From: Hyphomicrobiales bacterium
GTDB lineage: Bacteria > Pseudomonadota > Alphaproteobacteria > Rhizobiales > Rhizobiaceae
Length of the DNA stretch: 64,000 nt
Assembly: GCA_900472175.1 (NCBI GenBank)
Contig: UCHD01000004.1
Coordinates: 526,726 to 590,725 of the forward strand
Direction of reading: 5' to 3'
The translations under genes and the position numbers were made by a program. The notes under the pieces are model-generated. The model ran no database searches, had not been told where the DNA came from, and worked only from the letters and a program-made list of their open reading frames with translations. The stretch's first letter is position 1, and every line of letters begins with the position of its first letter. Of the stretch, positions 1 through 64,000 are shown piece by piece.

Positions 1-984
1 GTCATCGCCACGCAGCGGCTGGCAAAGCTCGCCAAGAACGTCGCGGCAGAAGCCTCCAACTTCCTGATGGGGCGTACCTTTCTCGATATCGATATGGCCC
101 GTGCCGCCGATTTGCTCGGCATGGATCGCCGCACGGCGGAAATGTTTCGCGACCTGAAGCGCGGCTCGTTCGTGGCGCTCGGCCCGGCTTTGTCGCGCCG
201 CCCGCTGCCGGTGACCATCGGTCATGTCGAAACTTCGGCCCGCTCGACCAGCCCCAAGCTGACGCCGCTGCCGGAAGCGGTCGCCGATGTCGAGGACCTG
301 ATCTTCACGCCGGATCCGGAAGAGCTGATCCGCCCGATCATGCGGCGGCCCAGCGCCCAACCGCGCCCTGCCACCGATATCCTTGCCGAGCTGTCGCGGC
401 CACGCCCCGAGCCAATCAGTCTTTCCGAACCGAAAGCACCAGTGCCGGAAATGCCGATTCAGGAGCGCGAAGCGCTGCTCGACGGTCTGCTTGCCGAAAT
501 TCTCGAACATCCCGAAGCGGCGTTCCGCGCCGATGCCGAATTGTTTCAGGATTTTCTGGTACGCTGCCGTATCCGGCGCGTACCCGGCGCCCCGCTATCG
601 CTCAGCGCCTTCCGCCGCAAGATGGCGGTGGCCCGCTCCGGCGTCGATGCCGAGACGGCCGCGACCGAAATCTGGGCGTCGGCTTTGAGCCTGTCGCGCA
701 ATGTCACCGATGATCTGCAGGGCGTGTTCTTGCTGGTGGCGCAGTCCGCCGTGCGTAATCTGCCATGCCCTTCGGATGCAATGATCGCGCGCGCCTATGG
801 CACGCATTCCGCTCGCCGCGCCCGCCGGCTGCTCGGCTACTTCGAGGAGCAGGGCCTGATCGTGGTTCACAGCGATCTTTCCGGCAAGCGGATCGTGGCA
901 TTTCCGGACTTGCAGGTCGAAACGGCGCCCGGTGCTGCCGATGCTGTCTATGATGACGCCGGAAACCGCAGTGCTGCAGAATAG
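1..984 (+). CDS. HerA-like (DUF87) ATP-binding protein, C-terminal part
   Basis: The frame is open from base 1, so this gene starts upstream of the window; 327 codons are visible before the TAG at 982-984. The first ~80 visible residues (ATQRLAKLAKN, NFLMGRTF, DIDMARAADLLGM, LKRGSFVALGPALSRRPL) resemble the end of the RecA-like core of HerA/COG0433 ATPases, where the chain reports nucleotide state near the C-terminus. A proline-rich linker follows, then a probable winged-helix tail (MIARAYGTHSARRARRLLGYFEEQGL). The Walker motifs would lie upstream, so ATPase activity cannot be confirmed here. It converges on the cupin gene, 25 bases away. The family call rests on recalled similarity; that it is a real gene is clear. 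Confidence 0.72.
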   Translation, partial: VIATQRLAKLAKNVAAEASNFLMGRTFLDIDMARAADLLGMDRRTAEMFRDLKRGSFVALGPALSRRPLPVTIGHVETSARSTSPKLTPLPEAVADVEDLIFTPDPEELIRPIMRRPSAQPRPATDILAELSRPRPEPISLSEPKAPVPEMPIQEREALLDGLLAEILEHPEAAFRADAELFQDFLVRCRIRRVPGAPLSLSAFRRKMAVARSGVDAETAATEIWASALSLSRNVTDDLQGVFLLVAQSAVRNLPCPSDAMIARAYGTHSARRARRLLGYFEEQGLIVVHSDLSGKRIVAFPDLQVETAPGAADAVYDDAGNRSAAE

Positions 985-1009
985 ACGCAGGCGCTGCTCC
1001 CCCGGAGTG

Positions 1010-1345
1010 TCAGACCCAGGTCTGGATGACGCGTTCTGACGCGTGGATGCAGGTGAGTTCGAGCCTGTCAGGTCCGGTGTTAACAAAGCGATGCGGTGTT
1101 TCGGCCGTGACCACAATGATGTCGCCAACCTTGGCATCGAGCGTTTCGAGCCCAACGGTGAATTGCGCGTGGCCGGACCGGACGATCCAGGTTTCGCTAT
1201 AGGGATGCGTGTGCAGGGCAGGCCCTTGGCCAGGTTCGTTGTCGACCAGAAAAATGGAAATCGGCGTGTCGTACTCAGCGCCCTCGAACAGGACAGTTCT
1301 GTTTGACCGCTGATCCTGATTGGTGCGGGGAATGACATGATACAT
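1010..1345 (-). CDS. Small single-domain cupin protein
   Basis: A 111-residue protein made of one cupin barrel. Motif 1 is visible as HTHPYSETWIV (His45, His47, Glu51) and motif 2 contributes PHRF (His85), so the usual three-His/one-Glu metal site is intact. Cupins of this size are either small dioxygenase/isomerase-like enzymes or sugar/ligand-binding proteins; the substrate cannot be told. The start chosen is the ATG at 1345 because TGGAGG sits 5 bases upstream; the longer frame running to 1609 crosses the operators and the marR gene and is not credible. It is divergent from a MarR regulator, with two inverted repeats between them, so the regulator very likely controls it. Confidence 0.85.
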   Translation of the reverse strand: MYHVIPRTNQDQRSNRTVLFEGAEYDTPISIFLVDNEPGQGPALHTHPYSETWIVRSGHAQFTVGLETLDAKVGDIIVVTAETPHRFVNTGPDRLELTCIHASERVIQTWV

Positions 1346-1387
1346 GCAGGCCTCCATTAGCATCTGGTGAATGGACGAAAGACGATA

Positions 1388-1405
1388 TATCTTCTTGTGA
1401 AGATA
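1388..1405. promoter_or_regulatory. Inverted repeat, probable MarR operator 1
   Basis: TATCTTC-N4-GAAGATA is a perfect inverted repeat (7-base arms) in the 113-base gap between the divergent cupin and marR starts. It shares the ATCTTC half-site with the second repeat 11 bases away. MarR dimers normally bind such 16-22 bp palindromes in divergent gaps. Assignment to this regulator is inference from position. Confidence 0.7.
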
Positions 1406-1415
1406 ATTATCCAAA

Positions 1416-1437
1416 ACTATCTTCTCGTCAAGATAGT
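1416..1437. promoter_or_regulatory. Inverted repeat, probable MarR operator 2
   Basis: ACTATCTT-N6-AAGATAGT, perfect 8-base arms, ends 21 bases before the marR ATG. With operator 1 the two centres are about 30 bp (roughly three helical turns) apart, so two dimers could sit on the same DNA face. The position suggests autorepression as well as control of the cupin gene. Confidence 0.72.
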
Positions 1438-1458
1438 TTGTTTTTGGAAAGGCACGGC

Positions 1459-1986
1459 ATGGCGCAAAGCATTGAAAATGCGGATCACGTGGATCGGCTG
1501 CGCGGCCAGTGGGACAGGGAATTGCCGGATCTCGATACCGAACCGATGGCCATACTCGGTCGGGCCTACCGGCTCGCCAATCTGGTGCGTCCGTCGATTG
1601 AGGCGACATTTGCGTCCTTCGGCCTCGACCGTGGTGAGTTCGATGTCATCTCGACGCTGCGGCGGTCAGGGCCGCCTTACCGGCTAACGCCGACGGAACT
1701 CTATACGTCCCTGATGATCTCTTCCGGCGGGCTGACGCACCGGCTGGACCGGCTGAAGAAGTCGGGACTGATCATACGCGAGCGTTCGCAAGAGGATGGG
1801 CGCAGCACGGCCGTTGGCCTGACAGACGAAGGTATACGGCTTGCCGAGGCTGCGTTTCGCGTCGATATGGCCAGCGAAGCATCCTATTTGACGGATCTGA
1901 GTGGAGAGGAGCGAACGGAGCTGGCGGCGTTGCTGCGCAAGTTGCTGGGCTCCTTGGAGCGGCGGGTGGAAGGTGATAAGAGTTAG
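1459..1986 (+). CDS. MarR-family transcriptional regulator
   Basis: A 175-residue winged-helix regulator. After an N-terminal dimerisation helix region, residues ~55-125 hold the wHTH: LYTSLMISSGGLTHRLDRLKKSGLI is the recognition region, followed by the wing RERSQEDGRSTAVGLTDEG with the conserved Asp-Gly-Arg turn. The ATG at 1459 is preferred because GGAAAGG lies 6 bases upstream; an in-frame TTG at 1438 abuts the operator and has no such site. MarR proteins respond to phenolic ligands or oxidation; the ligand here is unknown. The divergent cupin gene and the shared operators point to a two-gene, ligand-induced module. There is one Cys-free DNA-binding domain, so simple thiol sensing is less likely. 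Confidence 0.9.
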   Translation: MAQSIENADHVDRLRGQWDRELPDLDTEPMAILGRAYRLANLVRPSIEATFASFGLDRGEFDVISTLRRSGPPYRLTPTELYTSLMISSGGLTHRLDRLKKSGLIIRERSQEDGRSTAVGLTDEGIRLAEAAFRVDMASEASYLTDLSGEERTELAALLRKLLGSLERRVEGDKS

Positions 1987-2049
1987 ATTGCAGGTGGAAC
2001 TTAGCAAATTCGTTTGACAATCAGGGGCGAAGCCACTAAAGCCGCCTCA

Positions 2050-2080
2050 ACGCCGGGCCGAAATGCCCGGTGTTTTATTT
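2050..2080 (+). terminator. Rho-independent terminator after marR
   Basis: ACGCCGGGC, loop CGAAAT, GCCCGGTGT then TTTTATTT: a GC-rich stem (one G-T wobble) followed by a T-rich run, 64 bases past the marR stop and just before the rpsD promoter. Confidence 0.75.
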
Positions 2081-2107
2081 GACATGTCCCGTGGCTTCTC
2101 CGTTAGC
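2079..2107 (+). promoter_or_regulatory. Putative sigma70-type promoter of rpsD
   Basis: A perfect TTGACA (2079-2084) with 17 bases to a weak GTTAGC (2102-2107), about 110 bases before the rpsD start. Alphaproteobacterial -10 boxes are often poor, so the -35 match carries the call. Confidence 0.5.
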
Positions 2108-2214
2108 GTAATGTGAGAAACCTGTCAGAGCTCGCAAAATCGGGTTCAGAGGAGGGCGTGTTTCCTTCATCCGGTTTGGAAACAAACCGGTGCAACGTTC
2201 TGAAAGGAAATGCG

Positions 2215-2832
2215 ATGAGCAAGCGCGAATCGTCCAAGTACAAAATTGACCGCCGTATGGGCGAGAACATCTGGGGCCGTCCGAAGTCCCCGGTAAACCG
2301 CCGCGAATACGGTCCTGGCCAGCACGGCCAGCGCCGCAAGTCCAAGCTTTCCGACTTCGGTGTGCAGCTGCGCGCCAAGCAGAAGCTCAAGGGCTACTAC
2401 GGCGACATCCGCGAAAAGCAGTTCCGTGCGATCTTCGCCGAAGCTGACCGCCGCAAGGGTGACACGTCTGAAAACCTGATCGGCCTGCTCGAATCGCGCC
2501 TCGACGCGATCGTTTACCGCGCCAAGTTCGTACCAACGGTCTTTGCTGCCCGTCAGTTCGTCAACCACGGCCACGTCAAGGTCAACGGCGTTCGCGTCAA
2601 CATCGGTTCGTACCGCTGCAAGGCTGGCGACGTTATCGAAGTGCGCGAAAAGTCCAAGCAGCTCGTTTCGGTTCTCGAAGCCGTTTCGCTCGCTGAACGC
2701 GACGTTCCGGATTACATCGAAGTCGATCACAACAAGATGGTTGCGACCTTCGCTCGCGTTCCGGCTCTGACCGACGTTCCGTACCCGGTCATCATGGAAC
2801 CGAACCTCGTCGTCGAATTCTATTCGCGATAA
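2215..2832 (+). CDS. rpsD: 30S ribosomal protein S4
   Basis: A 205-residue S4, the normal length. It binds 16S rRNA early in small-subunit assembly. The N-terminus reads [20 protein letters not shown], and the middle holds the S4 RNA-binding fold ([36 protein letters not shown]). The start is the ATG at 2215 behind GAAAGGAAATGCG; upstream in-frame codons (from 2113) lie in the leader. It is a single-gene unit: own promoter, strong terminator 30 bases after the stop. Codon use is strongly biased (CTC, GAA, CGC), as expected for a highly expressed gene. The 130-base leader has no obvious S4-binding structure that I can argue for. Confidence 0.98.
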
Positions 2833-2862
2833 TTTCTTCGGGCTCCGGCCTTGTGAAATTCG

Positions 2863-2893
2863 AAAAAGCCACTCAGAAATGGGTGGCTTTTTT
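2863..2893 (+). terminator. Rho-independent terminator of rpsD
   Basis: AAAAAGCCAC, short loop, GGTGGCTTTTTT: paired stem ending in six T residues, 30 bases after the rpsD stop. The A-run on the left makes it potentially bidirectional. Confidence 0.9.
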
Positions 2894-2923
2894 GTTGCGC
2901 TGCACACATGCGGAGAATGACGA

Positions 2924-3862
2924 ATGCCCGGCCCATTGGACCTGCAGTCGATAGTCGATGATATCCACCGCGAGCTAACCCCACGGCTGGGTGAAGGCAA
3001 GGTGGCCGACTATATTCCGCAGCTCGCCCGCGTCGATCCCAAGAGTTTTGGCATGGCCATCGTTACCGTCGATGGCGATGTACACATGGCCGGCGATGCC
3101 GGGGTGCCATTCTCCATCCAGAGTATCTCCAAGGTTTTCACGCTGACTTTGGCGCTCGGCAAGCACGGTGAAAACATCTGGAAGCGCGTCGGCCGCGAAC
3201 CCTCCGGTTCCGCCTTCAATTCGATCGTCCAGCTCGAACATGAACACGGCATTCCGCGCAACCCGTTTATCAATGCCGGGGCTATCGCGATCACGGATCT
3301 GGTGCTTGCTGGCCATACGCCGAGGGAGGCAATCGGCGAGATCGTTCGTTTCGTCCGCTACCTCTCCGACGAGGAGGACATCCTGATCGATCAGGACGTG
3401 GCCAAATCGGAATCGGCGACCGGTTACCGTAACTTTGCGCTCGCCAATTTCATGCGTTCCTTCGGCAAGCTCGATCATCCCGTCGAGCATGTGCTTGGTG
3501 TCTATTTTCATCAATGCGCGCTGGCGATGAGCTGCGTTCAACTGGCCAAGGCCGGCCTGTTTCTAGCTGCGTCCGGCACCAATCCGCTGACCAAACATTC
3601 CGTCGTTTCCAAGCAGCGGGCGCGGCGCATCAATGCGCTGATGCTGACCTGCGGCCACTATGATGGCTCGGGGGATTTTGCCTATCGCGTCGGCCTGCCG
3701 GGCAAGAGCGGCGTTGGCGGGGGCATCCTCTGTGTCGCGCCGGGTAAGGCTGCGGTTGCGGTCTGGTCGCCCGGGCTCAATCACAACGGCAATTCGCTGC
3801 TCGGTTCGCTGGCCTTGGAAATGCTCGCCAGCCGTACCGGATGGTCCGTATTCGGCGCCTGA
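2924..3862 (+). CDS. glsA: Glutaminase A
   Basis: A 312-residue protein of the serine-dependent beta-lactamase-fold glutaminases; it hydrolyses glutamine to glutamate and ammonia in the cytoplasm. The catalytic S-x-x-K appears as SISK (Ser67, Lys70) inside [12 protein letters not shown], and family blocks [19 protein letters not shown] and [12 protein letters not shown] are all present. Length matches bacterial GlsA (about 310). It stands alone after the rpsD terminator, 130 bases before ttcA; the gap 3863-3993 shows no clear terminator, so read-through into ttcA is possible. In bacteria it is linked to glutamine use or acid resistance; the sequence does not say which. Confidence 0.96.
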
Positions 3863-3993
3863 ACCGGCGTTACGGAAGTTTCACATCACGCCCGGCGCAT
3901 TTTCCTTGATCTTGCTGCTTTAGACGGGCAAGTGCAGGGCATTGTTTTTGCGCGCCGCCTGTATGGCCTGCGCCTTCCATCCGGGACTTTGTC

Positions 3994-4884
3994 ATGGATA
4001 TTGCCATTCAGCCGCCGGCCGCCGGCCTCGAAGATCTTTCGTCCAGCCTGGATCAATCCGGCAACGAAGCTATGCACCCGATTTTTGCAAAAATGCCCAA
4101 TTCCGTCTCGTTCAACAAGCTGCGCAAGCGGTTGCTGCGGCAGGTGCGCCAGGCGATCGAGGATTTTGGTATGCTGAACGGCCAGAAACGCTGGCTGATC
4201 GGTGTTTCCGGTGGCAAGGACAGCTATAGCCTGCTGGCGCTGCTGATGGACCTGCAATGGCGGGGCCTGCTGCCGGTCGAACTCGTTGCCTGCAATCTCG
4301 ATCAGGGGCAGCCCAACTTCCCGAAGCATATCCTGCCGGAATACCTGACGTCGATCGGCGTCAAGCACCGGATCGAATATCGCGATACCTATTCGATCGT
4401 GAAGGAAAAGGTTCCCGCCGGTGGCACCTATTGCGCGCTCTGTTCGCGCCTGCGCCGCGGCAATCTCTACCGGATCGCTCGAGAAGAAGGCTGCGATGCG
4501 CTGGTGCTGGGACACCACCGCGAAGACATTCTCGAAACCTTCTTCATGAACTTCTTCCATGGCGGCCGTCTGGCGACAATGCCGGCCAAGCTTCTCAATG
4601 ATGATGGCGATCTGATGGTGCTACGGCCGCTGGCCTATGTGGCGGAGGACGATCTGGCCAAATTTGCCGCAGCCATGGAGTTTCCGATCATCCCTTGCGA
4701 CCTCTGCGGTACGCAAGACGGGCTTGAACGCAACGCCATGAAGGCGATGTTATCGGATATCGAGCGCCGCATGCCGGGCCGCAAGGACACGATGCTCAGG
4801 GCGCTCGGCCACGCCAATCCGTCGCATCTGCTCGATCCGAAACTGTTTGATTTCCAATCTCTCTTCGCGGAGCCCAAAGCATGA
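3994..4884 (+). CDS. ttcA: tRNA 2-thiocytidine(32) synthetase TtcA
   Basis: A 296-residue ATP-dependent tRNA thiolase that installs s2C at position 32. The PP-loop SGGKDS is at 72-77. The Fe-S-binding Cys pair CALC is at 147/150, and a further CDLC at 235/238 supplies the third cluster ligand, as in TtcA-type enzymes. [18 protein letters not shown] is the family block that distinguishes TtcA from MesJ/TilS. The ATG at 3994 has no strong Shine-Dalgarno; a shorter start at the Met near residue 27 or 34 is possible. It overlaps the next gene by ATGA, so the two are translationally coupled. Needing a 4Fe-4S cluster, it is a client of Fe-S assembly such as the suf system at 50-57 kb. Confidence 0.95.
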
Positions 4885-5705
4885 CATCTGCCATCGATAT
4901 CGCTGCCATCGCCAATGTCCTGCAGGAGGCAGCCTTCAAGGAAATCCTGCCGAAATTCCGCAATCTCGGTGACGGCGACGTGCGGATGAAGTCGGAGGCG
5001 ATCGATCTGGTCACCGAGGCGGACGAAGCCGCCGAGCGGCTGATCAAGGCACGGATGGCGGAAATCGCGCCGGACGCCTTGTTCGTCGGCGAAGAATCGG
5101 TTGCCGCCAATCCGGCACTACTCGGCAGTTTGGCCGGAGCTGACCTTGCCATCGTCGTCGATCCGATCGACGGTACGTTCAACTATGCGGCGGGCATGCC
5201 GCTGTTCGGCGTCATGGCCGCCGTGGTCTCCAAAGGCGAGACGGTTGCAGGCCTGATCTACGATCCGATGGGCAATGACTGGGTGATTGCCGAAAAGGGT
5301 TCTGGCACCTGGTTGTGCAAGGCTGACGGATCGCAGGAGCAGCTTTCGACGGTTCCGTCCGTACCGCTGGAAAGCCTGGTCGGCTGCGCCTCGACCGGGT
5401 TTTACTCCCCGGAAAACCGCCGCATCGTCATGGGCAACATGGCCAAGGTCCGCATTGCCACCAGCTATCGCTGTGCGGCGCACGAATATCGCGGCTTTGC
5501 CGGCGGTCACTTCCACTTTCTTATGTACCAGAAGCTGATGCCGTGGGATCATCTGGCCGGTACGCTGATTGCGCAGGAAGCCGGCGCCTATGCCGCGCGG
5601 TTCGATGGCTCGCCCTACCTGCCGCATCATGTCGATGGCGGCCTGCTTCTGGCTTCCGACAAGGAGTGCTGGGAGATGCTGCGCCGCGAAGTGTTTACGG
5701 TCTAG
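4881..5705 (+). CDS. Inositol monophosphatase-family phosphatase
   Basis: A 274-residue Mg2+/Li+-dependent phosphatase of the IMPase/FIG superfamily. All metal-site motifs are present: GEES (70-73), DPIDGT (94-99) and the late WD (Trp222-Asp223) in [19 protein letters not shown] is also typical. The family includes inositol-1-phosphatase, histidinol-phosphatase (HisN), PAP phosphatase (CysQ) and fructose-bisphosphatase; motifs alone do not separate them. Coupling to ttcA through a 4-base overlap is suggestive of a sulfur or nucleotide link, but that is inference. The gene ends 19 bases before the convergent SDR gene with no room for a separate terminator. Confidence 0.93.
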
Positions 5706-5724
5706 GCTGCGGCCAGAGTTTTGC

Positions 5725-6441
5725 TCACAGCTTGCGGATGATCGCGGCGGCAAGGGGCGGGGCAATGAACTGCAGTAACCGCAGCAGCTTCACCTTGCCG
5801 ACGTGAATGCGCGACTGCCGGGTGGAAAGCGAACCGGCAATCGCGGCTGCTGCGGCGGCCGCGCTGATCTTGCCACGGCCGCGTCCCGCCGACATTGGCG
5901 CATCGACCATTGGCAAGGCGATATCGACGGCCCGCACGGATGAACCATTGAATTGCGCGGTGATGGCGTCGGAAAACATCCGCAGGCCCGCTTTCGTGGC
6001 GCTGTAGACGGCTGACGTCCTTTTGGGATAGCTGGCAAGCGCGGAGCCGACATTGACGATGACAAAGGCGCGGCTTGGCACATCGGGAAGCAACAGTCGC
6101 GACAGAATCAGCGGCGCAACCAGATTGGTTTCGATCTCGGCGGCGATCTGATCAATGCCATAGCCGGGATCGTCGAACCTGAGATTGTGCTGGATAGCCG
6201 CATTGTTGATCAGGCCGTCAACCGGACCTTGTGCCTTCACCGAGGCTGCAAAGGCGGAGATCGCTGCCCGGTCGTTTAAGTCAAGCGCGTGAACATCGAT
6301 GCGCTGATCCCGCTGTTTCAGGGCGTCAAGCCGGATGCGATCACGTCCGAGCGCGATGACATCGTGTCCCGCGCGGGCCAGCTGCAGCGCAATTTCCCAT
6401 CCGATTCCCGAACTTGCCCCAGTGACGACATACCGTGCCAT
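5725..6441 (-). CDS. Short-chain dehydrogenase/reductase
   Basis: A 238-residue classical SDR. The nucleotide-binding TGASSGIG is at 7-14, NNAA at 79-82, and the catalytic Ser133, Tyr146 and Lys150 (YSATK) are in place. GRDR after strand beta-2 hints at NADPH. The start is ATG 6441 (MARYVV) behind AAGGGGAA; an upstream ATG would add 19 non-conserved residues. DltE/acyl-reductase-like members act on lipid or acyl groups, but the substrate is unknown. It is divergent from the Crp/Fnr gene, and a TTAACC-N2-GGTTAA palindrome lies 56 bases upstream of its start, mirroring the site before the methyltransferase. Confidence 0.92.
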   Translation of the reverse strand: MARYVVTGASSGIGWEIALQLARAGHDVIALGRDRIRLDALKQRDQRIDVHALDLNDRAAISAFAASVKAQGPVDGLINNAAIQHNLRFDDPGYGIDQIAAEIETNLVAPLILSRLLLPDVPSRAFVIVNVGSALASYPKRTSAVYSATKAGLRMFSDAITAQFNGSSVRAVDIALPMVDAPMSAGRGRGKISAAAAAAAIAGSLSTRQSRIHVGKVKLLRLLQFIAPPLAAAIIRKL

Positions 6442-6491
6442 GCTATCTATTCCCCTTGTTGGAGATGTGAGCATGCAGCAGGGGGACGGCA

Positions 6492-7109
6492 ATGGCATTA
6501 ACCGGGGTTAACAGGCCGGGGCGGGCGGCGATTGCGCTGTTTGAGCGTATTGCCGGAGAGCCGCTGGCGCAGACGGATCGTTTGACCGGCGCGATCCAGC
6601 TTTGTCTGGTGAAACCCGGCGAAAGTATCTTCAGCCAGGACGATCCGCACCCGTATCTCTATGTTGTCGAGAGCGGCCTGTTGAAATTCACATATCTGCG
6701 ATCGGACGGCGAGGAATGGATCAAGTCTTTTATTGTTGAAGGCCAATTCTTCGCCAGCCTCTCGGCGCTCGCGCCGGCAGGGTGCGCGAGCTTTTCGGCA
6801 ATTGCGATCGAGGCCTGCCGGCTGGAAAGAATTCCGTTCGTGGCACTCAGAGACCTCGCAGATACCGATCTTGGATGGTCGCGAATGATCCGGACTGCCT
6901 TGATGATTTTTGGAGAACGCAAGGAGCGCCGCGAGCGCCAGTTTTTGACGCTTGATCGCGAAGAGCACTATCGCTCGCTGGTCAACGAGGAGCCGGACCT
7001 GGTTGCGCGGGTGCCGCAGAAGGACCTCGCGAGCTATCTCGGCATTACCGCCGTTGGCCTCAGCCGTATTTCCGCACGTGTCCGGGCCGAAGCTTCACGT
7101 TCGACTTAA
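6492..7109 (+). CDS. Crp/Fnr-family transcriptional regulator
   Basis: A 205-residue regulator: an N-terminal cNMP-binding-like beta roll (about residues 30-118, PGESIFSQDDPHPYLYVVESG), a dimerisation helix (~125-155) and a C-terminal winged helix with VPQKDLASYLGITAVGLSRI (174-193). The Arg-Ser phosphate-binding cassette of true cAMP receptors is not evident, and the N-terminal Cys cluster of Fnr is absent (only Cys38, 98 and 109), so the signal is unknown. The ATG at 6492 has AGGGGGA upstream. Two identical-armed palindromes overlap its first codons and its stop codon. It probably controls itself, the divergent SDR gene and the downstream methyltransferase. Confidence 0.9.
   Translation: MALTGVNRPGRAAIALFERIAGEPLAQTDRLTGAIQLCLVKPGESIFSQDDPHPYLYVVESGLLKFTYLRSDGEEWIKSFIVEGQFFASLSALAPAGCASFSAIAIEACRLERIPFVALRDLADTDLGWSRMIRTALMIFGERKERRERQFLTLDREEHYRSLVNEEPDLVARVPQKDLASYLGITAVGLSRISARVRAEASRST
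6498..6511. promoter_or_regulatory. Palindrome TTAACC-GG-GGTTAA, site 1
   Basis: Perfect 6-base arms separated by two bases, covering codons 3-7 of the Crp/Fnr gene and lying 56 bases upstream of the SDR start on the other strand. The same arms recur at 7106-7119. Probable operator for the intervening regulator; a CtrA-like factor (half-site TTAACC) is the alternative. Confidence 0.65.
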
Positions 7110-7119
7110 CCCGGGTTAA
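7106..7119. promoter_or_regulatory. Palindrome TTAACC-CG-GGTTAA, site 2
   Basis: Perfect 14-base palindrome covering the Crp/Fnr stop codon and ending 57 bases before the methyltransferase start, nearly the same distance as site 1 from the SDR start. Same arms, different two-base centre. Confidence 0.65.
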
Positions 7120-7176
7120 TGCACCGGGATCAGTCATGGGCGATACCGGGTTCCGTTCAAAACGGGAGCCCAAACC

Positions 7177-7752
7177 TTGACCAACAGCAATACCGCATCG
7201 GACACGATGCTATTTTTCCGCTCGTGGCTGACAAGACCGCTGGAGGTCGCGTCGATTGCGCCGTCGAGCAAATGGCTTGCTGCTGCGATGACCGCCGAAG
7301 TCGGACCGGTTCCCGGCGGCGTGCTTGAGCTTGGGCCGGGCACAGGCATCTTTACCCGCAGGCTTCTGCAGGATGGCGTTGCCGAGGACAGACTTGTCCT
7401 AGTGGAGCGCAATCCTGTATTTGCCACGCTGTTGCGTCAGCGGTTTCCCAAGGCGACCTTGATCGAGGAGGATGCGCGCCATTTGCGCCTGCCCTCGGCG
7501 GGCAGGATTGGAGCCGCCATCAGCGGCCTGCCATTGCTGTCCATGCCGAAACCGGTTGTGCAGGATATTCTGGCAGCAGTCTTCCGCCATCTGGCCGATG
7601 ATGCTTGCCTGTTTCAGTTTACCTACGGGCCGCGTTGCCCCGTTCCGGCAACGGTTCTTCAAGCGCTTGACCTTGAAGCATCCTTCCGGCGATGGGTGCC
7701 GCTTAATCTGCCGCCAGCCAGCGTTTACCGCATCCGGCGCCGGAGCATTTGA
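7177..7752 (+). CDS. PmtA-like phospholipid N-methyltransferase
   Basis: A 191-residue Rossmann methyltransferase of the COG3963 type. The SAM motif is VLELGPGTGIFT (49-60), preceded by FFRSWLTRPLEVASIAPSS, a block typical of the membrane-associated PmtA enzymes that methylate phosphatidylethanolamine towards phosphatidylcholine. Other PmtA-family members are known as ornithine-lipid methyltransferases, so the exact lipid is open. The start is TTG 7177 with GGGAG 8 bases upstream; an ATG at 7207 would still keep the core. The second TTAACC palindrome lies upstream, suggesting control by the Crp/Fnr neighbour. Confidence 0.82.
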   Translation: MTNSNTASDTMLFFRSWLTRPLEVASIAPSSKWLAAAMTAEVGPVPGGVLELGPGTGIFTRRLLQDGVAEDRLVLVERNPVFATLLRQRFPKATLIEEDARHLRLPSAGRIGAAISGLPLLSMPKPVVQDILAAVFRHLADDACLFQFTYGPRCPVPATVLQALDLEASFRRWVPLNLPPASVYRIRRRSI

Positions 7753-7790
7753 GACCGCAAATGCAGTCTGATACCGCCACGAAAAGAAAA

Positions 7791-7824
7791 AGGCCTCGCC
7801 GGTTGCCCGGCGAAGCCCTTGTTT
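7791..7824. terminator. Bidirectional terminator between methyltransferase and MFS genes
   Basis: GGCCTCGCCGG, loop TTG, CCCGGCGAAGCC, flanked by an A-rich run on the left (T-rich for the minus strand) and CTTGTTT on the right. Serves the minus-strand MFS operon best. Confidence 0.8.
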
Positions 7825-7842
7825 GCAGGTCGGTTTGCGCGC

Positions 7843-9126
7843 TTACATATGGCCGCCAGCGCCTTCCAGCGTGGCGTGGTCGTCGCCCGGATGGGTGAAG
7901 AGCTTGCCGTTTTCGGCCCAGAGAACGGCAAGGATCGTCACCGCGCCGAACACGGCGAAACCGGCGAACAGCGGCTGAACGGTGCCATTGAACATCTGGC
8001 CGACCAGACCGCCGAGCAAAGCACCGCCCGTTGTCGAGACGAAACCGGTGATGGCGGTTGCCGTTCCCGCGACATGCCCCATCGGCTCGAGGCTGATGGC
8101 AGTGAAGTTGGTGGCGATAACCGCAAAGAACATCAGGAGCACCGAGAACAGCACATAGCTGAACAGGAAGCTCGGCGTGCCTGCAAGGGCGACAACCAGG
8201 CCCAGAATCGACAGCAACGTGAACAGGATCATCGAGCCATGCGAGATCCGGCGCATGCCGAAGCGGCGGACGAAGTAGCCGTTGGCGAAGTTGGCAACCG
8301 CGATACCGCCGGCGGTGGCAGCAAAGGCGATCGGCAGCCAGTCCCCAAGGCCGTAGACCTCGCCGAACATCTGCTGAACGCTCATGATGTAGGCACAGAT
8401 GACGGCGGTGAACAGCGTCATGCCGATCATGTAGCCGCAGGTGACGCGGTTGGTCAGCACCGTGCCGAAGCCCGAGATGACGGTCGCGACCGACAGCGGC
8501 AGGCGTTCGGCAACCGGCAGCGATTCGCGCATGCGGATCAGCGCCCAGAAGAACAGCACTGTTCCGGCAATTCCGAGCAGGATGAAGATCCAGTGCCAGT
8601 TGGCGTAGATGATGATCGCCTGGCCGACGGACGGTGCGACGATCGGGATGATCATGAAGACGATCATCACATAGGACATCACGCGTGCCATCTCACGGCC
8701 ACCGAAGCAGTCGCGCACGATCGCCATCGTCGTGATACGCACGGCGGCTGCGCCAATGCCCTGGATGAAGCGCATGACAAGCAGCATCTCGAAGCTGCCG
8801 GAAAGGGCTGCGGCAAACATGCAGACGGCATAGAAGGCGAGGCCGCAGAGCAGCACCCGGCGGCGGCCGAACGCGTCCGACAGGCTCCCGAAGACGATCT
8901 GCGAGCAGCCGAAGCCGAACATGAAGACGCCGATGACCCACTGGGTATCATTGGCGTTCTGAACGCTGAGCGATTGGCCGATGTTCGGCAGAGCCGGCAG
9001 CATGATGTCGATCGCCATCGCGACGCTGGCGGTCATGAGGGCGATGGTGATGACGAATTCGAAGAAGCCAAGGCCTATTCGTGACGAGCCGATATTCTCG
9101 ACGTGTTCAGTGGTGGTGGCGGACAT
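7843..9126 (-). CDS. MFS drug-efflux transporter, Bcr/CflA type (second of pair)
   Basis: A 427-residue inner-membrane proton antiporter with about 12 hydrophobic segments. Family signatures are DIMLPALPNIG after TM1, QIVFGSLSDAFGRRRVLL in loop 2-3 (MFS motif A) and RFIQGIGAAA in TM4. Bcr/CflA members export bicyclomycin, chloramphenicol or sulfonamide-like compounds; the actual substrate is unknown. It sits 39 bases downstream of a clear paralogue (compare NFTAISLEPMGHVAGTA with NFNAMAMEPLGHVAGTA), indicating local duplication. The C-terminus is hydrophilic and His/Asp-rich (HPGDDHATLEGAGGHM). The ATG at 9126 is preceded by AAGACATTCATAGG-type sequence with a modest ribosome site. Confidence 0.93.
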   Translation of the reverse strand: MSATTTEHVENIGSSRIGLGFFEFVITIALMTASVAMAIDIMLPALPNIGQSLSVQNANDTQWVIGVFMFGFGCSQIVFGSLSDAFGRRRVLLCGLAFYAVCMFAAALSGSFEMLLVMRFIQGIGAAAVRITTMAIVRDCFGGREMARVMSYVMIVFMIIPIVAPSVGQAIIIYANWHWIFILLGIAGTVLFFWALIRMRESLPVAERLPLSVATVISGFGTVLTNRVTCGYMIGMTLFTAVICAYIMSVQQMFGEVYGLGDWLPIAFAATAGGIAVANFANGYFVRRFGMRRISHGSMILFTLLSILGLVVALAGTPSFLFSYVLFSVLLMFFAVIATNFTAISLEPMGHVAGTATAITGFVSTTGGALLGGLVGQMFNGTVQPLFAGFAVFGAVTILAVLWAENGKLFTHPGDDHATLEGAGGHM

Positions 9127-9165
9127 GAAGAAACCTATGAATGTCTTGGGAGGAGACAGGGACGT

Positions 9166-10401
9166 CTAAACTGCAGGATTGTGAGGGCGGAAAAGCTTGC
9201 CTTTTTCGGCGATGAGCACGAATGCAAGCCCGACCAGCGCAACGCTGAGGAAGCCGATGGCGAGTGGCGTGATCGTGCCGTTGAACGCTTGGCCGATCAA
9301 TGCGCCGATGGTGGCGCCCCCGATTGTCTGGGTAAAGCCAAGGACCGAGGATGCAGTGCCCGCGACATGGCCGAGCGGCTCCATCGCCATGGCGTTGAAG
9401 TTCGAACCGATCAATCCGAACTGGAACATGGCGCAGGCATAGAGCACGGCAAACAACCAGAAGGGAAGCGCGCCGGAAACTGACGTAGCGACCCAGATGA
9501 CGCTCACAATCACGAAGCCGATCAGTGCGCCATGCGACAGGCGGCGCATGCCGTAACGCTTGACCATCCGGGAATTGGTGAAGGAGGCAAGCGCCATCAT
9601 GCTTGCAAACCCGGCGAACACCAGCGGAAACCAGTGACCCAACCCGTAGATGCCGACGAGAATCTGTTGCGCTGAGTTGATGAAGCCGAACAGCGAACCG
9701 AACAGAAAGGCCGCAGCCAGAGAGTAACAGAGCGAAACCCGGTTCGTCAGGACGATGCGGAAACCCGCCAGGATGGATGTGACAGTGAACGGCCGGCGGT
9801 GCTCGGCAGAAAGCGTTTCGGGCAGGCGCAGCATCACTACTGTCGCAACAGAGATCGCAAACAGGCAGATGACCACGAAGATCATGTGCCATTCGGCAAA
9901 GATCATGATCAACTGACCGGCGCTCGGCGCCATGACCGGCACGATCATGAACACCATCAGCACCAGCGACATGACTTCCGCCATCATCCGGCCGCCATAG
10001 ACGTCGCGGACAATCGAGACGGTGATGACGCGGGTGGCTGCAGCGCCGATCCCCTGGATGAAGCGTAGCGCGAGCAATCCGGTGAACGAGGGAACAAAGA
10101 CGATGGCGAGCGCGCAAAGCGCATAGAGACCAAGCCCGCCGAGCAGGGGCAGCTTGCGGCCGAAGCGATCCGACAACGGGCCGAAGACAAGCTGGGCGCA
10201 GCCCATGCCGATGAGATAGGCAGTGATGACGTACTGGCGGGTATTTTCATCGACGACGCCAAGGCTGGCACCGATTTCCTGCAGGCCGGGCAACATGATA
10301 TCGATCGAAATCGCGTTGACCGCCATCAACATGGCCATCAGTGCAATGAACTGTGGTTTGGGCAAAGCCGGGAGACCCGGCGCTTGGGATGGTGCGGTCA
10401 T
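9166..10401 (-). CDS. MFS drug-efflux transporter, Bcr/CflA type (first of pair)
   Basis: A 411-residue, 12-TM transporter and the promoter-proximal gene of the pair. It carries SIDIMLPGLQEIG, QLVFGPLSDRFGRKLPLL (motif A) and RFIQGIGAAATRV, the same three landmarks as its neighbour. The start is ATG 10401 with AGGA 8 bases upstream; the 14 extra codons to 10443 lack a ribosome site. The two genes probably form one transcript ending at the hairpin near 7800. Two related pumps in tandem could form heterodimers or differ in substrate; nothing in the sequence decides. Confidence 0.93.
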   Translation of the reverse strand: MTAPSQAPGLPALPKPQFIALMAMLMAVNAISIDIMLPGLQEIGASLGVVDENTRQYVITAYLIGMGCAQLVFGPLSDRFGRKLPLLGGLGLYALCALAIVFVPSFTGLLALRFIQGIGAAATRVITVSIVRDVYGGRMMAEVMSLVLMVFMIVPVMAPSAGQLIMIFAEWHMIFVVICLFAISVATVVMLRLPETLSAEHRRPFTVTSILAGFRIVLTNRVSLCYSLAAAFLFGSLFGFINSAQQILVGIYGLGHWFPLVFAGFASMMALASFTNSRMVKRYGMRRLSHGALIGFVIVSVIWVATSVSGALPFWLFAVLYACAMFQFGLIGSNFNAMAMEPLGHVAGTASSVLGFTQTIGGATIGALIGQAFNGTITPLAIGFLSVALVGLAFVLIAEKGKLFRPHNPAV

Positions 10402-10761
10402 GGGATATTCCTGGCGGATGTGCCTGGCGTCTGAAACTGTCAACTGTAACGTTGCCGGTCCGGATCAGGCGCTGATGAAACTGTGGGAGCCTACATTCGA
10501 GGGATTGAAAGTGCTGCTCCGAAGCGCTTTCAAAAAGGCAACCGGCTGAACCGGTCTGAGATGATTGCCGGCAAACCAGGTCGGCGATTGTCGAGATTGG
10601 CGCGCGGCGGCGAAACGATATGAGGCCCATCTGAAAACGCAGAAGCCTGCACCGCGTGTGCGTACTCTCAATACCGCGACTGGTTTATGACAGTCGCGAA
10701 TATTTTGTTTTACTGATAAAGGTCACCCAACATTAGGTGGTCAGCACGGTCTTCGAGAATC
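10402..10761. other. Gene-free stretch upstream of the MFS pair
   Basis: About 360 bases holding the promoter region of the MFS operon. I see no convincing coding frame, RNA gene or clear operator; the short frames across it lack ribosome sites and family resemblance. Confidence 0.6.
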
Positions 10762-10785
10762 AAAAAAGGCGGTGACCCGCCTTTT
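10762..10785 (-). terminator. Terminator of the purL-bolA-grxD operon
   Basis: On the minus strand GAAAAGGCGG, loop, CCGCCTTTTTT: a perfect stem (AAAAGGCGG/CCGCCTTTT) ending in six T, 28 bases beyond the grxD stop. Confidence 0.9.
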
Positions 10786-10813
10786 CAGGTGCCACTGTCG
10801 GCGAAATCGGATT

Positions 10814-11149
10814 TTAGGCAGCACCCTTGACGGCAATGCCCTGTTCTTCGAAATGCGACTGCAGTTCGCCGGCCTGGAACATTTCGCGCACGATATCGCA
10901 GCCACCGATGAATTCGCCCTTGATGTAGAGCTGCGGAATGGTCGGCCAGTTGGAGTAATCCTTGATACCCTGGCGAAGGTCTGCATCGGCGAGCACGTTG
11001 ATGCCCTTGTAGTCGACGCCGATATAATCGAGCATCTGCACGACCTGACCGGAGAACCCACACTGCGGGAACTGGGGGGTGCCCTTCATGAAAAGAACGA
11101 CATCGTTGCTCTTCACTTCATTGGCGATGAAATCGTTGATACCGCTCAT
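10814..11149 (-). CDS. grxD: Monothiol glutaredoxin, Grx4 family
   Basis: A 111-residue CGFS glutaredoxin. CGFS is at 30-33, with MKGTPQFPQ before it and the glutathione-binding [19 protein letters not shown] afterwards. Such proteins hold a glutathione-ligated 2Fe-2S cluster shared with BolA partners and deliver clusters or sense Fe-S status rather than reduce disulfides. Its partner bolA lies two genes upstream in the same direction, which supports that role. The start is ATG 11149 with AAGGA 8 bases upstream; the six-codon extension is unlikely. It is the last gene of the purL-bolA-basic protein-grxD transcript, followed by a strong terminator. Confidence 0.96.
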
Positions 11150-11287
11150 GGCGTAGTCCTTCCTCATCCCGCTTCAAGGGCCGGGTGTGTCGATGTCTGT
11201 TAGATAACATGCACGTGGGTGATTTTCATCACCTCAATACAACAAAAATTGATGGCTTGCACGACTGCAACAGTCAGCAGTGCAGTC

Positions 11288-11509
11288 CTAGCGTGTCTTG
11301 CTGCGGGATGCCGCCGTCCGGCGCCGGCTCACCTGCCTTTTAGGCGGCTTTGCCTTGGCTGCTGTGGTCTTCTTGAAGCGGCCAGTGGTTGGCGAGCGGG
11401 TCTGCCGTTTCTGGCGTTTCGTCGCCGTCGAACCTCCGGCCTTCTTCAGAATTTCCTTCAGCACGCTTTCAACGACACCGCTGACCAGTTCGTTCATCAG
11501 ATTGGCCAT
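11288..11509 (-). CDS. Small basic protein of unknown function
   Basis: A 73-residue protein starting 6 bases after the bolA stop. Residues 1-25 form a likely amphipathic helix (MANLMNELVSGVVESVLKEI). The remainder is very Lys/Arg/Ala/Thr/Pro-rich with no hydrophobic core (TGRFKKTTAAKAKPPKRQ), resembling histone-H1-like or other nucleic-acid-binding tails. I do not recognise a named family. Tight spacing from bolA argues that it is translated; 138 bases separate it from grxD. A function near Fe-S handling or RNA/DNA binding would be guesswork. Confidence 0.72.
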   Translation of the reverse strand: MANLMNELVSGVVESVLKEILKKAGGSTATKRQKRQTRSPTTGRFKKTTAAKAKPPKRQVSRRRTAASRSKTR

Positions 11510-11515
11510 TCAGGC

Positions 11516-11749
11516 TTATTCCGGTGTCGATGTCTGCAGGGCAAGGGCATGCAGAACGCCACCCATATTGCCCTTCAGTGCATTGTAGACCATCTGGTGC
11601 TGCTGCACCCGGCTCTTGCCGCGGAAAGCCTCCGCGACAACTTCGGCTGCGTAATGGTCGCCATCACCGGCGAGATCCCGGATAGTCACCTTTGCGCCGG
11701 GAATGCCCGACTTGATCATGTCTTCAATATCGCCAGGTGCCATCGGCAT
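11516..11749 (-). CDS. bolA: BolA/IbaG-family protein
   Basis: A 77-residue BolA-fold protein. The signature FRGKSRVQQHQMVYNAL (42-58) contains the conserved His51 that ligands the shared 2Fe-2S cluster with a CGFS glutaredoxin, and grxD is in the same operon. N-terminal DIEDMIKSGIPGAKVTIRD and DHYAAEVVAEAF complete the fold. Short BolAs of this kind are often annotated as BolA family or YrbA/IbaG. The start ATG 11749 has GGGAG 9 bases upstream. It lies 17 bases after the purL stop, an arrangement I recall as common in rhizobia. Confidence 0.95.
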   Translation of the reverse strand: MPMAPGDIEDMIKSGIPGAKVTIRDLAGDGDHYAAEVVAEAFRGKSRVQQHQMVYNALKGNMGGVLHALALQTSTPE

Positions 11750-11766
11750 GGTCTGTACTCCCTGAA

Positions 11767-14001
<2,235 letters not shown>

Positions 14002-14181
14002 CGGGGTCCATTCGGTCCGTTAGAGCATCCGGACGGCAAAGCTCCGTCTCCTGATGGGATGCGTCAAAACAAAGAGATCACGTCGGGGGTTCTTTAACCG
14101 AAGCGGCCGCCGGATGCGACAGGAAAATGCCGGAAAAACACAGGAGATCGTGTGCTTTTCGCCGATAATGCGATGGCTTGC

Positions 14182-15600
14182 TCAGGCAAAGCTGTCATAG
14201 CCGGTGCGGCCACTGTCCAGTAGCCGGCGAAGTGTCAGAAAGCCCCGCCGCACTTCGCTGCGGTCGGCGGGTGACGAGAAGCCGATCCGCACCCGGTGGT
14301 AGACGCTTTCCGTCCGCCCGGCCTTGAACTCGTCCTCGTCATCAACCAGCACGCCTTCCTCGAAGGCGGCATGCTTGAATGTGCCCGAAAACCAGGGTTC
14401 GGAGAGTTTCAGCCAGAGAAACGGTACGTGCGGATGCGAGTTAAAGTCGATGCCGGCGAAGATTTCACGCGCCATTTGTTCCCGCGCCCTGATCTCGTCG
14501 ATGCTTCTGGAGCGTAAAACCGCCGCTTCGCCACTCAAGACCAGCCGGGCACAGAGCTCTGCCAACAGAAACGGCATGCCGCCGCTGACCATCTTGTGGG
14601 CGATGCGGATGCGCTGGCTGAAATGGGGAGGGCAGGCGACCCAGCCGCCGCGCACGCCGGCAGCGACCGATTTCGACAGGCCACCGACCAGAAAAGTCCT
14701 CTCCGGCGCCAGCTCGGCCAGAAGAGGCAACATGTCGCCGGTCATGGCGCCATAGAGATCATCTTCCAGCAGCCAGACGCCGTAACGGCGGGCAATGTCG
14801 GCGATCGCCTGGCGCCGCTCCAGTGACAATGTCACTACGGTCGGATTTTGCGCCGTTGGCATCAGGAAGGCGAGTTTTGGGTGTTGCTGAGCGCAGACCC
14901 GCTCGAAATCGTCGGGATCCAGGCCGTAATCGTCGGTGCGCAAGAGAATCGTCCGGCGCCCGATCAGCCCGGCACTGCGGCTGATCTGGGAGTACGTGAT
15001 GTTTTCGAAGGCGATCTTGTCGCCCGGCGCCGTGACGGCAGCGATGACGGCGACAGCGCCAGCATGGGCACCAAGCGTCGGCACGATGCGATCGGGCTGC
15101 GGCCGAAAACTCCCCTTGGCAAGCCATTGGCTCCCCGCCGTGAACCAATGCGGCGGAAAATCGCGGGCGTAGCTGGCAATATCGGCATGGTGTTCCCGGC
15201 TAATATCGATCAGCACCTTCTCAAGCGACGCGCCTTGGCCGATATCTGGGGCGGCGGTGCTGTCGAACCGGAGTTTCCCCGGCGGCGGCTTCAAGGGCCG
15301 TGTCCCGGCCAGTGCCACGCTCATCGGATCAGGCTGTTCGGCCGGGCGCAATTCGGCATTGTCGAGAACATAGGTGCCGCGCCCTACTTCGCCGCTGACA
15401 AGCCCGCGCTCGCGCACCAGGTGATAGGCCCGGCCGATTGTGCCGATTGTCACGCCGATATCGAAGGCAAGGTTGCGCTGGGGGGGTAATTTCGTACCGA
15501 CGGCCAATACGCCACCGGCGATCGCCTGCTCGATCTGATCGGCGATTCGTGCGTAAAGCGGGCCTTGGCCTTGTGTGGGGTCTGGCATCCATGTTGTCAT
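14182..15600 (-). CDS. MocR-type (GntR + aminotransferase) regulator
   Basis: A 472-residue fusion of an N-terminal GntR winged helix (about 10-75, LYARIADQIEQAIAGGVLAVGTKLPPQRNLA) and a fold-type I aminotransferase-like domain. The PLP lysine sits in GGLSKSVAAGVRGGW, and LLEDDLYG supplies the Asp that pairs with the pyridine nitrogen. MocR/PdxR/GabR proteins sense PLP or amino-acid aldimines and usually regulate a divergent neighbour. Here the divergent gene is a DUF1127 protein, and the start codon lies inside a TTGTCA-N3-TGACAA palindrome, so autoregulation is likely. The regulated pathway is unknown; no pdx or gab genes are nearby. Confidence 0.93.
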   Translation of the reverse strand: MTTWMPDPTQGQGPLYARIADQIEQAIAGGVLAVGTKLPPQRNLAFDIGVTIGTIGRAYHLVRERGLVSGEVGRGTYVLDNAELRPAEQPDPMSVALAGTRPLKPPPGKLRFDSTAAPDIGQGASLEKVLIDISREHHADIASYARDFPPHWFTAGSQWLAKGSFRPQPDRIVPTLGAHAGAVAVIAAVTAPGDKIAFENITYSQISRSAGLIGRRTILLRTDDYGLDPDDFERVCAQQHPKLAFLMPTAQNPTVVTLSLERRQAIADIARRYGVWLLEDDLYGAMTGDMLPLLAELAPERTFLVGGLSKSVAAGVRGGWVACPPHFSQRIRIAHKMVSGGMPFLLAELCARLVLSGEAAVLRSRSIDEIRAREQMAREIFAGIDFNSHPHVPFLWLKLSEPWFSGTFKHAAFEEGVLVDDEDEFKAGRTESVYHRVRIGFSSPADRSEVRRGFLTLRRLLDSGRTGYDSFA

Positions 15601-15608
15601 GGTGACAA
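15594..15608. promoter_or_regulatory. Palindrome at the mocR start, probable operator
   Basis: TTGTCA-TGG-TGACAA, perfect 6-base arms, covers the mocR start codon (15598-15600). Its right part, ATGGTGACAAT (15599-15609), is repeated exactly at 15682-15692. Confidence 0.65.
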
Positions 15609-15681
15609 TTTCTATATTGCATCGCTTTTCGTGTCAATTATCACAATGAAATACCAAAATGAAACCGTTGCAATCGATAGG

Positions 15682-15707
15682 ATGGTGACAATGGGTACAA
15701 TTTGTAC
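15682..15707. promoter_or_regulatory. Second ATGGTGACAAT copy with adjoining palindrome
   Basis: The 11-base ATGGTGACAAT (15682-15692) repeats the mocR-start element 83 bases away in the same orientation and is followed by GTACAA-T-TTGTAC (15695-15707), a perfect palindrome. MocR proteins often bind direct plus inverted repeats in the divergent gap; these fit. Confidence 0.55.
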
Positions 15708-15933
15708 TGACGATCAGACTGTATGCTCCATGCCAATAGGTGCAATTCAGCCGCGAGGCTTGATGTCACGATTGAAGGGGCTCTGCTTGCAGGTGGTCGC
15801 TTTGATTGTCGATCGCGAAGAGAAGCGGCTCAGCCGTATTGCCCTCTCCGAATTGACGGATGATCAACTGGCCGATATCGGCGTCTCTCCTGCGGAAGCT
15901 CGCCGGGAGGCGGCTCGGCCCTTCTGGAACTGA
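15691..15933 (+). CDS. DUF1127 small protein
   Basis: The C-terminal ~35 residues carry the DUF1127 signature (ALSELTDDQLADIGVSPAEARREA, ending ARPFW), found in tiny alphaproteobacterial proteins, some linked to RNA metabolism and phosphate/carbon physiology in Agrobacterium. The start is uncertain: ATG 15691 (80 residues) has AGGA 8 bases upstream, but ATG 15763 (56 residues, MSRLKG) has GAGG 4-7 bases upstream and would leave the palindromes outside the gene. The AT-richer codons between the two favour the shorter form somewhat. It is divergent from mocR and probably its target. Many DUF1127 paralogues exist per genome. Confidence 0.75.
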   Translation: MGTICTDDQTVCSMPIGAIQPRGLMSRLKGLCLQVVALIVDREEKRLSRIALSELTDDQLADIGVSPAEARREAARPFWN

Positions 15934-15949
15934 CCGTTGTGTTTGCAAG

Positions 15950-16297
15950 TTACAGGAGATCCAGAACCGTCGTTGTTGGACGGCAGAGTTTTACGCCTCT
16001 TTCCGTCACGACGATTGGCCGTTGCATTAACTCCGGATGGGCCAGCATGGCGTCGATGATCTGCCGGTCCGTCTTGTTTTCATCATCAAGATTGAGCGAC
16101 AGGTACGCATGCTCTTTTGTCCGCAGCAACTGACGCGGAGCCATGTCCAGGGCAAGTAGAATCGCCAGCATTTCCTCGTGGCTGGGCGGTGCTGTCATAT
16201 AGTCGATAATGGCGGGCTCGGTCCCTGCCTCGCGGATAAGCTTGAGGACCGAACGGGACGTACCGCAGGCACTGTTGTGATAGATCATGACGGTCAT
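15950..16297 (-). CDS. arsC: ArsC-type arsenate reductase (glutaredoxin-dependent)
   Basis: A 115-residue ArsC/Spx/YffB-fold protein. The active Cys11 is in HNSACGTSRSVL, the CGTSR pattern of genuine glutaredoxin-dependent arsenate reductases, and the C-terminal half has PIVVTERGVKLCRP with the conserved anion-binding arginines. LRTKEHAY matches the family's mid-domain block. It would reduce arsenate to arsenite, yet no arsR, acr3 or arsB efflux gene is adjacent, so a solitary detoxification or general thiol role is possible. It converges with the DUF1127 gene, 16 bases apart. Confidence 0.9.
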   Translation of the reverse strand: MTVMIYHNSACGTSRSVLKLIREAGTEPAIIDYMTAPPSHEEMLAILLALDMAPRQLLRTKEHAYLSLNLDDENKTDRQIIDAMLAHPELMQRPIVVTERGVKLCRPTTTVLDLL

Positions 16298-16416
16298 GCG
16301 TGTGCCTTTGGGGCCTATGGGAGCGATCGGCGATAAGGGGCCTGGTGAATGTGTTCTGCGCCTAACATGAGAATGAATGCGGCTTCGTGACAGCGAGAGA
16401 AGTTCTATTCTCTGGT

Positions 16417-16434
16417 TTGTCGCGCAAAAACACG
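16417..16434 (+). repeat. Direct repeat copy 1
   Basis: TTGTCGCGCAAAAACACG; matches the second copy at 16478 in 16 of 18 positions. Confidence 0.6.
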
Positions 16435-16477
16435 TTCTTTGGTTGTGTAAAATCGGGAGAATAAGTCCTGAAGTTGA

Positions 16478-16495
16478 TTGTCACGCAAAAGCACG
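16478..16495 (+). repeat. Direct repeat copy 2
   Basis: TTGTCACGCAAAAGCACG; spaced 61 bases (about six helical turns) start to start from copy 1. Confidence 0.6.
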
Positions 16496-16676
16496 GGAAA
16501 GAAAAGCTGCGAGATATAGCGATACGCGATCGTTCCACCGGCCCCGCTATCGCTTGGAAGGTTTCTTGACGGCAGGCGACGGCGGCATTGGCCGGCGTTG
16601 TTGCAATCGAGGCCGCGCCGGACTCGCTTCTCTAATATGCGGATTGGTGTTCGCGGGGATCTGCCTGCTGAAAGCC

Positions 16677-17078
16677 TCAGCGGCAACCCGTGCCGCCGGC
16701 AGCCCAGCGTTTGATATCGGTGGTCATTCTTGAGCCAACAGATTCGCTGAAGAGCGGGCCGAAAGCCTGCAGCCGGGCAGGGTGTCCCTCTGCCTGAACC
16801 ACCGCAAGCGGCCGCGATTCGGGCGAGTTGCGCTTGACGATGAGGATGCGCGGACGTCCGGAGAAGGAATTCAGCTCCGGCGCGAGGCGATAGGGCTTGA
16901 AGGCGGCATCGCCGGATTTGAACCAGCAGGCATTGGCGCCCAGAGCAACGCGCTCCATGGTTGGCAACGCTGCCGTGTTCTGCGCCGGGGCCGCAGGTTT
17001 TGAAGACTGGCAGCCAGCAAGAAGCACGGCAACGGAGCCGGCGATAGCAAAGAAGCGAAGGAAAGCTGCGGCGCGCAT
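16677..17078 (-). CDS. Putative lipoprotein of unknown function
   Basis: A 133-residue protein with a lipobox: a positively charged start (MRAAAFLRFF), a hydrophobic stretch and LLAGC with lipidated Cys23, then a Ser/Pro/Ala linker. The mature part contains ALGANACWFKSGDAAFKPY and ends GGTGCR, giving two further Cys that could form a disulfide in the periplasm. I do not recognise the family. It lies 52 bases after purQ in the same direction and may be cotranscribed, but a functional tie to purine synthesis is not evident. Confidence 0.82.
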   Translation of the reverse strand: MRAAAFLRFFAIAGSVAVLLAGCQSSKPAAPAQNTAALPTMERVALGANACWFKSGDAAFKPYRLAPELNSFSGRPRILIVKRNSPESRPLAVVQAEGHPARLQAFGPLFSESVGSRMTTDIKRWAAGGTGCR

Positions 17079-17130
17079 CGGCTGGCCCTTGTGATTCGGT
17101 CTCGATGCGAGCCTTCTAGCAGAGCGACTG

Positions 17131-17802
17131 TTAAGCAGCGATTACATCGAGAGCCGAAGCGAACAATCCGCGTCCGTCCGAGCCGCCATGGGCTGCTTCG
17201 ATCAGGTTTTCCGGATGCGGCATCATGCCAAGCACATTGCCCTTGGCATTGACGATCCCGGCGATGTCATTGACCGAACCGTTCGGATTGGTGCCGGCAG
17301 CATAGCGGAATACGACCTGGCCGTTGTCCTCGATCGCCTTCAGCGTTTCCGCGTCGGCAAAATAATTGCCGTCATGATGGGCAACCGGGCAGCGGATGAT
17401 CTGGCCCTGTTCGTAAGCGCGGCTGAAATCGGTATTGGCGTTGACGACCTCAAGCTTGATTTCCTTGCAGACGAACTTCAGCGAGGCGTTGCGCATCAAG
17501 GCACCCGGCAGGAGACCTGCCTCGACCAGTATCTGGAAGCCGTTGCAGACGCCCAGAACCTTGACGCCGGCCTCGGCTTTCGCCTTAATCGCCTGCATGA
17601 CGGGCATTCGGGCAGCGATCGCGCCGCAGCGCAGATAATCACCATAGGAAAAGCCACCAGGAATGACGATCAGGTCGACATCCGGGATGTCCGTTTCTGT
17701 TTGCCAGATAGTGACCGGCGCCTTGCCGGAAATCTTGGTCAATGCTGCGATCATGTCGCGGTCACGGTTAAGGCCTGGAAGCTGAACGACGGCGGATTTC
17801 AT
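17131..17802 (-). CDS. purQ: FGAM synthase glutaminase subunit PurQ
   Basis: A 223-residue class I glutamine amidotransferase that feeds ammonia to PurL. The nucleophile elbow GVCNGFQ has Cys86, and the catalytic His196/Glu198 are in [26 protein letters not shown] is the oxyanion-loop block. Length matches the PurS-dependent type. Its start overlaps the stop of the coiled-coil gene upstream (ATGA), and purS and purC precede that, giving purC-purS-X-purQ on one transcript; purL is about 3 kb downstream on the same strand. Confidence 0.98.
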
Positions 17803-18056
17803 GGGTGCGGTTCAAACCTGGATTGGGCCTCGGCAAGCTCGCGCAATTCGAGGCGGTTTTCTATACGGTCAAGGCGATCTTCAATATGCGCGATGGAGCC
17901 GCGCAAATTGTTGATGTCTCCCTGCATCGTGTGAAACTGATTGCGCAGGGATAAATTATCTTGCCGAAGGTCACGCTGGCCTTCTTTCAGCGTGCTGACA
18001 TCAATCTGAATGCGCTTGAGTAGTTCATACATCAATTCATTCGTGACTTCGGCCAT
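17799..18056 (-). CDS. Short coiled-coil protein embedded in the pur operon
   Basis: An 85-residue protein that is almost wholly predicted helix with heptad-like spacing ([19 protein letters not shown], then [35 protein letters not shown]). No enzyme motif, signal peptide or membrane segment. Its stop overlaps the purQ ATG by 4 bases and it begins 20 bases after purS, so it is translated with the purine genes. It looks like a homo- or hetero-oligomerisation factor. The family is unknown to me; similar phage/plasmid-like coiled-coil proteins occur elsewhere, so cotranscription need not mean a purine role. Confidence 0.85.
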
Positions 18057-18076
18057 CCGACCACCTCATTCAGCCC

Positions 18077-18319
18077 TCAGGCGAGTGAGATAGTGTAGTT
18101 TTCAATCACCGTGTTGGCGAGGAGTTTCTCGCACATCGCCTTCACTTCGGCTTCGGCCTTTGCCTTGTCGGCAGTGTCGATCTGCAGATCGAAGACCTTG
18201 CCCTGGCGGACATGGCCAAGGCCCTCGAAGCCGAGCGCGCCGAGCGCGCCTTCGATTGCCTTGCCCTGAGGGTCGAGAACGCCGTTCTTCAGCGTCACTG
18301 TTACACGTGCGTTGATCAC
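18077..18319 (-). CDS. purS: FGAM synthase subunit PurS
   Basis: An 80-residue PurS, the small bridging subunit of the PurL-PurQ-PurS complex. It shows RVTVTLKNGVLDPQGKAI at the N-terminus and the ferredoxin-like pattern GKVFDLQID, then CEKLLANTVIENY at the end. It lies 16 bases after purC. Required wherever PurL is the short type, as here. Confidence 0.97.
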   Translation of the reverse strand: MINARVTVTLKNGVLDPQGKAIEGALGALGFEGLGHVRQGKVFDLQIDTADKAKAEAEVKAMCEKLLANTVIENYTISLA

Positions 18320-18335
18320 TGTCGTCTTATCCTGC

Positions 18336-19100
18336 TTATTTCACCAGAACCGGGCCGGAGCCGCGGGGCGGTTCGTTTTCGTTCATGATGCCAAGGCGGC
18401 GGGCCACTTCCTGGTAGGCCTCGACAAGGCCTCCCATGTCGCGGCGGAACCGGTCCTTGTCCATCTTTTCCTTGGTCTCGACGTCCCACAGACGGCAGCT
18501 GTCCGGCGAAATCTCGTCGGCCAGAATGATGCGCATCATATCGCCTTCGAACAGACGGCCGCATTCGATCTTGAAATCGACCAGCTGGATGCCGACGCCG
18601 AGGAACAGGCCGGTGAGGAAGTCGTTGATACGGATGGCGAGCGCCATGATGTCATCGAGTTCCTGCGGGCTTGCCCAGCCGAACGCTGTGATATGCTCTT
18701 CGGAGACCATCGGGTCTTCAAGCGCATCGGCCTTATAGTAGAATTCGATGATCGAGCGCGGCAGGACAACGCCTTCCTCGATGCCGAGGCGCTTGGCCAG
18801 CGAGCCGGCAGCCACGTTGCGCACGACGATCTCGAGCGGAATGATTTCCACTTCCTTGATCAGCTGCTCGCGCATGTTGAGGCGGCGGATAAAGTGCGTG
18901 GGAATGCCGATGCGGTTCAGATGGGTGAAGATGTATTCTGAAATCCGGTTGTTGAGCACACCCTTGCCATCGATGATCTCATGCTTCTTGGCGTTGAAGG
19001 CCGTAGCATCGTCTTTGAAGAACTGGATCAGAGTGCCTGGCTCCGGACCTTCGTAGAGGATCTTGGCCTTGCCCTCGTAGATACGGCGGCGACGGTTCAT
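18336..19100 (-). CDS. purC: SAICAR synthetase
   Basis: A 254-residue PurC that ligates aspartate to CAIR. It starts [18 protein letters not shown] and holds the signature blocks [18 protein letters not shown] and [11 protein letters not shown] followed by [14 protein letters not shown]. The start is ATG 19100; the longer frame to 19166 runs into the promoter region. It is the first gene of the purC-purS-X-purQ operon. An inverted repeat TGAAATG-N4-CATTTCA lies 70 bases upstream and could mark its control region. Confidence 0.98.
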
Positions 19101-19169
19101 GAATGGTGTCTCTATCTCTAAAGGCGCTCTTGGGCTGCGCGCTCGGTATTTTCTAAGGCGGTCCATAAC

Positions 19170-19187
19170 TGAAATGAAACCATTTCA
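19170..19187. promoter_or_regulatory. Inverted repeat between purC and the ATPase-inhibitor gene
   Basis: TGAAATG-N4-CATTTCA, perfect 7-base arms, in the 245-base divergent gap. No T-run follows, so an operator is likelier than a terminator. The binding protein is unknown. Confidence 0.5.
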
Positions 19188-19345
19188 CAATCGGCGACTG
19201 GTCCGATCCCCTGAATTACGTCTTCAGGATCACCTCCAAGTGAGCACGAAAGTCGCCATGCCGGAAAACTTCGCATTGCACTTTTGGCGACCTTTTGGTT
19301 TATGGGCGCAAAGCTAAACTGAAAACGGTTTTTGGGAGATCAAAG

Positions 19346-19660
19346 ATGACCAATATGCAGGATCGCGAAAAGGCATTCGAATCGAAATTTGCTCTCGATG
19401 CGGAGCTGAAGTTCAAGGCCGAGGCGCGCCGCAACAAGCTTCTTGGTCTCTGGGCCGCCGAACTCCTGGGCAAAAGCGACCCGGCGGCCTATGCGAAGGA
19501 AGTCGTTGCCGCCGATTTCGAAGAGGTTGGCCATGAGGATGTCGTGCGCAAGGTTCGTGCAGATTTCGATGCGGCCGGCATTTCGCTCACTGACGACGAA
19601 ATTCGCCTGAAGATGCTGGAGCTTCTGTCAGAAGCCGTGACGCAGGTCCAGAACGGCTGA
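19346..19660 (+). CDS. DUF1476 protein, zeta-type F1-ATPase inhibitor
   Basis: A 104-residue protein of the DUF1476 family. The landmark REKAFESKFALDAELKFK, then ARRNKLLGLWAAELLG, matches the alphaproteobacterial zeta subunit that in Paracoccus blocks F1-ATPase rotation with its N-terminal helix. The C-terminal half is a four-helix-bundle-like segment (DDEIRLKMLELLSEAVTQV). In rhizobia the inhibitory strength is reported to vary between species, so function is inferred from the family. The start is ATG 19346 with GGGAG upstream; the longer frame is not supported. Monocistronic, followed by a strong terminator. Confidence 0.92.
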   Translation: MTNMQDREKAFESKFALDAELKFKAEARRNKLLGLWAAELLGKSDPAAYAKEVVAADFEEVGHEDVVRKVRADFDAAGISLTDDEIRLKMLELLSEAVTQVQNG

Positions 19661-19683
19661 TATCCGTTCATTCTTTCCTTTTT

Positions 19684-19713
19684 AAACCGCCCGGATTTTC
19701 GGGCGGTTTTTTT
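19684..19713. terminator. Bidirectional terminator
   Basis: AAACCGCCCG, loop GATTTT, CGGGCGGTTT plus T-run; perfect 10-base stem between the convergent DUF1476 and GGDEF-EAL genes. Confidence 0.92.
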
Positions 19714-22351
19714 ATGCCTGGAAATTGCAGGGGATTCGATTACGTGGGTTTTTCACGGCAATTGCACCCGGACGCCAGTTGCCCGCGCGAAGGAACGTCT
19801 CAAGGTCTGCCTTGGCCATTGGCTTCGCAAAAGCATAGCCTTGCAAAATATCGCAGCCCAGATCACGCAGGATATGGGCGTGCTGGACGGTCTCCACCCC
19901 CTCGGCAACGACTTCGATATTCAACGAGTGGCCGATATCGATAATGGATCCCACCAGCTTGCGTTGTTCGGCGGAATCAAGAATGGGTGCGACGAGCGCG
20001 CGATCGATCTTCAACCGGCTGGGGCTCAGCTTCATCAACCCGACGATCGATGCGTGCCCGGTCCCGAAGTCGTCGATTTCGATATCTATGCCCAGCGTTT
20101 TGAGGTTGCTCAGGGTTTGCGAGGCAATCTCGTCGAGATCATCGAGGAAGATCGATTCCAGCAGTTCGAACGATAGCCTGCCACGGGGGATGCCCAGTTT
20201 TTTCAGGTTTTCGATCAGGCCTGGCTCCCGCAGGCGTGGCGAAGAGACATTGACGGAAATGCGCGGAATTTTCAGGCCATGGGTGTCCCAATAGCCAAGG
20301 TCCGTCAGCGCCTGTTCGGCGATGCGCCGGTCGATTGCCGGCAGCGCGTTGATATCCTCGGCGATCTTCAGAAAATAATCCGGCGCACGCAGGCCGTGCT
20401 GTGGATGTACCCAGCGAGCCAGCGTTTCGACACCTGCTATATCGAGCGTTTGCGCGTCGAACTGCGGTTGATAGAACGGGACAAACTCACCGTCTTCCAG
20501 CCCCTTGATGATCTCATCGGCGGTCCGCTTGGCGTGATGAATTTGTGTTTGCAGTTGTTTGGTGAAAAACTCGTAGCGGTTCCGGCCGAGGCCCTTGGCG
20601 CGGTAGAGGGCGATGTCGGCGTTCATCAGTGACTGTTTGGCGTCGACCGTGCTGCCAACCGTCCAGGCGATGCCGACGCTGGCCCCGAATCGGCATATGT
20701 GCCCCTCAAAGGCTGCTGGCTGGCGTAGGGCATCGATAATCGTGTCCGCAAGATCTGTCACTGCCTCCTGCGAATGGCAGGCGTCGCACAGCACCAGGAA
20801 TTCATCGCCACCGATACGCGCTACAAAATCCGTGTCGCCGACAATTGATGTGAGAACCTGTGCGGTATGCATCAACATGGCGTCGCCGGCGCGATGACCG
20901 AGCGTGTCATTGATCTGCTTGAAGCGATCGAGATCGATATGCAGGATGGCGCAATAGGCGACTTTTTCGGCAATCCAGTCATCAAGGCGCTGATCGAGAA
21001 AGCGGCGGTTCGGCAGTCCGGTCAAGTGATCGTGCAATGCGTTGTATTCGATGCGGCTGCGGGCCGCTTCCAGTTCAAGATTGCGCGCCTCGGCCAGTTG
21101 CTTTGCCCGCTCGAGGTCATCACGCAGGGCGATATCCTCGGTGACGTCCCAGTTGGCGCCGATGAGCTTACGTTCACCCTCTGTGTCGGTGAAGGTAACG
21201 GAGCTTGAGCGGATATGGCGGGTTTCACCGTCCGGACGGACTATCCGAAAAGCGTTGAAGAACGGTACCGTTGAGGTTATGCCTGCCGTTACTCTAGCCA
21301 GTGCGGCGGCACGGTCATCCGGGTGCAGGCGCTGTTCAAAGACTGCGCCGTGCTGATTGGCACTGATGGGCTCGAGACCATAGATACGCAGCAATTGTTC
21401 GTCGCGGACGACGGCGCCGGTGTCCAGGTTTGCTTCGAACACGCCGACCTTGGAAACGTCGAGCGCCAGCCTCAGACGCCGTGTTGTTTCTTCAAGCTGG
21501 GCCTCAGCCTTCTTTCTCTCGGTGATGTCGGTATCCGTACCGATGATGCGGCTGGGCTTTCCATCCTTGCCCCATTCAACGGAGGCGCCCCGGCTTTCGA
21601 TCCAGACCCAGTGACCGTCGGCATGGCGTTCGCGATATTCGAATGTATTGAAGGCGACATCGCCATCGTCCTGGCGGCGAATGCACTCGATCACATGCTG
21701 ACGGTCGGCCGGATGTACGGTCTCGATCCAGACCTCCAGCGAGCCATTGACGGCCGCTTCTGCGCTCATGCCGCGGATGGTTTTCCAATGGGTCGAGTAA
21801 AACAGATCACCGGTGCTGAAATCGTGATCCCAGACACCCTGATGGGCGCTTTCCAGCGCGTATTTCCACCTGGTCTCATTTTTCTGCAGAGCAGATATGG
21901 TCTGCTTCAATGCGTCAATCGACTGTATTTGCAGTGTGATCCCGGTTGAATCATCGGCCGCTTGAGCAAATGTAGCATAGGCCCAAAAGGACTGTGTGGG
22001 AGTTAGAAGACGGATTTCAAGCGGCTTTGGCGAGGGGGTACCCCGCAGGGCTTCCGCTAATGCGCCGCGCACGATCAAGTCATCCTCATCCTGGACGAAC
22101 GTGAGGATGTGCTCGCCAGTAATCATCCGGGCCGGAAGTGCCAGCGCGGCCGCGAACGCAGCGTTCACGCTGACGATATGCCCGGTCCTGTCGATCACGC
22201 ACGACCCGCTGAGCGAAGCCGCTGCGAGGCTGTCGCTGGCCGGCTGGCGGGTGGCCATTGCCGGCTTTGCCCGCAGTTTTGGGTTGTGGCTGGCGGCTTT
22301 CACGTGTCCGTCGGTCCCCGCATGAATTTTCCGCATCATGACCGACGACAA
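19712..22351 (-). CDS. PAS-PAS-PAS-GGDEF-EAL c-di-GMP enzyme
   Basis: An 879-residue cytosolic protein: a divergent PAS (about 45-145), two PAS_3-type sensors (about 160-285 and 290-410, the latter ending GANWDVTEDI), a linker helix, GGDEF (435-600) and EAL (610-870). The cyclase signature GGDEF (514-518) is intact. The EAL triplet reads ETL (642-644), but Asn701, DDFGTG (760-765), Lys781, Glu817/820 and Gln837 are all present, so phosphodiesterase activity is plausible. It could be bifunctional. No membrane segment or I-site RxxD is apparent. The start TTG 22351 has GGGGG 6 bases upstream; ATG 22339 is the alternative. Confidence 0.93.
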   Translation of the reverse strand: MSSVMMRKIHAGTDGHVKAASHNPKLRAKPAMATRQPASDSLAAASLSGSCVIDRTGHIVSVNAAFAAALALPARMITGEHILTFVQDEDDLIVRGALAEALRGTPSPKPLEIRLLTPTQSFWAYATFAQAADDSTGITLQIQSIDALKQTISALQKNETRWKYALESAHQGVWDHDFSTGDLFYSTHWKTIRGMSAEAAVNGSLEVWIETVHPADRQHVIECIRRQDDGDVAFNTFEYRERHADGHWVWIESRGASVEWGKDGKPSRIIGTDTDITERKKAEAQLEETTRRLRLALDVSKVGVFEANLDTGAVVRDEQLLRIYGLEPISANQHGAVFEQRLHPDDRAAALARVTAGITSTVPFFNAFRIVRPDGETRHIRSSSVTFTDTEGERKLIGANWDVTEDIALRDDLERAKQLAEARNLELEAARSRIEYNALHDHLTGLPNRRFLDQRLDDWIAEKVAYCAILHIDLDRFKQINDTLGHRAGDAMLMHTAQVLTSIVGDTDFVARIGGDEFLVLCDACHSQEAVTDLADTIIDALRQPAAFEGHICRFGASVGIAWTVGSTVDAKQSLMNADIALYRAKGLGRNRYEFFTKQLQTQIHHAKRTADEIIKGLEDGEFVPFYQPQFDAQTLDIAGVETLARWVHPQHGLRAPDYFLKIAEDINALPAIDRRIAEQALTDLGYWDTHGLKIPRISVNVSSPRLREPGLIENLKKLGIPRGRLSFELLESIFLDDLDEIASQTLSNLKTLGIDIEIDDFGTGHASIVGLMKLSPSRLKIDRALVAPILDSAEQRKLVGSIIDIGHSLNIEVVAEGVETVQHAHILRDLGCDILQGYAFAKPMAKADLETFLRAGNWRPGAIAVKNPRNRIPCNFQA

Positions 22352-22402
22352 TGAAAGCCCCCTTAATGCAGGAGACCTAAACTAAGTATCGCGGTTGCAG
22401 GA

Positions 22403-22957
22403 TCAGGGCTGAAGCCGGTTGAGGAACTGGGCAAAGACCATGGTGCCCTCGGGCCAGGGGCCGTGGCCGGATTCGCTGTTGATATGCCCGGATTCGCCGG
22501 CGTCCACCAGCAGTGAGCCCCAGGCGTTGGCCATATCACCGGCATGTTCGTAGGTGCCGAACGGATCGTTGCGGCTTGCCACGACAAGGCTGGGGAACGG
22601 CAACGGATCACGCGGGTAGGGGCCGAACGTCATCAGGTGTTTCGGTCTGATCTTCGGATTGGTCACTTCGGGCGGAGCAACGAGGAAGGCGCCGGCAATC
22701 TTTTTTTCGATATGCGGCAAGGCGTGAAGTGCGGTGGCCACGCCCAAGGAGTGCGCAACAAGCACGACGGGTTTGGTCGATGCATTGATATCGTCGATCA
22801 TGCGTTTGACCCAGTCTTCACGCACCGGTTTTGCCCACTCGGCCTGCTCGACGCGCCGCGCGGAGGCGAGCTTGTTCTGCCACCGGGTTTGCCAATGGTC
22901 CGGCCCGGAATTGGTGTAGCCGGGGATGATCAGGATATCTGCTTCTGATGCTTTCAT
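22403..22957 (-). CDS. RBBP9/YdeN-family alpha/beta hydrolase
   Basis: A 184-residue serine hydrolase of the RBBP9 (DUF1234-like COG3545) family. IIPGYTNSGPDHWQTRWQ is the family opening; the nucleophile is in VLVAHSLGVATA (AHSLG instead of GxSxG, normal here); the acid is in VASRNDPFG and the His in GESGHINSESGHGPWPEG. Substrate unknown; relatives show weak esterase activity. The start ATG 22957 (MKASEADILIIPG) fits the fold; the longer frame to 23032 adds non-homologous residues. It lies 50 bases before the GGDEF-EAL gene's start on the same strand. Confidence 0.9.
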   Translation of the reverse strand: MKASEADILIIPGYTNSGPDHWQTRWQNKLASARRVEQAEWAKPVREDWVKRMIDDINASTKPVVLVAHSLGVATALHALPHIEKKIAGAFLVAPPEVTNPKIRPKHLMTFGPYPRDPLPFPSLVVASRNDPFGTYEHAGDMANAWGSLLVDAGESGHINSESGHGPWPEGTMVFAQFLNRLQP

Positions 22958-23182
22958 AATAAGGGCGATTTGAGGTCGGTGACAGCGGAAGTCAAGTGTA
23001 CGGCATGCAGATCTGGTATATGATGGCTGCATGGGCGATCGGTGACGACGCTCCGTGGCAGCGAGTGAGCCAGTGTCGAGAGCATCGGATTACGGTCAAG
23101 GATACCAGAATCCCCTCGAAATCTAAAATATTGATTGTTCTCGAATGACGTAACCACGCGGTTTTCAGGAGGAGAATTGGTC

Positions 23183-23989
23183 ATGACAGTCTTTCATGTA
23201 ATGGCAGGATCCGGCACCGGACTTGCGCATCCGGGCATTCGCCGGATCGGTGTTGCCGACGTATTCGATGCGCTGCGTCTCGGTTGGCAAGATTTTAACG
23301 CAAAGCCGTCCCACTATGTCTTTCTCTGCCTGATCTATCCGATCGCCGGGGTGGTACTTGCGACCTGGAGTTCCGGGGTCAACATGTTGCCGCTGCTCTA
23401 CCCGCTGGCTTCCGGCTTTGCCCTGCTCGGCCCGGTTGCGGCCATCGGCCTCTACGAGATCAGCAGGCGCCGCGAGATCGGCATGGACACCTCGTGGCGG
23501 CACGCCTTCGATGTGCGACGCTCTCCGGCGCTGGCTTCGATCCTCGGGGTGGCCCTCATGCTGCTGGTGCTGTTTGTCGTCTGGCTGCTGGTGGCGCAGT
23601 CGCTTTACACGCAATTGTTCGGTGACGTGCCGGCGGCGTCGCTTTCGGAACTGTCACATCAGGTTTTTGCAACCGAGCAGGGCTGGACCTTGATCCTGGT
23701 CGGCAATGCGGTTGGTTTCGTCTTTGCGGTGATCGTGCTGTCGACGGTGGTGGTGTCATTTCCGCTGCTGCTTGAGCGGGATGTCGGTGCGGTTGCCGCC
23801 ATCGAAACGTCAGTGCGTGCCACGCTTACCAACCCGGTTCCGGTGGCCGTCTGGGGCTTTATCGTTGCTGCCGGTCTGGTGATCGGCTCTATCCCGGTTT
23901 TCGTCGGTCTTGCCGTCATCATGCCGATCCTTGGGCATGCGACGTGGCATCTTTATCGCAAGATGGTTGCCGTACCGCAAGGCAAGTAA
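23183..23989 (+). CDS. DUF2189 integral membrane protein
   Basis: A 268-residue inner-membrane protein with about six hydrophobic segments. The N-terminal block HPGIRRIGVADVFDALRLGW and LLYPLASGFALLGPVAAIGLYEISRRRE are characteristic of DUF2189 (COG5473). No catalytic motif is visible, and its role is unknown; such proteins are common in alphaproteobacteria. The ATG at 23183 has AGGAGGAG about 8 bases upstream, better than the in-frame upstream ATG at 23135. It is convergent with the PilZ gene, 72 bases away. Confidence 0.9.
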   Translation: MTVFHVMAGSGTGLAHPGIRRIGVADVFDALRLGWQDFNAKPSHYVFLCLIYPIAGVVLATWSSGVNMLPLLYPLASGFALLGPVAAIGLYEISRRREIGMDTSWRHAFDVRRSPALASILGVALMLLVLFVVWLLVAQSLYTQLFGDVPAASLSELSHQVFATEQGWTLILVGNAVGFVFAVIVLSTVVVSFPLLLERDVGAVAAIETSVRATLTNPVPVAVWGFIVAAGLVIGSIPVFVGLAVIMPILGHATWHLYRKMVAVPQGK

Positions 23990-24061
23990 CGCAGCGAGAG
24001 TCGACAATGTCCAGACGTGCCGCCCGCATGGCGGCGCGCCACTCGCCGTGATACCCAGGAC

Positions 24062-24367
24062 CTACCGGAAATATTTGAAATATGACGAAATCTGCGCCGC
24101 CGTATTGGAGGACATGTCGAGCCGGATGCCGATCTTGTCGCCACGATACCATTGCACGACACCGGTCAGGTGGCCGAACTCCTCGCTTTTGATCGATACC
24201 TGCTGGCCGGTCGTGGCATTGATATCAAAGTAGAGCTGAAAGCAGATGCCGGCGGCCGACAGGTCCTTGACGATCCCCCGGCTCGAACCGCCCTTGCAGG
24301 TGACTTCACCGGTAAATTTCGTTGCCGTGCGCACGGCGTTACGTTCGATTGTCTGGTTGTACGCCAT
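24062..24367 (-). CDS. PilZ-domain c-di-GMP-binding protein
   Basis: A 101-residue single PilZ domain. Both ligand motifs are present: RNAVR (RxxxR) near residue 9-13 and DLSAAG (D/NxSxxG), so c-di-GMP binding is expected. The C-terminus (VVQWYRGDKIGIRLD) closes the barrel. Free-standing PilZ proteins in rhizobia affect motility, exopolysaccharide or attachment, but the output here is unknown. A GAGGAG site precedes ATG 24367. Nearby GGDEF proteins (19.7 kb and 47.3 kb) could supply the signal. Confidence 0.93.
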   Translation of the reverse strand: MAYNQTIERNAVRTATKFTGEVTCKGGSSRGIVKDLSAAGICFQLYFDINATTGQQVSIKSEEFGHLTGVVQWYRGDKIGIRLDMSSNTAAQISSYFKYFR

Positions 24368-24490
24368 GATCCACCCATCTCCTCTGCCTTCAATTGCATG
24401 CAGTCTCCCACGCAGGGTTGAGTAAAGGTTTTAGAAATTCAACTGCAATTGAATGAACTGGGCCGAAATTGGGCATTTCAGCTTGAAAGT

Positions 24491-24513
24491 GCGGAGAGCC
24501 ATTGGCTCTCCGC
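24491..24513 (-). terminator. Hairpin after purB
   Basis: GCGGAGAGCC, loop ATT, GGCTCTCCGC: perfect 10-base stem starting 10 bases past the purB stop. The following minus-strand sequence is only moderately T-rich. Confidence 0.7.
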
Positions 24514-24522
24514 GGGGATCGA

Positions 24523-25824
24523 TCAGCCGAATACGCGGCGGAAGATCGTGTCGACATGCTTGGTGTGATAGCCGAGGTCGAACTTTTCACGGATTTCCGA
24601 TTCCGGCAGAGCTGCGCGCACTTCGGCGTCGGCCAAAAGTTCCTCAAGGAAATCAGCGCCCTTTTCCCAGACCTTCATGGCATTACGCTGGACGAGGCGG
24701 TAGCTGTCTTCACGCGAAACGCCAGCCTGGGTGAGGGCCAGAAGCACGCGTTGGCTCATCACCAGGCCGCGGAACTTGTTCATGTTCTTCAGCATGTTTT
24801 CCGGGTAGATCACCAGCTTTTCGACGACGCCTGCCAGACGGTTGAGGGCAAAGTCGAGGGTGATCGTCGTATCCGGGCCAATGGCGCGCTCGACGCTGGA
24901 ATGGCTGATGTCGCGCTCATGCCAGAGAGCAACGTTTTCCATGGCCGGAACAACCGACATGCGCACCAGACGGGCAAGGCCGGTCAGGTTTTCGGTCAGC
25001 ACCGGATTGCGCTTATGCGGCATTGCCGACGAGCCCTTCTGGCCAGGCGAGAAGAACTCTTCCGCTTCCAGAACTTCGGTGCGCTGCATGTGGCGGATTT
25101 CGATGGCGACGTTTTCGATCGACGAGGCGATGACGCCGAGCGTCGCGAAGAACATGGCATGGCGGTCGCGCGGGATGACCTGCGTGGAAATCGGCTCGGC
25201 AACCAGGCCCAGCTTTTCGCAGACATATTCTTCGACATGCGGGTCGATATTGGCAAATGTACCGACGGCGCCGGAGATCGCGCCGGTAGCGATTTCGGCG
25301 CGGGCAGCGACCAGACGGTCGCGGTTGCGCTTCATCTCGGCATAGAAGCGGGCGAAGGTCAGGCCCATCGTGGTCGGCTCGGCATGAATACCGTGGCTGC
25401 GGCCGATGCGGACCGTGTCCTTGTGTTCGAAGGCGCGGGTCTTCAGTGCATTGAGCACGCGATCAAGGCCGGCAAGCAGCAGGTCGGCAGCGCGCACCAG
25501 CTGGATGTTCAGCGTCGTGTCGAGCACGTCGGACGAGGTCATGCCCTGGTGGACGAACCGGCTGTCGGGACCGATGAATTCGGCCAGATGCGTCAGGAAG
25601 GCGATGACGTCATGCTTGGTGACAGCTTCGATTTCATCGATGCGTGCAACGTCGAAGGTTGCAGCGCCGCCTTTTTCCCAGATAGTCCGGGCAGCTTCCT
25701 TGGGAATGACACCGAGTTCGGCCAGTGCGTCGCAGGCATAGGCCTCGATTTCGAACCAGATGCGGAATTTGGTTTCCGGCGACCAGATGGCCACCATTTC
25801 CGGCCGGGAGTAACGGGGGATCAT
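24523..25824 (-). CDS. purB: Adenylosuccinate lyase
   Basis: A 433-residue fumarase/ASL-superfamily enzyme acting twice in purine synthesis (SAICAR to AICAR; adenylosuccinate to AMP). The superfamily signature GSSAMPHKRNP is at 264-274, with active-site histidines in KHDV (71) and SHGIHAEP (144). Length is standard. It is the last gene of rpe-DUF2259-membrane protein-purB on the minus strand (62-base gap from the membrane protein), so it may rely on an upstream promoter. A strong hairpin ends the unit. It is 5.4 kb from purC, separate from the other pur genes. Confidence 0.98.
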   Translation of the reverse strand: MIPRYSRPEMVAIWSPETKFRIWFEIEAYACDALAELGVIPKEAARTIWEKGGAATFDVARIDEIEAVTKHDVIAFLTHLAEFIGPDSRFVHQGMTSSDVLDTTLNIQLVRAADLLLAGLDRVLNALKTRAFEHKDTVRIGRSHGIHAEPTTMGLTFARFYAEMKRNRDRLVAARAEIATGAISGAVGTFANIDPHVEEYVCEKLGLVAEPISTQVIPRDRHAMFFATLGVIASSIENVAIEIRHMQRTEVLEAEEFFSPGQKGSSAMPHKRNPVLTENLTGLARLVRMSVVPAMENVALWHERDISHSSVERAIGPDTTITLDFALNRLAGVVEKLVIYPENMLKNMNKFRGLVMSQRVLLALTQAGVSREDSYRLVQRNAMKVWEKGADFLEELLADAEVRAALPESEIREKFDLGYHTKHVDTIFRRVFG

Positions 25825-25886
25825 GGGCTTTCAGCTTTCGTCAGAATGGGAGTTGGCTGAGCCTCTAGCAAAGATAGACGGTAATC

Positions 25887-26429
25887 TCAACGTTGCTGTT
25901 CGGGCATCCGCGCCGCAAGCCACAGGCTGGCGAGGCCAAGCGCTGCAAAACCGAGCGGCAGATAGAGGCGGATCCCCATGACGACGAACTGATAGATGGC
26001 GCTGGCCGAGGTGAAGGTGAATTGGTAGACCCAGGTGCCGGTGCCGAACGGTGCATGCCAGCGGGCATAAAAAATCCGGTACTCTAGGGCAAAGAGAATG
26101 GCTGTGAAGGCTATAGTGCAGACCGTCAGGCACAGGAAGAATGCCGCAAAACGGGTTTCCCTGCCTCTGCCAATCGCGCCGAAACGGCCAAGAAACAGCG
26201 CGAACGGCCAGGCAATCAGACCACCCGAAAAGAACAGCAGCAGAATGCTGGTGAGATGCGAGGTTTCGGCGCCGTTGCGCAGGTAGAGCGCCAGGAGGGC
26301 CGATAACGCCATCACGAGGCCCCAGAGCGGCGCACCGAGCAGGGTTTCACGCAAGCCTGGCAGAGAATGGCGCATCCGTTGCGCCAGCCAGGCCGTCCCA
26401 CCTGTTTCTGCCGGGTCCGGTGACATCAT
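25887..26429 (-). CDS. Four-helix membrane protein of unknown function
   Basis: A 180-residue protein with four hydrophobic segments (about 33-50, 62-82, 95-115, 145-172) and Arg-rich loops. No motif I can name. Start ATG 26429 overlaps the DUF2259 stop (ATGA), so it is translated with it. Cotranscription with a secreted DUF2259 protein suggests a shared envelope role, which is inference. The second in-frame ATG three bases on is equally possible. Confidence 0.8.
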   Translation of the reverse strand: MMSPDPAETGGTAWLAQRMRHSLPGLRETLLGAPLWGLVMALSALLALYLRNGAETSHLTSILLLFFSGGLIAWPFALFLGRFGAIGRGRETRFAAFFLCLTVCTIAFTAILFALEYRIFYARWHAPFGTGTWVYQFTFTSASAIYQFVVMGIRLYLPLGFAALGLASLWLAARMPEQQR

Positions 26430-27184
26430 GGCGCCGGCGAAACCGGAACGGCGATCCAGCGGCCGTCGCGCCCTTCGAAACCGTAGCTCAAGACCTGGAC
26501 AAGGGCCACATGGACCGGTTCGCCCTCTTGCGGATTATAGACCATCACACCGCCGATGCGGTAACCCGTGGGGCATTTGCGGCTGTCGGGAATAGCCGTG
26601 TCGGCATGCAGGGCGCGGTCTGATGGTTTGCCGTCCTCCGCCTGAAAGGCGAGGCGAAACCCGATCGACTGCGGTGTGACATCCTTGCATTGCGCGGATG
26701 GTTCAAAGGGAACTTCACTCAGCGTCAATGTGAAATCACCGCCAACCGGCGGATCGACGGCATATTGCCGGTAGCTCAGGCGATGAGCGTCGCCTTCCAC
26801 TTCCGTGACCGGATTGAAGGCGGCCAACAAGCCGGGGTTGGCGGCAAGATCGAATTTCTCGACAAGCGGCGCGGCTTTTGCAGCCGTTTGTGCCCGTACC
26901 TTGGCAAGGCTGGTATTTTCCTCGTCGAGGCGCAGCCGGATCGGCGTGCCGGCAAGGAAGGTGTCCTTGCGAGTGTCGAGGAAGAAGATGTTCGAATAAG
27001 GAAAGCCGGAGCCGTCCTGAACACCGTATTCCTCGAAGGCAAAGACGCCGCCATCGGCCGAAAAACCGATCGGCTGGAAGGAAGCGAAATCGCCGGCGCT
27101 TGCGGCCGTTGCAGACAGGACCGAGGCCAGTGCAGATAGCACCCAAGCCAGCAGTGATGCAGCGATCGCGCCTGACAATCTCAC
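26426..27184 (-). CDS. DUF2259 predicted secreted protein
   Basis: A 252-residue protein with a signal peptide ([10 protein letters not shown], hydrophobic core, likely cleavage after ASA at ~30). The mature part begins [30 protein letters not shown], the DUF2259 (COG5497) hallmark. Two Cys (in SAQCKD and RKCPTG) could pair in the periplasm. Function unknown. It starts with GTG 27184, overlapping the rpe stop (GTGA), and overlaps the next gene too, so three genes are chained by translational coupling. Confidence 0.88.
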
Positions 27185-27858
27185 CTTCGGCCTCCCTCGG
27201 CGTTGCTGCGCAGAGTGTCGATGGTTTTGCGATAAGCGTCAACATGACCGCCGCTGAAGATCGCCGAACCCGCGACGAACACATTGGCACCGGCCGAGGC
27301 CGGAAGGGCTATCGTATCCAGCGCGATGCCGCCATCGACCTGGATATCGATCGGCCGGTCGCCGATCATCGCCTTGATGCGGCGGATCTTCTCTTCCATG
27401 GCGGGAATGAATTTCTGGCCGCCGAAGCCGGGATTGACGGTCATCACCAGAACGAGGTCGATCTTGTCGAGCAGGTAGTCGAGCACGCTTTCCGGTGTTG
27501 CCGGGTTGATCGAGACACCGGCTTTCTTGCCCAGCGCCCTGATTGCCTGAACAGAGCGGTCGAGATGCGGGCCGGCTTCTGCGTGGACGGTGATGCTGTC
27601 GCAGCCAGCCTTGGCAAAGGCCTCCAGATAGGGATCGGCCGGCGCGATCATCAGGTGGCAATCGAAATAGGCCTTGGTATGCGGCCGCAGCGACTTGATC
27701 ACATCCGGGCCGAACGAGATGTTGGGGACGAAATGGCCGTCCATGATGTCGAGATGGATCCAGTCGGCACCGGCGGCAACGACGTCGCGCACTTCCTGTC
27801 CCAAATTGGCATAATCGGCGGCGAGGATGGAGGGGGCAATGCGGATAGGCAGGGGCAT
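27181..27858 (-). CDS. rpe: Ribulose-phosphate 3-epimerase
   Basis: A 225-residue TIM-barrel epimerase interconverting ribulose-5-P and xylulose-5-P in the pentose phosphate pathway, source of the ribose for purine synthesis. Family blocks: [25 protein letters not shown] (metal-binding His and Asp), [14 protein letters not shown] and IQVDGGI. The start ATG 27858 ([10 protein letters not shown]) fits the family; extra residues to 27909 are unlikely, though its ribosome site is weak. It couples to DUF2259 by a 4-base overlap. Confidence 0.96.
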
Positions 27859-27945
27859 GATTGGGGGCTCCAACTGTTTTGCGGGCAATAGCATCGCTTT
27901 TGGCGGCAAACAACCGATGTTACCGCTTCACCGGCATGCAAAGGC

Positions 27946-28950
27946 CTATCCTTGCTGCTTCCATGTCGGCAGCAGGTCGTTTTCCGCAGCCGTGGCGTCG
28001 TGGACGCCGCGTGCAATCGCGCGGGCCATGGTGGAGGCTGCCGCGGCGCCAAGATCGATGAAATGCTGCACGGATACGGTTTGTCCGCTGGTTCCGGTCG
28101 CCAGTGCAAACACCAGATCGCCATCGAGCGGCGTATGCGATGGCCAGAGCGCGCGGGAAAAACCGTCATGGGCAGCGATAGCCAGCCGTTTGGCTTCGGC
28201 CTTGGTCAGCACCGCATCGGTGGCGATGATAGCGATCGTCGTATTCTTCGTTTCGCTCTGCCTGCCGCGGAATTTTATGCGAAGATCGCGGGCGTCTTCG
28301 GGAAACGAATGCGGCATGCCGAGGCCGCCGAACTCCGCATGTTCCTCGAACGGTGCCGCCCAGAAATGTCTTGTATCACCGATGGTGGCCGAACCCAGCG
28401 CGTTGACGGCGACCAGTGCGCCGACGGTGATGCCACTGTCGAGGATCGTCGAGGCGGTGCCGAGCCCGCCCTTGAAGGTGGCCGTCAAGGCACCGGTGCC
28501 AGCACCTGCGGTGCCTGTGGAAAATTCCAGTGCCGCCGCCTGTACGGCTGCATAGCCCAGTTCGCGATAGGGCGGGTAAAGCCCCCAATCCTTGTCGCCA
28601 CCATTGATCAGGTCAAACAGGATCGCGGCAGGGACGATCGGGATGTGCAGGTTGCCGACCGGGAAGCCGCGGCCCATCTGGCGCAGCGCTGCCTGTGCGC
28701 CTGAAGCTGCATCAAGACCGAACGCCGAGCCACCCGATAGAACGACGGCATCGACGGTCTGCACCGTATTGTGCGGTTCGAGCAGATCTGTTTCCCGCGT
28801 ACCCGGCGCACCTCCCAGAACCTGGACGGCGGCAATGGCCGGCTGGTCGCAGACGACGACGGAGACGCCGGATTTCAGCCGATGGTCTTCGGCATTGCCG
28901 ACCCTGAGGCCGCCGACATCGGTGATAGAATTGCGTGGGCCGGTCCGCAT
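27946..28950 (-). CDS. P1-family (S58, DmpA/NylC-like) peptidase
   Basis: A 334-residue N-terminal-nucleophile-like hydrolase of the peptidase S58 family (D-aminopeptidase DmpA, beta-peptidyl aminopeptidase BapA, nylon hydrolase NylC). The N-terminus NSITDVGGLRVGNAED and VDAVVLSGGSAFGLDAASG are typical. The family matures by cleaving itself before a Ser/Thr; here Asn236-Thr237 in SETKNTTIAIIATDA is the expected site, with Thr237 the nucleophile (inferred from family knowledge). Substrates range from D-Ala peptides to polyamides. The start ATG 28950 overlaps by one base the stop of an amino-acid-binding protein gene; the much longer frame upstream is that gene's shadow. Confidence 0.9.
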   Translation of the reverse strand: MRTGPRNSITDVGGLRVGNAEDHRLKSGVSVVVCDQPAIAAVQVLGGAPGTRETDLLEPHNTVQTVDAVVLSGGSAFGLDAASGAQAALRQMGRGFPVGNLHIPIVPAAILFDLINGGDKDWGLYPPYRELGYAAVQAAALEFSTGTAGAGTGALTATFKGGLGTASTILDSGITVGALVAVNALGSATIGDTRHFWAAPFEEHAEFGGLGMPHSFPEDARDLRIKFRGRQSETKNTTIAIIATDAVLTKAEAKRLAIAAHDGFSRALWPSHTPLDGDLVFALATGTSGQTVSVQHFIDLGAAAASTMARAIARGVHDATAAENDLLPTWKQQG

Positions 28951-30038
28951 CACTGGCTTCCCGAAACAGGGGGAGCAACGATGAACCGGTTGTTCTGCCA
29001 TTCCAGCAGGCGGTAGGGATTTTCGGCCAGTTCGTGGCTGGCGTTGAAGTGGATGGGGCCAAGAACAGTCTGATACGGACCTTTGGCCAGCGCATCCAGA
29101 ACCGGGCCGCCATCCTTGCCTGCCCGGTCCTTTGCCTGCTCCAGCAGCGTGACGGCTGCAAATGCCGGAAGGACATAGCCCTCGGGAAGCAGTTTTGCAG
29201 CCGTCATGGCATCGACGATGGCCTTGGCGTCCGGTAGGGTGGCATAATCGGGCAGGGCGACGGCCAGAACGCCGTTTGCCAGCGGAACCGGCAGGTTTGC
29301 CGCGTCCAGCGTTTCGCCGCCCATCAGCGTCAGCGCAACCTGTTCGGATGCTGCATCGCGGGCGATGATGGCGGTATCGGCGCGATCGCCGCCGGTGAAT
29401 ACGTGCGTCGCACCACTCTTGGCAAGCCGGCGGACAAGGCTGACCTGTTGTTCCTGGGCGGGGCGGTAGGTGTCCGAGAAGGTTGGGGTCAGGCCGATTT
29501 CGGCGAGGGCACCGCGCACGCTTTCCACCAGTTCGCGCCCGTGGATGGTGCCGTCCTCGATCAGTGCCAGAGGTTCGTTCTTCCAGCGCGACAGAATGAT
29601 CTCCGTCACCTTGGCCGCTTCTGCCTTGGCGCTCGCCACCAGCCGGAAAAACGGCCATTTCTTTTTCAGTGCGTCTTCCATCAATATATCGGAGCGGACG
29701 CTTAGGGTCAGTGCCGGAATGCCTGCTTCGGCCAGCGCCGGCAGCACCGCTTGCAGGCTTTCCGTACACAGGAAGCCGATGGCCGCCTCGGCGCCGCTGG
29801 CCAGCAGTGCCTTCGTCAGGCTTTCCGCATCTTTCGGTTCGCAGGTTTCCGGGATGGCGACGATTTCCGAGCCACGATCCTCTGCCTGGAAGCGGGCGCC
29901 ATCCAGCATCTGCTGCCCCAGCAGCGCAAACGGCCCGTCCGCCGGGGCGACGACGGCGATCTTCAAACCTGCAGCCAAAGCGGGGGCGGCCTGCACCGAT
30001 CCGGCAATCACAAGGCTGGCAAAAATCGAACGAAACAT
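28950..30038 (-). CDS. Periplasmic Leu/Ile/Val-type ABC substrate-binding protein
   Basis: A 362-residue periplasmic binding protein of the branched-chain amino acid (LivJ, type 1 fold) group. Signal peptide MFRSIFASLVIAG, cleavage near ALAA (about 23), then GLKIAVVAPADGPFALLGQQM, the classical opening. No permease or ATPase gene adjoins, so it is an orphan receptor or works with a remote transporter. Translational overlap with the P1 peptidase suggests uptake plus intracellular hydrolysis of a peptide-like compound. Start ATG 30038 was chosen to give a normal signal peptide; the 30-codon extension would spoil it. Confidence 0.9.
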   Translation of the reverse strand: MFRSIFASLVIAGSVQAAPALAAGLKIAVVAPADGPFALLGQQMLDGARFQAEDRGSEIVAIPETCEPKDAESLTKALLASGAEAAIGFLCTESLQAVLPALAEAGIPALTLSVRSDILMEDALKKKWPFFRLVASAKAEAAKVTEIILSRWKNEPLALIEDGTIHGRELVESVRGALAEIGLTPTFSDTYRPAQEQQVSLVRRLAKSGATHVFTGGDRADTAIIARDAASEQVALTLMGGETLDAANLPVPLANGVLAVALPDYATLPDAKAIVDAMTAAKLLPEGYVLPAFAAVTLLEQAKDRAGKDGGPVLDALAKGPYQTVLGPIHFNASHELAENPYRLLEWQNNRFIVAPPVSGSQ

Positions 30039-30221
30039 GCGCTTATCCAGTTGAGAATGCCCATGTTTTAAAGATGTGGCCGCAGGGGTCAAAGGAAAAG
30101 ATCGGAACCTGCGCGCAGAGGATGGCAATTGCCGTCAATGGCGAAGAAAAACCAGACGATGGGTTTCATATTTCGTTGCAATGTCTATGTGTTAGAAACG
30201 TACATCGATCTGGAGACTGCC

Positions 30222-30716
30222 GTGTTGGACAAGACCCAACTGGACCCGCTGACCTACCGTGATGCCATGAGCCGGCTGGCCGGTCACGTGCATATCGTCA
30301 CGGCCGCCCACAAGGGTGTGCGGCGCGGTGTGACGATCACGGCCGCATGCTCGGTCTCCGACGATCCGGCAACGCTGCTCGTCTGCCTCAACGGTGCGAA
30401 TCCGCGCAACGACATCTTTGCCGAAAGCGGAAGCTTTGCGCTCAATCTTCTCGGCGCGGACCAGATGGATCTCGCCCATGTCTTTTCCGGCAAGAATCAT
30501 GTCGATCCGTCAGAGCGGTTTTCCCACGGTACCTGGGGTGAACTGAAGACCGGCGCACCGATCCTTGGCGAAGCCGTTGCGGCATTCGATTGCCGGCTGA
30601 TCGACATCAAGACCGTTGCCACGCATATCGTTCTGTTCGGACAGGTCGTTGCCGTCACGCTCGGCCAGCAGAAACCGGCACTCGTCTATCTGGACCGGGA
30701 CTACCGCACGTTATAG
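30222..30716 (+). CDS. Flavin reductase (RutF/HpaC-like)
   Basis: A 164-residue flavin reductase-like split-barrel protein (DIM6/NTAB family). TYRDAMSRLAGHVHIVTAAH, then GVTITAACSVSDDPATLLVCLN and FALNLLGADQMDLAHVFSG are the FMN-binding blocks; GTWGELKTGAPILGEAVAAFDCRL is typical of RutF/HpaC. These reduce FMN with NAD(P)H to supply a monooxygenase, but none is adjacent. The start is GTG 30222 with GGAG 6 bases upstream; an ATG near 30138 would add an unlike N-terminus. It precedes the moxR-type operon by 25 bases, so cotranscription is possible. Confidence 0.88.
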   Translation: MLDKTQLDPLTYRDAMSRLAGHVHIVTAAHKGVRRGVTITAACSVSDDPATLLVCLNGANPRNDIFAESGSFALNLLGADQMDLAHVFSGKNHVDPSERFSHGTWGELKTGAPILGEAVAAFDCRLIDIKTVATHIVLFGQVVAVTLGQQKPALVYLDRDYRTL

Positions 30717-30741
30717 ATTTCCTCCAAGGGAGCGAGGAAAC

Positions 30742-31671
30742 ATGACGACATACGTGAATGGCGCATTGCCTGCCTCGATCGCCGAGACGATGGAGATGCT
30801 GCAATCCGGCGACTACCTCGCTGGTACCGCACTTTCGACGGTGCTGTTCCTGTCGCTGCGAATGAAGCGCCCGCTGTTTCTCGAAGGCGAGGCGGGGGTC
30901 GGCAAGACCGAAATCGCCAAGGTTCTGGCAAAGGCGCTCGGCCGGCCGTTGATCCGGCTTCAGTGTTATGAAGGCCTCGATATTTCCTCGGCCGTCTACG
31001 AGTGGAACTATCCGGCGCAGATGCTGGAAATCCGGCTGTCGGAAGCGTCCGGAACGGCTGATCGGCAGAAAATCGAAAGCAATATCTTTTCGGAAAAGTA
31101 CCTGATCAGGCGACCGGTTCTGCAGGCGATCTCGGCTGAGGCCGGCAAGGCACCGGTTTTCCTGATCGACGAGCTGGACCGGACTGACGAGGCGTTCGAG
31201 GCGTTTCTGCTCGAAGTGCTCTCCGATTTCCAGGTGACCATTCCGGAACTCGGGACGATCCGGGCGCAGGAACCGCCGATCGTCATCATCACCACCAATC
31301 GTACCCGCGAAGTCCACGACGCGTTGAAGCGCCGCTGTCTTTACCATTGGGTCGATTATCCCAAAGCTGCACAGGAGCTGGAGATCATCCGCCGCAAGGT
31401 GCCGGACTGCAACGAGCGCCTGTCACGCGAAATCGTCGGCTATGTCCAGCGGCTGCGAACGATCGATCTTTTCAAGAACCCGGGCGTAGCCGAGACCATC
31501 GACTGGGCAACGGCGCTGACCGAGCTCGACCGCCTGGCCCTCGATCCAGAAACCATTTCGGACACGCTGGGAACGCTCTTGAAATACCAAGATGACATTG
31601 CCCGGATCGAAGGCGGCGACGGCCGAAAGATCCTCGATGACGTCAAGGCCGAACTTCTGGCGGCAGGGTGA
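30742..31671 (+). CDS. MoxR-family AAA+ ATPase (CoxD-like)
   Basis: A 309-residue MoxR-type chaperone ATPase. Walker A GEAGVGKT (49-56), Walker B VFLIDELDR (139-147), and sensor-1 TTNRTREVHDALKRRC. In carboxydotrophs CoxD of this type inserts sulfur/copper into the CO-dehydrogenase active site with the VWA protein CoxE; the next gene is that partner, 4 bases away. With xdhC-like and moeA/mocA-like genes after, this is a molybdenum-hydroxylase maturation operon. The start ATG 30742 has GAGGAAAC upstream. Confidence 0.93.
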   Translation: MTTYVNGALPASIAETMEMLQSGDYLAGTALSTVLFLSLRMKRPLFLEGEAGVGKTEIAKVLAKALGRPLIRLQCYEGLDISSAVYEWNYPAQMLEIRLSEASGTADRQKIESNIFSEKYLIRRPVLQAISAEAGKAPVFLIDELDRTDEAFEAFLLEVLSDFQVTIPELGTIRAQEPPIVIITTNRTREVHDALKRRCLYHWVDYPKAAQELEIIRRKVPDCNERLSREIVGYVQRLRTIDLFKNPGVAETIDWATALTELDRLALDPETISDTLGTLLKYQDDIARIEGGDGRKILDDVKAELLAAG

Positions 31672-31675
31672 TGTC

Positions 31676-32929
31676 ATGGAGACGGCAGCCCGGACAGGAG
31701 ACGGCGCCATTCTTCCATCGCTGCCTGAGGGCGATGGCCGGTTTGCCGACAACATCGTCTTTTTTGCCCGTGCCCTGCGCAAGGCGGGTCTGAAAATCGG
31801 GCCAGGGGCAGTCGCCGATGCGATCGAAGCCGTCGCGATGATCGGTATCGGATCCCGCGAGGAATTTCATGCGACGTTGCAATCGATCTTCGTCAAACGC
31901 CACGAAGATCAGGCGCTGTTCGACGAAGCGTTCCGGCTGTTCTGGCGATCGCGTGACCTGATCGGCAAGATGATCGCGATGATGTCGCCGGTGGCACCCG
32001 ATTCGCGCGAGAAAGCCCCCCGCCGTGCAGCTGAGGCTCGCGTCAGCGATGCCCTGTTTGCCGACCGCGATGCGCAACGGCCGGTACGCGACGAACCGGA
32101 TATCGAGATCGATGCGCGGTTTACGGCGTCCGGCCAGGAACTGTTGCGCCGGGCGGATTTTGCCCAGATGTCGGCCGCCGAAATTGCCGAGGCGAAAAAG
32201 GCCTTGTCGGCATTGATTCTGCCGATGGATGAGGTGAGGACACGCCGTTTTCGCGCTTCGCACCGACCGCGCCGCATCGATCCGCGCGCAACGATGCGCG
32301 ATGCGATGAAAACCGGCGGTGATCTCATTCTGCCACGGTTCCGTGAGCCGAAGACCCTTCACCCGCCGCTGATAGTGCTGGCAGATATTTCCGGGTCGAT
32401 GAGCCAGTACACCCGGATTTTCCTGCATTTTCTGCATGTGTTGACCGAAAAGCGCCGCCGCGTTCACACGTTCCTGTTCGGCACCCGGTTGAGCAATGTC
32501 ACCCGGCAGATGAAGAACCGCGATCCCGATGTGGCGATGGACGATTGCCTCCGCGCTGTCAGCGACTGGTCCGGTGGCACGCGGATCGGCGAGACCCTGC
32601 ATGAATTCAATCGTCTCTGGTCGCGCCGGGTGTTGGGGCAGGGCGCCATCGTGCTTCTGATCACCGACGGGCTGGAGCGCGACGATATCGGCGAATTGGA
32701 GACCGAGATGGACCGGCTGCACCGGTCCTGCCGCCGTCTGATCTGGCTCAATCCTCTGCTGCGTTTCGATGGTTTCGAAGCGCGGGCGCGGGGCGTCCGG
32801 GCCATGCTGCCGCATGTTGACGAATTCCGTGCGATGCATAATCTTGAAGCCGTGTCCGATCTGGCCGAGGCTCTTTCCGGCAAACAATCACGCGACGCCG
32901 ATCCCCGCCGTTTCATGCGGCAGCGATAG
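31676..32929 (+). CDS. CoxE-like VWA-domain protein
   Basis: A 417-residue protein with a C-terminal von Willebrand A domain of the CoxE subgroup. The MIDAS metal motif DISGSMS is at 237-243 and GGTRIG and LITDGLERDD complete it. The N-terminal ~190 residues are helical and Arg-rich, as in CoxE. It pairs with MoxR ATPases; the two are 4 bases apart. It would act in the cytoplasm on an apo-molybdoenzyme. No such structural enzyme is seen in the window. Confidence 0.92.
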   Translation: METAARTGDGAILPSLPEGDGRFADNIVFFARALRKAGLKIGPGAVADAIEAVAMIGIGSREEFHATLQSIFVKRHEDQALFDEAFRLFWRSRDLIGKMIAMMSPVAPDSREKAPRRAAEARVSDALFADRDAQRPVRDEPDIEIDARFTASGQELLRRADFAQMSAAEIAEAKKALSALILPMDEVRTRRFRASHRPRRIDPRATMRDAMKTGGDLILPRFREPKTLHPPLIVLADISGSMSQYTRIFLHFLHVLTEKRRRVHTFLFGTRLSNVTRQMKNRDPDVAMDDCLRAVSDWSGGTRIGETLHEFNRLWSRRVLGQGAIVLLITDGLERDDIGELETEMDRLHRSCRRLIWLNPLLRFDGFEARARGVRAMLPHVDEFRAMHNLEAVSDLAEALSGKQSRDADPRRFMRQR

Positions 32930-32947
32930 GGTGACAGGAGGAAGCAG

Positions 32948-33277
32948 ATGCTCGGCCAGCCTCTTTACCCCGATCCCTTGCAGGTTGCCGGCGAATGGCA
33001 TGCGGATGGACGCGGGGTCGCCATAGCGACCGTCATCGAAACCTGGGGCTCGGCGCCGCGGCCGGTCGGCAGTCATCTGGTTATCGACGGGCAGGGCAAT
33101 TTTCACGGTTCCGTTTCGGGTGGCTGCGTCGAGGGGGCGGTGATTGCCGAGGCCGCAGACGTGATCGCCTCTGGCGCGGCACGTATTCTCGAATTCGGCG
33201 TTGCCGACGAGACCGCCTGGCGGGTCGGCCTGTCCTGCGGCGGCCGCATCCGCATCTATGTCGAGAGGCTGGGATAG
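32948..33277 (+). CDS. XdhC/CoxI-type protein, N-terminal domain only
   Basis: A 109-residue protein equal to the N-terminal domain of XdhC/CoxF. VIETWGSAPRPVGSHLVI and SVSGGCVEGAVIAEA hold the conserved motif with Cys60. XdhC binds and hands sulfurated Mo-MPT to xanthine dehydrogenase-type enzymes. The Rossmann half is in the next gene, three bases on, so XdhC is split in two. ATG 32948 follows AGGAGGAAGCAG. Confidence 0.88.
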   Translation: MLGQPLYPDPLQVAGEWHADGRGVAIATVIETWGSAPRPVGSHLVIDGQGNFHGSVSGGCVEGAVIAEAADVIASGAARILEFGVADETAWRVGLSCGGRIRIYVERLG

Positions 33278-33280
33278 ACG

Positions 33281-33988
33281 ATGTTGCTGGAGCATCTGCA
33301 CAGGCTGAACACGGCGCGCGACGCGCGGCTGGCGGCGGTGACCATCACACCGCTCGATATCGGCGAGGCCCGGCTCTTCCTGGAGGGCGAACTTCACGAT
33401 CCAGCCATCGCGCCAGCGATTGAGTCGGCACTGCGCACGGGCAAATCCGGCATTGTCGAGATCGGCGGGCAGGCGGCCTTCGTCAATGTCTACCTGCCGC
33501 CGCCGCGGATCGTCGTCATCGGCGCGGTACATATCTCGCAGGCTCTTGCGGGCATGGCAGATATTGCCGGGTTTGACCTGTCGATCATCGATCCTCGCAG
33601 CGCCTTTGCGACAGAGGAGCGATTCGGGAAGACCAAACTCCTTGCCGAATGGCCGGAGGATGCGCTGCAGAATACACTGCTCGATGCCTATACGGCACTG
33701 GTCGCGGTGACCCACGACCCAAAGATCGACGATTTTCCGTTGGCAAAAGCGCTTGAAGCAGGCTGTTTTTATGTCGGGGCGCTAGGAAGCCGCAAGACCC
33801 ATGCCGGCCGGGTCGAGCGGCTGGCAAAACTCGGTGTGAATGAAAGCGCTATCGCTCGTATTCATGCGCCGATTGGCCTTGATATCCACGCCTCCAGCCC
33901 GGCCGAGATTGCTGTCGCGATCCTTGCCGAGATCATCCAGACGCTGCGGACGCGCGATGTGACGGCTGGGCGAGGGGCGGCCGCATGA
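33281..33988 (+). CDS. XdhC/CoxF-type protein, Rossmann domain
   Basis: A 235-residue protein with the C-terminal XdhC_C Rossmann fold (PPPRIVVIGAVHISQALAGMA, about 73-93; later GCFYVGALGSRKTHAGR and the RIHAPIGLDIHASSPAEIAVAILAE block). Residues 1-70 are a small helical cap. It overlaps the moeA/mocA gene by ATGA. Together with the preceding 109-residue gene it makes a two-piece XdhC, a recognised variation. Confidence 0.9.
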   Translation: MLLEHLHRLNTARDARLAAVTITPLDIGEARLFLEGELHDPAIAPAIESALRTGKSGIVEIGGQAAFVNVYLPPPRIVVIGAVHISQALAGMADIAGFDLSIIDPRSAFATEERFGKTKLLAEWPEDALQNTLLDAYTALVAVTHDPKIDDFPLAKALEAGCFYVGALGSRKTHAGRVERLAKLGVNESAIARIHAPIGLDIHASSPAEIAVAILAEIIQTLRTRDVTAGRGAAA

Positions 33989-35604
33989 AGTTTGGTCCGG
34001 TTCCGGTCGCAGATGCGGAAGGTACAGTGCTTGCGCATGCCGCCAAACTGCCCGATGGGCGACTGGCAAAAGGACATGTTGTTTCCGCCGCCGATATAAC
34101 GGCGCTGCAGGCGGCGGGTGTCTCCGAAATCACGGTGGCTCGTCTGGAGAGTGGTGATCTGCTCGAGGACGTGGCCGCGTCGCGAATTGCCGCCGCGATC
34201 GATCGCGACCACCTGACGTTTTCGCAGGCGGCGACCGGCCGCATCAATATCCATTCAGCCGTCGAAGGCCTGTTTGTTGCCAGCCGCTCCGTCATCGACC
34301 GGCTCAACCGTATCGACCCGGCCATCACCCTCGCCTGTCTTGCCGATCATGTGCCGGTTCGGTCCGGCGATATGGTGGCGACGATCAAGATCATTCCGCT
34401 CGCCGTTCCGAGCCGGTTTGCCGATGAAGCCGTGGCACTCCTTCGGGCGGAACATGCCTTCAGCGTCAAACCCTTTTTGGCGCGCCGCGTGCTGCTGGTC
34501 GCAACCACGCTGCCATCGCTGAAATCCAGCGTGATGGACAAGACGCGCCTCAATCTGGAGGGACGGTTGCGGCTGTCGTCGAGCATCCTGGTGCAGGAAC
34601 GGCGCGTGCCTCACACGGCCGGTGCCGTGGCGGCGGCGATGGTGCAGGGTGCGGAGCGTTTCGAGATGGTCATCGTCTTCGGTGCTTCCGCCGTTGCCGA
34701 TGCAGATGACGTGATCCCCGCGGCGATACGGCTAGCGGGCGGTCGCGTTGATCATGTCGGCATGCCGGTCGATCCCGGCAATCTGCTCGTTCTTGGACAG
34801 ATCGGAGAAGTTCCGGTGATTGGAGCACCCGGTTGCGCCCGCAGCCCGAAGGAAAACGGGTTCGACTGGGTTTTGAACAGAATCCTGGCAGGCGAATGGC
34901 CGACGGTTAAGGATATCACTGGTCTTGGCGTCGGTGGTCTCTTGATGGAAATACCGACACGGCCGTTGCCACGTGCCTTTGCCGGTTCCAGGCCGAAGGA
35001 GATTTCCGTCGCCGCCGTCCTGCTTGCTGCAGGCACAGCTTCCCGCATGGGCTTATCACGGCAGCACAAGCTGCTGGCGGAATTTGATGGCGTGCCGCTC
35101 GTACGCCGCAGTGCGCAGGCAGCCCTTGAGGCAGGCATTGATCATGTCTTTGCGATCGTTGGTCATCGGCAGGCGGAGATTCGCGCAGCACTGGCGAGAC
35201 TTGATGTTATTGCCGTCGAAAATTCCGATTATGCTACCGGAATGGCCTCGTCGCTGATTGCCGGGGTGAGCGTCGTCGGCGCGGATGCCGATGGCATTCT
35301 GGTGATGTTGGCGGATATGCCCTGGGTCACAGCGCACAATCTTGCCGCACTGGTTTCGGCGTTTAAGACCGGGCAAGGCCAGGCTATCGTTCGGGCCGTG
35401 TCCGCTGGAAAACGCGGCAATCCGGTGATCTTACCGCGATCGGCATTCGATGCAATCCGGCAGTTGCAGGGCGATGTTGGCGCACGCCATATCATTGAAA
35501 CCTGCGGATTACCGGTGGTCGATATCGATATCGGACCGGCGGCACATCTTGATCTCGACACGCCGGAAGCGATCATCGCTGCCGGTGGCATATTGAAAGG
35601 CTGA
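33985..35604 (+). CDS. Fused MoeA-like / MocA-like molybdopterin enzyme
   Basis: A 539-residue fusion. Residues 1-~335 resemble molybdopterin-binding (MoeA/MoCF) proteins: KLPDGRLAKGHVV, VVFGASAVADADDVIPAAI and MPVDPGNLLVLGQIG, then APGCARSPKENGFDW. Residues ~340-539 are a MobA/MocA nucleotidyltransferase with LLAAGTASRMG (346-356), LMLADMPWVT and GKRGNPVILPRS. MocA makes molybdopterin cytosine dinucleotide, the cofactor of xanthine-oxidase-type and CO-dehydrogenase enzymes. Its place after the coxD/E/xdhC genes fits that. Overlaps the preceding gene by ATGA. Confidence 0.88.
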   Translation: MKFGPVPVADAEGTVLAHAAKLPDGRLAKGHVVSAADITALQAAGVSEITVARLESGDLLEDVAASRIAAAIDRDHLTFSQAATGRINIHSAVEGLFVASRSVIDRLNRIDPAITLACLADHVPVRSGDMVATIKIIPLAVPSRFADEAVALLRAEHAFSVKPFLARRVLLVATTLPSLKSSVMDKTRLNLEGRLRLSSSILVQERRVPHTAGAVAAAMVQGAERFEMVIVFGASAVADADDVIPAAIRLAGGRVDHVGMPVDPGNLLVLGQIGEVPVIGAPGCARSPKENGFDWVLNRILAGEWPTVKDITGLGVGGLLMEIPTRPLPRAFAGSRPKEISVAAVLLAAGTASRMGLSRQHKLLAEFDGVPLVRRSAQAALEAGIDHVFAIVGHRQAEIRAALARLDVIAVENSDYATGMASSLIAGVSVVGADADGILVMLADMPWVTAHNLAALVSAFKTGQGQAIVRAVSAGKRGNPVILPRSAFDAIRQLQGDVGARHIIETCGLPVVDIDIGPAAHLDLDTPEAIIAAGGILKG

Positions 35605-35608
35605 GAAA

Positions 35609-35926
35609 ATGGACAATGCGGCAATCGAAGAGATGTTTTCGGCCCTCGGCCCGGTGACGGTCAAACGCATGTTCGGCGGCAAGGGTATCTATTTCGAAGG
35701 CCGGATTCTGGCGCTGGAGGTAAGCGGCGATATCCTGCTCAAGGCAGACACCGAGAGCGCCGGCGAATTCGAGGCGGCCGGCAGTTCGCAATGGAGCTAT
35801 GACGGCAAGGGCAAACTGGTGAAGATGCCGTACTGGTCCATTCCCGAAGAGGCTTTTGATGACCCTGACGAAATGGCCCGTTGGGTGCGGCTTGCCTATG
35901 AGGCAGCCTTGCGGGCTAAGAAATAG
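35609..35926 (+). CDS. TfoX N-terminal-domain protein
   Basis: A 105-residue protein comprising the TfoX N-terminal domain: MFSALGPVTVKRMFGGKGIYF, WSYDGKGKLVKMPYW, then a terminal helix (PDEMARWVRLAYEAALRA). Full TfoX regulates competence in gamma-proteobacteria, but single-domain versions in alphaproteobacteria have no assigned role. It starts 4 bases after the moeA/mocA stop, so it may be the last gene of that operon. Its tail overlaps the convergent Nudix gene by 11 bases. Confidence 0.9.
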   Translation: MDNAAIEEMFSALGPVTVKRMFGGKGIYFEGRILALEVSGDILLKADTESAGEFEAAGSSQWSYDGKGKLVKMPYWSIPEEAFDDPDEMARWVRLAYEAALRAKK

Positions 35927-36338
35927 CCAGAGCCCGCAACGCCTTTACGGCGTCCTGCGCAAACAGCGACAGAGGCTGCGGCAGGTTATCGAGAGAATAC
36001 CAGCCGATGTCGGAGAGTTTGTCGGGTTCCGTCAACTGCGGTTCCCCGGAGAAATCGTCGGTCACATAGATCAGCGAAATCCAGTGCTGCCGGTCGGCCT
36101 CGATCCGTTGCTCGCTGTGGCAGAGAAACCGTGCCGAATGGATTTTCAGGCCGCTTTCTTCTTCCGCCTCGCGGCAGGCGGCGTCGGCTGCCGGCTCCAT
36201 ATGATCGACCTTGCCGCCGACAATGCCCCAGTGTCCGGCTTCCGGTGCCTTCAGGCGCCTGCAAAGCAAAAGCTTGCCGTCATTAATGACGGCAAGCCCT
36301 GCTCCCACACCGGGAAAATCTATGCCTGGATATGCCAT
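35916..36338 (-). CDS. Nudix hydrolase
   Basis: A 140-residue Nudix-fold pyrophosphohydrolase. The Nudix box reads GKVDHMEPAADAACREAEEE (residues 42-61) and then SGL, fitting G-x5-E-x7-R-E-U-x-E-E-x-G-U. WGIVGGKVD precedes it. Members remove oxidised or unusual nucleotides, or diphosphates such as ADP-ribose or NADH; the substrate cannot be inferred. It lies 16 bases past the stop of a helicase-strand neighbour and is convergent with tfoX. Confidence 0.92.
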   Translation of the reverse strand: MAYPGIDFPGVGAGLAVINDGKLLLCRRLKAPEAGHWGIVGGKVDHMEPAADAACREAEEESGLKIHSARFLCHSEQRIEADRQHWISLIYVTDDFSGEPQLTEPDKLSDIGWYSLDNLPQPLSLFAQDAVKALRALAIS

Positions 36339-36354
36339 GCGACTGCTGTAAGGC

Positions 36355-37890
<1,536 letters not shown>

Positions 37891-38100
37891 AGGGAAATCT
37901 GTTTCCGTTCCGGTTCGGTCGAACACTGGTCAATCGGCGCATGCATTAACTGCCGTCGCAGCGGCTCATAGTCCCATAGCCAAGCAAAGTCAAGAAAACC
38001 GGTGGTTTGATCGGCGAAAGAGTCAATAATGGACTGACAGCAACAGGATATCGGAAAAAGCCCTGCCGTTACGTGAAGAGCCGGGGAGAGGCCATCAAGT

Positions 38101-39420
38101 TCAATTGATGTAGTGGCTGAGCTTGATGCCTGCCGTCAAGAACCGCATGGGATCGACGGCTTCGCCGTTCAGGCGGACTTCGTAGTGCAGGTGCGGGCCA
38201 GTGGAACGGCCGGTGCTGCCGGAACGGGCAATGGCTTCGCCGGTGGTGATCTTGTCGCCGACATTGACCAAAATGGTCGACAGATGGGCGTAGCGGGTTG
38301 TGATCCCGTTGCCGTGATCGATCTCGACCATGTTGCCGTAGCCGCCGCTTTTACCGGCGATGATTACTGTACCTGGTGCGGTTGCGAGGATGCGCGTTCC
38401 GGTCGGAGCGCGAAAATCGATGCCGGCATGCAGCGCCAGCCGGCCGAGAAAGGGATCGGGGCGGTTGCCGAAACTGCTGGTAATGTCGCTGGCCGGCGAT
38501 GGGTTGTTGAACGGCAACTTCCGCGCCTGGCTGCGAACACTTTCGAGGCGGCCAAGCGCCGTGTCGAGCCCGACCAGGGAGCTATCGAACGCCTCGGCCG
38601 TTTCCGGTTCGACGAACGGACCGCCAACAGCATCTTCACTTTCGCCAGCGCTGGCAGATTCGGCTGCCGCCGCCTCGCTCGCTGCAACCTTTACTCCGGT
38701 GCGCGCGAGGATGGTCATGATCGCATCGGTGGCTTCCGACGCGCCTGCCGTCAGGCTGTCGATCCGGTCCTTCTGTTCCTGTTCGATATCCTTGAGAGAC
38801 AAGGTCACCTTCGAAAACAGCCGGTCGGCCCGGTCGGACATGGCTTCCTGCCTGCCCGGAGCGGTTTGCGGCGCGTAGGCGAGCGCCATCTTCTGCGGAG
38901 GCTCTTTGCCGCCGATGCCCATCAACCGCTCGATAGCCTTAAGACCGCCACTGGCGTCCGCACGCTTTTGATAGGCCTGCGGCGCCGTCATGGAGGGCTG
39001 ATCATCTTTTTCGGCGATGCCGGATTCTTCGGCGCGGTCGAGCAGTGTTCCGAGGCGCCCGTGCCGCGACGATAGCGCCATCTGCTGTTGCAGCAGCTTT
39101 TCGACCTTGTCTTCGACAACCTGCTGATCCAGAAGCTGACGGCTGGTGACGCGATCGACCTGCGCCCGCAGGGCTGCGATCCGGTCCTCGTATTCGTGCT
39201 GCATGCGCGCCTGACGGGCCATCGTGCCGCCGATCAGGTCGTCGCGCAGCACCAGGTAGGATGTTGCTGCGAGATAGCCGATCGAGAAGACTGAAATGAA
39301 GCAGACGGATAGTGCAGCCATCCAAGGCTGGACGGTCATGTGGCGAACCTTGTCGCCGCTTGCCAGAATGAGGATGTGCTTTTGTGCGCGCTTGCCGAAA
39401 ACCTGGCTTTCCGTAGACAC
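38101..39420 (-). CDS. M23-family peptidase with coiled coil
   Basis: A 439-residue envelope protein. An N-terminal membrane helix (about 33-57) follows a cytoplasmic leader; a coiled coil (about 70-130) and a long Ala/Glu-rich linker lead to the C-terminal LytM/M23 peptidase. Zinc ligands His331 and Asp335 (HAGID) and His410-x-His412 (HLHYEV) are intact, so it should cleave peptidoglycan cross-links. GTG 39420 has GGGGTGA upstream. TTAACCTTAAC lies about 60 bases upstream on the coding strand, like a CtrA half-site, suggesting cell-cycle control (weak inference). Confidence 0.93.
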   Translation of the reverse strand: MSTESQVFGKRAQKHILILASGDKVRHMTVQPWMAALSVCFISVFSIGYLAATSYLVLRDDLIGGTMARQARMQHEYEDRIAALRAQVDRVTSRQLLDQQVVEDKVEKLLQQQMALSSRHGRLGTLLDRAEESGIAEKDDQPSMTAPQAYQKRADASGGLKAIERLMGIGGKEPPQKMALAYAPQTAPGRQEAMSDRADRLFSKVTLSLKDIEQEQKDRIDSLTAGASEATDAIMTILARTGVKVAASEAAAAESASAGESEDAVGGPFVEPETAEAFDSSLVGLDTALGRLESVRSQARKLPFNNPSPASDITSSFGNRPDPFLGRLALHAGIDFRAPTGTRILATAPGTVIIAGKSGGYGNMVEIDHGNGITTRYAHLSTILVNVGDKITTGEAIARSGSTGRSTGPHLHYEVRLNGEAVDPMRFLTAGIKLSHYIN

Positions 39421-39519
39421 TAACTCACCCCCACCGCGTGCGATTCTGCCCGTTTTGATGGGGTAATTAGATACTGTTAAGGTTAATAAAGCCTTGCTGC
39501 GAGCCCTTTGAGGGGGCAG

Positions 39520-40353
39520 TCAGGTGTTCACGGAGGCCGTCATCGAGCGGTAAAAGGATGGCGTCAGGCCTGCTTCGGCCCGGGCGATATCGTTGAAAGG
39601 TGCCTTCAAAGGACCGCGAAAGTTGGCCCTGACCAGGGCCTGGAACGCTGCTGCCGGATCTTTCTTCTGCCGGGCGCAGAGGAAGCGGAACCATTTCGCA
39701 CCGACAGCCACATGCCCCTTCTCGTCCTCGTAGATCACATCGAGCACGGCAGCGCTTTCCAGATCGCCGGCCTCGCGCATTTTCGCCTGCAGGGCTGGCG
39801 TCACGTCGAGGCCGCGTGCCTCGAGAATCAGCGGCACGACTGCCAGCCGCGCAGTCAGGTCGTTGCGCGTATCATGGGCCGCCTGCCAAAGGCCGTCATG
39901 GGCAGGCAGGTCGCCATAGTCGGCGCCCAGCTGGCGCAGGCGGTCGCGCACCATGCGGAAATGCTTGGCCTCCTCGAACGCCACTTTCATCCAGCCATCG
40001 AAGAACGAGTTAGGAACAGGCTCCGTTGCAAACCGGGCGACGATGTCGAGCGCCAGATCGACGGCGTTGAGTTCGATATGGGCAATGGCATGCAGAAGCG
40101 CGATGCGGCCTTTATCGGTGGTCAGGGCGCGCTTCGGCATTTGGCGCGGCGGTATCAGCTCCGGTTTTTCCGGCCGGCCGGGGCGATCGGGCACGGGCGT
40201 ATCGAGGGGAGAGCGTAGCGACAAGGTTCGCCCGGCCCAGCGGCGTGCCGTCTCCTGGGTCAAAAGCGTCTTGATATCCAGATCGTCTGCGCGGATTGCG
40301 CAGACGGCTCCGTCGCGAAGACTGCGGATGACCGGAAGGCTTGTCATCGTCAT
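39520..40353 (-). CDS. DUF455 ferritin-like protein
   Basis: A 277-residue DUF455 protein (COG2833). The central part is a ferritin-like four-helix bundle with likely metal ligands: HAIAHIELNAVDLALDI, KVAFEEAKHFRMVRDRL, LEARGLDVTPAL and VIYEDEKGHVAVGAKWF. Family members are proposed di-iron proteins of unknown activity. The N-terminal ~75 residues are a Pro/Arg-rich lead-in. Start ATG 40353 overlaps the bcp stop by ATGA, so it is coupled to a peroxiredoxin, which suits an oxidative-stress role. Confidence 0.9.
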   Translation of the reverse strand: MTMTSLPVIRSLRDGAVCAIRADDLDIKTLLTQETARRWAGRTLSLRSPLDTPVPDRPGRPEKPELIPPRQMPKRALTTDKGRIALLHAIAHIELNAVDLALDIVARFATEPVPNSFFDGWMKVAFEEAKHFRMVRDRLRQLGADYGDLPAHDGLWQAAHDTRNDLTARLAVVPLILEARGLDVTPALQAKMREAGDLESAAVLDVIYEDEKGHVAVGAKWFRFLCARQKKDPAAAFQALVRANFRGPLKAPFNDIARAEAGLTPSFYRSMTASVNT

Positions 40354-40832
40354 ACAGTTCCGGTCGCAAGGTTCTGCGTTGCGGCCAGGACCTCTGCGGC
40401 ATGGCCGGCGACCTTCACCTTCGGCCAGACGCGGCGGATCACGCCATCCGGGCCGATCAGCAGGGTTGTCCGCTCGACCCCCATATACTTGCGGCCGTAC
40501 ATGCTTTTTTCGACCCAGACGCCATAGCTGTTCAGGACAGCCAGATCTTCATCCGAGGCGAGAATGACCGAGAGATCATATTTCTTGGCAAACTTGTCGT
40601 GCTTTTTCACCGAATCGGGCGACATGCCGATGACCACCGCACCAGCTTCGGAAAACGCGCCCAGAAGCCCGGAGAAGTCAATGGATTCAGTGGTGCAGCT
40701 GCTGGTGTCGTCCTTCGGATAGAAGAAAAGCACCACCGGCTGTCCCCTGAAATCTGACAGGGAAACAGTTCCGCCACCATCGCGGGGCAGGGTAAAGTCC
40801 GGTGCAATTGCACCTTCGGTCAGGTTCGCCAT
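40350..40832 (-). CDS. bcp: Peroxiredoxin, Bcp/PrxQ type
   Basis: A 160-residue thioredoxin-fold peroxidase. The peroxidatic Cys46 is in DDTSSCTTES, where most Bcps have TPGCTKEA; the usual resolving Cys five residues later is Ser50/Ile51, so this is a one-Cys form or uses a distant partner. VVLFFYPKD, IGMSPDSVKKHDKFAKKY and GVERTTLLIGPDG are standard. It reduces organic peroxides. ATG 40832 has AAGGA 6-7 bases upstream. It heads bcp-DUF455, divergent from the AsmA gene. Confidence 0.94.
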   Translation of the reverse strand: MANLTEGAIAPDFTLPRDGGGTVSLSDFRGQPVVLFFYPKDDTSSCTTESIDFSGLLGAFSEAGAVVIGMSPDSVKKHDKFAKKYDLSVILASDEDLAVLNSYGVWVEKSMYGRKYMGVERTTLLIGPDGVIRRVWPKVKVAGHAAEVLAATQNLATGTV

Positions 40833-41189
40833 GGTTATTCCTTTATTCTGGGGCATGTGCCGCAAAAGGTTGTCGCATGAGGCATATCCAATCGGAACCC
40901 GGCCCGTCCAGCGCCGGAGGGACCAGAGGGTGTTTTCACGCACAGGGAAGATCGATTGAATGGCAGACATCGTTTGCCCCAGGATCGTTCTTTAACTACT
41001 GTATAGCCTCTGCAAATGCCAAAAGACGCTTCGCTGCATCCTTGGTATTTTCGGGCGATAACATGAGACGAATCAACCACGTACGTCGTGTGTTCGGCAT
41101 ATACATCTGTGCTGCCGCGAGATGGAATCGCATGAGATTGGAAAATACCGCATGATTCTTCTTCACACTTGCGGAGGCCGCCGGCGCTG
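40833..41189. other. Gene-free divergent region before bcp and the AsmA-like gene
   Basis: About 360 bases with promoters expected for both directions. I see no convincing coding frame or RNA gene; an ACGTACGT palindrome at about 41081-41088 is the only symmetric feature noticed. Confidence 0.55.
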
Positions 41190-44100
41190 ATGAATGAAAT
41201 CCGCGGCGAAAAGGTATCGTTTCGCAAGGAAGACATTGTCGCTCTGCATTCCCTGCCATCCGCGCAGGCTCATGATCCATGTATCGTTCACGCGCCGAAC
41301 AAGCGCGGCATCACGCATCTCGCCTTTACTATCGCGGCTGTCGTCGCCTCGATTATCCTTCTGATTGGCGCCTTGCTGGTGGCTGCCATCGAAGGCGGTT
41401 TTCTGGATGAACCGTTGAATGCGCGGGCACAGATGGCGCTCAACACAGCGACTGGCAGCAATTACCACGCCGAGGTCGGAAGCACCGTCTTGCGGGTGAC
41501 GTCGAACGGTGCGCTGGCGCTGAAGGCGCAGAATGTAACGCTGGTGGAGAACGCCTCCAACAAGCGCCTCGTCACGACCAACTCCGTCTTTATCGAACTC
41601 AATCCGCTGGCTTTGATAACCGGCCGGATTGCCGTTTCACGGATCGAGGCGGAAGGGGCGATGCTCGATCCGTCGTTGCTGCCTCAAGGCAAGCCGATCG
41701 ATCTGGCGGCGATACGTGTCGCCGATGTTGCCGATGGATTGGAAGTCGTTTTCAGCCAGATCGACAATATCTCGCAACTGATCGGCCGCAGCGATACCGA
41801 AACCGTGCGGATCGCCGATCTGCAATTGTCGTTTGCCGGGCCTCGCCAACGGGTCGTGCCGGTCGTGGTCGAAACGGTGGATTTCAAGCGTACCGCCGAT
41901 GGCTCGATGCAGATTGACGGCGTCTTTTCCGTTGATGGACAATCTTCGCAACTGCATCTGCGCGCCGACTGGCAGAGCGGGCGTGTCACGGCACTTGACG
42001 GCTCAGCCATCGGGCTGCCCTTGTCTGCCTTTCTGCACCGTGATGATACGGCGACCGAACTTGCGTTCGGGATCAAAAGCAGCGCCGACCTGACCATCAA
42101 GGCCACACGGGCAGCCGAAAACACACCGCCGACCCTGCAGTTGAGCGGCCGTTCCAACGATGGCGCATTCGATGCGGGTGGGTTCACTTCGGAACTCAAG
42201 CCCTCCGAGCTGAATGTCAGTTATGATTTTGCCCGCGACAGGATCGAGATATTGCCGTCGATGGTGCGCGTCGGCCGGTCGACCTTTCCCTTTACCGGCG
42301 CAATTGCGGATCTCGATCCGGCGGTGCTTGCCGGCAAGACAGGTTTCTCGATCGATCTTCTGCTGCAAGCCGCCAGTTCGTCGCCGGTCGATGTCACCGA
42401 AGCGCCGCTGATATTCGATGCCAAGGCTCAGGGCCGTTACCTGCCGGAGAGCCATCAGCTGGTGTTCGATGAACTGACGGTTGCCAGCGGGCTAGGCACC
42501 GCTGCGGGCTCGCTGTCCATGACATTCGGGGAAACCTCGCCGCAGATCAGCTTTGCGCTTTTGACCAGCAAGATACAGTCTGCTGCCGTCAAGCAGCTCT
42601 GGCCCTGGTGGGTTGGCAAGACCGCGCGGCGCTGGGTGATCAACAACATCTTCGGCGGCACGGTCACGGATGGCAAGATCGAGGTCTTCTTGCCGATGGG
42701 GCGCATCACACGCACGGTTGGCCCGATCGACCTGAACGCCGAAGAGCTGAGCGTACAATTCAATATCGCCGATGCGCGGGTCAATCTGGCCGGCGATATC
42801 CCGCCCTTGCGCGATGCGGCCGGTGCCTTCAAGCTGAAGGGAGAGCATCTCGACGTTGATATTCAAAAGGGAACCGCCTATTTCCCGTCAGGTCGATCGG
42901 TCACCTTGAACGGCGGCGATTTCAAGATTCCCAACACGTACGAAAAACCCTTGATAGCGGAAATGAAGCTGGATGTCGGCGGGGAGGCGGATGCCATTGC
43001 AGAACTCGTTACCTACCGGCCAATATCCGCCTTGCAACGGACGCCTTTCAAGCCGGAGGATTTTTCCGGCAAGATGACGGCGCAGGTCGGCGCCCGGTTC
43101 GGGCTTGTCACAGCTCAGAAGCCGCCGCCGCCGCAGTGGCAGGCGGAAATGCTCCTTGATGGCGTTACCGTCAACAAGCCCATTGCTGGGCGGACAATCT
43201 CGGACATCAAAGGAAGTTTGCGGGTCGATCCCCAGCAGGCCGTTCTTGAGGCCAAGGCTGATATCGATGGTGGTCTCATGGACATTTCTATGGTCGAGCC
43301 CGTCGGAGCGGGCAGCGCCATCAAGAGAAAACGTGAGATTTCCGGAACATTGAACGATGAGGTGCTTGCCAAGCTTGCGCCTGGGCTAGGGGGGATCATT
43401 AGCGGGCCTGTCGGACTGGATATCCAGATCGACGATACCAATCGTCAGACGGTTTTGGCGGATCTAGGGAATGCTTCGATTTCGCTTCCTTGGATCAACT
43501 GGTCGAAGGGGGCGGGTATTGGCGCAAAGGCAACGTTTTCGATCCCGGCTGCTGACGAGACGGTGCACATCAATGATCTCAAATTCACCGGCGATGGCTT
43601 CGGGGCAAGCGGCTCGCTCTTCATCGACAAGGCTGGGTTAACTTCGGGCGAGTTTTCGTCGGTTCAGCTGTCGAAAGGCGACAGCTATGCTCTCAACATC
43701 AAACGGCAGAAGAACGGTTTCGGCGTCAGCGTCAACGGCAGCTCGGCCGATATTCGGCCCATTATCGAGAGTATGCGCACGTCATCAGGCGGCAACAGTG
43801 TCGATGGCAAACGTATTTCCATTGATGCGAGCCTGCAGCAGGTGACGGGATTTCATTCCGAAATCTTGTCCAACGTCAATCTGAGGTATGTCGCAAGAGG
43901 ATCACAGATCGACGCCGTTGATCTGTCTGCAGTGACCGATAGCGGTCAGGCCGTGGTTGCCAAATTGACGAAGGACGGTGCCGACAACATGCTCGAACTG
44001 ACCAGCGGCGATGCGGGCTCTCTGGCGCGGTTTGCCAATATCTACAGCAACATGCGTGGCGGCCTTTTGAACCTCAAGCTGCGCGATCGTGGCGGCAGTT

Positions 44101-44582
44101 CCTGGCGCGGCAACATCGATATCCGCAAGTTCTCCCTCGTCAACGAGGCACGGCTGCAATCCATCGTCTCGACGCCGACTGGCGCGGATGGCAGAAGCCT
44201 CAACCAGGCGGTGAAAAAGAACATCGATGTCAGTTCAGCCCGCTTCGAGCGCGGCTCTGCCAATGTGGCGCTGGACAACGGTACGATTGCTATAGACAGC
44301 GGGGTGGTGCGCGGGGTTGATGTCGGCGCAACGTTCCAGGGCACGGTGCGCGACGCAAACGGCAACATGGACATGACCGGAACGTTCATGCCGGCCTACG
44401 GGCTCAACCGTTTGTTTGGCGAACTGCCGCTGATCGGCGTGCTCCTCGGCAATGGCCGGGATCGCGGCCTGCTGGGGATCACCTTCAAGCTGGTCGGCCC
44501 GTTCGCCAAGCCGAACCTGACGATCAACCCCTTGTCGATCATTGCGCCCGGCGTGTTCCGCAGCATCTTCGAATTCCAATAA
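41190..44582 (+). CDS. AsmA/YhdP-like (DUF3971) envelope protein
   Basis: An 1130-residue protein with one N-terminal membrane helix (about 43-67: FTIAAVVASIILLIGALLVAA) and a long beta-rich periplasmic part. The DUF3971 region shows VPVVVETVDFKRTADGSMQIDG and PWWVGKTARRWVINNIFGG; the C-terminus GLNRLFGELPLIGVLLGNGRDRGLLG and ITFKLVGPFAKPNLTINPLSIIAPG is the AsmA_2 hallmark. In E. coli, YhdP, TamB and AsmA-type bridges move phospholipids to the outer membrane; a lipid-transport role is inferred. GGAGG lies 12 bases before ATG 41190. No partner gene adjoins. Confidence 0.92.
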   Translation: MNEIRGEKVSFRKEDIVALHSLPSAQAHDPCIVHAPNKRGITHLAFTIAAVVASIILLIGALLVAAIEGGFLDEPLNARAQMALNTATGSNYHAEVGSTVLRVTSNGALALKAQNVTLVENASNKRLVTTNSVFIELNPLALITGRIAVSRIEAEGAMLDPSLLPQGKPIDLAAIRVADVADGLEVVFSQIDNISQLIGRSDTETVRIADLQLSFAGPRQRVVPVVVETVDFKRTADGSMQIDGVFSVDGQSSQLHLRADWQSGRVTALDGSAIGLPLSAFLHRDDTATELAFGIKSSADLTIKATRAAENTPPTLQLSGRSNDGAFDAGGFTSELKPSELNVSYDFARDRIEILPSMVRVGRSTFPFTGAIADLDPAVLAGKTGFSIDLLLQAASSSPVDVTEAPLIFDAKAQGRYLPESHQLVFDELTVASGLGTAAGSLSMTFGETSPQISFALLTSKIQSAAVKQLWPWWVGKTARRWVINNIFGGTVTDGKIEVFLPMGRITRTVGPIDLNAEELSVQFNIADARVNLAGDIPPLRDAAGAFKLKGEHLDVDIQKGTAYFPSGRSVTLNGGDFKIPNTYEKPLIAEMKLDVGGEADAIAELVTYRPISALQRTPFKPEDFSGKMTAQVGARFGLVTAQKPPPPQWQAEMLLDGVTVNKPIAGRTISDIKGSLRVDPQQAVLEAKADIDGGLMDISMVEPVGAGSAIKRKREISGTLNDEVLAKLAPGLGGIISGPVGLDIQIDDTNRQTVLADLGNASISLPWINWSKGAGIGAKATFSIPAADETVHINDLKFTGDGFGASGSLFIDKAGLTSGEFSSVQLSKGDSYALNIKRQKNGFGVSVNGSSADIRPIIESMRTSSGGNSVDGKRISIDASLQQVTGFHSEILSNVNLRYVARGSQIDAVDLSAVTDSGQAVVAKLTKDGADNMLELTSGDAGSLARFANIYSNMRGGLLNLKLRDRGGSSWRGNIDIRKFSLVNEARLQSIVSTPTGADGRSLNQAVKKNIDVSSARFERGSANVALDNGTIAIDSGVVRGVDVGATFQGTVRDANGNMDMTGTFMPAYGLNRLFGELPLIGVLLGNGRDRGLLGITFKLVGPFAKPNLTINPLSIIAPGVFRSIFEFQ

Positions 44583-44607
44583 AAACCGGCGGGATTACCG
44601 CCGGTTT
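44583..44607. terminator. Bidirectional terminator
   Basis: AAACCGGCGG, loop GATTA, CCGCCGGTTT: perfect 10-base stem between the convergent AsmA-like and tyrS genes. Confidence 0.85.
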
Positions 44608-44633
44608 GGGGCTCGCTCGATGTTCTGGGCGTT

Positions 44634-45887
44634 TTAGGCCGGCCGCACGAGAATATGCTTCTTTTTGCCGAGTGACAGCTTGATCACTCCGTCCGCCGTG
44701 ACGTCACCGGTACCGATCATCTGGCGGTCGTCGCTGACAACAGCATCATTGAGCCGAACGGCGCCATCCTTGAGGAACTGCCGCACCTTGCCATTGGATT
44801 CGGCGAGACCGGCGCGAACGAACAGCGCGAGGACGCCGATTCCCGCTTCAAGCTCCGCAGTAGGGACATCGATGGACGGAAGGTTGGCGGCAAGAGCGCC
44901 TTCCTCGAACGTCTTGCGGGCTGTCTCGGCCGCGTCTTCCGCAGCCGCACGTCCGTGCAATGTCGCGGTGATTTCCGTTGCCAGGATCTTCTTCACCTCG
45001 TTGATCTCGGTACCAGCGAGCTGCGAAAGACGGGCGATCTCGCCCATCGGCAGCGTTGTGTAGAGCTTGAGGAAGCGCGACACGTCGGCGTCTTCGGTAT
45101 TGCGCCAGTATTGCCAGAAGTCATAGGCCGACATCATGTCGGGGTTGAGCCAGATGGCGCCGTTGACCGACTTGCCCATCTTGGCGCCCGACGATGTGGT
45201 CAAAAGCGGCGATGTCAGCGCGTAGAGCTGCGGCGTTCCCATGCGGTGGCCGAGATCGATACCGTTGATGATGTTGCCCCACTGGTCGGAGCCGCCCATT
45301 TGCAGGCGGCAACCGGTGCGCTTGTAGAGTTCGACGAAATCGTAGGCCTGCAGGATCATGTAGTTGAACTCGAGGAACGACAATGATTGCTCGCGGTCCA
45401 ACCGGGTCTTGACGCTGTCGAAGGCCAGCATGCGATTGACCGAGAAGTGACGGCCGACATCACGCAGGAATTCAAGATAGTTGATACCCAGCAGCCAATC
45501 GGCATTGTTGATCATCAGGGCGTCTTTTGGCCCATCGCCGTAGGTCAGGTAGTTCGAGAACACCGATTTGATGCTGGCGATGTTGGACGCGATGGTTTCT
45601 GGCGTCATCAGCTGACGCGCCTCGTCTTTGAAGGACGGGTCGCCGACCATGCCGGTGCCGCCGCCCATCAGCGAGATCGGCTGGTGGCCGGTTGCCTGCA
45701 TCCAATGCAGCATCATGATCTGGATCAAACCGCCGGCGTGCAGGCTTGGTGCGGTCGGATCGAAGCCGATATAGGCTGTCACGGTCTCCTTGTTGAACAG
45801 CGCATCCAGTCCGGCATTGTCGGATGTCTGGTGGATGAAGCCGCGTTCATGGAGGGTGTGAAGGAAATCGGACTTGAATTCGGACAT
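44634..45887 (-). CDS. tyrS: Tyrosyl-tRNA synthetase
   Basis: A 417-residue class I aminoacyl-tRNA synthetase. The HIGH region reads PTAPSLHAG (about 44-52) and KMSKS reads KMGKS (236-240). GSDQWGNI is the tyrosine-site block and an S4-like RNA-binding domain ends the protein ([20 protein letters not shown], then [10 protein letters not shown]). Length fits the TyrRS type of proteobacteria. Start ATG 45887 ([17 protein letters not shown]) is preferred over the longer frame to 45977. Divergent from anmK with a 131-base gap. Confidence 0.98.
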
Positions 45888-46018
45888 GACCTGTCTCTTT
45901 CGGTGGGCTGCTTGGAGAGGAATGAGGACTTGCTGGATATTTGCGCGGCGTTTAGCACTGTTTGCTGAAAAGTGCACGTGTTTGCATCGTGAATGTTTGC
46001 TTGGGAGTTGAGTGCGGG

Positions 46019-47176
46019 ATGACGCAGATGAAGACGGCGATCGGGCTGATGAGCGGCACCAGCATGGATGGCATCGACATTGCGCTCATTCGAACCGATG
46101 GCCGCGGCAAGGTCGAGCGTGGCGCAGCCCTTGGAATATCCTATGACGCAAAGTTTCGCGATCGCCTGAAACAGGCTCTGGAAGAGGCCAAAGCGATCCG
46201 GCAGCGCGAGGAGCGGCCGGGTACGCTTGCCGATGTCGAGCGCGAACTGACGATGCGTCATGCGAGCGCCGTTCAGGATTTTCTGAAGAAAAACAATATT
46301 CTGTCCGCATATGTTGATGTGATCGGGTTTCATGGCCAGACCGTGTTGCATCGTCCGGACCAGGCGCTGACCGTCCAGCTTGGCGACGGTGCGCTGCTGG
46401 CGCGTGAAACCGGCATTGCCGTTGTTCACGACATGCGTGCCAACGATATGGCGCATGGCGGGCAGGGCGCGCCGCTGATCCCCGCCTACCATGCGGCTCT
46501 TGCGGCCGGATTGCCTGCGGAACTTCGCTCCGGGCACCCGGTGGTGTTCGTCAATATTGGTGGCATTTCCAATCTAACATGTGTCGGCACCGGCGGGCAG
46601 ACCGTCGCTGCCTATGATAGCGGCCCGGGCAACACGCTGATCGACCAATGGGTCGAGGCACATGCCGGAATTCCCTACGATCAGGGGGGCATGATCGCCA
46701 GCGAGGGACGTGTTCTGACCAACCTGGCGGAACGCTACCTCGCAAATCCGTTTTTTTCCGGGACCAAGCGCCGCTCGCTCGATCGCAACGATTTTTCGCC
46801 TCCCGCAGGTGCCGATGCGAGCCTCGAGGACGGCGCCCGCACGCTTGCCTATGTTACGGCTGCCGCCATCCTCAGATCCGCACAGCACCTGCCGGAGCGG
46901 CCCGGCACCTACATCATCTGCGGTGGTGGACGGTTGAACCGGATCATCATGCGTGATCTCACCGAACTTGCATTGCGCGATGAAGCAAAGGTCGTTTCCG
47001 CCGAAGCTGCGGGCCTTGATGGCGATGCCATGGAGGCGGAGGCGTGGGGTTATCTGGCCGTGCGCTCGCTCGAAGGATTGTCGCTGACGTTTCCCGGCAC
47101 GACGGGCGTAACAGAGCCGGTCACCGGCGGGGTCTTCAACGCCGCCTTGGGCTCGTTGCCGTCGGCCTCCGATTAA
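46019..47176 (+). CDS. anmK: Anhydro-N-acetylmuramic acid kinase
   Basis: A 385-residue sugar kinase of the hexokinase/actin fold that phosphorylates anhydroMurNAc in peptidoglycan recycling. [11 protein letters not shown] at the start is the family signature, and [30 protein letters not shown] and ICGGGRLN follow. Start ATG 46019 is preferred; 19 extra codons upstream are unsupported. Upstream tyrS is divergent, an arrangement also seen elsewhere in proteobacteria. Confidence 0.97.
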
Positions 47177-47281
47177 CGTTTCTTTTGCCCGGTACGGATA
47201 TCATTCACACGAATCTGCGATGCCTTTGCGGCATGGTGGGAGAGAACGCGCGGCGTGTGCGGACTCGAAACGGACGTAGAG

Positions 47282-48475
47282 ATGAACGGCGCGCTTTTCC
47301 TTCTGACCGTCAATTTCCTGATAGCGCAGCTTTTTTGCGTGTTTTTCCTCGTCATCTCCAGACGCAGCCGCATTCCCGCCGCCGGACGCTGGTTTGCGGT
47401 CGCCTTTGCCGTCGCATCGTTGTCCGCCGTCTTTGAAGTTGCCATCCGCTATGGTGATTTTGACCGCTTCGCCAGTTTTGGCGCTTTCAGTTCTCTATTG
47501 ATCGCACTTCTGATGATCCGTATCGGTATTGGCCGACTCTACGCGGTTCCGTCGAATATTTGGGCGATGACTGCGCTTTTGTGCGCTGCACTTCCCCTCA
47601 ATCTGATGATCTACGACCTGCCGCGGGGTACGTTCGAGCACTCGCTTGGCTACCAGGCACCGTTTGCGATTGCGGAGTTGATGTGCGCAGTTGCGGTCTA
47701 CCGGTCGGGGCGGCGCGAGACGAGCGACCGGATCCTGATGGCGCTGTTGCTGATTACGGCCGGGAATTTTGTAAGCAAGGTCTATTTCGCCGTGATCTTC
47801 AGCGGCGGAAGCACGGCACAGGCCTACCTTAGCAGTACCTATGCGCTGGTTTCCCAGAGCCTCAGTGCCGTGCTGGTCGTCTCCAGCGGCCTGACATTGC
47901 TGGCCGTCATCGTGCTTGAGATCATGGACGATGCCAAGACGAACTCGGAAATCGATCCTCTGTCAGGACTTTTGAACCGGCGCGGTTTTGATGGAAGAGT
48001 GAGCCAGATTCTTGCGCGCCCCATGTCCGCCTATCCCCATTGCGTGATCGTTTGTGATCTCGATCACTTCAAGTCGGTGAACGATACCTACGGACATGCC
48101 GCCGGTGATCAGGTTATTCTGGCGTTTGGCCGTATGCTCGCCGGGCATGCTCCGCCGGAGGCGATTTGTGCGCGTTTTGGCGGCGAAGAATTTGCCATCT
48201 TTTTACCGTCCACCAGCATGGCAACCGGCTATCTGTTTGCCCAGGGACTGCGCAATACGTTTGCATCGCTTGTGATCGGCGGGTTGCCGGAGACGGTCCG
48301 CCTGTCGGCTAGTTTTGGCGTTTGCGCCCTCGCAGCCCCGGATGATTCGATCGCCGACGCAATCAAGGGGGCTGACGCGGCCCTCTACGATGCCAAGAAG
48401 GGCGGACGCAACCGGGTAAACCGCGCAGGCCCGCCTATCACCAATAGCCCGCAGGAATGGCAGGCACAGGCCTGA
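47282..48475 (+). CDS. Membrane-bound GGDEF diguanylate cyclase
   Basis: A 397-residue protein: six to seven hydrophobic segments in residues 1-215 (a 7TM-like membrane sensor of unknown ligand), then a GGDEF domain from ~225. The active-site loop reads GGEEF (300-304), competent for c-di-GMP synthesis. No I-site RxxD is seen five residues before it, so product inhibition may be absent. ATG 47282 was chosen; GTG 47255 is a possible earlier start. It follows anmK by 105 bases without a terminator. Confidence 0.92.
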   Translation: MNGALFLLTVNFLIAQLFCVFFLVISRRSRIPAAGRWFAVAFAVASLSAVFEVAIRYGDFDRFASFGAFSSLLIALLMIRIGIGRLYAVPSNIWAMTALLCAALPLNLMIYDLPRGTFEHSLGYQAPFAIAELMCAVAVYRSGRRETSDRILMALLLITAGNFVSKVYFAVIFSGGSTAQAYLSSTYALVSQSLSAVLVVSSGLTLLAVIVLEIMDDAKTNSEIDPLSGLLNRRGFDGRVSQILARPMSAYPHCVIVCDLDHFKSVNDTYGHAAGDQVILAFGRMLAGHAPPEAICARFGGEEFAIFLPSTSMATGYLFAQGLRNTFASLVIGGLPETVRLSASFGVCALAAPDDSIADAIKGADAALYDAKKGGRNRVNRAGPPITNSPQEWQAQA

Positions 48476-48504
48476 GTGTTTTATCGGGACAGCCGGGATG
48501 AACA

Positions 48505-48531
48505 GTCTGCCGGGCGGCCACCCCGGCAGAC
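48505..48531. terminator. Strong hairpin between convergent genes
   Basis: GTCTGCCGGG, 7-base loop, CCCGGCAGAC: perfect 10-base stem in the 64-base gap between the GGDEF and DnaB-like genes. There is no T-run on either exit side, so a processing or Rho-assisted stop is possible. Confidence 0.5.
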
Positions 48532-48539
48532 CAAAAAAA

Positions 48540-49256
48540 TCATGCAATCGCTTGAAACTGCAGCTTGCCCTCGTGCAGGAAGCACGCCTTTGAAAAAATT
48601 CCGGTGTCGAACCGGTTGGGCAGGCGGATGTCTTGCATGTCTGGTAGCGGCTTTTCGTCAGGCCGATACGCACGGTCGATCTGCGAGATGAAGGCCAGAA
48701 TGATCCCGGCCTTTTCTGCAAAAGCCTGCAGTGTCGCGAGTTGCTGTGAAAGCTCGGGCTTGGTTCTGCGCTGATCGAGGATCTGCAGGTAATCGATGAC
48801 GGCGACCGTCCCGCGGGACGCATCGGCAAGATGACGGATCATGTAATCGGCGCAGATATCATCATCGGTAACGATTTCCACGAGATCACCAAGGCCGGGT
48901 GTTTCGCCTTGCAGTGACTGGATGCGTTGCCGGGTCTCATGCTCGGTATATTCGAGGGTAAAGAAGATTCCCCTGCGGCCATCACGGATCGCATCGAGAA
49001 GGAGTTTCAGTCCCAGCAGCGTTTTGCCATGTCCGGGCCGGGCTCCCAGCAGGACGATATCGCCATCGCAAAGCCGGAACAGGATGTTCGTTTCGCCGGA
49101 ACTCTCAGCAATTTGCTCAGCAAGCAAGCTCCATCCGGCAAAACCCTCCTGGCTTGCAATGCGATCCAAAGCGGCATGCAGGGGAATTTTTTCATCGCGC
49201 GCCAAGAGCTTGGCGCGGCGCTTCAGTTGGTAGACCGGGGCGGATAGCCTCACCAC
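48540..49256 (-). CDS. Stand-alone DnaB/RadA-core-like ATPase
   Basis: A 238-residue RecA-fold ATPase. Walker A is GARPGHGKTLLGLKLL (71-79 for the motif), followed by FFTLEYTEHETRQR, which parallels the FFSLEM block of DnaB helicase, and Walker B VAVIDYLQIL (151-160). The end (RLPNRFDTGIFSKACFLHEG) parallels DnaB's terminal strand. DnaB itself needs an N-terminal primase-binding domain; here residues 1-55 are a short helical lead (APVYQLKRRAKLLARDEKI), so it is not the replicative helicase. Function unknown; similar rhizobial proteins are often annotated simply as DNA helicase. GTG 49256 has GGAGG 4 bases upstream. Confidence 0.82.
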   Translation of the reverse strand: MVRLSAPVYQLKRRAKLLARDEKIPLHAALDRIASQEGFAGWSLLAEQIAESSGETNILFRLCDGDIVLLGARPGHGKTLLGLKLLLDAIRDGRRGIFFTLEYTEHETRQRIQSLQGETPGLGDLVEIVTDDDICADYMIRHLADASRGTVAVIDYLQILDQRRTKPELSQQLATLQAFAEKAGIILAFISQIDRAYRPDEKPLPDMQDIRLPNRFDTGIFSKACFLHEGKLQFQAIA

Positions 49257-49473
49257 ATAACCTCCATTGCGAGCAGAAAACGCAATCCCTCCTTATGCGG
49301 CGCTCGAACAGATGGCTCGATGATGGAAATGCCCCGTATGAACGATACTTCCCCGATTGGAGGGAGGAGGCGCGGGCCAAGCCTGTACCTCGATCAATAT
49401 CGCGAGTCGGAAATGGCAACAAGACGGAAGCGCGGTGTTGCCTGGGCTGACTGCGACGGCTCTGTAACGCCAT

Positions 49474-49513
49474 AAAAAAATAGCACCCGGCGACTATTGA
49501 GGACGCAGGGTGC
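49474..49513 (-). terminator. Terminator of the alpha/beta hydrolase gene
   Basis: On the minus strand GGCACCC, a 19-base loop and GGGTGC, then TATTTTTTTA. It begins about 45 bases past the hydrolase stop. The stem is short, the T-run clear. Confidence 0.7.
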
Positions 49514-49557
49514 CATTTGGAAAACCTGGAGCCGGGGGATACCAGCCCTTTAAGCCG

Positions 49558-50235
49558 TTAGCGGATACGCTTTGCTGCCGGTTCCGGCGTCAGTTCGCCG
49601 TTCAGGCGACGGTCGAGGTAGTCCTCGCATTCTCCCATCAGCGTATCAACCTGGCCGTTGAAGAAGTGGTTGGCACCCGGCACGGTCTTGTGAGTGATCA
49701 GGATGCCCTTCTGCGCCTTCAGCTTGTCGACGAGATTGTTGACGTCCTTTTCGGGCGCTACCTTGTCGAGATCGCCGTTGATAATCAGGCCGGAGGACGG
49801 GCAGGGCGCCAGGAACGAGAAGTCATAGGTGTTCGGCTGCGGCGCAATCGACATGAAGCCTTCGATTTCCGGACGGCGCATCAGAAGCTGCATGCCGATC
49901 CAGGCGCCGAAGGAATAGCCGGCAACCCAGCAGCTCTTCGAATCGGGATGCATGCTCTGTACCCAGTCGAGTGCCGATGCGGCATCCGAGAGCTCGCCGG
50001 CGCCATGGTCGAATTCGCCCTGGCTGCGGCCGATCGAACGGAAATTGAACCGGAGCGTCGTGAAACCGCGCTTCTGGAACATGTAGAACAGCTGGTAGAC
50101 GATCTGGTTGTTCATCGTGCCGCCAAACTGTGGGTGCGGATGCAGGACGATGGCGATCGGGGCGTTCTTCTGCTTGGACGGCTGGTAACGGCCTTCGAGG
50201 CGACCGGCCGGTCCGTTGAAGATGATTTCGGGCAT
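49558..50235 (-). CDS. Alpha/beta hydrolase (dienelactone-hydrolase-like)
   Basis: A 225-residue alpha/beta hydrolase. Nucleophile GYSFG (Ser108), acid in INGDLDKVAP (about 155-157) and His190 in GANHFF. PHPQFGGTMNN and RFNFRSIGRSQG characterise the COG2945 family of small esterase-like proteins with unknown substrate. ATG 50235 has GGAG 5 bases upstream; the longer frame to 50337 would cross the suf promoter and is rejected. Divergent from the suf operon; the shared 225-base gap carries iron-box-like sites, but those lie nearer the suf side. Confidence 0.9.
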   Translation of the reverse strand: MPEIIFNGPAGRLEGRYQPSKQKNAPIAIVLHPHPQFGGTMNNQIVYQLFYMFQKRGFTTLRFNFRSIGRSQGEFDHGAGELSDAASALDWVQSMHPDSKSCWVAGYSFGAWIGMQLLMRRPEIEGFMSIAPQPNTYDFSFLAPCPSSGLIINGDLDKVAPEKDVNNLVDKLKAQKGILITHKTVPGANHFFNGQVDTLMGECEDYLDRRLNGELTPEPAAKRIR

Positions 50236-50289
50236 TGGCTCTCCGGGCTTGATTCTGGCATTAAAAACCGGTTCAGCGCTGATGCAGTC

Positions 50290-50318
50290 TTGACGAAAGC
50301 AGTCAGCTTTTCTAGAAC
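50290..50318 (+). promoter_or_regulatory. Putative promoter of the suf operon
   Basis: TTGACG (50290-50295), 17 bases, TAGAAC (50313-50318): a good sigma70-type match, about 140 bases before the first suf gene. It is bracketed by a TGA-N9-TCA box on the left and a TTTAGAA box on the right. Confidence 0.6.
50291..50305. promoter_or_regulatory. RirA-type IRO box (TGA-N9-TCA)
   Basis: TGA (50291-50293), nine bases, TCA (50303-50305), overlapping the -35 element. TGA-N9-TCA is the consensus core of rhizobial RirA (Fe-S sensing) sites. Match is exact, but the core is short, so chance cannot be excluded without position support, which here is good. Confidence 0.6.
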
Positions 50319-50322
50319 TTAG

Positions 50323-50339
50323 TTTAGAACCATTCAAAA
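50323..50339. promoter_or_regulatory. Irr-type ICE box
   Basis: TTTAGAA-CCA-TTCAAAA, one mismatch from the rhizobial iron-control element TTTAGAA-N3-TTCTAAA, just downstream of the predicted -10. A TTCTAGAA (50310-50317) lies next to it. Irr senses haem/iron status and would bind across the start of transcription. Confidence 0.65.
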
Positions 50340-50460
50340 CTTTGACACGGACTTTCCGTGGCGAGTGCTGTCTCTTACGGCAAGCGAAGCGAAAAATTCA
50401 AGGAAAATGCACCGGCCGCATGCCTTTAGATGGCAGCCGGTCCATCTTTGGCAAGGGAAT

Positions 50461-51627
50461 ATGGGACAAGAGCGCATCTATATGGACTGGAATGCCACCG
50501 CGCCGCTGCTGCCGGCCGCGCGCGAGGCGTGCCTTGATGCGCTCGATCTTCTGGGCAACCCGTCGTCCGTGCATGGTGAAGGCCGTAAAATCCGCACGTT
50601 GATCGAAAATGCCCGCCGTGATGTGGCGGCCCTTTGTGGTGCGACAGCGGCCAATGTCACCTTTACCAGTGGCGCTACGGAAGCGGCCAATTGGGTGCTG
50701 ACGCCAGATTTCCGCATGGGCAAGACGCCACTGACCATCGGCCACCTCTATTTCTCGGCGGTCGAACATCCGGCCGTTCGTGAAGGCGGACGGTTCGGCA
50801 GTGATGCGACTAGCGAAATTGCAGTGACGCCGGCAGGAACGATCGATCTGGCCGCCCTTGAGGCAGCCCTGACCACCCATGACCGGCAATCCGGCCTGCC
50901 GATGGTTGCCGTGATGCTGGCCAACAACGAGACGGGCATTGTCCAGCCGATCGAAGACGTCTCCCGCCTGGTCAAGGCCGCCGGCGGCATCCTTGTCGTT
51001 GATGCGGTTCAAGCCGCGGGACGGTTGCCGCTGTCGATTGAGACGCTTGGTGCGGACTTCCTGATCATCTCATCGCATAAGATTGGCGGACCGAAAGGAG
51101 CCGGTGCTCTGGTGGCGCGCGGCGAAATCCTGATGCCTGCAGCGCTGATCCGTGGCGGCGGCCAGGAAAAGGGTCATCGTTCCGGAACGGAAAATCCCGC
51201 CGCGATTGCCGGGTTTGGTGCGGCAGCGCGGTTGGCGGCTGACAATCTGGAAGGCCGGATGACGGACGTTTCCGTGCTGCGCGACCGGCTGGAAGCCGCG
51301 ATGATCGCAGCGGCACCCGATGTCATCATTCATGGCCGTGATGGCGTACGCATCGGCAATACCTGCTTCTTCACGTTGCCGGGGCTCAAATCGGAAACCG
51401 GGCAGATCGCCTTCGACCTTGAGGGCGTCGCACTGTCGGCGGGATCCGCCTGCTCGTCAGGCAAGGTCGGCCAGAGCTATGTTCTGTCGGCGATGGGACA
51501 CGATCCACGCCATGGCGCGCTGCGGATTTCGATCGGGCCATCGACGACGGAAGCGGAGATCGACCGGTGCGTGGAAGTCTTTACCAGGGTCGCATCGCGG
51601 CGCAGGCTTTCGGGCGCTGCGGCTTGA
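50461..51627 (+). CDS. Cysteine desulfurase (NifS/IscS-like), first suf gene
   Basis: A 388-residue PLP enzyme that takes sulfur from cysteine. PLP Lys207 is in SSHKIGGPKG; the mobile Cys331 is in SAGSACSSGKVGQSY, the longer loop typical of NifS/IscS-type enzymes. GHRSGTENP marks the IscS-like subgroup. In Agrobacterium an operon of this order is called sufS2BCDS1XA, so this is its sufS2. A second, SufS-type desulfurase is five genes on. ATG 50461 has AAGGG only 3 bases away; MDWNATAPLL at 50482 is the alternative start. Confidence 0.93.
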   Translation: MGQERIYMDWNATAPLLPAAREACLDALDLLGNPSSVHGEGRKIRTLIENARRDVAALCGATAANVTFTSGATEAANWVLTPDFRMGKTPLTIGHLYFSAVEHPAVREGGRFGSDATSEIAVTPAGTIDLAALEAALTTHDRQSGLPMVAVMLANNETGIVQPIEDVSRLVKAAGGILVVDAVQAAGRLPLSIETLGADFLIISSHKIGGPKGAGALVARGEILMPAALIRGGGQEKGHRSGTENPAAIAGFGAAARLAADNLEGRMTDVSVLRDRLEAAMIAAAPDVIIHGRDGVRIGNTCFFTLPGLKSETGQIAFDLEGVALSAGSACSSGKVGQSYVLSAMGHDPRHGALRISIGPSTTEAEIDRCVEVFTRVASRRRLSGAAA

Positions 51628-51641
51628 CTCTGTATTAAATT

Positions 51642-51661
51642 GCGGAAATTGAATTTTCCGC
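51642..51661. other. Inverted repeat between desulfurase and sufB
   Basis: GCGGAAA-N6-TTTCCGC, perfect 7-base arms, in the 146-base gap before sufB. There is no T-run, so it could be an operator, an RNA-processing hairpin or an attenuator separating the desulfurase from the main suf genes. Confidence 0.5.
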
Positions 51662-51773
51662 TTGGCAAACGGGGTGAAAATGCCCCTTTAGCCCACTACA
51701 TAGGCGATACAACGAACATAGTATCGTGCTGACAAGCTGCCGGACCTTGTATCCGGCGAGATTGGAGAACGAC

Positions 51774-53243
51774 ATGGCTGCCGTGCAGGAAACAATTGAT
51801 CAGGTCGCCCTGATTGATGTGGACCAGTACAAATACGGGTTTGAGACGACGATCGAAATGGACAAGGCGCCCAAGGGCCTGTCCGAAGACATCATCCGCT
51901 TCATTTCAGCGAAGAAGAACGAACCGGACTGGATGCTCGAATGGCGTCTGGAAGCGTATCAGCGCTGGCTGACGCTGGAAGAGCCGACCTGGGCGCGCGT
52001 CAACTATCCGAAGATCGATTTCAACGAGATCTACTTTTACGCCGCGCCGAAGAGCACGCCCGGCCCGACTTCGATCGATGATGTCGATCCGGAGCTTCTG
52101 CGGGTCTATGAAAAGCTCGGCATTCCCTTGCGCGAGCAGGAAATCCTGGCTGGCGTGAAGACGCCGCGTATCGCCGTCGACGCCGTGTTCGATTCCGTTT
52201 CGGTCGTGACGACCTTCAAGGAAGAGCTGAAGAAGGCCGGCGTGATCTTCATGTCGATCTCGGAAGCCATCCGCGAACATCCCGATCTGGTGAAGAAATA
52301 TCTCGGTACTGTCGTTCCGACCACCGACAACTATTATGCGACGTTGAATTCGGCCGTCTTCACCGATGGTTCCTTCGTGTTCGTGCCGAAGGGCGTTCGC
52401 TGCCCGATGGAGTTGTCGACCTATTTCCGTATCAACGAAAAGGGCACGGGCCAGTTCGAGCGCACTTTGATCATCGCCGAAGACAGTGCCTACGTGTCCT
52501 ACCTGGAAGGCTGCACGGCGCCGCAGCGCGACGAGAACCAGCTGCATGCGGCGGTCGTCGAACTTGTTGCGCTTGATGATGCCGAAATCAAATATTCCAC
52601 CGTCCAGAACTGGTATCCGGGCGACAAGGAAGGCAAGGGCGGCATCTACAACTTCGTCACCAAGCGTGGCGATTGCCGCGGCAAGAACTCGAAGATTTCG
52701 TGGACGCAGGTCGAAACCGGCTCGGCGATCACCTGGAAATATCCGTCCTGCATCCTTCGTGGCGATGGTTCGCGTGGCGAATTCTACTCGATCGCCGTCT
52801 CCAACGGTCATCAGCAGATCGATAGCGGCACCAAGATGATCCATCTCGGCAAAAATACGTCGAGCCGTATCGTCTCCAAGGGCATTGCCGCCGGCGTCAG
52901 CCAGAATACCTATCGCGGCCAGGTCTCGACCCACCGCAAGGCGGAGAACGCACGAAACTTCACCCAGTGCGACTCGCTGTTGATCGGCGACAAGTGCGGC
53001 GCCCATACGGTGCCTTACATCGAAGCGCGCAACTCCTCGGCTCAGTTCGAGCATGAGGCGACGACCTCGAAAATTTCCGAAGACCAGCTGTTCTACTGCC
53101 TGCAGCGGGGCATCCCGACGGAAGCGGCGATCGCACTGATCGTCAACGGCTTCGTCAAGGAAGTCATCCAGGAACTGCCGATGGAATTTGCGGTCGAAGC
53201 GCAGAAGCTGATCGGGATTTCGCTGGAAGGCTCGGTCGGTTAA
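51774..53243 (+). CDS. sufB: Fe-S assembly scaffold protein SufB
   Basis: A 489-residue SufB, core of the SufBC2D scaffold that builds Fe-S clusters using [23 protein letters not shown] is the usual N-terminus, and the beta-helix core holds [39 protein letters not shown] and the cluster-site segment [19 protein letters not shown]. Length is standard. ATG 51774 has GGAG upstream. It is followed by sufC at 77 bases. Confidence 0.98.
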
Positions 53244-53320
53244 ACGCCGCCTCCATTTTGAACGTGGTGCGCTGACAATCGCGCCCAAAAATCTATTCGT
53301 TTCCCAAGAGGACGACGTAC

Positions 53321-54076
53321 ATGCTTGAAATCAGAAACCTCCATGCCCGCATCGCCGAAGACGGCACCGAGATCATCCGTGGTCTGAACCTGACCGTAAA
53401 GGCCGGCGAAGTCGCTGCCATCATGGGTCCGAACGGCTCCGGCAAGTCGACGCTGTCCTACATCCTGTCGGGCCGCGAAGACTATGAAGTCACCGAAGGC
53501 GACATCCTCTACAACGGCGAGAGCATTCTTGAGCTTGATCCTTCGGAGCGTGCCGCCAAGGGCATCTTCCTTGCCTTCCAGTATCCGGTCGAAATTCCCG
53601 GCGTCGCGACCATGCAGTTCCTCAAGGTCGCGCTCAACGAGCAGCGCAAGTATCGCGGCGAAGACGAGCTTTCGACACCGGACTTCATCCGCCGGGTCAA
53701 GGAAGCAGCCGCCAAGCTGCAGATCAATCCGGATATGCTGAAGCGTCCACTTAACGTCGGTTTCTCCGGCGGCGAGAAGAAGCGTGCTGAGATCCTGCAG
53801 ATGGCGCTTCTTGAGCCAAAGCTCTGCGTGCTCGACGAAACCGACAGCGGCCTCGACATCGACGCGCTGAAGATCGTTTCGGACGGCGTCAACGCGCTGC
53901 GTTCGCCGGACCGTGCCGTGATCGTCATCACTCACTACCAGCGCCTCTTGGAATACATTGTTCCCGATAGCGTCCACGTTCTCTACAAGGGCCAGATCAT
54001 CAAGTCCGGCGACAAGTCGCTGGCGCTCGATCTCGAAGCCAATGGTTATGCCGACATCATCGATGCGGCGGCTTGA
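53321..54076 (+). CDS. sufC: SufC ATPase
   Basis: A 251-residue cytosolic ABC-type ATPase of the SufBCD complex. Walker A GPNGSGKS (36-43), signature SGGEKKR (149-155), Walker B LCVLDETDSGLDIDAL and a His switch in VIVITHYQRLL. No membrane domain is needed; SufC drives a conformational change in SufB-SufD. Eleven bases separate it from sufD. Confidence 0.98.
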   Translation: MLEIRNLHARIAEDGTEIIRGLNLTVKAGEVAAIMGPNGSGKSTLSYILSGREDYEVTEGDILYNGESILELDPSERAAKGIFLAFQYPVEIPGVATMQFLKVALNEQRKYRGEDELSTPDFIRRVKEAAAKLQINPDMLKRPLNVGFSGGEKKRAEILQMALLEPKLCVLDETDSGLDIDALKIVSDGVNALRSPDRAVIVITHYQRLLEYIVPDSVHVLYKGQIIKSGDKSLALDLEANGYADIIDAAA

Positions 54077-54087
54077 GGAGTGAGGCG

Positions 54088-55362
54088 ATGAACATGCAAA
54101 CGGCAATCACGATGACGGCCGCCGAGACGGCCCTTATCGATGCCTATACCGCCCAGATCGGCGAATTGCCCGGCGAAGGTGCCGTGCTGTCGGCCCGTGA
54201 TACCTTGCTGGCTAACCTCAGGCAGCAGGGCCTGCCGACACGCCGGGTCGAATCCTGGCACTATACGGACCTGCGCGCGCTTTTGCGTGCTGTTCCGGCG
54301 TTTGATCCGACAGCGTTTGCCGAGAAGGTCGACCCGCTGGTTCCGGGCTCGTCGGTGCTTTCGGTTCTGAACGGCAAGGCTGACACCAAGAACCTGCCGG
54401 CTGGCATCAACGTGCGTTCCTATGCCGAAAGCCTGATCGATGGCGTTGCTGCCGCCGATCTGATCGAGCGCGATCAGGACGACGCGATCGGCCGGATCAA
54501 TGGTAGCTTTGTGCGCGACGGTTTCGAGATCGAAGTGCCAGAGGGTACCGAGCTGGAACAGCCGGTCGAGTTCCAGCTGGTGCAGAGCGCCGGCCAGAGC
54601 CATTCCCGTTTCCCGGTGACATTCGGCGCCAATTCCAAGGCAACGATCATCGAGCGCCATCTCTCGGTCAGCGATGCCGCCAGCCTGGTTACGGTTGTCA
54701 GCGACCTGATCCTCGATGAAGGTGCTGAGATCACCTGGATCATCCTGCAGCAGCAGGGCGCAAGCGACAGCCATCTGGCCCAGGTCAATTTTGACCTCGG
54801 TACCAATGCCAAGCTGCGTCTGTTCGTCATCAATGCCGGCGGCAAGCTGGTGCGCCAGGAAGTTCATGGCGTTACGACCGGCGAAGGTGCGGACTTCAAG
54901 TTGCGCGGCATCAACCTGCTGGGCGCAGAAACCCATACCGACGTGACCTTCACGCTCGGCCATGACGTGCCGAACACGACATCGACGGAAATTCTCCGCA
55001 ACGTGCTGTTCGATCGTGCTAAGGGCGTGTTTCAGGGCCAGATCCGGGTTGCTCCCGATGCGCAGAAGACTGACGCGAAGATGGCGTGCAATACGCTGCT
55101 TCTCTCCGACGATGCCGATTTTTCGGCCAAGCCGGAGCTGGAAATCTTCGCCGACGACGTTCAGTGCGGCCATGGCGCCACCGTTATCGATATCAACCCG
55201 ACGCATCTCTATTACTTGCGTGCCCGCGGCATTCCGGAAAACAAGGCCCGGGCCATGCTGGTCAACGCATTCGTCGATGAGATTGTCGAGGAACTCGAAG
55301 ACGAGGGACTGATCGAGACGCTGGAAACGATCATCGCCGCCTGGCTCGAAAAGCACGCCTGA
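54088..55362 (+). CDS. sufD: SufD
   Basis: A 424-residue SufD, paralogue of SufB and third scaffold component. The beta-helix repeats include IERHLSVSDAASLVTVVSDLIL and GVFQGQIRVAPDAQKTDAKMACNTLLL, and FADDVQCGHGATVIDI carries the conserved Cys near the SufB interface. ATG 54088 has GAGGAG and GAGG upstream. Confidence 0.97.
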   Translation: MNMQTAITMTAAETALIDAYTAQIGELPGEGAVLSARDTLLANLRQQGLPTRRVESWHYTDLRALLRAVPAFDPTAFAEKVDPLVPGSSVLSVLNGKADTKNLPAGINVRSYAESLIDGVAAADLIERDQDDAIGRINGSFVRDGFEIEVPEGTELEQPVEFQLVQSAGQSHSRFPVTFGANSKATIIERHLSVSDAASLVTVVSDLILDEGAEITWIILQQQGASDSHLAQVNFDLGTNAKLRLFVINAGGKLVRQEVHGVTTGEGADFKLRGINLLGAETHTDVTFTLGHDVPNTTSTEILRNVLFDRAKGVFQGQIRVAPDAQKTDAKMACNTLLLSDDADFSAKPELEIFADDVQCGHGATVIDINPTHLYYLRARGIPENKARAMLVNAFVDEIVEELEDEGLIETLETIIAAWLEKHA

Positions 55363-55369
55363 TTGGATC

Positions 55370-56617
55370 ATGGACATGGAACATGTGGTGCCGGTGCCGG
55401 CCTATGACGTCGAAGCGATCCGCAGGGATTTTCCGATCCTGTCGCGGAGCGTTTACGGCAAGCCGCTGGTCTATCTCGACAACGGCGCTTCGGCGCAGAA
55501 GCCGCAGGTCGTCATCGACGCCATCGCCCATGCCTATGCCAACGAATATGCCAATGTCCATCGCGGCCTGCATTTCCTGTCGAATGCCGCGACGGATGCC
55601 TATGAGGGCGCCCGTGAAAAGGTGCGCCGGTTCCTGAACGCGCCGTCGGTCGACAACATCATCTTCACCAAATCCTCGACCGAGGCGATCAACACGGTTG
55701 CCTATGGCTACGGCATGCCGAAGATCGGCGATGGCGACGAGATCGTCGTCTCAATCATGGAGCATCATTCCAATATCGTGCCGTGGCACTTCATTCGCGA
55801 ACGCCAGGGCGCCAAGCTGATCTGGGCGCCGGTCGATGATCAGGGCGCGTTCCATATCGACGATTTCGTCAAATGCCTGACTGATAAGACCAAGCTGATC
55901 GCCATCACCCATATGTCGAATGCGCTCGGCACGGTCGTTCCAATCAAGGAAATCTGCAAGATTGCCCACGAACGTGGCATTCCGGTGCTGGTCGATGGCA
56001 GCCAGGCCGCCGTCCACATGCCGGTCGATGTGCAGGATCTCGACTGCGACTGGTATGTCATGACCGGCCACAAGCTCTACGGTCCGTCGGGCATTGGCGT
56101 ACTCTACGGCAAGATGGACCGGCTGAAACAGATGCAGCCTTTCATGGGCGGTGGCGAGATGATCGTCGAGGTGACCGAGGACGCCGTCACCTACAACGAA
56201 CCGCCGCATCGTTTCGAAGCCGGCACGCCGCCGATTGTCCAGGCGATCGGTCTCGGCTATGCGCTGGATTACATGGAGAATGTCGGACGGGCGGCGATTG
56301 CTGCGCATGAGGCCGATCTTGCCGCCTATGCGCAGGAGCGCCTGTCGTCGGTCAATTCGCTGCGGGTGATCGGGACGGCGCCGGGCAAAGGTGGTATCTT
56401 TTCCTTCGAGCTCGAAGGTATCCATGCCCATGACGTGTCGATGGTGATCGACCGGGCAGGGGTTGCCGTGAGGGCAGGCACGCATTGCGCCCAGCCGCTC
56501 TTGAAACGCTTCGGCGTGACCTCCACATGCCGTGCATCCTTTGGCCTTTACAATACGCGGGCCGAAGTCGATGTGCTGGTGGATGCGCTTGAGCAAGCCC
56601 GCAAATTCTTTGCGTAA
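55370..56617 (+). CDS. sufS: Cysteine desulfurase SufS
   Basis: A 415-residue group II desulfurase. PLP Lys235 is in TGHKLYGPSG and the active Cys373 in RAGTHCAQPLL, the short loop of SufS that normally needs SufE or SufU to receive the persulfide. Neither gene appears in the operon. It is 7 bases after sufD. Together with the first-gene desulfurase the operon has two sulfur donors of different types. Confidence 0.97.
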   Translation: MDMEHVVPVPAYDVEAIRRDFPILSRSVYGKPLVYLDNGASAQKPQVVIDAIAHAYANEYANVHRGLHFLSNAATDAYEGAREKVRRFLNAPSVDNIIFTKSSTEAINTVAYGYGMPKIGDGDEIVVSIMEHHSNIVPWHFIRERQGAKLIWAPVDDQGAFHIDDFVKCLTDKTKLIAITHMSNALGTVVPIKEICKIAHERGIPVLVDGSQAAVHMPVDVQDLDCDWYVMTGHKLYGPSGIGVLYGKMDRLKQMQPFMGGGEMIVEVTEDAVTYNEPPHRFEAGTPPIVQAIGLGYALDYMENVGRAAIAAHEADLAAYAQERLSSVNSLRVIGTAPGKGGIFSFELEGIHAHDVSMVIDRAGVAVRAGTHCAQPLLKRFGVTSTCRASFGLYNTRAEVDVLVDALEQARKFFA

Positions 56618-56629
56618 GGACATATGCCG

Positions 56630-57010
56630 ATGAGCCTTGATACGACTGAAGACAAGATCGACGTCCGGGAGGGGATCGTTCACTCCGCCATTCCTGCTGA
56701 TGAACTGGCGCGTCTGAGCGACGACATCATTTCCGCGCTGAAGACCGTCTACGACCCGGAAATTCCTTCGGATATCTTCGAACTCGGGCTGATCTACAAG
56801 ATCGATATCGAAGACGACCGCATGGTCAAGATCGCCATGACCTTGACGGCACCCGGCTGCCCTGTGGCGGGCGAAATGCCCGGCTGGGTGGAAAATGCCG
56901 TTGGTGCGGTCGAGGGAGTGTCTGGCGTCGAGGTTTCGATGACGTTTGATCCGCCATGGACGCCGGACCGCATGTCGGAAGAGGCGCAGGTTGCGGTCGG
57001 CTGGTACTAA
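56630..57010 (+). CDS. sufT: SufT/DUF59 (MIP18-like) protein
   Basis: A 126-residue DUF59 protein. ISALKTVYDPEIPSDIFELGLIYKIDIEDD and MTLTAPGCPVAGEMPGW are the family core with the conserved Cys. DUF59 proteins help mature or deliver Fe-S clusters under high demand. ATG 56630 was chosen because AAGGA is 9 bases away; ATG 56624 is 3 bases from it. In the Agrobacterium naming it corresponds to sufX. Confidence 0.93.
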   Translation: MSLDTTEDKIDVREGIVHSAIPADELARLSDDIISALKTVYDPEIPSDIFELGLIYKIDIEDDRMVKIAMTLTAPGCPVAGEMPGWVENAVGAVEGVSGVEVSMTFDPPWTPDRMSEEAQVAVGWY

Positions 57011-57100
57011 CAGCGTATTGATCCCTTAACCGCCGCGCATTACATTCTGGACTCGGAAAGCATCAGGCCTTGAACCTGATGGCTACAAGGAGAACGGCCC

Positions 57101-57493
57101 ATGGGCTTTGCAGTCATGAGTTTGAGCGATGCGGCGGCAGGCCGCGTCAAGGCGATCGTCGACAATGCCGGCGGTGACGCCCAGGGCATTCGCGTCGGGA
57201 TCAAAAAGGGCGGCTGTGCCGGCATGGAATATGCCATCGAGATGGTGACCGCGCCGAACCCGAAGGACGATCTGGTCGAACATCAAGGCGCCAAGGTCTG
57301 GGTCGCACCGGAAGCCGTGCTTTACCTGCTCGGGACCCGGATGGATTTCGAAGTCACCACGCTGCGCTCGGGCTTTACCTTCAACAATCCGAACCAGACA
57401 TCGGCCTGCGGCTGCGGCGAATCCGTCGAGCTGAAACCCGCTGATCTTGCCGCCCTCGCGGCAAAGGGTGATGCGGTGGTTCGTGCCAGCTAA
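57101..57493 (+). CDS. sufA: A-type Fe-S carrier SufA
   Basis: A 130-residue A-type carrier protein. The three cluster-binding Cys are all present: Cys39 in KKGGCAGMEY and Cys103/Cys105 in TSACGCGES. Such proteins move clusters from the scaffold to apo-enzymes. ATG 57101 has AAGGAGAACGG upstream. Last gene of the suf operon, 90 bases after sufT and followed by a strong terminator. Confidence 0.96.
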   Translation: MGFAVMSLSDAAAGRVKAIVDNAGGDAQGIRVGIKKGGCAGMEYAIEMVTAPNPKDDLVEHQGAKVWVAPEAVLYLLGTRMDFEVTTLRSGFTFNNPNQTSACGCGESVELKPADLAALAAKGDAVVRAS

Positions 57494-57537
57494 GTAGTCT
57501 GGCGCCGGGCGCACGGCGCCCTATCCGAAATTTCACG

Positions 57538-57567
57538 AAGAGACTGGTTTTCGCCAGTCTCTTTTTC
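57538..57567 (+). terminator. Terminator of the suf operon
   Basis: AAGAGACTGG, loop TTTTCG, CCAGTCTCTT then TTTCTGTTTTT: perfect 8-10-base stem with T-run. Confidence 0.93.
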
Positions 57568-57615
57568 TGTTTTTATGCTCATATAAGCATGGGGCGGAGC
57601 GTGACCGAATAAGTG

Positions 57616-59481
57616 ATGACGGCGGCGCAGACAGATTTCGTTCAAGCGATCTATGATGTTTTTCCTTCTCCCGTCATCTTCGTCGATGCCGATCGTATTA
57701 TTGTGTCGGTCAACGATGCCACCATCGAGCAGTTTGGCTATGCGGCCGATGAACTGATCGGCGGTTCCGTGCATCGTCTCTATGCCAGCCAGCACGACTT
57801 TGAAGCTGCGCTTTGCCAAAGTATCGAAGGATCGGGACAAGCGCGATTTTCCGAAGGAATCTACCGCTACCGCCGCAGCAACGGCACGGTGTTCAAGGCC
57901 CGGCTGCGGGTCACGCCGGTTGTCGATGCTAACGGCGTACAGCAGGGCTATGCGGGTATCGTCCATGATATTTCCGAGTATCTGGCGCTTGACCGCGAGC
58001 GCCGGAAAGCCGGTGAAATCCTCGATACTGCGTTGCAGGCCATTCCGGAAGGGTTTGCAATCTTTGACAGGGACGAGCGGCTGATCGTCTACAACGATGC
58101 CTACAAGCAGATTTGTGGCGCTGCAGGATCGCGCCTGAAAATCGGCATGACCGCCGAAGAGATCATGACCGCCGTCTATGAAGTGGGATACTATCCCGAT
58201 GCCCCTGTCGGATCACCCCAGGCGACGGCGTGGCTGGAGAGCCGCCTGCGGGCCTTCCGTGATCCGGGCGGCGACAACCAGATCTTTGAATATGGCGACG
58301 GGCGCTGGCTGCGCATCGAGGATTTGAAGACGCCGGATGGCAATACCGTTGCACTTCGCATCGATGTCACGGACTTGAAGCGGGCTGAAATCGCGCTGGA
58401 TCGGCAAAGGCTCGAATATTACACACTGGTGCAGAATATTCCCGACTTCATCTGCCGTCTTTCCCGCGACCTCAAGTACACGTTCGTCAACGATCAATAT
58501 GCGCGCTTCATCGGTCTGCCGCCTGATAATCTGACGGGGAAATCGCTTCTCGATTTCGTCCCGGACAGGGATCGGGAGCGGGTGGTCAGCACGTTAAAAA
58601 ACCTGTCCGTCGAGGCGCCGCTCGCTGCGCGGGAACAGCATCGAAAACTGCCGGATGGTGGCGATCTTTGGCTGTTCTGGTCGAACATTGCGGTCTTTGA
58701 CGGCGGCGAACTGGCAGAATATGTCACTGTTGGCCGGGATATCACCGAACTGAAACAGCAGCAGCAACGCATCGCCCGGCAGAGCGCGGAATTGCAACGC
58801 AAGAACGACGCCCTCAACCAGTTCACCGGAACGGTATCGCATGACCTGAAAGCGCCGCTGCGACACATGTCGATGTTTTCGGAGATGATCGTCGAGGATG
58901 TGGCCAGCGGCAATATCGAGGAAGTGCCCGTCTATGCCGGTCACCTGCACCAGAGCGCGCGGCGGATGGACCAGTTGATCGACAGCCTTCTGGAATACGC
59001 GCAGATTGCCGATGAGATCGGTACATGGCAGGTGGTCCCTATGGCCGAGGTCATGTCCGATGCCATTCTCAATCTCGACAGTTTCATTCGCGACGCCGGT
59101 GCCAGTTTCGAATTCGCGCTATTGCCACAGGTGAAGGGCGATCCTGAACTGCTGAAGCGCCTGTGTCAGAATCTGATCGGGAACGCCGTCAAATACCGCA
59201 GGCCCAATGTGAAACCGTTCATCCGGATTTACGCCGAGCGTCAGGAGGGCTGCGTCCGCATCTGTTTTGAGGACAACGGTATCGGTATCGACCCAAAATT
59301 CGCCAGGAGAATTTTCGACGTCTTCCAGCGGCTGCACCGGGACGAAACCATCTATCAGGGAACCGGCATCGGTCTGGCTTTGGCGAAACGGATTGCCGAG
59401 AGCCACGGCGGATCGATCGAACTTGATACGACATTCACGCAAGGTGCGCGCTTCGTCCTGCTGCTTCCGGAGATGATGTAA
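57616..59481 (+). CDS. Cytosolic PAS sensor histidine kinase
   Basis: A 621-residue kinase without membrane helices: three PAS domains (about 8-125, 130-255, 265-390), a short coil (QQQQRIARQSAELQRK), HisKA with His409 in VSHDLKAPLRHM, and an ATPase domain with N-box NLIGNAVKY (about 523), DNGIGID and GTGIGLALAK. The PAS2 sensor resembles PAS_7. It resembles bacteriophytochrome-like kinases in architecture but lacks a GAF/PHY. No response regulator adjoins; the partner is unknown. GTG 57613/ATG 57616 are the possible starts. Confidence 0.92.
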   Translation: MTAAQTDFVQAIYDVFPSPVIFVDADRIIVSVNDATIEQFGYAADELIGGSVHRLYASQHDFEAALCQSIEGSGQARFSEGIYRYRRSNGTVFKARLRVTPVVDANGVQQGYAGIVHDISEYLALDRERRKAGEILDTALQAIPEGFAIFDRDERLIVYNDAYKQICGAAGSRLKIGMTAEEIMTAVYEVGYYPDAPVGSPQATAWLESRLRAFRDPGGDNQIFEYGDGRWLRIEDLKTPDGNTVALRIDVTDLKRAEIALDRQRLEYYTLVQNIPDFICRLSRDLKYTFVNDQYARFIGLPPDNLTGKSLLDFVPDRDRERVVSTLKNLSVEAPLAAREQHRKLPDGGDLWLFWSNIAVFDGGELAEYVTVGRDITELKQQQQRIARQSAELQRKNDALNQFTGTVSHDLKAPLRHMSMFSEMIVEDVASGNIEEVPVYAGHLHQSARRMDQLIDSLLEYAQIADEIGTWQVVPMAEVMSDAILNLDSFIRDAGASFEFALLPQVKGDPELLKRLCQNLIGNAVKYRRPNVKPFIRIYAERQEGCVRICFEDNGIGIDPKFARRIFDVFQRLHRDETIYQGTGIGLALAKRIAESHGGSIELDTTFTQGARFVLLLPEMM

Positions 59482-59537
59482 TCTCAGGCAAATTAGGACG
59501 TGGGCGAACGTCGGTTCACCGGGACGGCATTATGAAA

Positions 59538-59570
59538 AAAGGGGCGCATCGAGCGCCCCTTTCTGTTTTT
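59538..59570. terminator. Bidirectional terminator between kinase and gcvP
   Basis: AAAAGGGGCGC, loop ATCGA, GCGCCCCTTTCTGTTTTT: 7-base GC stem with A- and T-tracts each side. Confidence 0.88.
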
Positions 59571-59571
59571 G

Positions 59572-62436
59572 CTATTCTGCCGCCTCGGCATAATCTTCCA
59601 GCGGCGGGCAGGTGCAGACCAGGTTGCGGTCGCCAAAGACATTGTCGACCCGGTTGACCGGCGACCAGTATTTGTCGACGCGGAAGGCGCCCGGCGGGTA
59701 GCAGGCCTGCTCGCGCGAATAGGGGCGATCCCATTCGCCGACAAGGTCTTCGACCGTATGCGGTGCGTTCTTCAGCGGGTTGTTCGTCCGATCCATCTTG
59801 CCGTCTTCGATCGCCTGCGCTTCGGCGCGGATGGCAAGCATAGCTTCGCAGAAGCGATCGAGTTCGGCCTTGGTTTCCGATTCCGTCGGCTCGATCATCA
59901 GCGTACCGGCCACCGGCCAGCTCATGGTCGGGGCGTGGAAGCCGCAGTCGATCAGGCGCTTGGCCACGTCATCAACGGTGACGCCGGCGCTGTCGACCAG
60001 CGGACGGGTATCGATGATGCACTCATGCGCGACACGACCCTTGGCCGACTTGTAGAGGACATCGTAGGCGCCCTTCAGCCGGGCCGCGATGTAGTTGGCG
60101 TTGAGGATCGCCACCTTGGTCGCCTGCGTCAGCCCTTCGCCGCCCATCATCAGGCAGTAGCTCCAGGAGATCGGCAGGATCGATGCCGAGCCGAACGGAG
60201 CAGCCGAAACTGCACCATCGCCGCCATCGGTTTCCGGATGACCGGGCAGGTAAGGGGCGAGATGCGCCTTGACGCCGATCGGCCCCATGCCCGGACCGCC
60301 GCCGCCATGCGGAATGCAGAAGGTCTTGTGCAGGTTGAGGTGGCTGACATCGCCACCGATATCGCCGGGGCGGGCAAGGCCGACCATGGCGTTCATGTTG
60401 GCGCCGTCGATATAGACCTGACCGCCATGCTTGTGGACGATGTCGCAGATGTCGCGGACATTTTCCTCGAACACGCCGTGGGTCGATGGGTAGGTGATCA
60501 TGCAGCAAGAGAGGTTTGCGGCATGCTGTTCGGCCTTCGCATGGAAATCGTCCATGTCGATATCGCCGTTGTCGCTGACCTTGACGACGACCACCTTCAT
60601 GCCGACCATCTGGGCGGAAGCCGGGTTGGTGCCATGCGCCGATGTCGGGATCAGGCAGACATCACGATGATCGTTGCCGTTGGCGCGGTGATAGGCACGA
60701 ATGGTCAGAAGTCCGGCATATTCGCCCTGTGCACCCGAATTCGGCTGCATCGAGACCGCGTCATAACCGGTGATCTGGCAGAGTTTCTGCGACAGATCCG
60801 TGATCATGTGACGATACCCTTCGGCCTGATCGGCCGGCACGAAGGGATGGATTTCGGAAAATTCCGGCCAGGTGATCGGCAACATCTCGGCTGTTGCATT
60901 CAGCTTCATCGTGCAGGAGCCGAGCGGGATCATCGAGCGGTCGAGCGCCAGGTCCCGGTCCGACAGCCGGCGGATGTAGCGGGTCATCTCGCTTTCCGCG
61001 CGGTTCATGTGGAAGATCGGATGCGTCAGGTATTCACTGGTGCGCAGCAGGGTTTCGGGCAGGCGATAACCCGCGTCGAAATCCTCGACCTTGAAATCAC
61101 CACCAAACGCACGCCAGACGGCTTCCAGCGTCACCGGGCGCGAACGCTCGTCAAGGCTGATGCCGATCTTGGTGGTGCCGATGCGGCGCAGGTTGACTTC
61201 TTCGCCCACGGCGGTCTTCAGGATGATGCCCTGCAGCTTGCCGACGTCGACGGTCACCGTGTCGAAGAACACATCCGGCTCGACCGTGTAGCCGAGCTTT
61301 TCGAGGCCGAGTGCCAGAAGAACGGCCTTCTGGTGGACGCTCTGGGCGATCGCCTTGATACCCTTGGGACCATGGAAGACGGCATACATCGAGGCCATGA
61401 CGGCAAGCAGCACCTGCGCGGTGCAGATGTTCGATGTCGCCTTTTCGCGGCGGATATGCTGTTCGCGGGTCTGCAGCGACAGGCGGTAGGCACGGTTGCC
61501 GCGGCTATCCTGCGACACGCCGACCAGACGGCCGGGCATCGAGCGCTTGTAGGCGTCCTTGACGGCCATGTAAGCCGCATGCGGGCCACCGTAACCGACC
61601 GGTACGCCAAAACGCTGGGTGCAGCCGATGGCGATGTCGGCGCCCATTTCGCCAGGGGATTTCAGAAGCGCCAGTGCCAACGGATCGGCAGCGACCGTGG
61701 CGATTGCACCCGTCTGGTGCAGTCGCGCAATCAGGCCGGTGAAATCGTGCACATGACCATAGGTGCCCGGATACTGGAAGATCGCACCGAAGACATCGAC
61801 CGGATCGAGATCGGTGAACGGGTTGCCGATGACGATCGACCAGCCGAGTGGCTGGGCGCGCGTCTTCAGCAACGCAATGGTCTGCGGGTGGCAGTTCTCA
61901 TCGACGAAGAAGGCCTTGGCCTTCGATTTTGCGACGCGTTCGGCCATGGCCATGGCTTCGGCGGCGGCCGTTGCCTCATCGAGCAGCGAGGCATTGGCGA
62001 CATCGAGACCGGTCAGGTCGCAGACCATCGTCTGGTAGTTCAGCAGAGCCTCGAGGCGGCCCTGGCTGATTTCCGGCTGGTAAGGCGTGTAGGCCGTGTA
62101 CCAGGCGGGGTTTTCCAGGATGTTGCGTTGGATGACCGGCGGTGTGATCGTGCCGTAGTAGCCCTGGCCGATCAGCGACACGAGCTTCTTGTTGAGGTTT
62201 GCCGTTTCGCGCATCTTGTCGAGCGCTTCACGCTCGGTCATTGCGGCGCCCCAGGCGAGTGGGGACTTCTGGCGGATCGACGGCGGAACGGTGTCGTCGA
62301 TCATGGCGTCGAGGCTCGGATAGCCGACGACCTTGAGCATCGCCGTCATTTCATCGGGCGAGGGGCCGATATGACGCCGGTTGGCGAAGTCATACGGCTT
62401 GTAGTCGGTAAAGGTGAAATCCTTCGTCATGCTCAT
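59572..62436 (-). CDS. gcvP: Glycine decarboxylase (P-protein)
   Basis: A 954-residue fused-type P-protein that decarboxylates glycine and passes the aminomethyl group to the GcvH lipoyl arm. The PLP Lys704 is in [19 protein letters not shown], and [14 protein letters not shown] and [11 protein letters not shown] are typical. Its start overlaps the gcvH stop by one base. The last gene of gcvT-gcvH-gcvP; glycine cleavage feeds 5,10-methylene-THF to purine and serine synthesis. Confidence 0.98.
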
Positions 62437-62798
62437 CAGGCGATAAGCTCCTTGTAAGCGGCTTCGTCGAGAAGGGCGTCGACGGCCGACGGGTCGGAGA
62501 GTTTCAGCTTGAAGAACCAGCCGGCGCCCTGCGGGTCGCTGTTGACCAGAGCCGGATCATCGACGATGGCCTGGTTGCTTTCGACGATCTCGCCATCAAG
62601 TGGACAATAGACGTCGGAGGCTGCCTTGACGGATTCGACGGTGGCTGCGGTTGCGCCCTTGTCGAGCGCGGTGCCGGATTCCGGCAATTCCACGAAGACG
62701 AGGTCGCCGAGCTGCTCGGCGGCATGGGCGGTAATGCCGACGGTTGCGATATCACCCTCGATTTTCAGCCATTCGTGTTCATCGGTAAATTTCAGCAT
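62436..62798 (-). CDS. gcvH: Glycine cleavage H protein
   Basis: A 120-residue lipoyl carrier. The lipoylated Lys58 is in [31 protein letters not shown] and [11 protein letters not shown] are standard. It lies 15 bases after gcvT; one-base overlap with gcvP. Lipoylation requires LipA/LipB, not in the window. Confidence 0.98.
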
Positions 62799-62813
62799 GG
62801 GTTCAGCTCCTGA

Positions 62814-63953
62814 TCAGCGTTTGTAGGTCGGGGTAACGAAGGGAAGGGCGGACACGGTGATCGGCAGATATTTGCCCCGTACCTCCGCGAAAAGTTTTGT
62901 GCCATTGGCGGTATGGGCCTTGTCGACATAGCCCATGGCGACCGGATGATCGGCACTCGGGCCAAAGCCACCTGATGTAACGGTGCCAGCCGGTACCTTG
63001 CCTTCAGCATCGGCAAACAGTGGCGCACCGCCACGAACCGGCGCCTTGCCTTCCGGCTTCAGACCAACACGGCGGCGGCCGGCACCTTCGGCGAACTGGC
63101 CAAGAATGACGTGGGCGCCGGGGAAACCGCCTTCGCGAGCGCCACCGGCGCGGCGTGCCTTCTGCATGGCCCATTCGAGGCCAGCCTCGACCGGCGTTGT
63201 GGTCGTGTCGATGTCATTTCCGTAGAGACAAAGGCCTGCCTCGAGGCGCAGGGAATCGCGGGCGCCAAGGCCGATCGGCATGACATCGGGATGTTCGAGA
63301 ATCCGGCGCGTCACGTCTTCGGCAGAGGCCGCCGGGATCGAGATTTCAAAACCGTCCTCGCCGGTGTACCCGGAGCGCGAGATGATGCAGGGAACGTCGT
63401 GCAGGGCGGCTTCCGCCACATCCATGAAGCGCATGGTGGCGATATCGGCCCAGAGTTCGGCGAGCACGGATTCGGCGCGCGGCCCCTGCAATGCGATCAG
63501 CGCGCGGTCATCCAGAAGGGTCAGTTCGCAGGTGTCGCCGAGATGCTTTTGCAGATGGGCGAAATCGGCTTCCTTGCAGGACGCATTGACGACGAGGAAG
63601 AGGTGATCGCCGCGATTGGCAACCATCAGGTCGTCGAGGATATGGCCGTCATTATCGGTAAACAGCGCATAGCGCTGACGGCCTTCGGCAAGACCCAGCA
63701 CATCGACCGGTACCAGCTTTTCGAGTGCCAGCGCGGCATCTTCGATCCGGCCGGACTTTGGCCGCAGGATGACCTGTCCCATATGTGAGACATCGAAAAG
63801 GCCGGCGGCGGAGCGGGTGTGAAGGTGCTCCTTCAGCACGCCGGCGGGATATTGCACCGGCATGTCGTAGCCGGCAAACGGCACCATGCGGGCGCCAAGC
63901 GACACGTGCAACGCATGCAGCGGCGTCTGTTTCAAAGGGGAATCTGTGTTCAA
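62814..63953 (-). CDS. gcvT: Aminomethyltransferase (T-protein)
   Basis: A 379-residue GcvT that transfers the aminomethyl carbon to tetrahydrofolate. HVSLGARMVPFAGYDMPVQYP opens the fold; FDVSHMGQ, SRSGYTGEDGFEI and ARDSLRLEAGLCLYGNDI (folate-binding) follow. It starts with TTG 63953, supported by CTGGAGG six bases upstream; the second TTG would truncate the conserved N-terminus. First gene of the gcv operon; any glycine riboswitch would lie beyond the window. Confidence 0.97.
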   Translation of the reverse strand: MNTDSPLKQTPLHALHVSLGARMVPFAGYDMPVQYPAGVLKEHLHTRSAAGLFDVSHMGQVILRPKSGRIEDAALALEKLVPVDVLGLAEGRQRYALFTDNDGHILDDLMVANRGDHLFLVVNASCKEADFAHLQKHLGDTCELTLLDDRALIALQGPRAESVLAELWADIATMRFMDVAEAALHDVPCIISRSGYTGEDGFEISIPAASAEDVTRRILEHPDVMPIGLGARDSLRLEAGLCLYGNDIDTTTTPVEAGLEWAMQKARRAGGAREGGFPGAHVILGQFAEGAGRRRVGLKPEGKAPVRGGAPLFADAEGKVPAGTVTSGGFGPSADHPVAMGYVDKAHTANGTKLFAEVRGKYLPITVSALPFVTPTYKR

Positions 63954-64000
63954 GTCCGGCCTCCAGGTCTGGCGCGACGCGCCGGCTCATCTCCACGGCG

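Follow-up and report, generated by a model that had tools for sequence, protein, structure and literature searches.

The operators of several described regulators bear comparison with the palindrome TTAACC-NN-GGTTAA considered here. CRP binds the operator TGTGA-N6-TCACA, and the half-sites of CtrA, an alphaproteobacterial cell-cycle response regulator that is to be expected in Rhizobiaceae, resemble TTAACC. Closest among the systems compared is the PrfA box of Listeria, tTAACanntGTtAa, which serves a member of the Crp/Fnr family and, in the excerpted text of PMC3443378, is centred at -41.5. The same position is given, in an excerpt of PMC7349173, as the one at which a lone activating FNR site in E. 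coli is most often found, whilst an excerpt of PMC7200025 reports the CtrA motif of one species as TTAA-N7-TTAAC.

In the stretch of DNA analysed here (64 kb, hereafter the window), the palindrome occurs at 6498-6511 (site 1, TTAACCGGGGTTAA, spacer GG) and again, with identical arms, at 7106-7119 (site 2, TTAACCCGGGTTAA, spacer CG), as a first-pass annotation of the same DNA had described. These two strandless putative operators bracket a plus-strand gene (6492..7109) for a Crp/Fnr-family regulator of 205 residues. Site 1 had been said to overlap the start of this gene; it covers codons 3-7, just downstream of the ATG at 6492, and leaves the ATG itself free. Site 2 overlaps the stop codon TAA (7107-7109). 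On the minus strand a short-chain dehydrogenase/reductase (SDR; 5725..6441, PF00106, E 2e-32), the presumed target of site 1, begins 56 nt from that site, and on the plus strand a methyltransferase resembling the PmtA/OlsG phospholipid/ornithine-lipid N-methyltransferases (7177..7752, from a predicted TTG start), the presumed target of site 2, begins after a gap of 57 nt. The mirrored distances claimed earlier are thus confirmed, as measured to two predicted starts, 6441 (minus strand) and 7177; the list of open reading frames also holds a longer SDR frame, from an ATG at 6498, which overlaps site 1.

Membership of the regulator in the Crp/Fnr superfamily follows from a match to Pfam PF00027 (E 5e-14) and from its predicted cNMP-binding fold with a helix-turn-helix. 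The AlphaFold model (mean pLDDT 93.4), with a long helix at residues 127-153 and C-terminal helices, matches CRP and FNR structures, the top Foldseek match being a CRP (E 2e-13, TM 0.74 by query length). At E 0.01 no Pfam helix-turn-helix model was obtained for the window protein, and for a relative (L006) HTH_Crp_2 scored below its cut-off. Across 35 aligned regulator sequences the N-terminal cysteines of FNR are absent, and the only columns with cysteine in more than five sequences are those of window residues 99, 105, 109 and 153. The letters around residues 88-104 are conserved in the same alignment and presumably differ from those of the cAMP pocket of CRP, which makes cAMP doubtful as the ligand. 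Relatives with 64-73% identity are encoded on plasmids of Ensifer, Pseudorhizobium banfieldiae and strain NT-25.

Compared by operator, not by protein sequence, the nearest likeness is to PrfA. According to the excerpt of PMC3443378, the PrfA box is likewise a 14-bp palindrome with an N2 spacer, the core TTAAC and a centre at -41.5, and one box may be common to a divergent gene pair; it differs at one position per arm, the sixth base, which is A there and C in TTAACC-NN-GGTTAA, so that the conserved motif departs from tTAACanntGTtAa in its letters whilst matching it in position. The window regulator further differs from PrfA in being proteobacterial and local, with adjoining targets. The first-pass annotation had suggested that the sites define a new binding class, an overstatement that missed the PrfA box: one differing position per arm points to a sister specificity. 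With its operator close to the PrfA box, the locus presents a specificity that is new but of a kind already known. To FNR/FixK class II promoters (TTGAT-N4-ATCAA) the likeness is one of superfamily, fold, site length and, in the excerpted text of PMC7349173, placement at -41.5; the arms differ (TTGAT as against TTAACC), as do the N-terminal cysteine cluster and the recognition helix, which reads TPVGLSRI or TAVGLSRI here and TVETISRL in the FNR of solved structure that was aligned. No TTGAT-N4-ATCAA operator was found at up to one mismatch in ten loci (L006, L033-L041), and a search of the same ten for FNR-, CRP-, PrfA- and CprK-type boxes returned, besides the site itself, one TTGAC-N4-GTCAA with a single mismatch (L034). 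CRP shares the cyclic-nucleotide-binding fold and helix-turn-helix and supplies the top structural match, but its operator is different. In the open-access literature searched we found neither the TTAACC-NN-GGTTAA box nor, among the papers listed, a description of this regulator subfamily, including in combination with DUF2141/SDR or PmtA; subscription journals and regulon databases lay outside the search, and a prior description is possible. The annotated records seen for the family say merely 'Crp/Fnr family'.

The first-pass annotation had made its proposal depend on conservation of the arms around orthologues of the regulator, and such conservation was found when the check was run. When a species-genome collection was scanned, 154 relatives of the regulator were confirmed, and the 80 best were retained; these loci, from alpha- and gammaproteobacteria, encode proteins with 44-69% identity to the first sequence of the query (L033). 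In 76 of the 80 (77 of 82 when L126 and L127 are added) the 900 nt upstream of the regulator contain a site with at most two mismatches, and in 73 such a site is present within 200 nt (42 exact, 28 with one mismatch and 3 with two), compared with 13 of 1313 equal-length random segments from the same loci, none of them exact. No site within two mismatches was present in the 900 nt searched at L055, L118, L121, L124 and L127; L055 and L127 have a three-mismatch match at the usual place, and L121 lies near a contig end. Among family genomes, 19 of 394 sampled carry the regulator at E <=1e-20, and a site adjoins it in 19/19, the sole site being one with two mismatches at L172, L177 and L183. The locus sets overlap: 7 of the 19 family loci sit on contigs also represented among the 80, with L177-L182 on the contigs of L054, L051, L047, L045, L049 and L057, and L006, L034, L035 and L036 share contigs with L053, L058, L067 and L068, respectively. 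All loci were found via the regulator, and relatedness therefore inflates these simple counts, which the dereplicated test described below remedies only in part. At L006 and L033-L036 (38-46% identity, other genera or families) the regulator ATG follows the site after 4-5 nt and the SDR is divergent, the arrangement at L035 being the same except for one mismatch in the site. More distant proteins lack this association: the paralogues L037-L040 have no site within one mismatch (L037 has one match with two), and an exact site is present at none of 26 further paralogue loci (L007-L032), three of which hold a two-mismatch match somewhere. In Vibrio, Colwellia and Pseudoalteromonas, too, relatives of the regulator are accompanied by the same arms, so that the association of regulator and operator spans two classes and many marine and soil bacteria.

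These loci also share a promoter geometry on the SDR side. From the 77 sites in the 82 loci, L071, L073 and L074, which lack a divergent SDR hit, and L072 and L082 (SDR 873 nt distant) were excluded; the 72 SDR-side sites were aligned and thinned at 70% identity to 56, from which the window is absent. The hexamer TANNNT lies exactly 22 nt past the site in 44 of these 56 dereplicated loci (expected 1.3), and no other spacing between 8 and 45 has it in more than 4; its first position is T in 49/56, its second A in 56/56 and its sixth T in 47/56. The stretch from site to SDR is otherwise mostly unconserved, save for T or C and then G or T directly after the site, and the letters following the site (xTGxC) are weakly -35-like. 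When the hexamer is taken as -12 to -7, the invariant A being -11A, the centre of the site falls at -41.5, the position of a class II activator. The window itself has partial hexamers at this spacing. The predicted -10 of the SDR promoter, CATGCT (6470..6475, minus strand), 22 nt past site 1, keeps -11A and -7T and not -12T, whilst that of the methyltransferase promoter, GATACC (7142..7147, plus strand), 22 nt past site 2, keeps -11A without -12T or -7T; both are weak. By arithmetic from these elements, transcription would start at 6463 (minus strand) for the SDR and at 7154 (plus strand) for the methyltransferase, each site being centred at -41.5, with leaders of 22 nt and 23 nt, respectively. 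The mirrored distances are accordingly accounted for by a shared geometry, i.e. a -10-like hexamer 22 nt past each site and a leader of 22-23 nt. In eight Erythrobacter/Sphingomonadaceae loci (L096, L102, L107, L108, L111, L114, L115 and L119) the site lies 36 nt from the SDR start, so that, given a -10 at 22 nt, the mRNA would have almost no leader.

We consider it very probable that the regulator is a local activator of the Crp/Fnr type and that each flanking transcription unit has a class II operator of its own for it. Bound as a dimer to TTAACC-NN-GGTTAA at -41.5 of two promoters, it would substitute for most of the -35 element and recruit RNA polymerase, so switching on the divergent SDR gene from site 1 and the downstream PmtA/OlsG-like methyltransferase gene from site 2. 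Its action would be local, because each flanking unit has a site and there is no other within one mismatch genome-wide. That the regulator binds both sites and instead represses both genes is unlikely; whilst a site at -41.5 does overlap the -35 hexamer, and the weak xTGxC letters follow it, a poor -35 combined with a -10 spacing fixed at 22 nt is what is expected of activator-dependent class II promoters, and -41.5 is, in the excerpts of PMC7349173 and PMC3443378, the usual place of the single activating FNR site and of the PrfA box.

Local activation of each unit from its own site is consistent with the way in which sites accompany genes. In all seven family genomes that have the methyltransferase (G000, G006, G024, G978, G1028, G1079 and G1154, i.e. 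six of the 19 plus G006), TTAACCCGGGTTAA lies between regulator and methyltransferase, with GATACC, AATACC or AATATC 22 nt past it, whereas in 13/13 family genomes with the regulator and without the methyltransferase no site with up to two mismatches was found within 250 nt downstream. Conversely, P. banfieldiae, NT-25 and G978 lack site 1, show no SDR within the flanks retrieved, and keep site 2. On Ensifer plasmids site 1 is exact in L160 and carries one mismatch in L162, L163, L164 and L167; in L168, L169 and L170 it is exact, has one mismatch and is exact, respectively, L170 not being independent of L160. At two Psychrosphaera loci (L071 and L074), an exact site lies between a DUF2141-VTT operon and the regulator, with AAATAT or GAATAT at 22 nt, and a one-mismatch site lies between the regulator and a downstream SDR, with TAACAT or TATCAT at 22 nt. 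This SDR is more distant (33% identity to that of L033), and by sequence comparison the two loci are a separate bracketing of the regulator, with other genes. A small membrane gene at L069, L070 and L109 likewise has its own site (2, 2 and 1 mismatches) and a -10 at 22 nt; it is MauE-like, below the Pfam cut-off, in the copy examined (L074). The earlier proposal, in which a single regulator has matching operators at both flanking genes, gains support from these comparisons, given the conserved arms and a site 2 that tracks the methyltransferase. In the genus of the window the module appears dispensable and in decay, as judged from lesions in two genomes: in G006 (locus L004; regulator identity 96%) the spacer of site 1 (1499-1511) is one base shorter and the methyltransferase (2177-2750) matches in two frames, and in G024 (locus L005) the SDR is reduced to a remnant match whilst site 1 persists. 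On the Ensifer Corn53 plasmid (L162) the SDR matches as two end pieces and the sites persist.

The identity of the binding protein can be approached through the recognition helix, which reads TPVGLSRI in 42 of the 80 loci and TPVALSRI in 18. An altered arm, GGTTCA, occurs in 8 of the 9 loci with the helix TPQALSRI and in 0 of the 71 others, which suggests that recognition helix and operator arm vary together, although a single change within one clade could account for this link. Paralogues with the helix TPVSLSRI (L037, L038 and L040) are without the site. An unlinked transcription factor binding the sites, with the regulator a bystander, is in our judgement very unlikely. The pairing of protein and site comes from sequence comparison, and in 25 genomes of relatives 16 of the 29 exact places lie away from the module and 13 at it (a reversed control pattern gave 8), as might suit such a factor. 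However, TANNNT at 22 nt was found at none of the 16 off-module places on either strand (0/32), and xANNNT in 3/32, about chance, so that these places look like chance occurrences; moreover, site and regulator occur together across two classes, and the helix and arm changes coincide. In 6 of the 25 genomes there is no exact site, the site at the module being imperfect. The window regulator itself is hence the probable binder of both sites, and the joint variation of helix and arm in one clade would make Crp/Fnr specificity open to study by simple swaps.

Counts across whole genomes bear on the local character of this activator and on the two readings that fare worst. The genome of the window (5.46 Mb) holds the palindrome at two places with no mismatch and still only those two at one mismatch, so that a larger regulon was not seen there at that threshold; the reversed control pattern gave 0 exact places and 3 at one mismatch. 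Exact places across the 26 genus genomes examined, which sum to about 156 Mb, number 6 (reversed pattern 3); 5 of them lie at the regulator locus, within G000, G006 and G024, the three genomes that encode a close homologue of the regulator. The sixth, in G001 (L041, 1501-1514), lies 72 nt upstream of an unrelated ORF, which we take to resemble a transposase. Binding of the TTAACC arms by CtrA, which the first-pass annotation had offered as the alternative, has in its favour the resemblance of the arms to CtrA half-sites and the expected presence of CtrA in Rhizobiaceae; we reject it as highly improbable on grounds of spacing, taxonomic range and the lack of genome-wide sites. Five of six exact genus sites at a single locus are unlike the pattern of a global regulator, and in gammaproteobacteria, too, these arms accompany relatives of the regulator, as in Vibrio, Colwellia and Pseudoalteromonas, which are not known to possess CtrA. 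Furthermore, the shared TTAA(C) letters are spaced differently, with N7 in the motif excerpted from PMC7200025 and N6 in the window (TTAA-N6-TTAA), where TTAA-N7-TTAAC does not occur at the sites. That the twin sites arose by chance or by repeat-derived duplication, without function, can practically be discounted: the 64 kb window taken alone is not decisive (2 matches at up to two mismatches as against 0.40 expected, with 6 of 100 shuffles also reaching 2), but the genome-wide counts, the conservation beside diverged relatives and the fixed -10 spacing already contradict it.

The local activator might also act on its own gene, and the first-pass annotation had proposed autoregulation through the first codons of the regulator. 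In the relatives a promoter-like element for this is rare: the regulator ATG usually follows the site at a distance of 1-7 nt, and TANNNT at 22 nt occurs on the regulator side in only 2 of the 56 dereplicated loci. Both are from Pseudoalteromonas (L103, at 3911, and L104, at 3923), the regulator there starting 76 and 58 nt from the site, respectively, and direct autoactivation, with one site serving both directions, is possible in these two. In 13 further loci with partial regulator-side hexamers the hexamer falls inside the regulator's own reading frame. For the window, binding at site 1 may also affect synthesis of the regulator, to judge from its position over the early codons.

As to what the activator would control, the usual module in relatives comprises the SDR (73/80 loci), a VTT-domain protein (64/80) and a DUF2141 protein (30/80). 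These counts come from single-linkage clusters of ORFs, with VTT and DUF2141 assigned on cluster representatives, and are low, since the clustering missed SDRs shown by tblastn at L048, L054 and L058. The window methyltransferase matches the NCBIfam models OlsG (E 6e-26, 91.4 bits; curated cut-off 350 bits) and PmtA (E 2e-24, 85.9 bits; curated cut-off 250 bits) below both cut-offs, in alignments that cover most of both profiles. Together, the SDR, the VTT-domain protein and the PmtA/OlsG-like methyltransferase suggest that the module may act on envelope lipids. More broadly, we think it somewhat more probable than its contrary that the regulators form a widespread alpha- and gammaproteobacterial Crp/Fnr subfamily with its own PrfA-box-like operator, acting as a self-contained switch of adjoining units with a likely envelope or membrane-lipid output. 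A widely distributed regulator family would in that case be assigned an operator, a promoter geometry and a small regulon, and acquiring a single 14-bp site would be enough for a new gene to join the switch. The units switched would be SDR, VTT and DUF2141 in many marine species, and SDR with a lipid-type N-methyltransferase in Ensifer-like bacteria. The recruitment of the methyltransferase with site 2 in the latter, and the separate bracketing in Psychrosphaera, would make this a clean system for the study of how a local activator recruits a gene.

Several minor observations concern the surroundings of the module. In Colwellia (L113) an anonymous ORF is preceded, at 111 nt, by a further exact site (604-617) that has TAATAT at 22 nt, and regulons outside the window's own genome may thus be larger. 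In the window, two adjacent ORFs on the same strand (7843-9126 and 9166-10443) presumably encode Bcr/CflA-type MFS transporters. On plasmids of P. banfieldiae and NT-25 (L159, L165 and L166), a (2Fe-2S) protein and a xanthine dehydrogenase-like molybdopterin subunit are encoded after the regulator-methyltransferase pair. NT-25 carries the pair on two plasmids, and nickel/cobalt efflux genes are found near it on NT26_p1 and on NT-25 plasmid 2.
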